Source of the DNA: Branchiostoma floridae
Lineage: Eukaryota > Chordata > Leptocardii > Amphioxiformes > Branchiostomatidae
Direction of reading: 5' to 3'
DNA: 64,000 nucleotides
NCBI RefSeq assembly: GCF_000003815.2
Contig: NC_049991.1
Span: 4,589,857 to 4,653,856, forward strand
This document shows positions 1-64,000 of the stretch, piece after piece. The position numbers and the translations under genes were made by a program. The notes under the pieces are model-generated. The model was not told the origin of the DNA. It searched no databases and worked only from the letters and a program-made list of their open reading frames with translations. The number at the start of each line of letters is the position of its first letter. Position 1 is the stretch's first letter.

Positions 1-326
1 TTCTCCTATGTCCAGTATTAAACAAGTTAAATTTTGCAAAGATCTCCAGAAATTCAGCACAGATGCCATTAACCCAAGCCGAGTCTACTCTACCAGCTTA
101 ATCTGCCCATCAAAATGCAGGAAATAGCATTTCAGTTTCTATTATATTTCAAAATTTTCCCGGATCCCCAAGACCTCCTGCGCTTGACAGGATTTCCATT
201 TAAAATCCCGGGGAAAGTGAAAAATCAGGCTTGCTAGAACAGTTCTAACATCATCATCATTAGTTAGGTCATATCGAATCAGGGCTGGCATGAGATATCT
301 AACAACATCTGCTTGTTTTATTCCAG

Positions 327-880
327 GCTGACTCTCCCACATGGAACGCTTCTGTCTGTGTCAACTTCTGTGACCAGTTCCTCTCACACGTCAAGAAAGT
401 TGTACAAGAAGACAACCCCAGGTTGGCACTTTCTGATATTTTTTGCACCTTGAACAGATCTTCACTTTGTTGACAAAATAGCCAAATTGAATATAACATT
501 TATAGTGTTGTTATTTTACTAGTTTTTTGTTATGATATAGAGGTTTGCAAGTTGCAAAAATTTAAATATATACAGAATAGTCCAGAAAAATCAAATTTTT
601 CAGCAAACCTTAAATCATGTGTAAAGGATGCAATTTTTTCACCTTGAATTTTTTCATTACAATTAAGTATGATGTATGTAATCCTTTACAAATGCTTTAA
701 GTAATGCTTAAAGATTTTATGTTGTGAAAGGCCTTTCCTAATCCATATGTGTCCTTGTTTTTCAGGCTTGTTTATTTGTTTACATGGAGACCGAACTGCC
801 CTGTAACCCACACCGTACACAGGGACTCTGAGAACAGCTTCTTACCAGACTGGTACACACAAAGCTTCCAAACAACTTAG
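327..880 (+). CDS. DXO: DXO/Rai1-family decapping exoribonuclease, 3' end (last two exons)
   Basis: This is the C-terminal end of a gene that begins before the window. Exons are 327-421 (after a ttccag acceptor, donor at 422) and 766-880 (after tttttcag, ending in TAG). The phase is consistent (95 nt leaves two bases, completed by the G at 766). The encoded tail contains VQEDNPRLVYLFTW and VHRDSENSFLPDWY, which resemble the conserved C-terminus of DXO/Dom3Z/Rai1 proteins. These enzymes remove incomplete or non-canonical 5' caps from nuclear RNA and degrade the body 5' to 3'. The catalytic residues lie upstream and are not visible. Upstream exons were looked for in 1-326 and none was seen. The match is from memory of the family; identification is good but not certain. 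Confidence 0.72.
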
Positions 881-924
881 TTGATATGGGGCAAAGTTAA
901 AGAAATATGCTAACAGTTAGTTAC

Positions 925-1265
925 CAGGGCTCAAATACTGGTTGCATGTGCACCCAAGTGCAACCAAAATTGGAACTGTGCACCCAAATTTTTTCAGTGG
1001 GTGCACAGGGTTTTTCGGTTTATGTATGAAAAGATATCAAGTATACTAATATACATCATATTCTTGACATCTAAGTGTGACAAAAATAATAAAAATGTCT
1101 CATGTTTCTTGTTTAAGAATTTGATAGCTCAATGTAACTAAGTTTTGTTATTATTCTTTTTTTTACATTCTACTTAAATGTGCACCCAAAATTTTTTTGG
1201 TGCACCCAATTTTTCAATCTGGGTGCACCAGTGCACCTAATCCCCCAAATGAATTTCGAGCCCTG
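925..1265. mobile_element. MITE with CAGGGCTC ends, 5-bp target duplication
   Basis: The element starts CAGGGCTCAAAT and ends ATTTCGAGCCCTG. It is flanked by GTTAC at 920-924 and again at 1266-1270. Both ends carry several copies of the short motif GTGCACCCAA. It encodes nothing. It has the same plan as the elements at 13193-13570 and 47827-49132. Confidence 0.8.
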
Positions 1266-1270
1266 GTTAC

Positions 1271-1849
1271 ACTTTACATCCAACACAGGAATTAACACTA
1301 TAGGGACTTACCCCTCTAAATTTTCGGACAAGAACTCTGTCGACCTTGTTCACAGAAAGATTGGAACTTCTATCTCCAGAAGTGACATCAGGAACACACC
1401 ACTGTTGCAGGAGGGGGTCATAAGTATCAGAAAGTCTATGTCGCCCCCCGTCTCTGTTGAGGGTGGGCTGGTGGGCTCTGATGTACACTGTCTCCTTTAT
1501 GCCTCACGGAAAGAAATCCTGATCGGAATCGAGGATTTTGACTTTGTCCAAAGATGTAGAGATGTGTCCCGCAGACTGTTGTATATGTTGTGACACCTCA
1601 GAGTTGGGGAATAGGAGCAAAGTTTTCTTTTTTAGTGTGATTCACAAACAACTACTAAAACCACTACAGTCAGTCTATACAGACTATGACTCTTTAATAA
1701 CTGTGGAAACAAAAAATACAACACAAGATATTTATAAAGATTTATGTACAATATGAAATACTCACTGACAGAAGTTCAAGGGGCTTGTTTGGTCGAGTTA
1801 GATATGTTATTGTTGAGTGACCACAGTACAGTTTTGTATAATATATCAA
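1271..1849. other. No gene supported
   Basis: Both strands are open for about 60 codons around 1300-1500, and the minus strand has a good donor (AGGG then GTAAGT near 1303), but no family match and no partner exon was found. Nothing else stands out. Confidence 0.4.
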
Positions 1850-2262
1850 ACAAGAAAGCTTCTGAAAAAAGCTGCCCGGTGCGTATTTTGGAAAAAGCCT
1901 TGATGTTAAACAAAATCACATGAAAAAAGAGTTTTTAAACATCGAATTACTGAATTGGTCTGTCTTCTATTAAAAAAACATTACATGAGATTTGTCTAAC
2001 AAAGAAAAAAAAAATTGTTACAAGTGGGGTTCAAACCCACAGATCACGGCTGCCCAGACATGCCAGAGCGTTGTCGGCCACACAAGCTGATTGCGTAATA
2101 TAGCGTACAGAAAGGCTATAACAAGACAAGGGTTGAACCGTTGAACGGTCGAAGGGACGAAGGAACCGTTGAACGGTCGAAGGGATGAAGGAAGGGTCGA
2201 ACGATCGAACAAACCGCTTCTCTCGGCACAAGACCCGGTGCTACGCACCGGGAAAAATAGAT
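1850..2262 (-). mobile_element. Dispersed repeat with internal tRNA-Leu-like sequence, copy 1
   Basis: Reverse-orientation copy of the family also at 4655 and 18595. Read on the minus strand it runs from a short GC hairpin (cccggtgcgtagcaccggg), through a tRNA-like segment near 2030-2110 with the T-arm GTGGGTTTGAACCCCAC, to a tail near 1850 with the cagcttttttcagaagcttt motif. A local expansion of the gaacggtcgaaggga motif sits at 2140-2210. Confidence 0.7.
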
Positions 2263-2887
2263 TGCATTCTGGCAGAATCGACTATTATACGTCTTGTCTA
2301 TAGAGACTCTGATTAGAAGTCTGACAAAATTTCAGATTCCGATGGTTGAGATCTCGTTTGAAGTATGTAAGTTTCAACTTAAAGATATTCCCATAAAAGA
2401 AGGATGGAACATTTTATCTTCCATTCATGTAACATGAGGTGAATGGAATAACGTGTTAGTTTAGGATCTGATGAAAGACCAGACACCCTATATGGTCAAG
2501 AAAAAAAAATGTAGTGTTTCCTGGTCTCTGTTGACAAAGACTCCAAACAGGATTTCAATTAGAGTTTCAATCAGATCAGAATCTGTACCCAGACATATGT
2601 ATATATATATATATATCTGAAGTTATGGAATTACGTGTTATTTTATGTAATAATGTAAAAACACTGTTATCAGGATAGCTGGATCTATTCGTTGTAGGTT
2701 TAAGTTATTACAACACAGCTAAATATTGGCAGTTTTGAGCAAATTTCAATAGTACATTTAATTTAGAACTATCTGATGAAATGTTGACATCAGCAAAATA
2801 GGTAGTTCCTGTTCGAATTATGCCCCTGTGGCGCAAGTTAAACTAGCAAAGGTAGAATTTTAGAACTCCAGCAGTGAGAGTCAGATA
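2263..2887. other. Intergenic, nothing recognised
   Basis: AT-rich sequence with a short TA microsatellite at about 2598-2615. No ORF or exon pattern is seen. Confidence 0.4.
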
Positions 2888-3342
2888 CAGTCAAACCTGC
2901 CCAAGCGACCACCTCGTCTTAGCGACCACCTGGCCATTACGACCACTTTTTTCTCGGTCCCGAAAATGTTTGCCATTGACATAAGCATTAAGCGACCTCT
3001 TCACAACGACCACCTGGCCAACGCGACCGTGACCGCCAAAAATTGCGAACAGATCCCTGCCCATAACGACCGTGTCATTTTCAACTCTTGAGGTGTCGTC
3101 GATTTTCAATGATAATTTGCGCCGAATTCGGCTAGTTTGTGTCAGATTTTGACTATCATTACGATGTTATGGTTAAAATAAAGATGGCGGCAGATGCGTG
3201 CGTGTGCTTGGTATTTGCTATGAAACACAACGAAAATCATTTAAACTATGCATCGGGCATGTTGGGAGTTGATACTCTTCTAACCGACTTCTAACTGACC
3301 AAATCTTCTAACCGACTGTGTGGTCGTCTTGGGCAGGTTTGC
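2888..3342. mobile_element. Tigger/pogo-like MITE, copy 1
   Basis: The ends are CAGTCAAACCTGCCCAAGCG and its degraded reverse complement ending at gtcttgggcaggtttg. The left end abuts a TA. Internal motifs of the type GCGACCACCTGGCC repeat along the arms. The TIR resembles those of Tc1/mariner-pogo elements by general family knowledge. A longer relative is at 32539-33507. Confidence 0.7.
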
Positions 3343-4038
3343 AGGTACTCCAACTGTAGGGAAATGGACCATTGTCTGAAGTATCACACATTTACAACTT
3401 GTCTTGCCAAAATGGATGGTGTTTTAATTAACAGTTTTTGGGGCTTTTTAAGTCCATGTTTGCTATGTTTTTGTATGTAATTCATTACTCAATATATTTC
3501 TATCATAATTTAGTGAAAGTTGATTTGAAGCTTTCCTTTGTCATTATACCTGCCTGATATATGGAATTATTGTTACTTAATAATTGTTGTCCTCTCTATC
3601 TTATTGTTGATGCTGTTTTGTTTTTAATCTGCGTGAAATTTGCATGTATCCTAATAATATTTCTATACATGTATAATACATCTAAGTAAGACTGAAAGGT
3701 TGAAAATGTAGATACGTTTGCTGTTTTTTATTATGAAAATGGGTACTATTAGGTAGAAATATTGAATCCGTGTATATTGAGTGTAATAAATAGATTCAGT
3801 GGATAGCAACCCTTATGGCATTACATCTATCTTCTGATGTGGCACTGTTAAGTTATTAACTGAAGTGCAGTGCCTCACCTGTCTTGAAGCAAATAAAAAG
3901 AATATGTCCGAATAACTAAGACGTTTTTGGAACCTCTGAAGTTCAACACGTGCGCTTCAACACCATGAACACTACACCAAAAGGTCTGAACCATTTGGAT
4001 TGGTCAGTGAGCCCCACTATGTTAAATGCTTGTGTTAT
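3343..4038. other. Intergenic, nothing recognised
   Basis: AT-rich sequence without a supported exon, repeat boundary or RNA gene. Confidence 0.35.
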
Positions 4039-4612
4039 GCCCCCTTCACACGAGAGCATGAATAAGTCGGAATGCCATCTATTCCTTGCAATTCCTGACA
4101 ATACGTAGTGTGTTCTAATTGCATTCCAGCTATTTGTGCCCGTTTTTTTTTTGGCTAGCGTGAAAGTTTTTGACATGTTAAAAACTCTCCAGGTGAATTC
4201 GAACTGGAGAAATATCAAATGATATTCATAGTGGATTCTAACTGCAGTCTGACCGCATTCTGTGACATTCCAACATTATTCGAAACATTCTCATCTCATT
4301 CGATGGAGAACCGAAACGGCAAGCCATCTCGAATCCTGCCAGAATGTGGCCGAGAGAATATCAGGAATGTAGCCGGAATGTCTAGAATACACTACGAATG
4401 CACACGAATAGAAAAGAATTTTCATTCTGACCATTGTTCTGACGGCATGTTGGCTCATTTCGGCATGTTGGCTCATTTCTTCTCGTGTGAAAGGGATATA
4501 AGGCCCATTTGGAATTCCCTCCCGAATGTGGCACGAATTTTGCAAATATTTCATTCCGGCTGGTTCTGCTTGATTCCTGCTAATTCGGTTTCAGTGTGAA
4601 GGCCCTATAATT
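4039..4612. mobile_element. MITE-like element with ccttcacac terminal repeats
   Basis: The left end tatgcccccttcacac and the right end gtgtgaaggccctata are inverted repeats. A related internal segment (gtgtgaaagggatataaggccc) lies near 4487. Many GAATG/CATTC motifs occur inside. The two open frames on opposite strands are byproducts of this composition. Confidence 0.6.
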
Positions 4613-4654
4613 AATGTTGNCCCGACAGTCGGGATTTATACAGTCGGGTATGGC

Positions 4655-4990
4655 AAGGCCAGATTTTTGTCGGTGCGTAGCACCTGCTTTGAATTGACAG
4701 AAGCGGTTGGTTCAACCGTTCGTTTGGATGCATGGATCGGTCAATTTAACCAAACCCCTGTAATAGCCCTTCTATATAAATAAAGCATGATTACGTAACC
4801 GAGTCAGCGTGGCCTAGTGGTCTAGACGCAAATAGCAATTTGTTTCTGCAGCCGTGGATCGTGGGTTATTTTTGTTTTTTGTTAGACAGATCTCGTGTAA
4901 TATCTTTTTAATAGAAGACAGACCAATTCAGTAATTCGATGTTTAAAAACTCTTTTTTTTTTCTTTTTGTAGCTCTTTTTGGTGATACAA
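4655..4990 (+). mobile_element. Dispersed repeat with tRNA-Leu-like sequence, copy 2
   Basis: Forward copy of the family. It opens with the cggtgcgtagcacc hairpin, then agaagcggttggttcaaccgttcg. The tRNA-like part (about 4801-4868) has gtggcctagtggtctaga as A box, but the T arm is broken after gtgggtt. The tail matches copies 1 and 3. Confidence 0.65.
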
Positions 4991-5155
4991 GTACAATGTA
5001 TGTAACGTGCTTAAAACTGCGGGCCTCCTTTATAAACCATACCGCTGTATGCCTATCGAAGTGCCACTGACTAAACACTCACAAAGAGGCAGATTCTGAC
5101 CTGGCCAAGAAGTGACGTTCTCTATCCACTAAGTGCTCCGATCGGGACCAATATC

Positions 5156-5290
5156 TAATCTCCAAGCAGATTTTAGGAGCCGGCTTAGGAGTGTGTTTCG
5201 CTTCATGGCAAATGGACACCTCTTGGCTGACTACACTCCTTGGCCAGTTTGGTACTACCTTATGCCATTGTAGGATCTGCTTGGAGATTA
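5156..5290. mobile_element. MITE, tctccaagcagat family
   Basis: Near-perfect terminal inverted repeats taatctccaagcagat / atctgcttggagatta. Flanked by the 8-bp direct repeat CCAATATC (5148-5155 and 5291-5298). This is the first of at least seven copies in the window. Confidence 0.8.
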
Positions 5291-5298
5291 CCAATATC

Positions 5299-5682
5299 CA
5301 GGATGTGCCTCGAAGCATGTGTTGGATACAAGGACGTCTTGGACACAACACCTGCGGTGAATTTGGAACTGTGAACTAGCTTATTTTCATCATACTATCA
5401 ATCCACCATTCACGTTTGTGGATCTAAATAAAGTCAATTCAAGTCAAGGAAAGACACACGGACAGACACATATTCAACCCACTAGCTCTCTTATTTATTG
5501 CATTTATGGATATTGAAATATCTATTAAGCAAGATTCACAACATGCTTGGGTCCTTTCTCTTATTTAGAAACCACCAGTATATTCAAATAAACAGTTAAA
5601 GTGTGTGTGTAGCTTCAAATGTACAACCTTCCAATCCAAAATGGTAATAATAACGTCCATACACAATATATTTACACCATAT
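5299..5682. other. Intergenic up to the assembly gap
   Basis: No exon or recognisable repeat boundary is seen. It may include intron sequence of the minus-strand gene at 5842-6977. Confidence 0.35.
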
Positions 5683-5782
5683 NNNNNNNNNNNNNNNNNN
5701 NNNNNNNNNNNNNNNNNNNNNNNNNNNNNNNNNNNNNNNNNNNNNNNNNNNNNNNNNNNNNNNNNNNNNNNNNNNNNNNNNN
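5683..5782. other. Assembly gap, 100 N
   Basis: Exactly 100 Ns, the usual placeholder for a gap of unknown size. It could hide further exons of the minus-strand gene or the missing STUB1 first exon. Confidence 0.95.
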
Positions 5783-5841
5783 ATCTAGCTAAGGATTGGA
5801 TTCATCCCTAGAGTAACTTATATAAAGTATGTAGCTTGTAC

Positions 5842-6977
5842 CTAAAATCACACAAGCCTGCAGGGTTCCAGTCATTCTTCCCCTTCATGTCTGTGGTAAA
5901 GGAGGACCAGCTACCTTGTAAGTTGTAGTTGTACCTGCAGAGAGATTTCACAGAAACAGACGTTTAGATCCAACATGTATCAGTACTCAAATTTACTGGT
6001 CTTTAAAAATGTCTAAGTTAACTTGTGAGCATTTTGCTTCGCTGTCCTCCCACGTGTAAATGCAACTTGAAAGAAAATGTTATATATACTTATTTATTTA
6101 TTTATTTATTATTAAAATGTTATATAAAATCTAAAAGAACAAAGCTAGGCAATTCTTGCAATGTTCCATGAAACAGTAGGAAATCTATGTTGAGCCTTTT
6201 AAGGATAAAATAATTAGAATATCTTTGTGATGTAAATATCAGTGCGCATGTAGTTCTTGTTGTCAATAAACAAGGTAACATAATGTTCATGATGTGTACG
6301 TCTGCCAACATTTCATCAAGACTAAACAGTTCAAGACAGCTCATAGTCATACATGTACACTTGAGTACCATACTAGTAAGTTATACCTTATTATTTGGAA
6401 GACCTCAGGGTATTAAATCTAGCTATTCTATGTGTCTGAAAAAAGTATACTGCTGTATTCTTACCGACCTGACACCATTGTCTCGAACAGAGAACCATCG
6501 TGTAGATCTAGAACTAGAACCTTCTACACAGTCTATACCGTTACCATTTTGATTATGATACAAACTACAGAAAATAGGGCGCCTGTCATGTAAACAAAAG
6601 TGTAAACAAAGGGCTTCCGCATACTCTGATGTAGTATTTATAATAAAATCGTCAATTAATCCCCACGAAATTAAGATTACGTCACGTGGAGAGTTATACA
6701 AATTAGTAATTACGTAAAAAAAAAGCTTAGTTCGCACCTCTTTCCCAGTGATATCCAGCGTCGTAGAAAAAATGATAGACGAGGTTTTCTCTCTACCAAA
6801 ACACGTGCAAACAGGTCGATTTCACGTTTCAGGAGGTCTCATTCGCCGGAAAATTTGGAAAAGGTAACCAAACACGCCTTGAACTTACCCTTCGTTCCCC
6901 GCTGCGCCAAAATCTCCGTTGTACGCTCCGTCGCTGCTGTCTGTCCACGGATTGCGATAATTTAGGCGGACTACCAT
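5842..6977 (-). CDS. Unrecognised minus-strand gene, first two exons
   Basis: Two exon-like blocks in matching phase. Exon 1 is 6889-6977: it starts at an ATG encoding MVVRLNYRNPWTDSSDG, is 89 nt long, and ends at AGG followed by GTAAGT. Exon 2 is 5842-5934: a tctctgcag acceptor, then YNYNLQGSWSSFTTDMKG and NDWNPAGLCDF, and a donor GTACAA. Exon 1 leaves two bases and exon 2 supplies the one needed. An upstream ATG in another frame (near 7019) would hit a stop in exon 2, so the downstream ATG was chosen. The product is not recognised. No signal peptide or domain is evident in 60 residues. Later exons would lie in or beyond the gap at 5683. The start is head to head with STUB1. The model rests only on splice signals and phase. 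Confidence 0.42.
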
Positions 6978-7438
6978 GAACCACTCGCCACACAATGCCT
7001 ACAAACATGGCTACCTTCCTCTCTAATCTTAGCCCGTCATGTGACCGGATTGGCGAGTTATGATTGGTGAAAGCTGGGGTGCGCGGAACTATGGCAGGCT
7101 GTGCTGCAGTACCGGCGTGGCCGCAGGGGGCGCACGGCGCCAAATTCAAATTAAACTAAACCGCTGATGCGAAACAGCCGTGTGTTCAACCCTAATCTAA
7201 CCCTAACCTAAACCTGGCAACCATAACATAAGTTATTAGATTAATCCTAGAACGATGCCAAATTGTCCTGATCCACTAGTACTACTGTAACAGCAAAACT
7301 GTTGGTGTCAAAATGTTCTATACTCGGAATTTCATCCATATGGCAAAGTGGCCGGGTCGCTTGCCATAGGGACATCACCTACCTGTATTACTATTAGTAT
7401 ATCAGTTCTAAATTGGTCGCTACTTCCATTTCACTTAG
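6978..7438. promoter_or_regulatory. Possible divergent promoter region upstream of STUB1 and the minus-strand gene
   Basis: The stretch is relatively GC-rich at 7070-7145 and lies between the minus-strand start at 6977 and the STUB1 TPR exons. No TATA box is seen. A short run of CCCTAA-like repeats (7187-7215) resembles telomeric sequence but is only four imperfect units. A first STUB1 exon encoding the usual KEQGN-type TPR helix was looked for here and not found. Confidence 0.3.
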
Positions 7439-8058
7439 ATCAAGAACCAGTCAGTAGCAGCCTACATGTACTTCACCAAATGAGTGCTGTGTTACCTGAA
7501 GCTACAACAGTGGCCGCGTATGATTAGCCAAACTACCACTTGAGCCACAGGGCCACAACCTAAATTGTCCACCATTTCTATTTCACATAGATCAAGAACC
7601 AGTCCGTACTTCACCAACCGAGCGCTGTGCTACCTGAATCTTCAACAGTGGGAACACTTTGCCAAACTACCACTTGCGCCACAGGGGCATAACCTTAGAT
7701 ATATATCCTGTTCTAAATTGTTCACTGCTTCCTTTTAGATTAAGAACCAGTCTGTAGCAACGTACTTCACCAACCGAGCACTGTGCTACCTGAAGCTACA
7801 ACAATGGGAGCTGGCCGCACAGGACTAGCCACACTACCACTTGTGCCACAGGGACATAATCACTGCTTCTATTTCAATTAGATCAAGAACCAGTCCGTAG
7901 CAACCTACTTCACGAACCGAGCGCTGTGTTACCTTAAGCTACAACAGTGTCAGCTGGCCACATAAGATTAGCCAAACTACCACTTGTGCCACAGGGACAC
8001 AACCTTAAGCTTAGATTTTGATGTATCATTCTAAACTGCTCACCATTTCTGTTTCAAG
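7439..8058 (+). repeat. Tandem array of four partial copies of the STUB1 TPR exon acceptor side
   Basis: Copies of the intron-exon junction begin at 7439, 7591, 7739 and 7882, followed by the real exon at 8059 (spacings 152, 148, 143 and 177 bp). Each holds a pyrimidine tract and AG, about 75-80 nt homologous to the start of the exon ([20 protein letters not shown]), then the shared intron text ccacttgtgccacagggaca. The copy at 7739 is intact to ELAAQD and then stops; the others have changes. The second half of the exon is not in the repeat. Confidence 0.85.
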
Positions 8059-11000
8059 ATCAAGAACCAGTCCGTAGCAACCTACTTCACAAACCGAGCA
8101 CTGTGCTACCTGAAGCTTCAACAATGGGAGCTGGCCGCACAGGACTGTCGCCGGGCGCTCGAGCTGGACAACAGATCGGTCAAGGGTCACTTCTTCCTGG
8201 GACAGTGTCTCGTGGAACAGGACTCGCATGACGAAGCCATTAAAAGTTTCCAAAGAGGTTCGTAGCCTACGTTGTTGCTTTTTACATGACTATTAGCATC
8301 AGAAAGTCTAATGATTAACTGGCATTGATTTGATGAATACAATGTACAATGTATACCATTTTATTTTCAAATTTAATATGAACATGATAAGGGCTAAAAA
8401 TAAAATGAATAAATAACCAAGAATAGGAGGTATTCCTGCATATGGATTATTAGGTGATTTATTTTGTTTTGATGTATTGAAAATTTAAAGCAGCATCTTG
8501 ATTTAAAAAAAAATAACTGCAGTACTTGTACATCACTGCTAGGTGGCACTGCAAACATGAACAGTGGTAAGCACAGAATACTTTGGGGAAAGGGAAATAT
8601 TCTACGTTTGCGAGCAAATGTTTGACTTTCTAATTTGTATATCTATCCCAAAACCTAGATTACAGATGACAACTGGCAAAAAATTATTCCCACAGCCCAT
8701 GAGCTAGCTAAGGAATAGAATTGTTAAAGGGAAATATTCTGCATTTGCTAGCAAATATTTACTCTCCAATTTGTATGTCTATTCATTCAGAAGATAGCCA
8801 CTAACAAGAATTTATATTTTCTTAGCCCATGAGCTAGCTAAAGAACAGAAGGAGAACTATGGAGACGACCTAGCCAATGCCCTGGTGGAAAGGGAAATAT
8901 TCTACATTTGCTAGCAAATATTTACTTTCTTATTATGACTAACAAAAATTTATATTTCCCCAGTCCATGAGCTAGCTAAGGAACAGAAGCTGGACTACAG
9001 TGAAGACATTGACAGCTCTCCGGAAAAGGAAATGTTCTACATTTGCTAGCAAATATTTACGTTCTTATTATGACTAACAAAAATTTATGTTTCCCCAGTC
9101 CATGAGCTAGCTAAGGAACAGAAGTTGAACTATGAAGATGACATTGCCAGCTCACTGGAAAGGGAAATATTCTACATTTGCTAGCAAATATTTACGTTCT
9201 TATTATGACTAGCAAAAATTTATATTTCCCCAGCCTATGAGCCAGCTAAGGAACAGAAGCTGGACCACAATAAAAACATTGGCAGCTGTCTAGAAATTGA
9301 AATATTCTACATTTGCTAGCAAATATTTACTTTCTTATTATGACTAACAAAAATTTATATTTCCCCAGTCCATGAGGTAGCTAAGGAACAGAAGCTGAAC
9401 TACAGTGAAGACATTGCCAGCTCTCTGGAAAGGGAAATATTCTACATTTGCTAGCAAATATTTACTTTCTTATTATAACAAAAATTTATATTTCCCCAGT
9501 CCATGAGCTAGCTAAGGAATAGAAGCTGAATTACAGTGAAGACAGTGCCAGCTCTCTGGAAAGGGAAATATTCTACATTTGCTAGCAAATATTTACTTTC
9601 TTATTATAACAAAAATTTATATTTCCCCAGTCCATGAGCTAGCTAAGGAATAGAAGCTGAACTATGGAGACGACAGTGCCAGCTCTCTGGAAAGGGAAAT
9701 TTTCTACATTTGCTAGCAAGTACTTACTTTCATGTATATCACGACTAACAAAAAATTATGTTTCCCCAGCCCATGAGCTAGCTATGGAACAGTAGTTGAA
9801 CTATGAAGATGACATTGCCAGCTCACTGGAAAGGGAAATATTCTACATTTGCTAGCAAATATTTACTTTCTTATTATGACTAGCAAAAATTTATATTTCC
9901 CCAGCCCATGAGCTAGTTAAGGAACAAAAGCTAAACTACGGAGACGACAGTGCCAGCTCTCTGGAAAGGGAAATATTCTACATTTGCTAGCAAATATTTA
10001 CCTTCATATATATCACGACTAACAAACATTTATGTTTCCCTAGCCCATGAGCTAGCTAAGGAACAGAAGCTAAACTACGGACTCCGAGACGACAGTGCCA
10101 GCTCTCTGGAAAGGGAAATATTCTACATTTGCTAGCAAATACTTACTTTCATATATATCACGACTAACAAACATTTATGTTTCCCCAGCCCATGAGCTAG
10201 CTAAGGAACAGAAGCTAAACTACGGAGATGACATAGCCAGTGCCCTGAGAATGGCCAGAAAAAAGCGGTGGAGTGTCCAGGAAGAGAAGAGAATAGAGCA
10301 GGAGATCGAGTTACAGTCCTATCTCAACAAACTACTCATAGGTGCAAAGGAAAAGTAAGACATTTTGTTTCTTTGTTTTATTCTAAAGTGTGCCGGATAG
10401 GTCAAATCATTATGCTACTACATGCTGTAGTTCTGTGTACCTATACTCATGTTCATGTTCATGTTCAGGTTTATGTTCAGATTTAGATCCAGAGGTTCAG
10501 GTTCAGGTCTGGACTTATAAGATGAAGAAGTCCTGACAGGAACCTATGACACCTGTGTGCATGAAATACTTTTTTTTGTCTACAAAGTCATGTAACATTG
10601 AATGTTGGTATGATTTCTACATTTTGAAAAAAATACATGCAAAATTATATACAGTGAATAATGAACATAAAAATTCAGGCATCACAAAACAGCAATGTTT
10701 TTGTCTTCTTCCAGCACATAATCTATAAAAGTTTTTATATGGTATATTGAGAAGTTTGGAGGAATGCTGAATGCTTTTAGTAGAATAGTAAATGCTTTTT
10801 AATGTGAACGGGACAAGTGAGTATTACATATATATCGTAGGAAATACTACATGTATATTTTCATTATCTAGTACATGTATTTAGTATTGAAACATAAACA
10901 CTTAGTCTTCTGGAGTTAAGGGATTCTTTACTATTAAGTGAGTAATGCATCAACCTCTCCAAACATATATCATATTTGCACTCTTTTTTTTTTTAATTCT

Positions 11001-14000
11001 GCTAATTATATCTGGCATTTATTTTCCAGAGAAGTAGCAGAAGTCATGGAAGAGGGGAGTGACAACGACAAATGTCTCGATGAAATAAAAAGAATAGAAG
11101 AAACGCACGTGAGTTACACCTCATCTGAAACACAAATTTTTGTCTGCAGTCAGAAATTAATCCTAACAGTCAACAGCATTGGATAGGATTAGTTAAGAAC
11201 AATTTTCTGATCTTAATTACTTCTGTAAAATGGGAGGTATTGTTCTTGGTTTGCTACATGCATGGGGACACTGACTGGAAGTAAGGTCAAAGGTCCCAAA
11301 ATTGGAAATCAGGGTTTATCTCCTGTCCTGTGTTGCTATTCAGTCTTGCTATATATGTCTATTGCCTTATTGGAGTAGGTGGAAATGGAATATATTTATA
11401 CCATTAATCAGCGAGAAATTAGCAGTAACAAAAAAATCACACAGTCACACAGAAATCAAGTATGATATATGACATCAATGATTTCTTCTTTTATGCTTAT
11501 TGTTGTCTTTACCCTGCAGGATCATTACATGGCTGAACTGAACACATTATTCTCACAGGTAGATGAGAGACGAAGGGTAAGGTACACTATTAAATAATAG
11601 TATATACATTTTGTAAATGATCACATAATCTGTAGTTTGTAGTTTCTGAACCATAAACTATACAGTGAATTTATCTTTGTGCAGTATGATTGCACCTTCA
11701 TAAACACAATTTCCCTTCTATTTCTTATATTTGTACTTTTTGTAATGCGATAGACGTAATGTTGTCAATTTCTAACTTACAAACGGAAAACTAAATGGTT
11801 CCCCTTGGTCCCTCAGTATTGGATAGTTTCTAATCATGTTATGGTATTGAGGTGATTTGTCAATTTTCTAACCAATGAGAGAGCTACTTCATTCATATAA
11901 CAGGTGGTCCCACAGAAATTATGTTTAAAATTACCGTTTATGGCACTGGGTGATAATGCCTTTGGATTGGTCAGTTCCTAACCAATCAGGGAGATTTTAG
12001 CTCTCCCTGACAATGATGTAACCAAATATGGCATACACATGAATTCACATGGGAAAAGGGACGAAACAAACATTTTTTTGATTTTCCGTTGTTTTTTTCT
12101 CCCAATGTGTGTTTAGAAGCGGGAAGTTCCTGATTATCTGTGTGGTAAAATTAGCTACGAACTGATGAGGGATCCGTGTATAACTCCCAGCGGTATCACG
12201 TATGATCGAAAAGACTTAGAGGAGCACCTTCAGGTATGTCCTAATGCTCGTTGGGAGGTGTTCCGTCGGATCCTGTGCAGAAGTCACTCCGTCGTTTTCC
12301 CTTCTTAAAAAAAAAGTAGCAAGTACAAGTAAAAGAAGAACAAAAGAAATGTTATATAAATGGACCTCTTTCTACTGATGGAAATTTTCTTTTCTTTTTT
12401 TTAACTTGTGTTGTTAAAGTCATGCCTTTTACTAAGTTTTAGAAACTGAAATTGACCCTAAAAACTTGATAACTAATAGTTGAGTTAAAGTGTGTAACAA
12501 CGTTTAGGCTGTAGATACAGTGGGTTGTTATCCACTGTGTCTAGGGTATGGTATTGGAAAGCAGAACCCAACCCTCTCCTCCCATTGCCTTTTACATCCC
12601 CAACCAAAGTCAGATACTATCCATGTTTATAACTTGGTGAAGAATGTTGTGTAAAGTGCTTTCACAAAGGACTGATATCGACCTCTTGACCTCTAACCAC
12701 ACCCAAAGCCAATTGACTGTGCAGTTTTTAAAATTCATACATGTACATGAAGCCTACCATTTAAAAAAAAAATCATACATGGACAATTGTAGCCTACCAT
12801 TTAAAAAAAGCAAGAGTTCGGAGAATGCATATCTCCTAGTTAGTGGGAAAAACGACTGACTGACTTCTGCACAATCCCTGTGGACGCTCGGCGGTAACCA
12901 CGTCTTTTTATGTTTTGTGTACGTAGACGAGAGCCGTCCCCGACTTTCTATGTTGTCAGATTAGCTTTGAACTGATGAGAGACCCCGTAGTAACGCCCAG
13001 TGGTATCACGTACGATCGCAAAGACATCGAGGAACACCTACAGGTACATACTGGCTAAGTATACTGTGTGCAGAGAAACAATCGGAGATAAACGAGGGCT
13101 TCTACAGAACTTCCTGTTCTTTGTGTGAAAGCCTTTTGGTTTACAAATGAACCTTGAATAGTTTCATGAGGTTGGTAAGTCACTGAGTACTACAGGGATA
13201 AACAAGTCCATTAGCCCGATTGTCTTGGACAAGTAAAATTGCTGTTGGGGCAAGTAGAAGTGCTTCCCCACTTGCCCAACGGGCAAGTAAGAATTTCCAG
13301 ATGTGACCCGCTCAAATTACCACTGAGTGTGACAGTACATGGGGCTGAATGCCTGCCTATATTGACCATGTAATTTTTAAGCCAGTAGAAGCATCGATTT
13401 TGGATGATAGGGCCACATCAAAACTCAAAAACTGAAAAAAACTGAAAGTGAAAATACATAGAAAAATGTAATTTAAATTTCAGGCAAGTGAAAATTTGGT
13501 TCGGGCAAGTAAATTTTTTATGTACTTGCCCGATAGGACAAGTGAGTTTTTGAAAACTTGTCTAACCCTGTACTAACAAGTTTCTTTGTACACAACCAAG
13601 ATTTTTTTCGGTGGACATTTTAGCGACTGTCTGTCACCTTCGTCAGGGCAATTCTGACTGGTTCACATTGCACTGCAGCAATAGGTGTTGCTGCTTACCG
13701 ATGTGGTCTATGTATAAATACGTTATGTCCAGGACTGCACTGCAGCATAGATGTTGCTGCTTGCAGATGTGGTCTTTGTATATTGTGTAAATACTTTACG
13801 TCTGGGACCGCATTTGTAAGCAGCGCCACCTATGCTGCAGTACAATGTGTGAACCAGTCAGAATTGCCCTGAAGAAGGTGACAGGCAGTCACCAAATCAT
13901 TGGTTGAAGTAAAACACTAGGTTGAGTCTTGTTAGTCATTCTCAAATAAAGAATACATGTCAGGCTTTTAGCGTCATGTAGGAACTACAGACAGAGTAGA

Positions 14001-14427
14001 AAAATTGTGTGTGTGGGGGGGGGGGGGAGGGGGTCATTTCAACTTGCCCTTTTCCTCTCTCCCTGTCAAAAGAGTTCTCCGTAGGCTTTATGGATAAAAC
14101 AATTATCTTGTAGCTTTGAGTGTGAATCAACATAAATGCTGAATCCAGTTTCTTGGAAGGAAAATTATAGGTAAAAGTGGCAGTGTGTATGTTTGAGAGG
14201 GGGGTGCATTGAAGTTGTATGGGGCAGTACGATCCGTTATGTTTTGTTAATCGTAAGGTTTTATCACTACTCTCTACACTCATGTTTCCATTTTGTTGCA
14301 GCGGGTCGGCCATTTTGACCCCGTAACTAGGCAACAGCTGACCAAGGATCAACTGATCCCCAACCTAGCCATGAAGGAGGTCATCGACCATTTTGTCAAG
14401 GATAACCAGTGGGTGGACGACTACTAA
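8059..14427 (+). CDS. STUB1: STUB1/CHIP, co-chaperone E3 ubiquitin ligase (first exon missing)
   Basis: Exons: 8059-8257, 10189-10354, 11030-11108, 11520-11576, 12117-12233 or 12927-13043, 14302-14427 (TAA). With one U-box exon the visible protein is 247 aa, against 303 in human; the N-terminal 55-60 residues are not found. CHIP binds the C-terminal EEVD of Hsp70/Hsp90 through its TPR domain and ubiquitinates clients through its U-box. TNRALCYLK and VKGHFFLGQ carry the Asn and Lys equivalent to the human carboxylate clamp N65 and K95. The helical linker follows ([14 protein letters not shown], then [15 protein letters not shown]). The U-box has [17 protein letters not shown] and [10 protein letters not shown], and the protein ends WVDDY. 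All phases join. A poly(A) signal is at 14506. The gene is convergent with JMJD8. Confidence 0.95.
8696..10188 (+). repeat. Tandem array of eleven partial copies of the third visible STUB1 exon junction
   Basis: Acceptor-plus-exon copies start at 8696, 8826, 8964, 9099, 9234, 9369, 9500, 9631, 9770, 9905 and 10044; the real exon starts at 10189. Spacing is 130-145 bp. Each unit has an acceptor (mostly ttccccag), 40-50 nt coding for a variant of [14 protein letters not shown], then tggaaagggaaatattctac, a TAG, and a shared AT-rich intron segment. Most copies read through to EREIFYIC and stop; those at 8696, 9500, 9631 and 9770 have an earlier stop. The remaining part of the exon was not copied. 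Confidence 0.92.
12117..12233 (+). CDS. STUB1: STUB1 U-box exon, variant A
   Basis: 117 bp, phase 0 on both sides, gtttag acceptor and gtatgt donor. It encodes 39 residues beginning [19 protein letters not shown] and ending [10 protein letters not shown]. It is nearly identical to the vertebrate segment ([19 protein letters not shown] in human). The E2-contact Ile is kept; the following Phe is Tyr here. Confidence 0.93.
12927..13043 (+). CDS. STUB1: STUB1 U-box exon, variant B (duplicated alternative exon)
   Basis: Also 117 bp and phase 0, acgtag acceptor and gtacat donor. It encodes [19 protein letters not shown] and ends [10 protein letters not shown]. Compared with variant A it changes the first residues, CGK to CCQ, Tyr to Phe in the E2-facing helix start, and CIT to VVT. 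The frame is intact and most differences are conservative, so it looks selected rather than decayed. Including both would double half a U-box, so mutually exclusive use is the natural reading. Confidence 0.9.
13193..13570. mobile_element. MITE with CAGGG ends, 5-bp target duplication, inside STUB1
   Basis: Starts CAGGGATAAACAAGT and ends ACTTGTCTAACCCTG. Flanked by TACTA at 13188-13192 and 13571-13575. Subterminal copies of the GGCAAGT / ACTTGCCC motif lie on both sides. It is in the last STUB1 intron. A related fragment is at 50289-50452. Confidence 0.8.
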
Positions 14428-14505
14428 CTTCAACAGCTACAGCAATCTACAGGAGGGTAGATAGCTACTAATTTCAACAGCACAAATCTAGCAGCTTCCA
14501 GAACC

Positions 14506-14511
14506 AATAAA
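14506..14511 (+). terminator. STUB1 polyadenylation signal
   Basis: AATAAA 79 nt after the STUB1 stop codon. Confidence 0.6.
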
Positions 14512-17402
14512 AAAACTAATAGTAATTGTTATGACATAATTAGGCAACAACACTTTGCATTGCCTAATTAAGAAAACAGAATTCTGATTAAATTTAACGT
14601 AAAAGAAAGTTGTATCATCATGATTGTACTGCACATTTTGTTTACAACTGTTCCCACCGAATTGTCTTGAGTCTACAATTGGGTAGGTTTAGTAAGTTTC
14701 GGCCTNNNNNNNNNNNNNNNNNNNNNNNNNNNNNNNNNNNNNNNNNNNNNNNNNNNNNNNNNNNNNNNNNNNNNNNNNNNNNNNNNNNNNNNNNNNNNNN
14801 NNNNNNNNNNNNNNNNNNNNNNNNNNNNNNNNNNNNNNNNNNNNNNNNNNNNNNNNNNNNNNNNNNNNNNNNNNNNNNNNNNNNNNNNNNNNNNNNNNNN
14901 NNNNNNNNNNNNNNNNNNNNNNNNNNNNNNNNNNNNNNNNNNNNNNNNNNNNNNNNNNNNNNNNNNNNNNNNNNNNNNNNNNNNNNNNNNNNNNNNNNNN
15001 NNNNNNNNNNNNNNNNNNNNNNNNNNNNNNNNNNNNNNNNNNNNNNNNNNNNNNNNNNNNNNNNNNNNNNNNNNNNNNNNNNNNNNNNNNNNNNNNNNNN
15101 NNNNNNNNNNNNNNNNNNNNNNNNNNNNNNNNNNNNNNNNNNNNNNNNNNNNNNNNNNNNNNNNNNNNNNNNNNNNNTATTAATAATAATCATGGGCACC
15201 AGAAATGGGGAGAACTTGTTTGAAAACAATTGTTCAATATGAATGTTTCACTCCGTCCTTTTTAATATGTACATGTACTTTGGCAGTGGTTGACCCCCCC
15301 CCCCCCCAATAGGCTATTGTCAGCAGATTTTTGGTATAGTCGATCGGATAATTTGAAACATGATATTTTATTCACAGGCCTTTAGTATTGCATAGACTAG
15401 CAAATACCGAGAACAGGCCTTCTTATGTTGAAGTTGAGATACATGTACTATAGACCGGTCCTTTGTTGATATTGTATACAATGTACTGTATATACAACAA
15501 CTGTTACTTTACACATATTTCTGCACTACAGTAATAGGGTAGACAGTCAAATTAGATTACTTCCTTAGTTTTAAATTAATGCTTTTCCTCATTTTTGTTT
15601 GTAATGTGATTTCAAAGAAATTGAGATAAACATAGTATTGGCTAATTTTTTTATGTTCTTGTTACTGGGATGTATTACTGGGATTTTTTTAAACGGAAAA
15701 TACAAACCTAACTTAATCTATATTAATATTGTTTCATATTACTGGTACCTCATAGAAGTTATTAAAAAAGCCCCGCCTTACAACATAGTCTACATATATG
15801 CCATTGAGACTTTTTATGTAGCTTATTTGGTACTTTAATGGGGTCAGTTTAATTTCATTGTTTACAGTTTTCAAATTTTAAAGTTTAACTTTAATTTCCA
15901 GCACAAAAACTGTCGTATTCCAGTAGTCTTTGTTAAGGAATGAGCAATCCACTGCACCTGTGATGCAGATAGATCACATGACTTGGTGAACAGTGGATCA
16001 TAAGTGAAATCATCAAAAATTTGGGTAACATAAATTGTGTTGGAAATTACAGTTCAATTTTGATGTAAAATAACTTCTACCAAGTTAACACAGATGAACT
16101 TTCAAGTTTAAAAACTGTTGTGTATACTAGTTGTGTTTTCATGACAGAATATCAGTTGTACATCTTCAGATTCACCTGAGTTGTAAACCCGGAATGCAGC
16201 CTTTTCCTTTGGCGACTCAAGACTAGAGATACATTAATGTAACAAGACTAGATTCCAGGCTAACCAACTTGTATTGTAAGTTACACATTATATAGAATAC
16301 AACACAGTGGGCTGGTTTGACCAAGGCTCATACCTACAGTTGTATATTAACCCACCCTAAAAAAGGCCTGTGATAACATTAGAACCCAATGTGTTATTAA
16401 TATTATCACCTCCTCTTGAACACCCATATGGAACGATATCACTGCCAAGATATAATAAAAGCTTATGATTATAGTGCCTCTAATTTCACCAACTTAGGGC
16501 TAACTTATGTTGTAGATTAGAGCAATGCTGATTGTCCCATGTACAAAGTTAACGAAAAAGATATTCTAACGGACTTTGGTTAGGTTAAAATGTTGAAATG
16601 TTGTAAGTTACATTATGTACGAAGAATAGTTTGAACCTCTGTAAAATATATGTCTAAACCAACAAAATTGATTGCATTCCCCACTTGGAATGGAATAAAG
16701 TTAGATTTTCTTAAACATTCGGTGTGTGTGTGAGTGTTTATACAACTTGTGTGACATGTTTTTATTAGCATTTTGTGTAGAGCAGTTGGCCCAAAATAGT
16801 CTCTGTGCAAATCCCTGACCTTTGCTAAAGTTGTGCCCTTAGGAAACGAAAGGTAAGGTTACTTGATATAAATTTCCTTACTTCATTCGGGTGATAATGA
16901 GTACCTAGCTTTCCACCAGGGACATCCCTCAGATAGGATATTAGATGAAGCTCTAGTGATTTTAGAAGGATTAGATATGGGTGTTTCCAAAGAAGAAGAT
17001 CTTGACTGTGGGCTTATTTCCAGTCTGCCATGTGCTAACTGATTAACCCCCCCCCCCCCGGGACCTACTGTTGGCAAGCTTAAGCATGCTGTTGTTGAGA
17101 AACAGGAGGGTCTAACTCGGTAGGTCAACATGTTACAGCGAACCTAGAGCGGAATGTTTTGTAGGCTAATCCTTAACGTTGCAAACGTGAAATAATGACA
17201 CAAAAGTGTCCAAAAATGGTAGTAAATCTGAGTTTTCTTAGTTCAAGAATATTTTGAATTTGAGCAAAAAAAACTCCGCAGCATAGACACATGCACACAT
17301 CCAACCAGAGCTAAGAAACTATTATACCGTCCTCCATTTTTCATGAAGGTAATATCAAGAACAAGTCGAAGAAAGTAAATCAATGGCTGTGCAGAACACA
17401 TT
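14512..17402. other. Intergenic between convergent STUB1 and JMJD8, with a 472-N gap
   Basis: Ns fill 14706-15177. The rest is AT-rich, with poly-C runs at 15293-15307 and 17047-17058. At 16876-17046 the plus strand has about 55 open codons ending in TGA (containing SDRILDEALVILEGLDMGV), unrecognised and without a clear acceptor. Confidence 0.5.
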
Positions 17403-17408
17403 TTTATT
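17403..17408 (-). terminator. JMJD8 polyadenylation signal
   Basis: AATAAA on the minus strand, 25 nt after the JMJD8 stop. Confidence 0.6.
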
Positions 17409-17433
17409 GCTTTTTCTAAAGAACAGATGAGGG

Positions 17434-20400
17434 TTATGCCCATGGAGTCATAGCTAGGAATGTTGAGATGAACACAGAAGTGTCGATATTCAATGTGCCG
17501 TGCCACCAACGGTCTGGAAAGTAGATGATCTGAAAAACAAACAGAGAAGAGTAAAACCCATTGACAAAAAGAAACATTTTCTATCCCTGCTTCAATTCTA
17601 TAAGCATACACTGTTAACACTGTACACGAAATCAATTGATTTTTCAAAAGCACCTTGCTTTGGCAAAAACAATTATTGGAAAGTATTAAGGCTATGGTCT
17701 CTAAAAAAACTACTGTAACTGTCACTGTGACAGTAGATGTATTTTCAAGGTTCTGTTTTGGAAGCTTTATAGCAGAACCAACATGTTTCTCCTGGGAAAA
17801 GGGGGTTGGGAAAAGTACTTACCACCTGTTTCCTTCCTCAACTTGGGTGAAATTACGTACCTACAAATTGATTAGAAATATCCTGGACAGGATGTAAAGC
17901 CATTGTCCCAAGTTTGAAAACAGCGACATCTCAAGCACATAAAAACTCTAAACTAAAACTTATAAAAAAGTGTAGGAGTGAATCTCATTTTGAATGGATC
18001 AAACCTTGGTATAGTCTGGGTCTACACAGCTTGTTACCTACATGTAACTGTACAAAAACTCAGTCTTGTTTGCTACTGTAACCTAAAGGTGGTTTACTGG
18101 TAGCTACGTTGTACCAAACAAACTTCCTCATCATCAAGATAGAAAGAAGAGTGAAGCTAACCTCCCCAGGACCGATGGTGCATTCATAAGGCTTTTCAGA
18201 CTCCTCGAGCTGTGGGTACTTCTCCATTACCCACTGTAGGGTGGTACGATTAGGGTTAAAGGCTGGCTGTTGGTCTGGGGGATACAGGAACCATCTCTGG
18301 AGAGGAAAGAAGCATAAGATGAAATTATGAACAGTTGGAAAATGGTAGAATTGAATAGACTTTGAGAGATTATAATTCTCTGCTTTGACAGCATATCAAA
18401 GGGGGACATCATCACTTTTCTATGAATAGTTTGTTTCATACTTTAACATTGTCACACTGATATACCAAAAAGTAGTTACTCAAGCAACTGGATATGGTTT
18501 TGAACCATATCCAGTTGCTTGAGTAACTACTTTTTGGTATCTTATTACCTGGATGTCTAACCTACATGGACGTGTCACACTGATAGAACCCCATGTATTT
18601 TTGCCGGTGTATAGCACCGGCTTTGAATCGACAGAAGTGGTTTGTTCATTAACCGTTCGTTTGGATGGATGGATGCATGGATGGATGCATGGATCGGTCA
18701 ATTTAAGCAAACCCTACTATAACCCTTTTATACGTCTAATTGCGTAATTGAGTCAACGTGGCCGAAAGGTCTAAGGCACTGGATGCAGATAGCAATTCGC
18801 TTCTGCAGCCGTGGATCGTGGGTTCGAATCCCACGTGTTAACAACAATTTTTTTCTTTGTTAGACAAATCTCATGTAATGTTTTTTTTAATATATAGAAG
18901 ACAGGCAAATTTAGCAATTCGATGTTGAAAAACTCTTTTTTCATGTGATTTTGTTTAACATCCACTGCAGGCCTTTTCCAAAATACGCACTGGCCAGCTT
19001 TTTTCAGATTTCTGAAGCTTTCTTTTTTGCTTAAAAGCTGCCCCGTCAAACATTGGACGGGGCCGGCTCTGCCTTAGAAGCAGTTGCATACATGTAGCTG
19101 CTAAAAATCGCCAAAGCCCTAGAAATCACCAGGACTTTGGCCAAAAATGCCCATTTGAAGCTAGCCAAAGCAAGACAAGCTCAATGCTTAAACATACCCC
19201 ACCTTTCTACCATAGATGACCTCACCAAAACCTGGTCCATGGAAATGGAAGGGAACTCCTGTACCTGCACCTGAAGAAAATAATATACAACATTTATGAT
19301 TAACAACTGTTTTTTATGTGCTCACCAATTTCTTTGTGTGTGTTTTAAGAAAGGGAGTTTGATGAATCGAGGATTGATGAATGAAATTCATGGCAAAAAA
19401 ATGGCATCAAATTTCATGGGAGCTTCTTTGATAAATGACAAAAGTCTTACCCTATGACAGTCTTACAGTGAAAGTATACGAAAGAGCAAGAAGGAAGGAT
19501 CAGGCTGGAGAAACGAAAACAACTGTACACACAGATGGAAAAGAAAAGTAAGGTGATAGTGAACTGTACAAAGTGATCTCACGTAAGAGCTAATCTTCCT
19601 GATAATGAGAGAGAAGACCATGGATAGTTTTTACAGGTTACAAGAAATTCCACTCTTTTTCAACAAGCACAATATACAGTGGACCATGACTTAGTGTCCC
19701 GTCCTACCGACTGCAGCCCTTTCCAGTAGCATGCATGTTGGTTGAGCAAAGTTGAATAGCCTAAGGATTTAATAGTACTGAGGCTAGGGTTGTTAGCCCG
19801 GCCTGTCAATGCATGGTACCAATAAATACATCTTGGCTCTTAGAACTTTGTCAATAATAATTTTGAAAATGAATCCCACTTTATAATGGATTGTCCAACT
19901 TATGATAGAGAGAGACAAAAAATGTTACAGTCTATTAAATGCAAATCTGATACTATGTTACCACCTACCAAGACAGAAATGTTCAATATGTTACTATCAT
20001 GTCCTGCTGATATATCTGCCTATGTCGGTCAATTTATATATAACTCATTTAAAAAACGTGACGATATTATACTATCATGAACCAACACATAATTATAGCC
20101 TGATTGTAAATATTATATACCATGTGTAAAATAGATTAGTCTGTTAGATTTTTAGATACTAGTAACTCATGTAGTGTTCTGTTCTGTATGTATTGTATGT
20201 TCAAGTTGCCAAACACTGTATCCTCTAGAGTTGTCGTGCAATAAAGTTCTTCTTCTTCTTCTAAATAATGTTAGTATTACTCAAGCAAGAGCCCACTAAC
20301 ACTGGTGACATTTGAGTATGGAGAACCCACCTGCTAGACCGAAGCTGAGAGCACCTGTGTGTCCAGGTAAATAGTAGGGTGGCTGCACATAATGGTCTAG

Positions 20401-23400
20401 TAATGGTTCCCACTCTGTGTAGTTTTGGTCCCCAAACAGATAGAGAGTTTCTGGCAAGAAAATGGCAAAATGAACATCAGTGAAAATAAGCCTGGGGAGA
20501 TATTGAAGTTAAAAAATGTACTAGTCTTGTGTTTGACAGATTTCATCTACCGACAAGGAATTTGAATAAAATCTTGAAAAAGTACACATATATAGTCTAA
20601 GGAACTTATTATTGGTAACTTAAAAGTTTTTATAATATGGATGACAAAGAAATCATGACGTCCTCAGAGCAACACAAGACAGAAACAAGTGGACGATAAA
20701 AGAATTCAAAGTTGGGCAAAAAATATGTTGCTTTCATGATGATATGTAGTCAGGAAGATTAATTCAACAGATAAAAAACAAAACTGATCATAATGCACAT
20801 ATACATTTATACATTTATACTGTATAATCAAGTCAAACTGAGTGTAGCTGTAATTGACGGTACCATTGCCGAGTGTGTTGGCGTCCTGAGGTCGCAATAT
20901 CTCCTCCACATAATGCTGGAAACTAACTGGCACTGCAGAAACACATATAGATATTAAATGAATAACACATAAAGGAATGGTGTGGCCATAGTGTAGACTT
21001 CTGCAGGCAGACACAGAAATCTGCACAGAATTGCATGTCGGTGTCCGACCTTGTACAGGTGTATACGGCCCTGGTCAGGCCCGTACTTGAGTATGGCCAT
21101 GTTCTCTTAGTTGGTTGCACCAAACAACAAGAACAGTTAATCGAGAAAGTGCAGAGGAGAGCACTAAAGATCATCTCTCTGGGTGGCAGGAGAAGTGTTC
21201 CGGATTTGCCCACACTCAAGGAGAGACGTGAACTTGCTGCCATTAAGCTACTCAAGCAAATGATGAACCCGGATCACCCGCTACATGACATGGTCCCTCC
21301 GGTCAGGTCAGAGGTCACTGGGAGGTCACTTCGAAGCTCATGTAGTATCTCGGTCCCAAAAGCAAGGACCTCCAGACTGCGCAACTCATTCCTACACTAT
21401 ACAATCAGACTGTACAACAAATCAATGACTGGTGCCTAAGTGTTTTATTTGTCTATGTACTGTGTATGCCATGCGTACTGTACATGTTGTCTAGTCGTTG
21501 TAAGTATTTACTCTGAGTCACATTGTAAAGATCAACGGCATTCAGAGATGCTTCTGCTAAGAATTAATCTCTGTAAGGTTGATTTGATTTTAATGAATAA
21601 AGAATAAAGAGAATTCTGTTGTCATAATGCAGAATTCTGTAGCCAAATACAGAATTCTGTGGTCGTAATGCACAATTCTGTAGCCATAATGCAGAATGCA
21701 GTGGCCATAATGCAGAATTCTGTGGCCATCATGCAGAATTCTGTGGCCATAATGCAGAATTCTGTGGCCATCATGCAGAATTCTGTAGCCATCATGCAGA
21801 ATTCTGTGGCCATCATGCAGAATTCTGTGGCCACAATGCAGTATTCTGTGGCCATAATGCAGAATTCTGTGGCCATCATGCAGAATTCTGTGGCCATCAT
21901 GCAGAATTCAGAATGTGGCCACAATGTAGAATTCTGTGGCCATCATGCAGAATTCTGTGGCCATCATGCAGAATTCTGTGGCCATCATGCAGAATTCTGT
22001 GGCCATCATGCAGAATTCTGTGGCCATCATGCAGAATTCTGTGGCCATCATGCAGAATTCTGTGGCCATCATGCAGAATTCTGTGGCCATCATGCAGAAT
22101 TCTGTGGCCATAATGCAGTACTCTGTGGCCATAATGCAGAATTCTGTGGCCATAATGCAGAATTCTGTGGCCATCATGCAGAATTCTGTGGCCATCATGC
22201 AGAATACTGTGGCCATCATGCAGAATTCTGTGGCTATAATAAATGCAGAATTCTGTGGCCCTAATGCAGTACTCTGTGGCTATAATGCAGAATTCTGTGG
22301 CTATAAATAGTATAATGCAGAATTCTGCGATAAGTGCAGAATCAAGTCTTAACCTGAAGGCGCAAGTCTTAACCAGAACAATAAAATGCTACACTAATTG
22401 TCACCTTTTGTGTATGAATAAGTGTTTGCAGAGCTCAGAATGACTTCCTTGCTTCCATAGTTCTCCACTAAAGAAGACTTGGAACACAGTTTTCTGAAAT
22501 TCTGAGAAAAGAGAAATATCAATTAAGCACAATGCAATTTAAATCATCACAGGAATTAGAAAATGAATATTCAAACCTATTTCAAAGTATCTTATGTAAA
22601 ACTAATACTACTGCTCTTGTTTTAGCTTGACAATGTGTATGAATTGCATTACTAGTAGTGTATAAATTGCATTAGGCCAAGAAAAATGTTGTGTTTCTGT
22701 TTAACAGTTGTAAGAATATGTCATTCACTAGAATCTTACACTTAGTTAGTCTTATGCTTGTACAGTGTATACATTATTTGCATGATTACAATGTGTTAAA
22801 AGCTATCATCGCTGGTGAATTTCAGTCTCAAATTGTTGAATTTGTTGGATCACTTTGTCTTTTAAAATCTCTTTAAAAAAAAGAGTGAGACAGAGAAAAA
22901 TCTTACCGCCTTTTTTTCAGAACTGTAACCTGAAACACAACCTTTGTTTTTGTACTTGTAGGCCTTACTAAGTACTATATAGGTACTTACAGAGTTGTCT
23001 GTTACACTCCTGAATATGACTGGTGCTTTCTCTGCATATCTGAAAGTTCGAAATACATACACAACATTTATGATTAACACGTATATGTACATATGAAGGT
23101 AACAGATTTACATTTACATACATCTTCTACCACAGATATTGGTCATTCTCTCAGTGATTTTGCAACATCAAATAATGATTAACTAATTGTATATTCTAAT
23201 GGCTCTCCTCCTAGGAATGCAACACTAGAAAGAGATCGAATAACATTAACAATGTTGAAAAAACCTTACATCTGCTTGGAAGTTTGATAAAGGGTTAATG
23301 CCTAATGCCCGCTCCTTTGCTATAAGAGGAAATAAAACCAATGAGTGAGCGAAGCAACTGAGCAAGTGACTAACCAAATACAAAATAAAGTCTTCTCATT

Positions 23401-24715
23401 GGTCAGTGTCATAGGGCTTTATGATGATACAAATGTACGTTACCATTATAATGACTTACTTTTGTAAGAAGTCTCTTTGTGTAAGAGATTCGTCCCTAAC
23501 GTCAATGTTACATGGTCCAGGTTGTGCTATCAGGTTCTCTGTGTCTGTGTACCTGAAAAGAAAAAAATATATTGTAGTTAAGTTCTTCGGGCAGCGGTCT
23601 TTCTTTGTTTCGTTCTTTGTTGTTGTTGTTGTCTGAATGGTCCCTGTAGCTCAATTGGTAGCAGCCTCACAGTACTAGTAGTTTGGTAACTTGTTATCTC
23701 CAAGCAGATCCTATGGTAGCATGAGATAGCATCAAAAGCTGGCAGAGGAGTGAAACTGGTCTAGGGGTGTATGCACTGGAAGCCATTTGGCCCCCTTGGT
23801 CAGCTTTGATGATATTTAATAATATGGCACCGTAGGATCTGCTTGGAGGTAAGTGACTCGGAGCTACTCTCCAAGCAGAGGTTGGTGGGAAAAATCGTGA
23901 CCTTGGGAAGGCCGGTCGAAAAAAAATTATGAAAGGAAAAGGTCACGATTTTTCCCACCATGGCCAACCTCTGCTTGGAGAGTACCTCGGAGCTACAGAT
24001 TTAGATCCGTTGAGAAAGGTATTATATTTACATTTGTAACTGGTTAGTGCTTCAATGTTATCTCCAAGCAGATCCTACGGTAGCATATCTAGATAGTATC
24101 AAAAGCTGGCAGAGGAGTGAAGCTGGCCTAGGACTGTTTTGCTACCAGCAAATGCATGTACCTCTTAGCTGACTACAATCCTTGGCCAGTTTGATAGTTA
24201 TCTTATGCCATCGTAGGATCTACTTGGAGTTTATTTCAAGGAGGCGACTTCATATACGCATGCTCAAAAACTGTAAAGATTGGTAACAAACCACTCAACA
24301 TTTTCATGATGGAATAATACTAAGTAGTCTGATGATAAATATCATCTTACCTAAACTTCTACGAGTATATGGTGATTTTTCTTTATGGTAGCTAGAAGAC
24401 TGAATCATACAGAAATGTTACATTATTTCAAAAGTAAGAATTTGCCACAGTAACGCACAAGCCAATGGGAAAGTCGCACGTGTGTTTGTGTATACCTACA
24501 AACCCGGAAGTAAGAACTCGGTGCCAGATATGCAAGCTTTAATCTTCTATTTCTACACTTCTATAACTTCTATTTTCACAATGTAATAGTTCTTACCACC
24601 CTCCGTTGGAGTATAAAAGCTTGTGAACGTCTACGTCCTCTGATTTCACGCATAACTGGACAAAAAGCACGAAAAACGCTTCGATCCACAGAAAGAAACT
24701 CCTCGTGGCAGCCAT
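17434..24715 (-). CDS. JMJD8: JMJD8, ER-lumenal JmjC-domain protein, complete
   Basis: Nine coding exons in transcript order: 24597-24715, 23460-23552, 22991-23039, 22405-22501, 20864-20932, 20331-20450, 19203-19270, 18162-18296, 17434-17529. Phases join throughout, giving 281 aa (human about 264). An N-terminal hydrophobic stretch (SFFLWIEAFFVLFVQLCV) is a likely signal peptide, fitting the known ER location. Family matches include KYAEKAPVIFRSVTDNS, SSANTYSYTKV, FQHYVEEILRPQDANTLGN, GVPFHFHGPGFGEVIYGRK, RWFLYPPD and YFPDRWWHGTLNIDTSVF. FHFHGP and WWH sit where the JmjC metal-site residues would be, as in vertebrate JMJD8. The human protein is linked to NF-kB signalling and metabolism; its enzymatic activity is unsettled. 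It is head to head with POLR3H and convergent with STUB1. Introns hold two LINE fragments, a tRNA-like repeat, hairpin MITEs and a minisatellite. Confidence 0.95.
18462..18560. mobile_element. Hairpin MITE with a perfect 38-bp stem
   Basis: 18462-18499 and 18503-18540 are perfect inverted repeats separated by ttg (from ataccaaaaagtagttactc). They are followed by the family tail cttattacctggatgtctaa. It lies in the JMJD8 intron between the exons at 19203 and 18162. Diverged relatives are at 33672-33805 and 46341-46478. Confidence 0.85.
18595..19040 (+). mobile_element. Dispersed repeat with tRNA-Leu-like sequence, copy 3 (best preserved)
   Basis: Opens with the gccggtgtatagcaccggc hairpin, holds the tRNA-like segment at 18752-18842, and ends near the cagcttttttcagatttctg tail. 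It is antisense to JMJD8 within an intron. Copies 1 and 2 share both flanks, so the tRNA-like part travels in the middle of the element rather than at its end. Confidence 0.72.
18752..18842 (+). tRNA. tRNA-Leu-like sequence, probably a pseudogene inside a repeat
   Basis: GTCAACGTGGCCGAAAGGTC resembles the 5' half of eukaryotic tRNA-Leu (A box). The T arm GTGGGTTCGAATCCCAC is perfect (B box). The length suits a class II tRNA with a long variable arm. The anticodon arm is abnormal: TGCAGA/TCTGCA pairs around a 12-nt loop. Acceptor pairing is imperfect. Pol III transcription is possible, a working tRNA unlikely. Confidence 0.5.
19850..20262 (+). mobile_element. LINE 3' fragment in a JMJD8 intron
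   Basis: The plus-strand frame FENESHFIMDCPTYDRERQK continues to a TAG near 20080. The HxxxxCP pattern is the zinc-knuckle-like tail typical of non-LTR reverse transcriptases of invertebrates. It ends in aataaagttcttcttcttct, a LINE-like tail. 5'-truncated; antisense to JMJD8. Confidence 0.6.
21035..21608 (+). mobile_element. CR1/Jockey-like LINE 3' fragment in a JMJD8 intron
   Basis: A 130-residue frame with VYTALVRPVLEYGHVLLVG, QQEQLIEKVQRRALKIIS and RTSRLRNSFLHYTIRLYN matches the C-terminal region after the reverse-transcriptase domain of CR1/Jockey-type LINEs. It stops at 21439; the 3' part ends with aataaagaataaag. 5'-truncated and antisense to JMJD8. Confidence 0.82.
21609..22330. repeat. 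21-bp minisatellite, about 34 units
   Basis: The unit is atgcagaattctgtggccatc with small variants (cataat, tagcc). It begins where the LINE tail ends. Each unit holds an EcoRI site (GAATTC). Because 21 is a multiple of three, several frames stay open (MQNSVAI repeats), but it is intronic and not a gene. Confidence 0.95.
23694..23849. mobile_element. MITE, tctccaagcagat family
   Basis: ttatctccaagcagatccta at left and taggatctgcttggaggtaa at right. It sits next to a tRNA-like 5' half (tccctgtagctcaattggtagc at 23641-23662). JMJD8 intron. Confidence 0.7.
23867..23985. mobile_element. MITE, ctctccaagcagaggtt family
   Basis: Long inverted repeat: ctctccaagcagaggttggt ... aacctctgcttggagag, with matching ggtcacgatttttcccacca arms. 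Flanked by CTCGGAGCTA at 23857-23866 and 23986-23995. Single ends of this family occur at 42617 and 63360. Confidence 0.75.
24058..24231. mobile_element. MITE, tctccaagcagat family
   Basis: ttatctccaagcagatccta ... taggatctacttggag ends. In the upstream part of the first JMJD8 introns. Confidence 0.65.
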
Positions 24716-24983
24716 GTTGTTTACATCAGCAACTACCCGTTTTGCGACAAGACGTAAGACATCGATATAAAACCTTTTCTCTTTTTTTTGCATAAAATTT
24801 AATCTTTCTACTCATCAAAAAAAAGTTATAGTTATTTGATAAATTTATGCAGACAAAATAAGGAAAACTGGATAGAATCTTTGTAGACGGAAAGATATTT
24901 TACGACAGGAAAACGGTAACATTTTACGGTTAGGGTCAGAGGTCACTTCTTAAGTCCAGCGTGAGAAACCAAAAACGTGCAAC
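24716..24983. promoter_or_regulatory. Bidirectional promoter of JMJD8 and POLR3H
   Basis: Only 268 bp separate the two start codons. No TATA box is seen on either side; the JMJD8 start lies in a gcagccATG-type context. The two housekeeping-type genes must share this sequence for their core promoters. Confidence 0.75.
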
Positions 24984-27900
24984 ATGTTTACGTTGGTGGA
25001 AATGACAGATACTGTCAGAATTCCGCCCCATATCTTCCACATCAAACTTAACGACGCCGTTATTGAGGAGCTGAACAACAAGTTTGCAAACAAGGTGAGC
25101 TATTGGTTGATTGTTTGGTTGGTTGCTTATTTGCTTGGTTCATGTTGTGAGTTGGTTGGTTGATTGGTTGTGAGTTGGTTGGTTGGTTGGTTGGTTGGTT
25201 GTGAGTTGGTTGCTTGGTTGCTTGCTTGGTTGGTTGGTTGCTTGCTTGGTTGCTTCAGGTTGCTTGGTTGGTTGGTTGCTTGTCGGTTGGTTGGTTGCTT
25301 GCTTTAATACTTGGTTGCTTCAGGTTGCTTGGTTGGCTGCTTGCTTGCTTGCTTGGTTGTACTAGTACTTGCTCGCTCAGGGTTATGCCTATTTGCAATT
25401 GCTTAATTGGTTGTTTGCTTAGTTGATAGCTTGATTGGTTGGTTCTTGGTTGCTTGGTTGCTCGGTAATGGTAGGCATTTGATGTGTGAGTACCAAATGG
25501 AAATGATTGTAAGGGTGTAATAACATGCATACATTTTTCATAACCTTACCTGTATAATTTTACCCCATGCACAGGTTGTGTACAATGTGGGGTTGTGTAT
25601 AGCCCTGTTTGACATCACAAAACTTGAAGATTCCTTCATTTTTCCTGGAGATGGAGCATCACACACAAGAGGTAGGTTACTAGTACTTTGAGTTAGTGAT
25701 GAGTTTCGAGTTTAGTTTCATTAGTTTCAAAAGTTGAAACAAGAAGAGTCTAGTGTTAAGTAATGTCACTTCAGATAGTTGCAGATTAGGGATGGGTACA
25801 GGTATAGAAAATTCAGGTCAGGTTCAGGTCCTGATCCAGGTCCAGAACTGAACCTGGACTAGCCGCAGACGAACTGTTGGTTATCGCTTTATAGCAGCTA
25901 GAGCGATAGCCAACAGTCGTCTGCAGCTAAACCTGGACCCGATTCAGTATGTTGGAACTTGTGAATGGATTTTGCAGCAAAGAAATCTATTTTGTGTTAT
26001 ATTCGACCCCTACTGGCGTTTAAAATACTATAAGGCTAACTGCCTCTGTATTATTGACTGTAAAACATGGTAGAATGACTATAGACTCTTCTTCCCTATT
26101 GTTATTTTCCTTGACAGGTAACCCTGAAAACTTATGAATACCTGATCATATAATCTGTTCATTTTTTAATAATAATAATCTTTATTGCAAATTCATGCCC
26201 GAGGGCTAATTGCATACAGGGTAAGGTAGTAGTGGTATACATAAACATACTTAACAAAGAAGGGAAATGATAATCATAGATAAATATAAAGGGAATAACC
26301 GTCGTCTAAACGTCTAAATTTTTTAATAGGTCCTACATCCGGTACACCGAATTTTTTCAGGTCCGTTTTTTCTGGACCCGTCCAATAAGAAACTTGGTTT
26401 TGTACCGGTGCACCGTACCGGTACCCGCCCCTAGTACAGATAGTGCTTAAAGTTTGCGAATTGTTTTATTACAACCTGAAACACTTTTAACACTCTTAAA
26501 ATAGTGAGGCAAGTATAGAAATAGTCTCCTGGCTACTGGGAATTGAACTCAGGCCTGCCAGCTGCAGCTTACTTACCAACATAGAAGGAAAATGTCCAGA
26601 CTTTGCATGATGTACAAAATGACCAATAAACTGGTGGACGTACCAACTGATAAGTATCTAATACCAGCTCAAAAAAGAACAAGAAACAGCCATGACTTCA
26701 AGTACCAGAGTTTCCAAGCTAGGATTGATGTGTTCAAAAATTCGTATTTTCCCAGAACTATCGTAGATTGGAATTTGTTATCACCAAGCACAGTAGGGGC
26801 ATCTTCTCTGGATAGTTTTAAAGAACGCTTGCAGATAGATGTGCAAAAGTTAGGTGTGACGGATCGTTCAGTGTAACATAATGCTGCCGCACCGCGTGCC
26901 TGCGTAGCTGGTGTGTTACTCCGAATGGCGATTATACCGGCTATATAGATACAGATACAGAACATTTCCTTGTTCCAGTTCATTTCAGATACGTGGTGTT
27001 CCGACCGTTCATGGATGAGATTCTACAGGGAAGAATACGCAGCTGCAGTAGGGAAGGTGTGCACGGTAAGTAGGACATCCTAATAAAAATAGGATCACAA
27101 TTTAAAATGCTCATGTGGGGAGAGATGCATTGTGGGCAGTATGTCAAAGGTGAAGTCATCAAGACATGTTTTGTGTATGTCTCAGGAGCCTTCAACTTTG
27201 ATGTATTGTCCACAATGCATCACACAGCGCATGCACAGTTTAAACTACTACTAGTAATGCATAGTTTGATTTGAATTGGCGTATTAAACACTGTATTAAA
27301 CCAAGGAGCTTTCTTGATAAACCCTTCGCAATACGTAGACAGAATTTTTTTCTTTCTTTTTTTCAAAAATTTTGTGACTTACACCTCAAACTCAAGCATA
27401 TTATTTTTGGTTCTCCTCTGCTGCAATCTGCTATAATTTTTGCCACTCTCAAAGCCAGTCACTTTGTGGCTCTTGATAAAAAATATCTATAGGCCAATAT
27501 CTGTGTTCTGCTACCTTATTTTGTTACATGTAACTTAAAAAGACTATTTTTATAGAGTATTTCAATGTCATTTGATGATGCAAAATTGAATGTAGCATAG
27601 TCCGCAGTGTATCTTGTTTTCTCTGATGACACTTTGAGTCTTTACCCTTTATGTCCCACAGTATCTCTTGGTTTCTTTGATGACATCTTGATCCCACCTG
27701 ATGCTCTCCAGCAGCCATCCAAGTTGTATCCTTGTCTGCACTGTTATGTGTCTGGAGGTACTAGGTGCATTATGCACCAAAAAATGGAGCAGTGCACATA
27801 TACATTTGTATATACATGTATATATATGTGTGTAGGCTTCTGTACATGTATGCAGGGTTTGTATGTAGAGTTGCGTATATGTATGGTTATGTAATACTAT

Positions 27901-29120
27901 GTAGGGCTACATGTACGTATGTAAGGCTATAGGCCTACACAGGACTACATGTACAAATGTATGTATGTATGTATGTAGCATTTTGTATGTAGGGTTTTGT
28001 ATCATGTATGATTATGTACTATGTAGAGTTATGTACTATGTAGGGTTATATATATGTATGTGTTAGGGTTTTGTATGTTGGGTTATGTGTAGGGCTATGT
28101 GTACTATGTACATCTAGGGCTATGTAATTTTATGTATTTTGGGTTATGTAGCATTATTTGTGTAGGTTTAGGTATATACTAGGTCATGTATGTAGTACTT
28201 AGTTACGTAGAGTTACGTAATTATGTAACTTATAATGTAGGGTTATGTATGCAAAGTTATTTAGGTTATGTGTACTATGCTATTCAAGTGTCAGAAAAAG
28301 TATAGTAATGACAGAGCTTACATAAGTTTACTTCAGCAGACTGAATCTTTATTTTACCATAATTTTACTCTATAAAAGATTATGCCTTAACTCCAGTTTC
28401 CCAGCGATGAAAGCGAACAGGTCTGGGTGTGGGAGTACGAGACAGAAGAGGGGACACACGACTTGTTCATGGACATCAACGAGGAGATTCGCTTCCGCGT
28501 GGTGGACGAAGTGTTCGTGGATACCACACCCACGGGGCCAAAGGTCAGCGAGGCAGCGGAATCCGACAAAGAGGCCAAAAAGTCACCTTATTCCCTTGTG
28601 GTATGTATTGGTTTATGGTCTGTTTGTTTGTGCTTGAGAAATATACATGTGATGGAGACAAAGGAAACATACAATGTGAACAGTGATGGACATTGTATAG
28701 TAGTAGCAAGAAATTAGTTTTGAAATGCTAGAGTTGGGTATATCTAGACCAGTTGGGTAATTTTGGGAAGCAAATCTGCAATTTGTGGGTTCTAGTTCTG
28801 TGATTTTGAGAGGAGAGTAGATTTCTGTTTGCCCGGGAATGTACTATTGTGTAGGAAAGTTTGTCAAAATCTTGGTGACTTTACTTCTTTCATTGTGAAC
28901 AAAATTTATGTTTAGCCTTTCACTGATTTTTAAGTAGTATTTACAATTTAATATTTATACCTCAAGTGAAATGGTACAGTCTGAACCATAGCTGCTCATT
29001 AGAGGAGAAGTAGACCTTGGGATATTCCATTATACATATTAGGGATATTGTTTTATGTTACAGGGAACCATCAGTGAACCTGGCCTGGGACTACTGAGCT
29101 GGTGGAGCAGTGTCGGATGA
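24984..29120 (+). CDS. POLR3H: POLR3H (RPC8/RPC25), RNA polymerase III subunit, complete
   Basis: Six exons: 24984-25094, 25575-25671, 26979-27065, 27662-27725, 28405-28600, 29064-29120. The frame is continuous and codes for 203 aa (human 204). It is the Rpb7-like partner of RPC9 in the Pol III stalk, needed for initiation on tRNA and 5S genes. The N-terminal Rpb7-like domain reads [18 protein letters not shown] and [16 protein letters not shown]; then [20 protein letters not shown] and FPGDGASHT; the OB domain has [19 protein letters not shown] and [20 protein letters not shown]; it ends [15 protein letters not shown]. Two acceptors were chosen over a nearby downstream or upstream AG (26978 and 28404) because only these restore family residues ([13 protein letters not shown]) and phase. 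Introns contain simple repeats, a nested transposon and LINE fragments. Confidence 0.97.
25105..25465. repeat. TTGG/TTGC tetranucleotide-rich tract in POLR3H intron 1
   Basis: ggttggttgcttgcttggtt-type repeats fill about 360 bp on the plus strand. The open frames here follow from the repeat. Confidence 0.9.
25788..26433. mobile_element. hAT-like MITE with ggtaccggtac ends, interrupted
   Basis: Left end tagggatgggtacaggta, right end gtaccggtacccgcccct. Same family as 37353-37787. Two internal features are foreign: a hairpin at 25866-25925 (gcagacgaactgttggttatc paired with gatagccaacagtcgtctgc) and a LINE-like tail at 26165-26320. POLR3H intron 2. Confidence 0.6.
26592..26876 (+). mobile_element. 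LINE reverse-transcriptase C-terminal fragment
   Basis: A 94-codon frame with [33 protein letters not shown] and [13 protein letters not shown] resembles the extreme C-terminus of CR1/Jockey-type LINE ORF2. It lies in POLR3H intron 2 in sense orientation, 5'-truncated. Confidence 0.75.
27300..27520. repeat. Dispersed repeat, copy 1
   Basis: Homologous to 45235-45425: both share tttttctt... ttgtgacttacacctcaaact, then gccagtcac, and end ataggcc...ctgtgttctgctacctta. Identity unknown; intron 3 of POLR3H. Confidence 0.55.
27780..28290. repeat. Degenerate TATGTA-rich minisatellite in POLR3H intron 4
   Basis: Repeats of the tatgtactatgtagggttatg type for about 500 bp. Confidence 0.8.
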
Positions 29121-29763
29121 ACGCCATTGTTTGTTTTATGTTTGTTTGTTTACTAACAAGACAATACATTGTATATATACAAAATTGAAAAGTTTTGTTG
29201 CTTTGTTCCTCTGTGAAGATTCTGAATACAATTTATTTATATTTAGAGTTACCGAGATGGAAAAGAAATACTGTTCAGTTAGTTTTCTGGTTGAATTTAA
29301 TTACAGATTGCTTAGTTCTTGTGTGCTTGGATCAGTCTAATGTAGCTTTCATATTTTGTTCAGAAGTTTGATGCTTTGTTGTACAGTGATATTTTTATGT
29401 CATTTATCAGTGACATACTATTGTGTTGTAATATATTGTTGTAGAACCAATGGTGAATACAGCTGATGTTTCCCCACAAAAAGAGCTGTTGTACCATTGT
29501 CCTGGTGCTCGTATGACAGACATTGTGCCATAAGTGGATGTGCTAGATCTTAGATTCTTTTTTATGCCTTAAGTTTTACCCACACTACAATGCTTGAAAA
29601 ATATAAAGAATGTTAATTGTGAAATGAAAGTTTGGTAAAGTGTACAATGTCATACAAATGCTTAACAGTCCCATGAAGTTTCAATTCACTAACATACTAT
29701 ATCTGTATGATATAGCTGTTATAATTGCTCTTTGGCATAACACCATGGGTACGTAAAAGAACC

Positions 29764-29905
29764 TAATCTCCAAGCAGATTCCTCCGTGGCATAAGACAGT
29801 AACATATTAAGCTCATGCATGGCCAATTTTACTCCTCTGCCAGATAAACTCCTTCCCCAGCTTATGTTACTGTCTTATGCCACGGAGGAATCTGCTTGGA
29901 GATTA
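29764..29905. mobile_element. MITE, tctccaagcagat family
   Basis: taatctccaagcagattcct ... aggaatctgcttggagatta, with a target duplication AAAGAACC on both sides. Downstream of POLR3H. The following segment to about 30005 (cttatcgaaaagaataggcg ... gagtggatcaaaccg) recurs near 52660 and 55055. Confidence 0.8.
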
Positions 29906-30009
29906 AAAGAACCCGCCACTCTTATCGAAAAGAATAGGCGTTCTTCCTGGTGTGAGTGGATCAAACCGTTCCGGCTACATTGGGTAGGGAATTTTCCAAG
30001 CAGCCTTCA

Positions 30010-31360
30010 TAACCCCTGCTTTGCCTATTGAGTCAGTTAGTCCTCACTCCTAGTGAGCAATTGAGCTGGTCTCAATCATGATTTTTCTGACTTAGGTAGA
30101 AGAGATGCCTTTACATGTATTACATGTACCCTGTACCATATAACCAGTAACCTTGGCCTCCGGATTGCACCTTGAAATGACCTTCAGGTCTTGTTACGTG
30201 GTAAACATTAAGTAAAAAACAGCTCTGCAGTCATGCAATGCACCAGTAGCTGGTTATATTACATTGATCTACTGTACTTGGTGGCAACGAGTTTTACACT
30301 CTACAATAGTTCTAGGAAAATACTGATTTTTAACACATCAATCCTAAGCCTTATTATGAGTTGTTAACTGTCTCAGGCACTCAAAGGGTTGGCTATTTCT
30401 TGTATTTTTCTAAGCTGGATTAGATTACTTAGTCAGTCAGTCAGTCATGACTGATACTTGTCACTTGACTTTCCTCACTTCACTCAGGTGAAGCTCTGGC
30501 TTCGGCTAGGGGCAGTAGCATGCCTTTCCGGCATTTTCAGGCATGATGCACCCACTATATACTAATCAAAAGTAGAAGGAACCGCTTACGTCCTTGGTTG
30601 ACGGAAATCCTTCTAGGAGATGGATACTCCAAATAACAAACCTGCATCTACTGGAGTCGTCTTACATGTGACAGTTCCTGCACCTGTGGGACTGTGAGTG
30701 CCAGTAGACGAGAGTGTGGAGAAGGAAGTGCACACCCCTCCTTCACCTTCAAAAGTTATTTGCAGGTCAGGCAAATAGGTCACCAAACCCGCCAGCAAGT
30801 GACTGTTTGCTCATCTGTATAAATCTTGACAGGAGAATACTCACAATCATGTAGTTGGTACATCAGGGCTGACGTCAGAGTTGCGTTGCGGGGTAGAGGG
30901 CAAAAAATGGGAAGACGATTTGGGTGTGACTTAAAATCCTTGAAAATCCTTCTTAATTTTCCTTGAAAATTTTTGCCCAATCTGGAGACTTTTTGAGTTA
31001 GAAGAGACATGTAGGGTCTAAGCTTTCCTGTTTGGGTCAAAATTTGTTCAGTTCAGCAGTTCAGCTGGTGTAAGGACAGGTTTTAGTTATAGGGTGCTAC
31101 TGGTTGTATCAGGAGGGAAAAGGGGTCAGAGGTGAGGTTTCTTTCATAGAGCGAGCTTTTCTCGGAGAATGAGCAGAACAACCCTCTGTTTTCTTTGAAT
31201 GGTTATAAACTAGACCCAAGTGACTTTCTGGTGGAGAAGAATTTTTAAGATTGAAATATGGGTTAGTACTTTTTTGAAGCCTTCATTCAGTGTATTTCAA
31301 CATGCTTGTCAATGGGCAGCCCTAACTTCGATGTCTGACCATCATTAACGAAATACTTTT
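30010..31360. other. Intergenic, unclassified
   Basis: A motif at 30458-30490 (cttgtcacttgactttcctc) resembles the body of the SINE at 61140. The minus strand is open over 30613-30798 and 30780-31040, but codon and family evidence are lacking. No exon is supported. Confidence 0.4.
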
Positions 31361-31369
31361 TTTCTGCAT

Positions 31370-31689
31370 ACCTGCACTGGTGCAAGTAACATTGAAAACT
31401 ACCTGCACCAGGCAAATTTTACCTGCACCACTTTGAGTTTAGGAAGTATGGATCATATTTAGATTGTATCAGGTATCATTGTTTGTTTTTTTTAATCTTT
31501 TATACTTTATAGTTGGTAACAGTCAATGTAGCTAATAACAATCTACATCACAGGACATTTGTGTATATAACCTACATGTAGTACATGGACCAGTGCAGGT
31601 TAGGTGCAGGTAGACACCAGAAATACCTGCACAGCTCCAATTTTACCTGCACTAACCTGCATATCCAGGTGGTATTTCGAGCCCTGTTG
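31370..31689. mobile_element. Probable truncated CAGGGCTC-type element with cctgcacc motifs
   Basis: The right end atttcgagccctg matches the family ends at 1253-1265. The motif acctgcac / gtgcaggt repeats on both sides, like the subterminal repeats of its relatives. A matching left end was not found. Confidence 0.5.
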
Positions 31690-32538
31690 ATACAAGTAAT
31701 CCCCACTGATACTTTCCGAGCTAGCTTCTCTGTGATTAATTGGCCATCTGAGGAACCAATTAATTAACTAAGCTAATCAATTAGGAAACTGCCAACTTGT
31801 AGGGAAATTTAATTATCAGTCAGGGCCAGGTATCAAGGGGCCAGTTGGTAAGTTGCCAAAAGTGTGGTCCCGAGTTTGAATAGAAAAAAAAACAACAGTG
31901 AATTGATTAGCCTTGTTATCTTTCTTTTCAGTTTTCCTGTCAATAAACTAGCCAATGACGGCAAAAATGGTATTTCAGATGTTATCAAAGATTCAAACTG
32001 ACAATGAAATATCAGCATGATTTTCATAAAAACATTTTGATAAACCGAGACTATTTTCTAACATTGTTTCTTGGAAGAGGAGATCATTAGGATTCAACTG
32101 ATAGTGTGACTGTGACATATAATGTAATACTGTAAGTCTTAAAATTTTAACAGTGGTTTCATTTTTGCTGTCAGTGACTCCTCCACCATAAATCTATGAC
32201 ACTGCAAACGTTAACCACTATTAAAAATGATTACAATTATAATTACTTTCATACTAAAGAACTGGTTCAATTGCATACTTCATTCACCACAAAATCCTGA
32301 GACTTCCGCTCTGAAATTAAGAGCCTCTCCGAAAATAAGTCAATCTACAGTAGAACCACCACTGATACATAAAAAATGGATGACTTAAACCAAACACAAT
32401 TTCATTGATCAGATTTGATTTAAGCTGGAAGGATTATCTTATTTAAAACCACGAGGAACTTTCTTGGATGGAAAGGAGACATGCAACGTCAGGTTTCTGC
32501 ATAGTCATCCTCAGGGAATATAATATCATAAATGACTA
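31690..32538. other. Intergenic, nothing recognised
   Basis: AT-rich sequence without a supported exon, repeat end or RNA gene. Confidence 0.35.
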
Positions 32539-33507
32539 CAGTCAAACCTGCCCGAGCGACCACCTCTTCTCATCGACCACCTGGCCATTTCGACCGCTTT
32601 TTCTCGGTCCCGATTTTTTTTTCCCATTGACGTAAGCATTAAGCGACCTTTTCTCAACGACCACCTGGCCAACGCGACCGCGACCGGCCCAAATTGGGAC
32701 AAATAACGACCGCGTCATTTTCAAAATTGTGGTTTTCATCGATATTTGATGATAACTAGCGCGATTTTGTGCCGAAATCGGCCAGTTTGCGTCAGATTTT
32801 GACTGCCATTACGATTTTATGTTTAGAATAAGGATGGTGGGGGTGAATGGGGCAGTCTACTGTAATATAGGAGGAAATTTCGTTGTAAGGAAATCCGAAT
32901 TTAGCTGTAACAGAAGTTTTTTTATTTTATTTTAATTCATATCATTATAAAGTTAACGAATGCGGAAACTTATATAGCCTCGTACTTTTTTAAGAAAGAT
33001 CTGTGTAGCTCATACCTTTTTAAGAAAGATCTGTGTGAGTGCTTTTGCCCAACTGTACTCTACATTCACCCGTGGCCGTGGGTAAGTACGCTGTCGGGAC
33101 GTACCGTGCATCGAATTCGAAAGGCGCACCGTAGTTCTTTCAGATACGGCGATCAAGAACACAGCGACGAATAAAGGCTTGTATGGTAACTGATAGCATC
33201 AAAGTTCCCTTACTGTCTAAAACGTTAGTGTACAAATATTGAGCTTTAAAACACTGTATCGTATAAAAGTTCGATAAAAGCTTGGGGTTAAATTTACAAT
33301 TTACAGTGTACGTGTTGTATTTGACATTGAATACCTCGTTTCTTTACGTGCGTGTAGTGTGCTTGCTATTTGCCATTAAACACAACGGAAACCATTTATA
33401 CTTTGCATCGGGCATGTTTTGAGTCGATACTCTTCTCAGCGACCACCTGTCCAAATCGACCGTTTTTTTCCGGTCCCCCGGGTGGTCGTCTTGGGCAGGT
33501 TTGACTG
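32539..33507. mobile_element. Tigger/pogo-like element, copy 2, with a nested insertion
   Basis: Inverted ends cagtcaaacctgcccgagcg ... gtcttgggcaggtttgactg, flanked by TA (32537-32538 and 33508-33509). Alignment with 2888-3342 shows about 510 extra bases at roughly 32838-33350, an apparent later insertion. No transposase frame remains. Confidence 0.8.
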
Positions 33508-33671
33508 TACTTACATTGTGTATATGAGAAAATGTAGTTATCAAATAGGCTTACTTTTGTCTTCATAAATAAACTACACAGAGAAAATTATTTGTCTAAT
33601 AGAGTATGGGTAAAAAGCAAATGCGATAGTCAGTTACAGCCCGAATGCTTTCACTTGTGAACACAAATACG

Positions 33672-33805
33672 TATAAGATACGCCAAAAAGCTGACACTGA
33701 CGAAAAACAAGGTAATACTAGTATGTTGTTTGAAACGTCTGACCGTTTCCAAAAGCATATCCTGCTTTTTTGGCGTATCTTATTACCTGGATGTCTAATT
33801 TTCAT
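33672..33805. mobile_element. Hairpin MITE, acctggatgtctaa family
   Basis: aagatacgccaaaaagc and its complement gctttttt-ggcgtatctt, then attacctggatgtctaa. Same family as 18462-18560. Confidence 0.65.
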
Positions 33806-35330
33806 CGACGTAAATACGTAAGCAGCCTTATGATTCATCAAAGAAAACTAAGCTGCCTGATCTGTTATTAACCTGAATGTTTCGTTTAACATTGTGTCCA
33901 ACGATCAGATGCACGCATTATACTAGCCAAGCGATAGAATATAACGGTTAACACCACACAGCATATCCTAGCCAAAAGACAAACGCACGAGCTCGTGCGC
34001 ACACACATATGAACGCTCAAATGCTAAAAAGCATACCTGCATATTTTTTTTTCATTTACACTTATCTATTTGTTTATAAAATCAAATTTGGACCATTCTC
34101 TACATTGGGACCTTCCTATAAATCCACCATAGATTCACACTTGCAGCATGTGCGTACGTGCTTCATAAGGGGTAAACCAGGATTTATCATTAATGCTGAG
34201 TCATAATACCGTCATAATCTGATTCATAAATCTCCACGCAGATAATCCGGTGGTAAATCGCCTGGCCACATAAGAAGGGTTTATTTGTTGGCATATAGAT
34301 TTTGCAACCAAAGATCTTATAGATCTCAGATATTATATTAATTATTAAAACACAACGCAGTAAATCTTTACAGTCATGTTTATTCATCAAACCAATTTGA
34401 GTCCTGAGATATTTTACAGTCACTGTCAATGTGTTAAAAATGTATACAATATACATGTAACCTGGTATACATTGTCCATTTTAAACCCGTTTAGTAACTC
34501 TTACATATACTATTGCCCGTACAGGCTTGTGCATATATTCAAGTCCGTATTTGTGTATTCATTCATTCACCAGACCACTTTTCATTGAGGTCATGGGGGA
34601 AGAGGAAATGGTCAGACAAAATATGTAACAGAGATATAATTTGCATGCTTGAGATACAGTTTGCGTCATTGAGTTTGCGTATGATTTGCGTATTGACATT
34701 TTTTGGGCTTGGCTAAAATTTGCTTGAAAGAGGCGAAAAATTACTTGAGTCTTTGACCTACTGTTGTTTAGCTTGGTAATCAAACCGAAAATTTCTTCGG
34801 CCTCAAACTCTAAGGACTTTCATATACGCACGTGTAAGTATTAACAGGAATTATCATACATTATATTCGGCACTGTTCTATATTTTTTTTTTAAATTGGA
34901 CATCACCAAATTGATAATACTTTCAAGAACGCATGGAACAAAATCATCAAATTATGATTTATACACAATATACACAATGACTCTATCATACACAGATCGT
35001 TTATCCCTGAAGCACTGAGTCGCTTGAAGTCTGTTAAGGTTTCAACTATTGTGCGTAAGTGTTGTTGTATCCATCTACCCATTTCTCTTTCTTTAGTCAA
35101 AGTGTTTTTGCATTTATGTACTTATATGTATTGTCATACATTTCTTGGGAGGACATAACATATACGGTGTCAAACTATCGAATCACTGGATTGGAGACGA
35201 AATGTGCACGCAAATAGCACAACGCAACTACGACTAATATTTTTTTCCTATAATACTTCTTCAAAGGAATAGAACTTTGGTCCCTAAATTATGTGACAAT
35301 TTTGAAGACCCTGTATTATGCTTTGGTCAT
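33806..35330. other. Intergenic, nothing recognised
   Basis: AT-rich, with scattered short frames on both strands but no exon, RNA or bounded repeat that can be supported. Confidence 0.35.
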
Positions 35331-35338
35331 AATTGGGC

Positions 35339-35583
35339 TACCCTGGGAGCCAGCCAGGACCGGGTAGCTAGCGAGCTTTGTTCGGGGAGCCAAGGCAGTC
35401 AGCCCGCCGATTTTAACATAAGCGCTCCGGGGAGTTTAAGCCTGAAGGAGTTATCGCTGGGCAGGTGGACCTCATCGAGCTTAAACTTCCCGGGGCACTA
35501 ATAGGAGATCGGGCGGGCCTGACTGTCTTGGGCCACCGAATAAACTGTCCTGGCTGCCCGATCCTGGCTGGCTCCCAGGGTAC
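35339..35583. mobile_element. MITE with taccctgggagccagccagga ends, copy 1
   Basis: Inverted ends taccctgggagccagccagg ... cctggctggctcccagggta. Flanked by AATTGGGC (35331-35338 and 35584-35591), an 8-bp target duplication of hAT type. Internal segments also pair. Confidence 0.85.
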
Positions 35584-36010
35584 AATTGGGCCGGTTGCTG
35601 TCGGAAGAGTAGCCCCGGCCGGACTCTGAAGCCACAAATTTGTCCCGGTAGACTGCCGGATACCACGGGGGTACCTCTCAGTGTTTTCACGATTAGGTCA
35701 CGGCGTCTTTTGTCGCCAGGTCCAGGGTTGATTTTACTAACTACGAGTTTTAAAGAAACCCCATCAGGGCCCTGCCATGGCCAGCCATAGACTGGTAACC
35801 ACAGTGTGTCCCAAGGGGCCACGTACGTTAGGGGGCACGCCCGAAAGTGCTCCCAAAACAGACCGTGAACTGGCCGGCAGGGCCCCCTTTTCCAATTCAA
35901 GTGTGAACCAAGCATTTTTACAAGCTCTCGCTGCCCTGAAGATAATACATTTTCGCAGAATAGCAAGTTTTAAGAGCCCCAATAGTAATTGGATGGAGAA
36001 GCTATGTCAG

Positions 36011-36550
36011 AGTATTTTTGTCAACATTTTGACATTGGAAAATTAACCGATCTCTAAAAAACGCGTGGGGATATCAAAAGAACACTTGCTCGTGTCACAC
36101 CATCGACGAACTTCGGTCGTTTCTAATCGGATGGTGATGCTTTGTCTAGAGTATTTTTGCCAACATTTTTACATTGTAAAATTAACCGATCTCTAAAAAA
36201 CGCGTGGGGATATCAAAAGAACATTTGCTTCTGTCACAACATCGACGAACTTCGGCACGTCGTTTCGAATCGGATGGTGATGCTTTGTCTAGAGTATTTT
36301 TGCCAACATTTTTACATTGTAAAATTAACCGATCTCTTAGAAACGCTTGGGGATATCAAAAGAACATTTGCTCCTGTCACACCATCGATGAACTTCGGTG
36401 GTTTCTAATCGGATGGTGATGCTTTGTCTAGAGTATTTTTGCCACCATTTTACATTGTAAAATCAACCGATCTCTTAGAGACGCTTGGGGATAAAAAAAA
36501 AACATTTGCTCCTGTCAAACAGTCGACGAACTTGAGTCGTTTTTGTTGAT
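36011..36550. repeat. About 140-bp tandem repeat, four units
   Basis: The motif agtatttttgccaacatttt recurs at 36011, 36150, 36293 and 36432. Each unit continues with aaccgatctctaaaaaacgc and ggggatatcaaaagaacatt and ends gacgaacttcgg...cggatggtgatgctttgtct. Confidence 0.88.
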
Positions 36551-36876
36551 CACCATTTTGTTGCCCGGTTCTAAAATTGACGGAAAGTCGCGCGTAGTTT
36601 TTGTCTGAAAATCGACCTGAACAGGAATATTAATACCAGTCGAAAATGTCCTTTAGACCTCGCAGACACGTCGTCATATCGATTTTTGTGCTATGTACGT
36701 GACAGGGGTGTTTGGCGAGTGCCGCCAAAAATATCCCTTCTGAGCTCACAGGCTTTTGTGAGTAATTCCTCGCACGATGCGTAACTGTCAGGTGACTGGA
36801 CATTAAACGCACTCCAAAACGGTCGTCAAATACGACCGATATCTTCAAAGGGAGCGACGTCTTAGTACTTCCTTGG

Positions 36877-37037
36877 TAATCTCCAAGCAGATCCTACAAT
36901 GGCATAAGATAGTACCAAACTGGCCAAGGAGTATAGTTAGCCAAACCCCGGTAGCAAAACACACTCCTAAGTCGGCTTCACTCCTCTGGCAGCTTTTGAT
37001 ACTATCTTATGCTACCATAGGATCTGCTTGGAGATTA
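36877..37037. mobile_element. MITE, tctccaagcagat family
   Basis: taatctccaagcagatccta ... taggatctgcttggagatta. The target duplication CTTCCTTGG is at 36868-36876 and 37038-37046. Confidence 0.85.
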
Positions 37038-37352
37038 CTTCCTTGGGTCTTTAGAGGAAGTCATAATTGTGCTTTTCGAAAAGAGCTAGGGGAAAATCCC
37101 CGGTACAATGGACCTGTAAATACTGTATATATCATCTGTCTTCTTCAGTGTAAGAGTGGTTCTTTCGTGAGCTAAACTGGTTCCAGATCATTTTCACCTT
37201 TTTTCCCTCCTCATTTGAACAGATCCCATACATACGACGTTACCTAATTACATTTCCATGTGTGTAGCTAGCTTGCAAACACCACTGTCTATAAATGTGG
37301 ACATAAAAAGCTAACAGATGTGTCCACAGTTACAGTCTTACAGTCCTTAAAG

Positions 37353-37787
37353 TAGGTGTGGGTACCGGTACAGAAAATCCAGGTCCAGGTCCGGTTCAGG
37401 TCCAAAGGATCAGGTCCAGGTCCGGACCTGAACCTGGACCTGATTCAGTATGACTCATACCAATGGTCCATTTCACTACAAAGAAATCTGTTTGGTGGAG
37501 TATTAGACGTACACTGGCGTTTTAAAATCCTACAATGCTAACTGCACCTGTACGTTTGGCTGTAAACCTTGGTAGAAATTACTGTAAACTCTACTCTACT
37601 TCACTCTTGTTGTTTTTTTTCCACCTGCAAGCGCCAAAACGTGTGAATACCTGATAAAATAATCTGTTAATTTTCTAATCGGTCCAACATCCGGTCCACC
37701 TAATTTTTTTCAGGTCCGGTTTTTCTGGACCGGTCTAATAAGAAAAACCGGTTTTGTACCGGTACGCTGTACCGATACCCAGCCCTA
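37353..37787. mobile_element. hAT-like MITE with ggtaccggtac ends
   Basis: Ends taggtgtgggtaccggtac and gtaccgatacccagcccta. The 8-bp duplication CCTTAAAG lies at 37345-37352 and 37788-37795. Inside are palindromic aggtccaggtccgg motifs. 435 bp, noncoding. Confidence 0.85.
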
Positions 37788-38231
37788 CCTTAAAGCTTTC
37801 TCATAAGAACACAGAATAGCGATTGGAATATGGAAAGTTCCTTCAAATCACTGAATCTTTAAGTCGAAATGACATAACTGATATATATCTTATGTAAATA
37901 TCTACAGAGATCGATACACTTTGAGAGTATGATTTGAAGGAGCTCATTGCGGTTAAACCATCACAAAAGGAAACATAATGTTTTCTCTACATTTCTCCCT
38001 CTTTTCTTCCTTTCCAGGCAAATGAACCCGGACCAGGCAACTGTCACGATAGTTACTGTCAAAGTAGCAGCTAGACACCCTGTGATGTTCGATTACATCA
38101 TGTAACAAGTGGCAGGACTAGAGCAGAGAGGCTGGTAAACGATACATCGCATTGTATAGGAATGAGTTTGACTGAGAATGGACAGAGTAGTAGTTTCTTA
38201 GGCTATAGAACATGCAATGTTACCTCTTTAA

Positions 38232-39272
38232 TCAAAGTCTTGTATCCATGTACATGTCTTTACGTGTTACGATTCTCTGCAAACTTGGCAATGACGACTC
38301 ACTGATGACGCTCCTGTTGAAAGACTCCAATGCTATGACGTAGCTTTGTCGAGTCCCTATCGCAGTTGGTCCCGCGTCTTTTATCTTGCGACATGTTCGG
38401 AAGATCTCCCCGCTCACTTTCTTATCAGTTAGAGCGAAGATAACACCGTTTAAACTACTGCTCGAGTGGGCTAACACTAAGCTTGAAAAATGAACACCTC
38501 CTGGCCATTTGTCGCCTGGATCGGATAACACTATCACAGCATACTGAAGCCAGCAAACCACGAAGTAGATACACAATACACTGAGCGATCGCAGAGCTTT
38601 TGTACCTTGTCTTACTTGTGGGGGAGTCCTGCCTTGGAGGTATTGTCTCAAGTTGTTCTTGATTTTCATGACGTTTAAGTAGAGAGCTGTGTTGAAGACG
38701 AAGACAGTCAAAGTAGGAAGAAGGTGTCCGATTAGAAGAAACATTAGAGTGTACCCCGTCTTGGTTCGATCGTACGCGCAGTTCATCGTCTTCGGGTCGT
38801 AGCGGAAGGTGCCCCAACCAAACCACAGGGGAAGTACGAAGCCGAGCCCGTAAACCCACGTGCCGAAGACGATTATCGCTGCCCCCTTCTTGGTGAAGAT
38901 GTCGTCGTGGGTTTGCCGTTTACAGATGAAGAGGTAGCGGTTGATGGTAATGACTGCGGTCGTGGCTAGTGAGATGATACAGCCGGCAACGCACAAGCTG
39001 CCTGTGATGTCACAGACTGTCCAGTTCAGGTCCAGGCGGTAAAACTCCGGCCAGGCGATCCCCAGGACATGCAGCGTGTCCACTACAATGGTCACTAGCA
39101 GGTCCACTGCCGTCAGGTTGACCACGTAGACGGTAGCAGAGGTCCGAATGTCCTTCCGTCGGTAAAGAACCCATAAAACTACGAGGTTAACACCCGTGCC
39201 GAATACTCCGAGACATCCTACGAGTGCCGCAAGCCACGTGCGTACGTGTGAAGAGTAGATACTCAAGTCCAT
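38232..39272 (-). CDS. Melatonin-receptor-like class A GPCR, single exon
   Basis: 346 aa from the ATG at 39270-39272 (an upstream GTG was not used). Seven hydrophobic segments follow a short N-terminus. Visible marks: Asp57 in NLTAVDLL (TM2), Cys87 and Cys165 for the usual disulfide, NRY at 111-113 in place of DRY followed by LFICK, a second extracellular loop with GTFRYDPKTMNCAY, and CWLQ in TM6. The NRY-x-x-IC pattern and the YDP-x-x-x-x-C loop resemble melatonin receptors, which pair with Gi. The TM7 motif NPxxY is changed to NGVIF (275-279). The ligand is unknown. Intronless, typical of expanded chordate GPCR families. No poly(A) signal or TATA was assigned. Confidence 0.9.
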   Translation of the reverse strand: MDLSIYSSHVRTWLAALVGCLGVFGTGVNLVVLWVLYRRKDIRTSATVYVVNLTAVDLLVTIVVDTLHVLGIAWPEFYRLDLNWTVCDITGSLCVAGCIISLATTAVITINRYLFICKRQTHDDIFTKKGAAIIVFGTWVYGLGFVLPLWFGWGTFRYDPKTMNCAYDRTKTGYTLMFLLIGHLLPTLTVFVFNTALYLNVMKIKNNLRQYLQGRTPPQVRQGTKALRSLSVLCIYFVVCWLQYAVIVLSDPGDKWPGGVHFSSLVLAHSSSSLNGVIFALTDKKVSGEIFRTCRKIKDAGPTAIGTRQSYVIALESFNRSVISESSLPSLQRIVTRKDMYMDTRL

Positions 39273-39839
39273 TTTCACACTTTTGAATCGTAAAACCGTT
39301 ACTAAACTGTTGGGGCAATGTAGATGAACGGTTATAATTTATAAACGGAACCTTCGCGTTTGGAACTACAACTGAAACAAACGGAAGGACTGACTGACGT
39401 GTTATTGCGCACGGTCATCGCTGATAAATCATTCATGGGGTTAATTAAAAGGCCCTGGCGTGATCTACTTGTGGGAACAAGAATCCGTAGAACACAATCC
39501 CTCTGTGAATTCTACCGCTAATAGTGAAAGAGAAGACATATACGCCAAGCAAAAAAAGTTGCCTAGCAACAGTTGCTATGTAAAAGCAGGTTTATTTTGT
39601 CTCCACCCCTAGAATTGTTTCTATTGTTGTGTAGAACACCTGTGCCAAGTTTCATGCTTTTATCATAATTTGAGCAATTTTTGCACCAATCGCCCGGACT
39701 AATACGCTATGTTCAGTATTTACAGGTTCGTTGTAACCGGGAATTTTCCCTTCGCTGGTATTGATAATAAACGGTGGATCTTAACTTCCCGTCCTATTAA
39801 AAGACTGTAACCCTTTCCGGTAGCGTGTATGTCGGGTGC
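39273..39839. other. Upstream region of the GPCR gene
   Basis: No promoter motif was firmly recognised. Nothing else stands out before the MITE at 39840. Confidence 0.35.
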
Positions 39840-40086
39840 TACCCTGGGAGCCAGCCAGGACCGGGTAGCTAGCGAGTTTTGTTCGGGGAGCCAAGACAGT
39901 CAGCCCGCTGATCTCACATAAGCGCTCCGAGTTTAAGCCTGAAGGAGTTATCGCTGCCCGTGTAAGGTGAACCTCATCGGGCTTAAACTCCCCGGGCGAT
40001 AATAGGAGATCGGGCGGGACTGACTGTCTTGGGCCACCGAATAAACTGTCCTAGCTGCCCAATCCTGGCTGGCTCCCCCAGGGTAC
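39840..40086. mobile_element. MITE with taccctgggagccagccagga ends, copy 2
   Basis: Closely similar to 35339-35583, including gctagcgag, gcgctccg and gatcgggcggg internal blocks. No clear target duplication at this site. Confidence 0.82.
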
Positions 40087-40164
40087 GAGACGCAGCCGGA
40101 ATCGAACTAACGGCTTCTAGTCCCAGAGGCAGTGAACTACTAGTCTCCAAAAGACCCAACGGTG

Positions 40165-40535
40165 CCTTAGAGATAGTATCAAAGCTGGCAGAGGAGTATA
40201 GCCGGCCAAAGGGAGATAGCCGGCTAAGGGAGTCAAACGGGCACCGGAGCCGCTATACTAAGTCCCTGGCCAGCTTTGATACTATTTCTAAGGCACCGTA
40301 GGGTCTGCTTAGAGCCTGGTGCCGCTATACTAAGTCCCTGGCCAGCTTTGATACTATTTCTAAGGCACCGTAGGGTCTGCTTAGAGCCTGGTGCCGCTAT
40401 ACCAAGTCCCTGGCCAGCTTTGATACTATTTCTAAGGCACCGTAGGGTCTGCTTAGAGCCTGGTGCCGCTATACTAAGTCCGGGCCAGCTTTGATACTAT
40501 TTCTAAGGCATCGTAGGGTCTGCTTGGAGACTAGT
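40165..40535. repeat. 72-bp tandem repeat grown from a MITE end
   Basis: The unit agagcctggtgccgctatac ... ggcaccgtagggtctgctt begins at 40311, 40383 and 40455, with a further partial unit on either side. The block gccagctttgatactatttc and the terminal gggtctgcttggaga are from the tctccaagcagat MITE family, whose left end lies near 40165. Confidence 0.8.
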
Positions 40536-40699
40536 GGACTACGTACGATACCTAGGTGCTAAAGATGATAGTGAGACTCCTTGAGGTACCGAGGAGGAAA
40601 AAAATTACATACAGAGGCAAGACGCACTCACGCTACTGCATTTGTTAGAGATGATCAACTAAGTTTTATTTCAAACTGACGAAAATTGATCCATCTATG

Positions 40700-40890
40700 G
40701 CTGCCGATGTAACGCTAGTTCACCTTTCTCCGCGGGGTAACCTATATTCGTTGTTTTTAAACCAGGATACTTATAGGTATAAAAAATTAAAGGACCGTGA
40801 TTTCAAACTTCTACAGGTTCAAAAATCAAATCTGCAATTTGAAACCACCGTCCGCCAACTTGATATTTTCAAATACCCTATCTTTTAAAC
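40700..40890. repeat. Dispersed repeat, gctagttcacctttctccgc family, copy 1
   Basis: taacgctagttcacctttct ... cctatattcgttg and aatttgaaaccaccgtccgc ... cttgatattttcaaa recur at 59755-59905. The end of the window (63975-64000) also shows aatttgaaaccaccg. Confidence 0.6.
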
Positions 40891-40959
40891 AACGAATATT
40901 GGTGAACAGGTGTTACTTGAATACACGCAAAATCGTCCGACTATAATAAGCCTATTCGC

Positions 40960-42000
40960 AATTACCGGCGCGAAATGCATGATGGGTAAAATCCGCCATT
41001 TTGGGAGATAACTTTTCAACCCGGCGTTGCGTCACGCGTGTGTAGTGTAGCGTTTATACGGCGCGGCGCCGCCACAGGTGTTCCCACCTGGCCGGTACGA
41101 ACACCTGTTCTAAAGAAGATTCTAGAACTGTCAGTTAAGAATAAAGATCATTTTAAGTTTTTGAAGCCTGGTGTAAGACGTGTGTTTGTGTTTTACTGTC
41201 AATATAAGTAAGTGGAGTTTTTTTTTCATTTTCTTTCCGGCCGTAATGGATGAGGAGGTGGAAGTTTATACACACGAAGAGCTAAAACACTGGACGTGTG
41301 AGTCTCTAAAGGATTTCTATATGCGTGACGTGATGACGACTAAGTTAAAAGAAACACCATCTTCCAGGAACACGCACGTAACAGCCATGATGAATTATAA
41401 ATGTTATCCCATGTACTCATCCAATTAGAGTAGACGTCCAAACCACTCAAGCGCATATCTCAAAGCGCGGTAGTAATCGTCTCATCCGTCCCTTGGCATC
41501 GAGTCATGGTTTCTGAGATTAAATGCAGGACAGAAAGTCATGTGAAGAATTTGAGTCACGAAAAGTGCAAGCATCTTGGCATATTCGTTTGATCGATGGT
41601 CAGCATATCTGGTAAGAATTAATCGTATCAGTGAAAAACAACTTTGACACGTACTAATTTCTTCATATAAAGTCTTCGTTTAGCCTGAATAAACCTCGCT
41701 TATAGCAGCCCGCCCAACACCCGCCGCGGGGAGGGGCCAGTTACAGCCATGGACAGCAGGCGCGTCGCCCGTACGTACTGGCACGTACGGGGGACGAATC
41801 AGCAGCCCGATGGCAAACAAAGTTTTGCCTACACGTCAAGTTCTGCAGCGTGTCTGCGTGCTCCAAAATCCGTCGGGTTCCCTACGCGTTCGTACGGAGG
41901 CGGTACGTACCACTTACGGATCCGGATCCATAAAGATTTCCCACGTTTTGGCACGTAGACAGCACGTATTTGCACGTACGGCGGGTTGTGCCCTTAGCTT
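40960..42000. other. Intergenic with a short ORF and CGTACG-rich segment
   Basis: A 61-codon plus-strand frame starts at the ATG at 41246 (MDEEVEVYTHEELKHWTCES, SAP-domain-like in feel) and stops at 41428; it follows a polypyrimidine tract but has no second exon. An aataaag motif lies near 41143. From 41735 to 41990 the sequence is rich in CGTACG and GCACGTA motifs. None of this makes a supported gene. Confidence 0.35.
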
Positions 42001-42214
42001 TAGCTCTGTTACGGAGGTCACTGATATCCAGTGGGGGGATTGCTTTTGCTTGTGTCCGGTTGCTCGCAACTATAACTGAAAGTCCCTTAAATAGATTTGT
42101 TTAAAATTTGGCATTTTGGTATTTATTGAGCATGCTGCCAATTTCGGACACATTAGTTAGTATTTTCAGGTAATGAAAAATTATAAACCAACTCCCTCAT
42201 CTTGACAGTAGTGT

Positions 42215-42580
42215 GGTACAGCTTTTTTTAAGCATTTGCAATTAATTGCGCGAACCCTTGAGATTCGTACGAACATTATATGTGATTCGCACGAATCACT
42301 ATGTGAAAACGCACGAACCTTATGAAAATCACACGAATCACTGTGCGAAAACGTAAGCACCTTATGTGATTCACTATGGGACGCATGCGAACCTTTTGCG
42401 ATTTGCACGTCCGTACGTTTTCGCATAGTGTTTCGTGTGATTTTCATAAGTTTTGTGTGTTTCCGCATAGTGATTCGTGTGATTTTCATAATGTTGGTGC
42501 ATTTTCGCAGTGATTCGTGCGCATCGCATAATGTTCGTACGAATCTCATAGGGTTCGTACAAATGCTTAGGCACCCCTGA
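42215..42580. mobile_element. Large imperfect palindrome with cgtacgaa / cacgaatcac motifs
   Basis: The left arm aagcatttg...gagattcgtacgaacattat pairs with ataatgttcgtacgaatctc...caaatgctt. Inside, cacacgaatcac / gtgattcgtgtg motifs repeat every 35-45 bp on both arms. Probably a foldback MITE. Confidence 0.7.
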
Positions 42581-43333
42581 CATCACAAGCTATGGCCGCC
42601 TACAACTAATTGATTACTCTCCAAGCAGAGGTTAGGTCACGGCAATGGTTACTGCCTGGTGGACATAAGTGGTGACAGCAGGTTTAAAAGAAATTGCTAT
42701 TTGTTTGTTTGTACGATGCACAGTGAGGTCGGAAACTTCTGTTTGTTTCAGAAACGGACGAAAAGTTATGTGCCGCAGATATCATCCATATAATCAAATT
42801 AACATGTCGTAACGCATATAGGTACGAATAAACTCCACACAGTAATAAAGGTACATATGGTATTAGAACGTTGTCATAAATTTTTCGTTTGAAAGCTCTT
42901 CAGGGATTTACGTATAAGTAGAAGCCAGTTTATTGCACACCGGATAATCGCACACTTCTGTTAATTGCACGAAATTCCGAAATCCCATGGTGGTACGGTT
43001 CAGCCTAATAACTTCGCTTTGTTGCACCATTCGGTTAATTGCACGAAATACACTGACAAATGGGGTGTGCAATTAACCGGCTTCTACTGTACTACTACTT
43101 CCACTGTTGGTCAAAACTTTCTCCTTTGAGCTTCTGTGGGCTTCGATCTAATTATTGTCTCCCTAATGAAGCTAATTAATTACTTGTATTCTGCAATTCT
43201 TCGGGTACTTTTTAATTGGCAGCCACTGACTGGACTTAGATGGACTCTAGAGACCTAATATATTCATGAGTCTTTGTTTTAACTGTGTGAACTGGTTTGG
43301 CCACATATGCCGACACAACTCCCTCGCTAAAAC

Positions 43334-43812
43334 GGTAACAGGTTGTTTCGCAACAATGTCAGTTCGCAACCGTCAGTTCGCAACAAGGCAAGTCTTTTCG
43401 CAACAAGGTACAAGTAGTTTCGCAACAAGGTACAGGACGTTTCGCAACATTTGAATTTTATTAATCTTGATAGCCTAATAGTATCAGAAACTGTATTCCT
43501 AACATAATTATACTCCTTCCGCTTAAAAATCTTACCGGGTGCGAAAGACAACCCCGGTGCCAGAAGAACATGGGGCCGCATGGACCTGACAGCCCGATGA
43601 TTTTCATACGCCGGGCGGTACAGTTTCATACGCGTACACAGGTAGGAGTATAATTATGTCAGGAATATGTGATTTCTAATACTATTAGGCTATCAACTTT
43701 AAGATTAATAGAATTCAACTGTTGCGAATCGACGTGTACCTTGTTGCGAAAAGACTTGCCTTGTTGCGAACTGACGGTTGCGAACTGACATTGTTGCGAA
43801 ACAACCTGTAAC
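43334..43812. mobile_element. Mutator-like non-autonomous element, 9-bp target duplication
   Basis: Long inverted repeats: ggtaacaggttgtttcgcaa ... ttgcgaaacaacctgtaac, each arm holding five or more copies of GTTGCGAA. The flanking direct repeat CGCTAAAAC is at 43325-43333 and 43813-43821. 479 bp; its frames are byproducts of the repeat. Confidence 0.85.
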
Positions 43813-43824
43813 CGCTAAAACTAT

Positions 43825-44035
43825 ACTACAAGGTACAGTAGCAGGAGGGAGGAAACGAGGTAGGCCAAGGAAGACATGGCTCGACAACATTAAAGTCTGA
43901 CTGGCCTGAGCACGGAACAACTGATCAGAGGGGCAGAGGACAGAACGAGATGGGCAAAGATCACTGCTGATGGATGTCGTGGAGCCCCTACGACCACTGT
44001 GGTTACGGGACGTGAGTGAGTGAGCGTTTCCACCC
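43825..44035 (+). pseudogene. LINE C-terminal fragment, frameshifted
   Basis: Reads GGRKRGRPRKTWLDNIKV in one frame, then TEQLIRGAEDRTRWAKIT and DGCRGAPTTTVVTG in another. The GRP-x-K/R-TW motif is the usual C-terminal mark of RTE- and Jockey-type LINE proteins. Broken by at least one frameshift. Confidence 0.65.
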
Positions 44036-45234
44036 AGAAGCAAATCCACAGCTGCAGGGTCCCCAACATGATCGTCATAAGTCAACGTGCTTACATACGG
44101 ACGGGGTTATACCACCTTTTACGGGGTGACATGCCCTTTCTTCGTGGACTGTTACAAGACGGGGATGCGCCAGGTCTCCCGTCCGGGTGAATGATGTGAA
44201 TCGTCGTATGGCAGAAACGAGACGGAGGTTCACCAGGCCTGTATCCGGTTGATTTTGGAGACAGAAATATTTGCTCAATCGCACACCAGGGCATGCCCCT
44301 ACTAGTATACTATATACTATCTTCGACAGGTGTGTTGGGTTCTTTAACGTGCTCGAGGTGTGGCTTTCCTCAAAACATGGGAACTCCACGATTATTTATT
44401 TATGTACGTGACCTCCTATGACATTGACGTCCCAGCAACATTGGAAATACTCCTGGACTTCTTCCAAACTAGTTCCCTACCTACCTTGAGTCCTTAATAG
44501 GTTGTCAATCGGCTGTGAATCTAAATAAATAAATAAAAATAAATCAATAAAAATCTGTCTGGAGAGACTTTGCAGTGTACAACTAGGTTAGGATCGTTGG
44601 GAGTTGGTTAGAGGTAGCAGGAAAGTTATATTCTTATTACACCATTTCATTCATTTCGCTGTTATGATATTGCCTTAATTATCAATTATTGAACTATTAT
44701 GATTTCCTTCCATTTTGTTAATTGATATAATTCTTTTGGTTACATTATTGTCTAATGTATAATTTTTACACATCTATCCAATCTTTATTCAGCTTATGAG
44801 TTGTTAAATTGTATCATGATTTGTTACTTTGGAGGAAGACTATGTATAAGCCAAGAGGCTTTTTTCTTCCCCCCTGCATGTACTTTCATCCTTTAATTTG
44901 TTTTATGTTATCTTTTTTAAAGATTGTGCAAAATGAATAAAATTTAAAAAAATCAAATCAAACTCAGTATTAATGGCCGAACCCCGGGGGTCTATAACGC
45001 GGGTACATAAAATAGTACGGATAAACTTGTTGAAGGAGTTTAAGGGGCAGCCAGATATAACCTGTGCTGCGTGGTCACGGAAGGTGTCGACTCTTGAGAC
45101 TGCATGGTTTGGATTGTGAAAGTTTTCTATTTCGTGTATAAATGCGCCCCATTACGCAACTGCCTTTCTAGCGTGAACCGGCTGCAGTTCTGTGACCTCC
45201 GCAGAGGGGCATTTCAAAGAGGGCGTGAGAAGAC
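44036..45234. other. Intergenic, probable unclassified repeats
   Basis: 44090-44400 (tgacatgccctttcttcgtg, gggttctttaacgtgctcga) has the look of a dispersed repeat; the phrase tttaacgtgctc recurs near 49680. The end at 44920-44960 (aatgaataaaatttaaaa) may be a LINE tail. No gene is seen. Confidence 0.4.
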
Positions 45235-45425
45235 GATACGCCGACAGGATTTTTTTGCTTTTTAATATTTTGTGGCTTGTACCTTCAACTCAAACATATC
45301 CGTTTTTGGTATTCCAAAAGTGCACCCTACTATATTTTTTATTGCGTCGAAGCCAGTCACCTTGAGGCCCGTAACTATAGAAATCCCCATAGGCCGAAAA
45401 CTGTGTTCTGCTACCTTAGACATCA
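45235..45425. repeat. Dispersed repeat, copy 2 of the 27300 family
   Basis: Aligns along its length with 27300-27520, including gtaccttcaactcaaacata, agccagtcac and ctgtgttctgctacctta. Confidence 0.55.
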
Positions 45426-45689
45426 TTTCGGGCTCAGCTGGGAGAAGTAATTGGTGCTATAAAAGAGGCGTGACCTAAAACTGGTCATACTGCAACCTTG
45501 GTTGGCTAGTGGTCAAATTGGCATGGCCAGCTACGGTCACATTATCCAACATGGGCCCAACCGATCAAGCTTTGGGAACATATAAAGTACACGTGTATGG
45601 ATACGACAAGACAGCAAAACCCACTAACCGGTAAAAAAAAGTATTTAGCATAATTTGTTTAGATATACCTTGATAATGAGGGCCTTAAT

Positions 45690-46018
45690 CAGGGCTTTAG
45701 CCAGGTCGAATTTTTTTTCCGTCAGCCAATTCCCATTGTCGCGAAAACACTATTCCAGGAGTTAGAGAGACAGAACTGAGACCTTGAAAAACGGGTTTTT
45801 AATGAGATTATTGCATGCGAAAGGGCACCGACACACTTCGTCAACAATAATAATAGCAAAACAAACAGTGCGTGGCTTTTACGGCCGTGGATGGCGTCCC
45901 CAAGCCGCCTGTAGCTTCCACCAAGGACTTTTGTCTGTCAAGGTTGAGGGATTGGTTTTAAAATTTTTCCGTCACGCGCAGCAAATTGACGGAAAAACGG
46001 ACGCTGGCTAGAGCCGTG
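45690..46018. mobile_element. hAT-like MITE, 8-bp target duplication
   Basis: Ends cagggctttagccagg...tttccgtca and tgacggaaaaacg...ctggctagagccgtg. Flanked by GCCTTAAT (45682-45689 and 46019-46026). 329 bp. Confidence 0.88.
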
Positions 46019-46199
46019 GCCTTAATGACTTTGATTTTTCGTGATAACAAACATCTCGAACAAGTTCCAGTTGGGAAATGTGACCAAAGCGTAACAGGGA
46101 CTTTACCTACAGGTTTCAAGAATAGACCAAGTATAGAACAGTAATACGACAAGATACAAGCCAACACAGTGAACACAGTAGTTTTTACGGTCTTGTTAT

Positions 46200-46205
46200 T
46201 TTATT
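46200..46205 (-). terminator. RPL38 polyadenylation signal
   Basis: AATAAA on the minus strand, 37 nt after the stop codon. Confidence 0.65.
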
Positions 46206-46242
46206 TTTACAACAGAACCATCTATTATCTTCCTCCTTCTCC

Positions 46243-49200
46243 TCACTTCAACTCCTTGACAGCCAGACCTGCAGCAAGAAAAAAACATGTAATTAGAGAA
46301 ACAGGCAAAGGAAAAAAAAAACAGTACAAAAACAGATACAGATATGCCAAAAAGCGGTTATTCAAGCAACCAGATATGATTTTGGAAACAGATGTTTCAG
46401 AAAACATTTGACTTTTGGACAGTCTAGTTGATTGAGTACCTGTTTTATGGTGTATCTTATTACCTGGATGTCTTAATTTCATCTAATTAACGTGCATGTA
46501 TGTACATACAATCGCATGAGACAAAATGGTTTTCATTGCCTAAGGATGGACTGAAAATATGATTTTTGATGACACTAAAATTTACGAGTCTTAGTGGCAA
46601 GTGTGCAGATGTTGACACACTGGCAGCACCAAATACGTAGGTGTTTTTGGCACCTTTAGACAGATTAGCCGTGAGGCTCGGTGGGCGTCACCCCACCGTC
46701 ATAGGGGCAGGGGCTTGGTGAGTATTGAACTCGAGACCACTGATTCCGATTCCAATGCTCTAGCCGCTGCCATTGTGCCACACAGACACCCCTTGATGAC
46801 TTTTTTGTTAGAAAAAAGTCAAAACTTTGTGTTGTTTCATTATCCTCTTACAGCTCTACTTCCCACATTTCTTAAGGTTTGTTCCTCATGTCTTTAAGAA
46901 CTCACCTGGTGGCAGGGACTGCTTGAGTTTGTCGGCCTTTTCCTTGTCCGTGATGACCAGGGTGTACAGGTACCGGCTGCACCGAACCTTGAACTTCACA
47001 TTGTCCTTGTTCTTCTTGATCTTGACGGCTGTAAAAAAGCAAAGTATCGAACTTTACCACCCATACTACAGCTACAATTAAAATACTTTAAGTTTTAGGA
47101 CAATATTGTTTAGCTCATTTACTTTCACGGTGGGTTTTATTTCATGCTAGGAGAAAAAAGTATTTTTTTCAAATATGCAATTGAAATGATTTCATAATGC
47201 AGAAGTCGCACAAGGAAGACTTATTGTAACAAAAGTTTATAATTATAGGAGTTTGTGAATTACCAAACGAGAACAAGAAACTGTTCTCCAAATTTCATTT
47301 GTCGTAATTTTTACCGAATCCCTAGGTCTTCTTCAGCTAGATAGCAAGTCAGATTTTTGACTCAGATACAAAGGTGGCTGAAGTTAAGAAGACTTGAGAG
47401 TCGGACAAAAATTCCGGGAGTAAAACGTCTTGACTTGGATGATTCATTTTTCTCAATTAAAACATACTAGTATTCACTGTGTAGAGGATACCACTGAAAA
47501 TAAAACCACCACATAAGTGTTACTGTACAATACTTTAAACAACAGGTGCTCAGACACAGCCAAGAGATAGATGGCTTCATTGGAAATCAGGAAACCACAT
47601 TTTGTTCTCCATCATTGCACCAGTCATCAGGATCTGGTTTTAGTATTGAATATGATGATTATAATTGATTATTGATGCAATTTGTGCATCTTGAAATAGT
47701 TTATAGAAAGAGGCCCATGAAATTAAGACAGACAGATGAACCAACACACATACAAAAGGTCCACACATACATACTAGACATTTCAGTCTACAGTTTTAGC
47801 TATAAAAATGTGACAAGTTTGAGAGTCAGGGCTCGTGACTGCGACTAGATTTGGTCGCAATGCGACAGTAATTTTAATAATGCGCCTATTCTTTAAATGA
47901 TGGTCGCACGGCGCGCCAATAAAAAAAATGAGCAACGCCCTTATTTTCCCCCGAAACCTTCGCTCAAAGTTCAAAATTCGCCGATTTCGGCCGTCACCGA
48001 GCCGCCATTTTGATTCTAACTCAAGTCTCGCGCAAGTCTCGCAGTAACTCACATCTCGCGAATCGCGAGAGTCGCACCCCATTGGCCATTTCGGCGTGAC
48101 GTAGCGCGCCCGGCCGCCATTATTGGTGGAATATCTGATATCCCCGCTGTGATCGCGGGAAAAATCACGCAGGAAAGCTTCAAAAGCGTGTAACTTTGAC
48201 GAAAACTCATCGAATGCCTAAAGTCCTTGGTGATATGTACATGTATAGGATTCTTTTGGAGGTTTTTTTTTGCTTGTTTGTCGGTGGAATGCGGGAAAAA
48301 CAACAGCTAATGCGACGATGCCAAACTGGGGAGGGGGGCTGTGTCGGCACTGAAATCGTAGAAAATGTTGAACGGAGGTCGCGATTTTTTCAAGGTTCCT
48401 TCAGATATTACTTTTGTTGCAGTCTTTATTTTCAAAAGACTGATAAATAGATGTTGTTTGTTGGGAAAAGTTCGATTGATTTGCCCTTCGAACACATCTT
48501 TTCTGCTACATTTTTTCAACTGAAAATATGAATTGTTTGTACACAGATTTTTCTATATAAGTTAACACTGATGTTACAGGCTACAAGTAAACCTCTAATT
48601 TTCCAGTGCATCTATTTTCAGCTATGTTCTTAACAAAGTAGAAGAGATACAAAAGAAATACAAGATGTACCTGACAGTCCTGGCTACACTTTCTCCTCTG
48701 TTGGTTTGCAGATTTTCTTGTAGACTTCTTTAGTTTGTTGTTGTTGTATATGTAACAGTCAAGTTTCACCTTTAGCAGTAAGGTTAATTTACTCTTCCTG
48801 ATAGTGTGTATTAACTTATGAAACATTATAAAAATCATATATTGTAAGGAATCAGTGTTATATTACTTGAAAGTGATCTCATGTATTCTCTTGTTTCTTG
48901 TTTGGTTACTGGGTAACTATATATAATATATAACACCCCTAATTAATTCTTTAAGCCATACCCACCTCTAGTCAAAAACATTGATTATTGGAGTAATATT
49001 TTGTATGGCTTCAGACGTTTGCTTGTGCTCCCAACCTTTCATAGTGGTGCTCCTAACTTTTTGCTGGCGCTCCTAAGTTTTAGGAGTTAGGAGCGCCATG
49101 CTCCTAGGTAAAAAAGTTAGTCTGGAGCCCTGAGAGTCCTATCATAGAGTTTGGTGTGTTTACAAACTCTTCTCATGAATTAGGCAAATAAGCTTTTGAT

Positions 49201-51508
49201 TTGCATAATAAGTATTTTATCAAGTCATCACTAAGAAGTTAGAGTTAGACTATCTACATACCACTAAATTCTGGTGTGGTGGTGTTAACACACTCATGAT
49301 GAAGTATTAATGTGTACTGCATTACTACCTTTTGTATCCATATGCCTGTACTTAGCCCGATAGGGCATGAATGTGCAATAAAGGCTATTATTATTATTAT
49401 TATTATTATTATTAAGTCTAACCCCATTTAGCTTATACTTACACTTGGCATCTTTTCTCCTGGCTGTGAGGAGGAAGTCCTTGATCTCATGGATCTGTTT
49501 AGGCTGGGAGAAAAAAACAGAAACATAAACATTCCCAAGCTTAACTACATGAATTAAGCCTTTATAGTTCTTCCAGACCCTTGTTGTAATGCGTTGCTTG
49601 TAGTGGCACATAGGGCAGCCAGTTGTCTTTCAGTAGCAGGGTATATGTCTTACATTGAGGGGTTGCTAGCCTTTCTCCTTTAACGTGCTCAAAGCACCTC
49701 ATCGAACACGGGACCCCCAACCAAAAAACTGGTGCATCCCCAACTGGAATACCCTAACCAGGATTGAACCAGGGTCTCAAACTTATAAACAAATTGCAAC
49801 CAGGAGATTCCCTATACAGGAAAAATTAAGCTATATCTATACTCTTCTTACACTGCAGCATACATGTTAGTAGAGTGACAATCTAATAGGGTTTTATGTG
49901 TCCCCACCGCCAGCCAACCCAGTACAGTGTAGCAGAAGGGAAAACCCCCAAAGGAGCCCTTCGAGGCTGTACTGGGGTTTGAGGCTAACAGTGGAGGTAT
50001 ACTGCTCTCACACACTCATGACTCAAGCACTCCCGACGGTACAACACAGCGTTGCTGGGCCGACTCGGCCCCAGGAGTGGATCTAAGGAAGTGTGTATGT
50101 ACAACTACTAGTCATGCAGTAGAAGCGCCATCTAGCTTTCAAGCACTAGCATTGCAGACATAATGCTGAAGCTAGTTTTATGTACATAACATTATCAATA
50201 TCTTCATCAAGGCATTTCTTGAAAGTGCTTATGTCACCAAAATTCAATATTTCCTAATTACAGTATCAGTCAACGAACATACTGTGTAAGGGTTTAACAA
50301 GTTTTCTAATTGACTTTCTAAGTGAATTTCTAATTCACTTGTCCTATCGGGCAAATACGTAAAAAATTTACATTTCTGACCGGGCACACACTTGCCCGGT
50401 CAGCATTTTCACTTGCCTGGGACAATCGGACTAAAGGACTCGTCAAACCCTGCTGTGTAGACGTTTGTACAAAATGTATACCCTTCTGATATAATTTATC
50501 AACCATAGATTCATCAAATCTTACAAATCAGTCTACTTCGTGATTCCCGAAGTCAGGTAATAAAGTTACAGTAATTTCTGCCCATGACATTGTGGAAAAC
50601 TTGGCAGCGGGTTCGAGACCTAGCCTGGTTACCAAACCCCAGCCCGATTTCAAGTATCTATCGTGCAGGTTGGCACAGCAATTTTGTGTAAAAACACACT
50701 TTTGAAAAATAAGATTGGCAGAAAAATCATTAAACCTTGTGAACGCTTGAATTTGTATACACCAGTCCTGGAACCCTACAGGTCTGAACCAAACATCGAG
50801 TTTACATGTGATAGTTGCTCGTAATCAGGTACTATTGTATTTTGGTGACATAATTTTTCTGGTGATATGATAAAGTTATAAATATCAGCACTTCACAAAC
50901 TTAACTCAACTCACCATGTTTTTGAGTGACCAGTCTTCAAGAGGAAGACGAAATATAGCTGGCAACCTGGAGGGAAGGTAGAAAGGTTTGTTGTTAGTTT
51001 TCACGGTACCAGAGACAAATTTTGGTTGACACTCGTATTTTGTGCAAAGATTTTGTGAGGGTGCAAAACGACACATTTCATGATACGCCCCCCTCCCCAC
51101 TGTTGTGTCAAATCGTCTCACTTTTTTTCGTACAACATGTAGTAAACACTGAGTCGTGCTTGAAACGAACGTACAGCATAAAACATTGTCAATTTATGGT
51201 CACTTTTTTGGGGAAGAAAGTGATTTACAAAACTGACATGGTGTGGTAGTTTGGAAGACAGCAAAGAAATTCTTAAACTGTGTGGCCCACAGATATCTGC
51301 ATGCAGAAAATTGTAAAATCTGTCGCCGAATTGTACAGTTTTGGAGTGCGATGTAAGCGAACTATTCACTTCAAACCGAAGGGTAGACCCTAATAGCCGA
51401 TTCTGAAGCTAAAGATCGTTCCAAAGTGTCTTGTAGAGGAAGGATTACGTTTGATTGTAAGAAAGTATTTTACCTCGATCTTTTTTCAAGATGGCTGCCT
51501 GGAAAGAG
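46243..51508 (-). CDS. RPL38: RPL38 (eL38), large-subunit ribosomal protein, complete
   Basis: Exons in transcript order: noncoding 51474-51508, 50915-50966 (ends in the ATG at 50915-50917), 49443-49503, 46906-47028, 46243-46268 (TGA). The joined CDS is 213 nt, 70 aa, exactly the length of the human protein. Peptides: [69 protein letters not shown]. The start codon is the last three bases of its exon. The first exon begins with the pyrimidine run CTCTTTCC (51501-51508), a TOP element typical of ribosomal protein genes and read by mTOR/LARP1 control. AATAAA on the minus strand is at 46200-46205. Introns hold a tRNA-derived SINE, hairpin and CAGGG-type MITEs. Confidence 0.97.
46341..46478. mobile_element. 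Hairpin MITE, acctggatgtctaa family
   Basis: gatatgccaaaaagcggtta ... tggtgtatcttattacctgg, with an imperfect stem. Last RPL38 intron. Confidence 0.6.
46560..46800 (-). mobile_element. tRNA-derived SINE
   Basis: On the minus strand, gtctgtgtggcacaatggca (A box) and ggtctcgagttcaatactca (B box) give a tRNA-like head at about 46720-46795, followed by a unique body to about 46560. Last RPL38 intron, sense orientation. Confidence 0.65.
47827..49132. mobile_element. CAGGGCTC-type element in an RPL38 intron
   Basis: Left end cagggctcgtgactgcgact, right end tctggagccctg, flanked by AGAGT (47822-47826 and 49133-49137). The left part repeats gtcgca motifs; the right part repeats gctcctaa. 1.3 kb without a transposase frame. 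It could also be two elements, since the end motifs differ. Confidence 0.6.
49133..49442. other. RPL38 intron, short microsatellite
   Basis: A (TTA)n run at 49388-49413 ends what may be a LINE tail (gtgcaataaaggctattatt). No other feature. Confidence 0.5.
50289..50452. mobile_element. Short CAGGG-type element related to 13193-13570
   Basis: agggtttaacaag ... cgtcaaaccctg with acttgtcctatcgggcaa inside. The direct repeat CTGTGTA flanks it (50282-50288 and 50453-50459). Intron of RPL38. Confidence 0.55.
51474..51508 (-). promoter_or_regulatory. RPL38: RPL38 5' noncoding exon with TOP start
   Basis: CTCTTTCC at the predicted 5' end, then ggcagccatcttgaaaa and a donor at 51472-51473 (GAG then GTAAAA). 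The start position is inferred from the pyrimidine tract. Confidence 0.65.
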
Positions 51509-52640
51509 AACGAACCTCGTTTTCGTGTCGTAGTGCTTGCGGTGTAGCAGCGACACCTAGGAATACTGTGCCGCATTACAGTAACATCCATTGGCATAAT
51601 ACCGGTCGGTTTACTGCAATTTCTCAAGCAATGCTAATTTGGCAAATGATCAACGCATCATTTTCTCCAGTTACATGTTGCTGTTACAGCTTACCTTTGC
51701 CACTTTTTCTGTGTAAATTATTTTGTCTCTCTGGCCCTGCTAAAAACATAATATCGTAATTGGAACACACCGCGGAATTGCACGGAGAACGGGCGCGTGG
51801 TTGGAAGGGGGTGCACTATACCGGCCAAACGAAACACGGCACAATTAACTGCCGCTATGTACCTTTATACATCCTCTGTTGTTCCTTTCTTTCCTGTTAG
51901 TAGTTGCACAAAACAAAAATCTGCATGAGCATGCAAAAAGTCATGAGAAAATGGGCGTATACTGACAAGAATTTTCATTTAATTTTGGTCCGTCACAACC
52001 GCTATGACGTAAAACTTTACTGCTGGTCGTAGCATTAAAAATGGCGGGAAAATGGCGGCGTACGTTCAATTTGACCCATTCAGCCGTAGATCCGGGCGAT
52101 AATGCAACGGTTCCTCACACTTTCACACGAGTTGTAGGTCACCAAAAGAAATTCAAGATTGCTGTTGAATCATGCTCGTCTTGTGCCGTGAGCACATGTA
52201 ATTATGATCTACAAATCTGGCGATGAACGTGACAGTGTGTTTGTCCCACGACGAGCTCGCCTGCCTCGAAAATGACCTGAAAACTTTTGGCCTTGTTGTC
52301 TTCGAATGCATTGTTATCGATGCTTTGTAAATGATGTATTGGACACCTAGATGTCTGAAGTGTGCATACCTCAGAAATAACTATTGTTGCATGTGTAGAT
52401 CTCTTTAAGTTCCACTATTTTTAATCGACCGGTATAAGGCTTATGACCGGTATTATGCCAATGCATGTTACAGAGGTTATAGGTTGAAAATTGCTAATTT
52501 AGCTAACGTTACGGTCGATATTTGTGTTTCCCATACGCGGTGATCACAAGTTTGGTGATAGGAATCCCTCGGAATGGACGTTACGTTTACTGTTAAAATG
52601 AAGGTTTTGTGGAGAGCCTCACATTGGGCACGTAAAAGAG
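51509..52640. other. Upstream of RPL38, no gene supported
   Basis: A 61-codon plus-strand frame starts at 52044 in ATGGCGGGAAAATGGCGG context, with a possible donor (GTAGGT at 52134). It could be the first exon of a divergent gene, but no second exon is visible and no family is recognised. Confidence 0.4.
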
Positions 52641-52730
52641 CCCAGTGGATTTATCAAAAATAGTAGGGGTCCTTCCCAGTGTAGGTGGATCAAATCAATC
52701 AGTTCGGATAGTGCAGCTGCTTGTGTTCAG

Positions 52731-52901
52731 TAATCTCCTTTAATAGTAGCATATCCTACGATGGCATTAGATAGACTAAACTGGCCAAGGAGTGTAGTCA
52801 GCCAAAAGGTGTAGCCAAACACGTTCCTAGACCGACTTGACTCCGACTTCTGTCATCTTCTGATACTATCTTATATTACCGTAGTATCTGCTTGCAGATT
52901 A
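52731..52901. mobile_element. MITE, tctccaagcagat family, private to copy A
   Basis: taatctcctttaatagtagc ... gtatctgcttgcagatta. The 9-bp duplication TGTGTTCAG is at 52722-52730 and 52902-52910. Absent at the matching point of copy B (about 55105). Confidence 0.82.
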
Positions 52902-53028
52902 TGTGTTCAGTGCAAACCTGGTTTGTTACACCATAAGGCGGTTTGCCGGGGTAACGTGTATATACAAATTAAACAAATACTGTTGAACCCTCATCCAAAA
53001 AGCCCCCTTCAGTCAAGTAGTGTCGGTA

Positions 53029-53415
53029 TACACCTTTCTCACGCGGCGGCCATGATAGATCGAAGACGAGGTCAATGAGGCAAATAGACAAAACTTATTT
53101 CTAAAATCAGGTCCCATTTAGTTTTCCCCCAAACCACACAAATTTTCATGATATAAGATAGAATAATAAATATCATAACTAGTGTTATGCACTAAAAATG
53201 TAGCAATTTATAGTAGTGTAGACAGGTCACATAGTCCCTTAAGAGATGCAAAATAAAAACATAATAATGCAAATACTTGACGGACTTCACGCATTGGTCG
53301 CTTTCCTAATTGGCAGACTATCATTAGTTGAACTGCTAATTATGATGGACAGCCTTTTGTTTGCCTCATTGAACTCGTTTGAGATCTATCATGGCCGCCG
53401 CGCGAGAAAGGTGTA
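53029..53415. mobile_element. Tc1/mariner-like MITE, private to copy A
   Basis: Inverted ends tacacctttctcacgcggcg ... cgccgcgcgagaaaggtgta, extending through ggccatgatagatc. TA duplication at 53027-53028 and 53416-53417. Copy B at 55255-55265 (ggtcgttaaaacaacgg) is the empty site. Confidence 0.88.
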
Positions 53416-54058
53416 TAACAACGGTTGTGATATGGACATATTAAATGTCTCTATGACAACCGTTGTTATGACAACGCTGCTTGACTTGTAATCACAATAA
53501 TACCCATTGCTATTGACTCAGAATTTTTGACAAGAATCAAAGCAACGTATTTGCCTAGCGTCTACCACCACCCATTCCAAACGGTCAATGACATTTTATA
53601 AGCTTGTGTATATGTCTGTAAAGTATGTTTAGTGTCGTACTGGGTACGATTTATAATGATACTGACAAAGGGCGCACAGAACAGCCGTTTTAAGTTTATT
53701 ACATTTGTCGATGCAACTGCAAAGGCCAACGTTACATTGCAAATACTGCATGCAGTTTGTTTGAGAAAGAGTTGTGGTAAGGAGGTAAATTGCTAGGTGA
53801 AATTGAAGAGTCTATCTCTTACTTAAGGGCTAGGAAACACAACGCTGTGATTCCGATTACAGACCTGAAAACAATCTAATTTTGAAATTTCAATCTTAAA
53901 CCTTAAAATTTTGATTTGAAAAGCCTGACGTTAATATTTAGAAAAAAAAACTTATTTCAAAACAATGATTTGAAAGATTGGGTAGTAGTCATTTTCTTGG
54001 TTTTTCTTGTGTTGTATTTTTCCTTGTTCGTTTTGGAAATTTCGGCAGTCAACATAAT

Positions 54059-54747
54059 AGAGTCGATTCCATTTTACCGAGAGGGTGTTTCTTGCCTTTT
54101 GTTCTAACAATTTGGAAATCTTTGTAACAATCTAACCGTGATAAGTAACTGTTTAGAACTATTTACAACATCTATATGACGTTCTAAATGTTTCTATAGT
54201 ATTCAAACATGTTAGAAACATTTCTAAAATCAAGTACATTATTTCTGTTAGTAGATGCATCATTTGTGATCACATGTTCGAACATGGAAACAATATGATG
54301 AAACTGGGTCAGTGGGCTGGGAAGAGGGCAATTCACACATCCCTGCCAAGTGCAGGAAATTATGTCTGTCTGCCACCTTCTCACAAAAGACTCACTAGAA
54401 AATCTAAAAATACAAGAGCTAAACAAAGGCCAAGCTTAGCAGCTTTGTTTATGGGGTCAATAAAAGTTTTTATGGAGGGAAAAGATGACACAAAATGTTG
54501 GAACATGTTGGAACAATAACAAAAACACATAGATGTTTGAAAATTGTTCTAAATAAAGAGATAATGATATCATTTCTTTCCCACATGTTCCAACAAATAT
54601 AAAAAGGTTCAAACATGTTTAAACCTTCATTTTGAAATGTTTGAACAATTTCGAACTTTAGTGACTGAAATGTTCTTTTACTCAAAATAGTTCAAACTTA
54701 TTACAAATATTATTTCAAAACCATCTCGGTGACTTGGAATTGACTCT
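54059..54747. mobile_element. Insertion private to copy A with agagtcrattcc ends
   Basis: Ends agagtcgattccattt and ggaattgactct are inverted. AT(A) borders both sides. The interior is dense in gttcaaacatgtt / gttcgaacatg palindromes. Copy B reads straight across (caacatatagtac at 56459-56471). Confidence 0.75.
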
Positions 54748-55019
54748 ATAGTATCAGCAATAGGGGACCTGTTTGAATACCACTCTTTTTGTATTGCATC
54801 TGTAATGAGGTCAGCAGACTTGGGAAATATTTTACAAGGTTATAAAAATTTCATCACTCAAATATCATGATCAGATCTAAAATTTTATCTCCCTTTCAAG
54901 CGCACTTTCAATATTTTTCATTATAAAGGTTTGCAGTCTGTAACAGAAAAAGGACCCTGACTATAACTTTGTGAGCTTTACCGACCGTAAAGCATGTTTC
55001 TCGTTAAATGGAGACACAT

Positions 55020-56760
55020 CTCGAGGACGTTAAATAACCCACCGCTCTTATTGAAAGAGTAGGTGGCATTTCAGTGTGAGTGGATCAAACAACGCTGTCC
55101 GGATATGTGTATGCGGCTTGTACTCTTCATTACAAACCTAGTGTGTTACACCAGAAGGCAGTTTGCCGGGGTAACACTAACATATATATATATGCAATAC
55201 AAAGAAATATTGTTGAACCCTCGCCAAAAATAAAGCCCACTTCAGTCAAGTAGGGTCGTTAAAACAACGGTTGTAATATGGACATATTAGATGTCTCTAT
55301 GGCAACCGTTATTATGACGACGCTGCTTGACTCGTAGTTACAACGTTACCCACTGTTATTGATTCTGAATTTTTGACAAGAATTAAACCAATGTATACAT
55401 ATTTGCCTAGCGTCTACCACCGCCCTTTTAAAAGGTCAATGACATTTTATAAGTTTGTGTATATATATATATGTCTGTTAGGCCACAGCAGGTACATTTT
55501 ATGGATGACATCCTTTGCAGGGTGCAAAAATAATGAAGTAGCGCGAAAAAAACAAGATGGGTAAAAAAAAAAGCAAGATGGCTAAATTTTGAAAATAGAC
55601 CTTATAAAGCCATAACAAGATTTGAAGTGACAAAACGTGGCATCACAACTAACAAGGCATTCAATCCTGTATCAAAGAAGTGAACTAAGTGTATTTAAAG
55701 GGACACTAGAGTGGTACACTGGTATCACTTGCATAGCTCGCAACTACATTCATGACTTCCACATCGGTTACACTTTTACAGCCATCCAACGAGTTTCACT
55801 TCTGCAACTATAGCCATGACTACCTCCCTAGTGCTACTTCTACAAGTATGATTATTAGGCTATAATGCAACATGTTTGCCAACTATGGTCTATCTGACCA
55901 TCCCCGAAAAGAATTTTTTTTCCGAAATCAGGCGATAATTAATGAGCGCGCTGAAGCCATCCGTAAAATTTACATGCTCTGGCCTTAAGTGTGTTTTAGT
56001 GTCGTATTGGACATGATTCATAGCGACATTTACAAAAAGCGCACAGCCAGCCGTTTTAAGTTTATTACATCCGTCAACGCAACTGTTAAGTCAACGTTAG
56101 ATTGTAAATATTGCATACAGTCCGTCTGTGCCTGGTCTGTGAAAGGGTCGTCGTATGAAGGAGGTAAATTGCCAGGTGAAATAGAAGAGTCTTTCTTGTT
56201 AAAGCTTTTACTTTAATTTCGGCCTAAAATATAATGCTGTGTTTCCAGTTGCAGACATGAAAAGAATTCAATTCTAAAACCACGAATTTTAGAATTATAA
56301 ATTTTGAAATCCTTAATGTTTTAATTTGAAAACCTTAATTTTAAATAAAAGTGATTTCAAAATATCGAAAGTTCGGGTAGCAGTCATTTTCTTAGTTTTT
56401 CTTGTGCTTTTGTATTTTATTTTGCTTTTTCTCTTGTTCGTTTTTAAGATTTCGGCCGTCAACATATAGTACATTAGCAAAATGGGACCAGTTTATATGC
56501 CACATATTGGGGGAAATATTCTACAACGTTACAAAATTTACATCACTCAAATATCAGATCTAAAACTTTATCTCCCTTTCAACCAGGTATAGGATCGGCA
56601 GGTTTTGGGTAGGGTTGGTCAGATAACAGCATTTGGAATAACGATATTTTCCTATAGAAAGGCATTCCAGTCTGTAACAGAAAAAAAGACCCTGGCTATA
56701 ACCTTGTCAGCTTTACCGACCGTAACGTTTGATCGTTTTTGTCTGAAAACATGTTTCTCT
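55020..56760. repeat. Direct duplication of noncoding DNA, copy B
   Basis: Second copy of the 52640-55015 block, starting about 5 bp after it. It has its own private insertion at about 55489-55987. Confidence 0.85.
55489..55987. mobile_element. Insertion private to copy B
   Basis: Absent from copy A, which reads atatgtctgt then aaagtatgtttagtgtcgta at 53610-53640. Ends taggccacagcagg and catgctctggccttaag form an imperfect inverted repeat. About 500 bp. Confidence 0.65.
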
Positions 56761-56783
56761 GTCCTCTCTACGTTCCGCTAGCT

Positions 56784-56796
56784 AGAACTATATAAA
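56784..56796 (+). promoter_or_regulatory. TATA-like box
   Basis: gaactatataaaggc on the plus strand. No supported ORF follows directly. A similar TATA plus downstream text occurs on the minus strand at about 63912. Confidence 0.35.
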
Positions 56797-57478
56797 GGCA
56801 AGTCCAAAGGAATGACTCACAAAGTAACAAAGAGAGTGGCCTCTACCGAAGTGTTTGCAATGCGACGGCTGTGAGACAAACCTTTCAATATCATTCGGGT
56901 GTTACAACAAAAAAGGTGTCCCGTTTCTTTCGGCAGGGGATTATTTCGTTCTAGTTGACTTTCCCCCATTTTTAGGAAGGTCTCACATGTAATAGAGAAG
57001 TTCAGGGACGACGCGACACCCGTGCATGTAACCCAATCCCTCTCGAGTCTGTAAAAAATACTCCGACAATATTTTGACAACAACCGTTGAAAGAAGAGGT
57101 GCTCAACATACTACATGTTTAAACAAAGGCCCGGCAACAATTACGCTAGCCTTTGGGACGAAATCTACGAGAGTTTCCTCTTAAAAATTGTTAAAATCTT
57201 CGAGCTCTATTGTCAGTAGAAGGCTGTTTGAGAGTTCGGAGTGGGTTTGACATCTTTCGGGCGTTGTTACGGCGACCGCAACGCTTAAAGCCCAAGGGTT
57301 GTCACCGGTCATTGAAAATGTCAATAGCAGTCGTCGTCCGCAAGAGACTTTTCCCATTGAAACGTCGCCACAAAAGCAGCTACAGTTTTTACACCACACA
57401 ACCCATATTCAACTCCCGTCGACCAAGACTGCTCTATTCAAACACTCAAAACAATGGGTTAGAATTGCTCACGATCTC

Positions 57479-57487
57479 TATATATAG
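57479..57487 (+). promoter_or_regulatory. TATA box of the 425-aa gene
   Basis: TATATATAG about 130 bp before a strong donor (57620), placing transcription start near 57510. Confidence 0.5.
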
Positions 57488-57509
57488 CTGTCGTTACTTT
57501 ATAGTTTGT

Positions 57510-59434
57510 GGAGTTTAATCATTAACACGACTGTGGTGGGTGGAGGGGAAAAACGGTTTGTGTGTGTTGAGCCGTGGTCAGATGGTCAGAGAGTGGCAAC
57601 GAAGTAAACAGAGTACTCGGTGAGTACTTCACTATGGATTATCGTTAAAACATCTGGGGCAAACAGTGCAAGGAAAAGTCCCGTAGGCATGGTAACATCG
57701 TCTTGGAGTAGTCTTGAGACCTAAGAGTGTTTGTGTCAATGTGTGAGGGACTGTAGGTCCCCCACAAGTGAAGAGAGACAGACGGTGTTCACAGCGTACT
57801 CCCATATATCTCACTGACAGTTTGTGCGTGCGTTTGCAGGGATTTCTTCGAGTGTATTCGTGAAGTTACTGGGATACTATCGTCAATACTCGTCTACAAA
57901 TAATTTGCGGTATCTCGTATGGTCTCTTGGACAGCGTTACAACAAGGAAGTACTACAAGTGTACAAGTGCCACAGGAGTTTCTCAAAGTCGTTGGAGATG
58001 GAAATGAGGAATGCTGGTGACAGAACGTCTGTGAGTAAACTGTTGGGATTCAAAACTCAAGAGAAATTGTCGTTTATTGTTGGGGCTACACTCATGTGGT
58101 TGTTAACGTTTTCTACAGACTGAGAACTTTTTTTTTAAACGTACAACTCGGTAAGAATGGCGGCGGGAAAAGTTGCAGGACCAGAACTAGACATTCACCG
58201 GCTGTATATGGCACAGAAGAACAAAATGGATTACTATATGACGGCAAGGCAAAAAGCTACGGACTCTTTGCAAACGGGTGGAGGGGCTACAACCGTTTGG
58301 AACCAGCACGTCCTACGAAACGTACCGACGAAACGAGCCGCTCTACAACAGGGGATCAATCGGCTGAACTCGTCTACATTCGGGCGGCTTCGGCCGAGTC
58401 CGTTGGGTGGTACGAGAGCTCGCCCCCTCGGCACATCTCGGAGCATGTCAGCCATGTCTCGAGGGAGAAGATTTCACCAACTTCAAGATTTCCTTCTTGG
58501 AGAAGACTTCTTCCAAGACGACGACGACTTGGCGCTGACTTGTATGAAACTTCACGAAGTTGTGGTGGTCGGAACTGCGTCGAAAATGAGTTACAGGGAA
58601 ACAAAACCTGAGGAAAAGTTACAACAACAGCAAAACGTCGTGTCGACTACGTCGGTTTACCCCGTACAGTTACCGGCTATAGAGGGGCAGAAGTCCCTGA
58701 TTGAACCAATGGCACAAGAGTCGGTGGTTGCAACGAAACGTACTAGCAAGACTGGAAAACACCTCAGAAATAAACTTGCGCGCAGGCAAGCGCCAAAAAC
58801 TTCTTCTCGTGCTTGGGAGCAACCGAGGCCTAAATCGTGCAACGAGACTGAGTCCTCTGATTTAGACTTAGACTCGAACGCCACACCACACGAATGCCAA
58901 CCGCAAACGATTGAAGGAATAACAGACCCCCGGCCTAAAAGTGTTTCAGGACTTAAACCGGTAAAAGGAGTCCACTCCCCTAACCAGCAATGTACAGACG
59001 ACGCTTCTACGGAACTTCTCACCGCTAGCAAGTCCCACTCCCTACGGAGTACAAATCGCATCACACCGCCCGTGTTAAAACTCAGTCCGCTGACATACTT
59101 CGAAGTGGACCGTAACAATCTCTGTATATCCGATACTCTTACTACCACTACGCAGAGCTCACCGCGGCCACTGTCACTACCTAACCGGGCGAGGAGGGCA
59201 TCAGAGCCGGCAATATCGGTCGTGGCTCCGCCGGAGAAGAGAACGGATTCCCCGCCGAGAAAGTCCATCATACGGTCGAAGAGTACAGACGGGACGTCCT
59301 GTGACAGTTCTTCGGAGAGCGAAGGGGGTAGGCCCGAGACCAAGAGGTGCGCTAGGACGGTTAGGTTCATGGGGATGGAAGTGAAGATATATGCACCCGA
59401 CGCACCCGTTATTGAAATTAGTCATAAGGGGTAG
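57510..59434 (+). CDS. Unrecognised 425-aa protein, intrinsically disordered, with a PP1-type docking motif
   Basis: CDS 58157-59434 in one exon, from ATG in AGAATGGCGG context to TAG. The 5' UTR appears spliced: exon about 57510-57619 (CTCG then GTGAGT), acceptor gtttgcag at 57839, exon 2 from 57840. A 40-codon uORF starts near 58000. The N-terminus (DIHRLYMAQKNKMDYYMTAR, RGRRFHQLQDFLLGEDFFQD) looks folded or helical; the middle is rich in Ser, Thr, Pro and Lys and probably disordered. Near the end, RTVRF (400-404) fits the [RK]xVxF docking motif for protein phosphatase 1, followed by MGMEVKIYAPDAP. Basic Ser-rich stretches (RRASEP, RKSIIRSKS) could be kinase sites. No signal peptide or membrane segment. 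The family is not recognised. The length of the frame and the biased codon use support a real gene. Confidence 0.8.
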
Positions 59435-61050
59435 GTCACTTTAATATGCAAAATCCCACTGGCTTTATCTTAAACAGTTGATATTTTTATTGGGATATTT
59501 GGTAGCATTTTAGCTACCACCGACAAAGTCAACCATATTTTATGGAACGGCTGCCGGTTTGCGCAAATAGTGCGTTTTGTGCAAGTAAATTATTGTTAAA
59601 AAGGAGCACCGACTATACAGTATTTAATTGGTGTACAATAATTATTTGTCCTTTAGTTTGATATATAGCTTGATTGCCCTAATTCTGTAATTGACACTGT
59701 TGCAATCTAAAAAATCTATTCAGACATTATGAATGTCTCAAATTGCATTGTTGTATATAACGCTAGTTCACCTTTATTCGAGGGTAGCCTATATTCGTAT
59801 TCAAATGTAGTACGGTGGTTTCAAATAATTCAATATTTTCAAAGAATTTGAAACCATTGTCCGCTAACTTGATGTCACTGAATATTGTTTTATCGTATAT
59901 AACGGATAAAGGTCAACCCACGGATAAAAGTGACCTAGCATTGCATAATGAGTCTCAATGACCCAGCAAAAATGATGTGGAAATGTAACAAAAAAGCAAA
60001 TTCAATGTTTTCATGTGAAAAGGACATATAAATGTAAGATAGACTTTTACGATTCCATTTGATGTGCATTGTAGTCAGATTCTTAGTTACAACTTTGAAA
60101 CTGTTTAAAGGGGGGGGAGTGAAATGCGTAGCAGCTCACTGAAGGTGGTATCTCACTGCACTTGGGGCACAGGTGCGGCACTGCGGAGTTCGTTAACTAC
60201 AACACTTTTGTGTTATTTTTGCCTATTTTTTATGATTTGCGTAATACGTAAAAGTATGACTTAGAAGACAACAAAATATACAAAACGTAAGAAAATTCGT
60301 TCGTTATCTCTGAAATTCGTTGAGTTATCTTTCGAATCCCGCAGTGTTGCACCGGTGCCCCAAGTACAGTGATATATACCATCTTTACACCCTTATTCCA
60401 CTAGCTACAACGACTTCGCTACGCCTACGCTGCGACCTAGCGATTTGACAGAAAGCGCTCAACAAATTTCATGGATGAAAAGGGAATCTTTCCTGTATGC
60501 TTTGTGTATTTTGTTGTCTTTTCATTCGCACTCATTTGGCGTGTTTTTCTAATTATGATAACAAACACAATTTAGGTCACAGCGAGCGAGGTCACAGCGT
60601 AGTCGTCACCTAATAGAATGTGGGCTCTACTTAATAAGTTTTGAGTCTCCAAGCTAGTTTGGAGAGGGTACAAAATATTTGTTCTCACCTAAAAGGGACG
60701 CATGTTGTCAAACAAATTAAAACCGTGCACGTCTACCAAACACAATTGTCTGTTTGCGTCTCTTCTTTCCTTAATTCACCATAAGTTTGCAGTACAGAGA
60801 CTTAACAAATACTAGCACGGTCTAATTTTAGTCGCTTAAGCCATCTTAAAAGGACCAGGTGTCAAATTGATCCACTGTTAAAGAAAAGAAGGCACTGAGA
60901 GATAAAGAAGGAGGCTTAACATTCTTTTGTTGTTAAGATCACTGCCATCAATATCTCGTCTTGTTGTTGACTCCTTTTCGTTCACCGTTTCTGTGTAAAG
61001 CTTTTTTTTCTTTCAGATTGAAATCCTTTGGTTAACTGTGTTATCGCTTA
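59435..61050. other. Intergenic downstream of the 425-aa gene
   Basis: AT-rich. 59755-59905 is copy 2 of the gctagttcacctt repeat (see 40700). 60130-60380 shows a short inverted arrangement around ggtggtatctcactgcact and cagtgatataccatc, a possible MITE. No gene. Confidence 0.45.
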
Positions 61051-61119
61051 AGGTTCCTGTTTGTGGATAGGACAATGTACGGTTGGACTGACACGCATGT
61101 GATTAATGTTTTATCGTGT

Positions 61120-61235
61120 GATGTAACCGTATGGTGTTTGGCCCAGAACTCAGAGGTCCTGGGTTCGAATCCTGTTATGCTACCGATTTCGTGTCCTTGG
61201 GAAAGGCACTTGACACGACTTTCCTCTCTTTACTT
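61120..61235 (+). mobile_element. tRNA-derived SINE fragment
   Basis: The B-box region ggtcctgggttcgaatcctg followed by ttatgctacc gives a tRNA-like 3' half; the body continues gtccttgggaaaggcacttg and cgactttcctctcttt, a text also seen weakly at 30458-30490. Confidence 0.6.
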
Positions 61236-61720
61236 AATTACTTGGGCCTACTGTCCATCCTTGGGCATAGGCCACGAACTAGCTGTTTCCATCTCCAGCG
61301 GTCCTAGGCGATTTCCTCCAGCTGTCCCCATGTGTAGCCAGACTCCCTCACGTCCGCCTGCAGGCTTCACCTCCAGGTGTTTTTAGGTCTTCCCCTGTTG
61401 TGCTTTCCTGTGGGGTTCCATGTGAAGGCTTCTCTAACTGTGCTTGAGGCTGGCTTGCGCAGGGTGTGACCCACCCAGGTCCACCGCTTGCGGAGTATTT
61501 CTGTCCCTACTGGTACCTGTCCGGTACGTTGCCATAGTTCTTCATTACGGATGGTGTTTGGCCAGTAGATTTTCAATATCTTCCGTAAGCAGGTGTTGAT
61601 GAATGTTTGTACTTTCTTTGTTATGCCGGCTGTTGTTCTCTTTGCCGAGGCGTAAAAAAAAGGGTATCTGACTTTGGTTGGGGAAGTAAAAGGTGGTAGA
61701 AGGAGAGGGATTGGCTCCAC
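61236..61720 (-). pseudogene. RTE-type LINE C-terminal fragment
   Basis: On the minus strand, KVQTFINTCLRKILKIYWPN, EILRKRWTWVGHTLRKP and NPTGKHNRGRPKNTWR match the C-terminus of RTE-like LINE reverse transcriptases (often mis-annotated as craniofacial development protein 2-like). A stop follows NTWR; homologous text (WGQLEEIAQDRWRWKQLV) continues in frame beyond it to about 61260. Confidence 0.82.
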
Positions 61721-62730
61721 TTTCTAACAATGTGCCCTAGACAGAGTGGATAACAACCTATGTAAATACTACCCCTACACGGCTTCAAAAGGCTATGTAA
61801 CTACCGTGACTCTATCAAGCTTTGCTGTTGTCTGTATGTGACACTGTTAACGTTAGAATGAGTTAATAACGTAAGGTCTGTGTCGCATTGCCCAAAAGCA
61901 AATAAAGGAAACGTTGACTGAAGAGAAAAGGACGTGAGTCTGACAACAGGTTGCTGTGTAAGACGCCAATGTGACAAGATTGTCCCATTTAAGCTCGTCA
62001 GACTTTTAGCCCTCACCCCCAGACCATCTTCCCCCAACCCAACCCCTCTTAGACTTCCTATGGGGATGCAGAGAGAAGAATTTGGCAATGAAACCTACAA
62101 ATGAGCTTTCATTGAGTTGTTTTTGAAACAAGGACTTTAAAAGTGTATGTTTCATCACGCGTTTGTAGGGTCGAACTCTACATCCACATGTGCTCCATAC
62201 GACCGTTGTTGTAATGTTGAAGTTCATCAATCTCGCAAAACGTCATAAAAATGTATCTTTATAAAGTATTTGAAGTGTTAGATACTGAATAAACACAAGA
62301 ATAACGGAAAATAAGTCCTCAATGCCTCGTTACACACAGGTACAACAATTGAAATATTGCAGCATAGCCGCGACTTGGAGAACCGATATCCAGTCGGGAC
62401 GCAATGGCGCCCAATTCTACAGCTTTCCATCTAAAACTGAAGATATGTAAAGCATACCAATGAAAGGTAGACCTGTCGGTAGAACTGTTGAAGTCTTTGT
62501 TTTGCTGAAGCGAAGTCTTCGTTCCCCAAACATACCGAACGACGCCCTACATTTTGTGCTCCCTGAAAGCTTTATCCAAAAGGAAACATCCGGACGAACG
62601 TGAAAATAGCAACGTTTAATTTCTTTCTCCTCGCGTTTGCGTCACCCTTGCCGCACTACTGACGCTGAGACGTAAAGACGTGTGACGGACACAAAGAAAA
62701 ATATTCGGGCACCTGAAAAACTGAAAGTTG
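61721..62730. other. Intergenic, nothing firm
   Basis: 61722-61800 (ctttctaacaatgtgcccta) may be a dispersed-repeat end. No exon is supported. Confidence 0.35.
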
Positions 62731-62734
62731 GAAC

Positions 62735-62835
62735 AAAGACCAATGGGTGGGGCTGGTTACTGACTAAACACTGGGCGTGGCATTTCACTTTCTCCGCGAC
62801 CGGACGAATGACGTGGATATTAAAGGCTCTACGTT
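62735..62835. promoter_or_regulatory. Promoter-like cluster (CCAAT, GC box, ISRE-like)
   Basis: Within 100 bp: ACCAATGGG (62740), GGGTGGGGC, GGGCGTGG (62774), and on the minus strand GAGAAAGTGAAATG (about 62782-62796), which fits the GAAANNGAAA interferon-response pattern. No gene start is visible next to it. Confidence 0.35.
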
Positions 62836-62907
62836 AACACAACCTAGAATGTTGGCCAAACTTTTGTTTTGTTATTACTATCCTATCTAGAGATTTTTAT
62901 AGATAAA

Positions 62908-63065
62908 AATCAGACAGAGAGAGAGATAAGTACGGAGAAAGAGACAGAGAATGACAGCTACAGAAAGAGGGACTAAGAGAGACAGACAGGGAAAGAGAGA
63001 GACAGAGAATGAGAGAGACAGAGAGACGGAGAGACGCAGAGAGAGACAGAGAGAGAGAGAGAGTC
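62908..63065. repeat. GA-rich microsatellite
   Basis: gagagacagagag-type repeats for about 155 bp. Confidence 0.9.
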
Positions 63066-63319
63066 TTTGAATAAGAAAGAGGGAGAGAGGGGTTTACAAT
63101 GCTTGTGATCTAGTCACAATGATAACATCGATTAAAAGAAATAAAACATATTAATGTAGTTGCCGCTTCTGTTTGGAACGTACCTAGCCTTTCACCAAAT
63201 AATCTGATTAGATTGGCCCACACGAGGGAAAGGTCAACGTTCTTCAAAGGTCAGCGTCCACAAGAACTATCTGAACTTTTTACCTATTCTATCCAAATGT
63301 ATACGGTACCTATATCCCA

Positions 63320-63560
63320 GACCTTGTGGCTCAACTGGTAGCGGTCTCACATTTGTACGCTCCAAGCAGAGGTTGGGCTCCGGCTGCTTTTTAAAATTTG
63401 TTAAGGAGTTCTTTTCTACCTTTCTAACGCAAAAAGGGGAGGGCTAGCAACCCCTCCATGTAACAATATACCCTGCTAGAGAAAGAGCAAGGGAACTTGC
63501 TTCGCCCAAGTGCCACTAGGCAATAAATGAACCCAGACAAAAGTAACATGGGCGTTCCTT
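63320..63560. repeat. Dispersed repeat pieces
   Basis: A tRNA-like 5' half (ccttgtggctcaactggtag at 63323) leads into one end of the ctctccaagcagaggtt MITE, as at 23641-23700. 63410-63530 (gggctagcaacccctccatg) is the reverse complement of repeat text near 49650. Confidence 0.5.
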
Positions 63561-64000
63561 ATGTTTACCTCCTACATAGCATGTGTTCCTTCATCCACAA
63601 CCCGAAAACTCGTGTTACCCTTTCCTTGACCCTCTTGTATGTGATGCTTGTCTGAAAAGGACACACACAAAAAAAACGCCGTCCTTTTTTTAGTGTCACA
63701 CTGAAAACCGAGCCAGACCGTCTCAATTGTATCAGAAGAAAATCCTTCCGGTTAAGCACCTTAAAGAAAGAGCCCTTCGACCTCCTTGAGAAAGTCCTAA
63801 TGAGCTGCTGTACATACAACACTTGTAACGGCCGCTGCAACCCTTTGAGAGGTTTTAGACTGTGTCGGTAGAACAGCGACCCTGGGTGTTCAGAGTACAT
63901 CTGAGCTAGCCTTTATATACTGTAAATGCAGAAATGTTCGCGGTAGATTAATGTTTGCGGTTTTCGCGGTGACCACTTCACTGCGAATTTGAAACCACCG
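63561..64000. other. Intergenic with a minus-strand TATA-like box
   Basis: AGTATATAAAGGCTAGC on the minus strand (about 63908-63924) precedes a 111-codon minus-strand frame (63565-63900, first codon not ATG) that shows no recognisable family. The last 60 bases (cgcggtgaccacttcactgc) begin a dispersed repeat. Confidence 0.35.

Follow-up and report, generated by a model that had tools for sequence, protein, structure and literature searches.

The STUB1 (CHIP) gene of the lancelet Branchiostoma floridae probably contains a true pair of mutually exclusive alternative exons for the first half of its U-box, derived from an old tandem exon duplication, with exclusion possibly assisted by a stem that the intervening intron is predicted to form. 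CHIP, a central ligase of protein quality control, connects Hsp70 and Hsp90 to degradation, and vertebrates are not known to have more than one form of it. The exon pair itself comes from a first-pass annotation of this DNA, whereas the intron stem is described here for the first time. The window, that is, the whole stretch of 64,000 nt that was analysed, lies at C13:4589857-4653856; the genome searched comprises 513 Mb in 431 contigs.

The STUB1 locus and its two U-box exons

STUB1 is encoded on the + strand, where exon 2 to the last coding exon span positions 8059-14427 of the window, as established by tblastn against human CHIP and by reading the splice borders. The tblastn query is what we take to be the human CHIP sequence. 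A genome search for the U-box family (13 matches) yielded a second STUB1 copy on the other strand of the same contig, at C13:3932893-3934856, with both versions of the U-box exon (A and B below) and the last exon. The exons in the window are as follows.

8059..8257, + strand: exon 2 (TPR); tblastn match to human CHIP 55-119, 68% identity; AG/GT borders in both copies
10189..10354, + strand: exon 3 (end of TPR and linker helix); tblastn match to human CHIP ~120-175; AG/GT borders in both copies
11030..11108, + strand: exon 4 (linker); open frame joining exons 3 and 5; AG/GT borders in both copies
11520..11576, + strand: exon 5, putative upstream splicing partner of A or B; tblastn match to human CHIP 205-225; second copy identical
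12117..12233, + strand: exon A, first U-box half, vertebrate-like, with Tyr at 237; human CHIP 224-262
12927..13043, + strand: exon B, second version of the first U-box half; human CHIP 225-262 over the aligned part
14302..14427, + strand: last coding exon, second U-box half and stop; tblastn match to human CHIP 261-303; second copy identical

The gene is identified as CHIP/STUB1 by a TPR half followed by a CHIP-type U-box, human residues 55-175 and 205-303 being matched exon by exon in tblastn. Exon 4 gave no tblastn match of its own to human CHIP; it differs between the window and the second copy at two third positions. For exon 1 (ATG...TKAI), the genome search returned a match only with the second copy, apart from one further match on C17 (52% alike). 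The window has a gap of 100 N at 5683-5782.

Tandem copying is also seen elsewhere in the gene. Positions 8678-10240 are filled with tandem 135-nt copies running into the real exon 3 (10.6 copies over 8800-10240 according to TRF), the unit consisting of the exon 3 acceptor, the first ~55 nt of exon 3 and a piece of intron. This array, a run of decoy acceptors, is present in the second copy too. Positions 7417-8002, ahead of the real exon 2, hold four partial copies of its start, all decayed. Parts of three different STUB1 exons have thus undergone tandem copying, and of these only the U-box copy appears intact as an exon. The intron after B harbours a nested palindrome (13619-13896; arms of 49 nt at 92%, and of 39 nt and 28 nt at 82%), found in both copies.

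Exons A and B are 117 nt each and in phase 0 at both ends, flanked by AG and GT (AG/AAGCGG...CTTCAG/GTATGT for A and AG/ACGAGA...CTACAG/GTACAT for B); coordinates, lengths, phase, borders and translations all agree with the first-pass annotation. Judged by eye and unscored, the borders of A, B and their neighbours are ordinary GT-AG and U2-like, and the pair does not show the incompatible mixture of U12 and U2 sites. The donor of B looks weaker than that of A in the same unscored inspection because the usual G at +5 is absent. A direct-repeat search recovered the two exons as a repeat of 131 nt at 75% (12106-12236 and 12916-13046), and their likeness in register, followed in 10-nt bins, drops to background within ~10 nt on the upstream side of the exons and within a few nt on the downstream side. 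The resemblance is beyond chance. Being adjacent, homologous, equal in length and phase and intact at their borders, A and B have the sequence features of a tandem duplicated exon pair. Among the open-access titles and openings of abstracts listed, we found no report of mutually exclusive U-box exons in STUB1 or in lancelet, and the name STUB1 does not occur in the accessible main text of a survey of mutually exclusive exons in human (PMC5740500).

The two exons are alike at 87 of 117 nucleotides (74%), and the 30 differences are distributed as 6, 5 and 19 over codon positions 1, 2 and 3, changing 9 of the 39 amino acids (30 identical). Estimates of dN and dS were 0.136 and 3.75 (the latter saturated) by NG86 in Biopython, and 0.137 and 1.00 by LWL85. 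Neutral simulations with 30 differing sites produced a mean of 19 amino-acid changes and a minimum of 11, none of the 20,000 runs giving nine or fewer; in the same setup, the exon pair stayed stop-free in 33% of runs. Because so few changes did not arise in any of these neutral histories, exon B has evidently remained translated and under selection ever since an old duplication. To judge from the codon pattern, purifying selection has clearly acted on both exons, and the earlier suggestion of two alternative STUB1 exons is well supported by the sequence, with 19 of the 30 differences at third positions and a dN of 0.14 against a dS of at least 1. Exon A is identical to human CHIP at 34 of 39 residues and exon B at 30 of the 38 aligned. 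The spliced forms match the Pfam U-box profile (PF04564) over its full length (positions 1-73 of 73) with 111.5 bits for A and 115.1 bits for B, the cut-off being 21.4, and for both forms the top PDB hits are CHIP structures (2OXQ, 2C2V, 2C2L and others), in agreement with the assignment of both exons to the first half of the CHIP U-box. The A form is nearer to vertebrate CHIP (156 bits, versus 142 for the B form).

The inverted counterpart and the intron between exons A and B

The window with 20 kb upstream was compared with 120 kb around the second STUB1 copy, considering blocks of at least 300 nt. Positions 7181-63888 of the window are largely collinear, in inverted orientation, with C13:3872022-3940613 (minus) on the same scaffold. 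Among the 46 blocks listed, 28 are 92-98% alike and the others 75-92%; indels are numerous, and a few blocks depart from the collinear order. Since amphioxus heterozygosity is 3.2-4.2% according to the accessible portion of PMC12500494, the inverted counterpart is likely a haplotype that was left uncollapsed and assembled into the same scaffold; alternatively, it may be a real inverted duplication. Near-equal U-box matches in opposite orientation are also present on one other contig, at C10:250981-251187 (-) and C10:3653942-3654148 (+), and are perhaps another uncollapsed haplotype. Over exons 2-5, A, B and the last exon, the two STUB1 copies differ at 13 of 861 coding nucleotides, all 13 at third positions, leaving the protein unchanged. 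Exon A has one such difference, and exon B is identical letter for letter. The order of A and B is the same in both copies, with a start-to-start distance of 810 nt in the window and 849 nt in the second copy.

The A-B intron measures 693 nt in the window and 732 nt in the second copy. Its first 68 nt align with 65 identical positions (three substitutions) and its last 108 nt are 94% alike, whereas the middles (~520 nt in the window and ~560 nt in the second copy) do not align and share only chance-level matches of 13 and 18 nt. A long inverted repeat extends from 41 nt past the donor of A to 54 nt before the acceptor of B, and its arms persist between the copies while the loop between them is unalignable. 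The features of this intron, with positions relative to the two splice sites, are listed below.

12257..12271, + strand: 5' arm of the outer stem (A donor +24 to +38), from folding; forms in some contexts only
12274..12301, + strand: 5' arm of the core stem (A donor +41 to +68), inverted repeat of 28 nt, 89% complementary
12503..12672, + strand: interspersed repeat within the window copy's loop; 39 other genomic places among the 40 scored of 1442 candidates
12846..12873, + strand: 3' arm of the core stem (B acceptor -81 to -54), inverted repeat; holds a branch-point-like CTGAC with its A at -64 (12863)
12874..12888, + strand: 3' arm of the outer stem (B acceptor -53 to -39), from folding; forms in some contexts only

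The stem was spotted by eye ahead of its statistical tests. Minimum-energy folds of the intron contain it in both copies, and the window intron has a folding z of -4.5 (20 shuffles). The duplex between the intron ends has an energy of -66.0 kcal/mol in the window, compared with -39.9 +/- 5.0 for 1000 shuffles (5.2 sd beyond), and of -59.9 kcal/mol in the second copy, compared with -41.1 +/- 4.9 for another 1000 (3.8 sd beyond); neither value was reached by any shuffle. When the same geometry was slid over both strands of the window, 4 of the 2428 segments reached -66.0 and 16 reached -59.9, three of those four being located in a 21-nt tandem repeat. This repeat occupies 21610-22301 with 32.6 copies and pairs strongly with itself in the scan. 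Pair probabilities were computed for each copy in three contexts, six in total. Four central pairs of the core reach probabilities of 0.98-1.0 in the window and 0.86-0.995 in the second copy, and the pairs at the ends of the core are weaker (0.56-0.92 for +41/-54 and 0.23-0.27 for +65/-78). In the outer stem, the tested pairs are at 0.08 or less in the window copy once the exons are included; in the second copy, +35/-50 stays at 0.68-0.75 and +24/-39 falls to 0.08 or less.

Five substitutions between the copies fall in the stem zone (+34, +45, +60, -59 and -70). With the pairing read by hand, +45 and +60 still pair as G-U, -59 breaks a pair (A-U to A.C) and the other two are unpaired; for a test of compensatory change, two copies offer too few changes. 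Of two neighbouring CUGAC motifs upstream of B, the one at -64 is shared by both copies and the one at -68 is not. Conservation of the arm stretches is by itself no sign of selection because the block that includes the intron after B is conserved to a similar degree (93.5%). Genome searches with the 70-nt and 108-nt stretches that hold the arms matched only the two STUB1 copies (two of two places each), suggesting that the arms are probably not the inverted ends of a transposon, in a search that skips very common words.

Use of the two exons and the role of the stem

The selection on A and B points to their use one at a time. In this scheme, exon 5 would take one of the two, A or B, as its splicing partner, and the last coding exon would follow directly. 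The resulting two CHIP ligases would share the TPR/Hsp-binding half and the second U-box half and differ in the first U-box half. Selection on both exons argues that the A-to-last and B-to-last junctions are both in use, and the same is suggested by the E2 contacts D229, I235 and H260, which would work only if each exon directly joins the last one. Use of one exon at a time appears likeliest since a transcript with A followed by B would leave the half domain of A partnerless. The reading frame does not impose this choice: because 117 is divisible by 3, a transcript with both exons stays in frame, the joined A+B translation is open and message decay does not enforce exclusion.

A reading in which the exons are alternative and not exclusive, with A, B and A+B transcripts all occurring, agrees with these lengths. 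In the A+B protein, a complete B-type U-box would be preceded by an additional half U-box, and the joined translation of A, B and the last exon is indeed open with a full U-box match; mandatory inclusion of a duplicated exon is on record for vertebrate COE genes in the title of PMC2394523. We nevertheless regard this as improbable, since A before B would have no partner half, yet A retains 34/39 identity to human CHIP, and since the stem would be expected to hinder A-to-B joining if it acts by steric blocking. A different fate of the pair, in which exon B is a dead or never-used remnant, would fit the lack of G at the +5 position of its donor. It is very unlikely in view of the synonymous saturation with only nine amino-acid changes, the intact borders and the identity of B between two copies that diverge by several per cent in non-coding DNA. 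Least credible of all is an assembly artefact in which the pair or its flanks were made by joining haplotypes. The inverted, mostly 92-98% alike counterpart on the same scaffold, the occurrence of exon 1 only there and the 100-N gap invite such a suspicion, but A and B are far less alike than haplotypes would be, with 87 of 117 nucleotides in common, and follow each other in the same order in both copies.

Within the preferred reading of a mutually exclusive pair, the predicted stem may, on weaker grounds, aid exclusion. It would bring the donor of A and the acceptor region of B together and bury the branch-point-like CUGAC at -64 of B, with the consequence that A would not readily be spliced onto B, and/or that B would stay off until the stem is opened. 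Alternatively, the exon pair could be real and the stem could promote A-to-B joining, by drawing donor and acceptor close to each other, or be a by-product with no role, a reading to which we give a substantial chance, somewhat short of even. Intronic pairing can bridge distant splice sites and favour their use (PMC11802352, accessible portion), conservation of the arm stretches hardly differs from that of the intron after B, and the 16 window segments mentioned above pair as well as the ends of the second copy. Against a promoting or idle stem speak the survival of the arms between copies with unalignable loops, pairing well beyond that of the shuffles and the position of the 3' arm over the branch-point-like motif of B.

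The most specific form of stem-aided exclusion is tentative, and we hold it to be rather unlikely: one intra-intron stem would make a long intron sterically unspliceable and hide the branch motif of B, with no docking site, as a switch between CHIP ligases of different E2 or chain-type behaviour. Pairing would then collapse the full intron length, placing the donor of A too near the branch point of B, and the loop would be free to change while the arms are held. The steric limit between donor and branch point is given as ~50 nt in the accessible part of PMC7969005. With an assumed branch-point A at -30, the path counted by hand is ~32 nt with the outer stem fully formed and ~64 nt, beyond that threshold, with the core only. 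A docking-site/selector model is not indicated because neither arm was found to have a comparable competing partner in the introns of the window upstream of A and downstream of B. The best partners there, calculated for the window copy, have energies of -26.2 to -34.9 kcal/mol versus -50.1 to -54.8 kcal/mol for the arms with each other, and all but one are inside the range of 340 shuffles. The exception (-34.9, against a shuffle minimum of -34.3) is a G-rich partner of the 3' arm at ~14174, which falls 15 kcal/mol short of the pairing between the arms.

Protein consequences and comparison with known systems

The first-pass annotation placed the changed residues in or beside the E2-binding loop and proposed different E2 preferences for the two forms. 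The accessible part of PMC2396629 lists D229, I235, F237 and H260 as CHIP-E2 contacts in this exon, and R263, V264, P269, V270 and R272 as contacts in the next. All of these are kept in the A and B forms except 237, which is Tyr in A and the usual Phe in B. Here the unusual residue is that of A, B keeping the vertebrate Phe, and Tyr is a conservative change. Exon B further has CQ for GK at 233-234 and VV for CI at 244-245 (human numbering). These residues, C233, Q234, V244 and V245, are outside the contacts listed in that part of the paper, and 233-234 adjoin I235. A different E2 preference is possible, with weak support, since D229, I235 and H260 are identical and the change at 237 is conservative. 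The F237A mutant loses UbcH5 activity and keeps Ubc13 activity (PMC2396629, same portion), so position 237 could in principle bias E2 choice. It is possible, if only tentatively, that the Tyr/Phe swap tunes this choice. A tuning around I235/F237 is our first guess for the difference between A and B, and stability and dimerisation are other candidates.

Two selected U-box halves in lancelet would represent a natural experiment on how residues of the E2 site tune the output of a ligase. Compared with vertebrate CHIP, the protein is the same and the U-box is full-length, and lancelet adds an alternative first U-box half. The stem, with arms kept and loop changed, would be a compact and testable example of what may be exon exclusion by RNA structure in a non-vertebrate chordate. 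In FGFR2, a stem is said to lie inside the intron between the mutually exclusive exons IIIb and IIIc; it reportedly acts via cell-type factors, and double inclusion of IIIb and IIIc is reportedly out of frame. An intronic double-stranded element for this pair is named in the title of Muh et al. 2002, as it appears in the reference list of PMC7404189. A double-stranded element accompanies the FGFR2 pair and, as predicted, the STUB1 pair, whereas double inclusion in STUB1 is in frame. The docking-site/selector systems of Dscam, 14-3-3zeta, Mhc and MRP (PMC6071210, accessible portion) likewise combine tandem duplicated exons with intronic pairing. Unlike in these systems, the STUB1 stem is single and wholly contained in one intron, with no comparable second partner found. 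Exons 4a and 4b of OGDH are, like the STUB1 pair, ancient duplicates, and OGDH includes one per transcript; according to the accessible part of PMC7969005, their exclusion is ascribed to steric hindrance, the first exon's donor lying too near the branch point of the second, and a stable hairpin is predicted in the intervening intron, as in STUB1. Human OGDH branch points are 25-41 nt from the donor in the same source, whereas in the STUB1 intron of 693 or 732 nt only the stem could shorten the path. The STUB1 pair resembles those of OGDH and FGFR2 in the structure or spacing of the intervening intron, a likeness that does not by itself place it with either.
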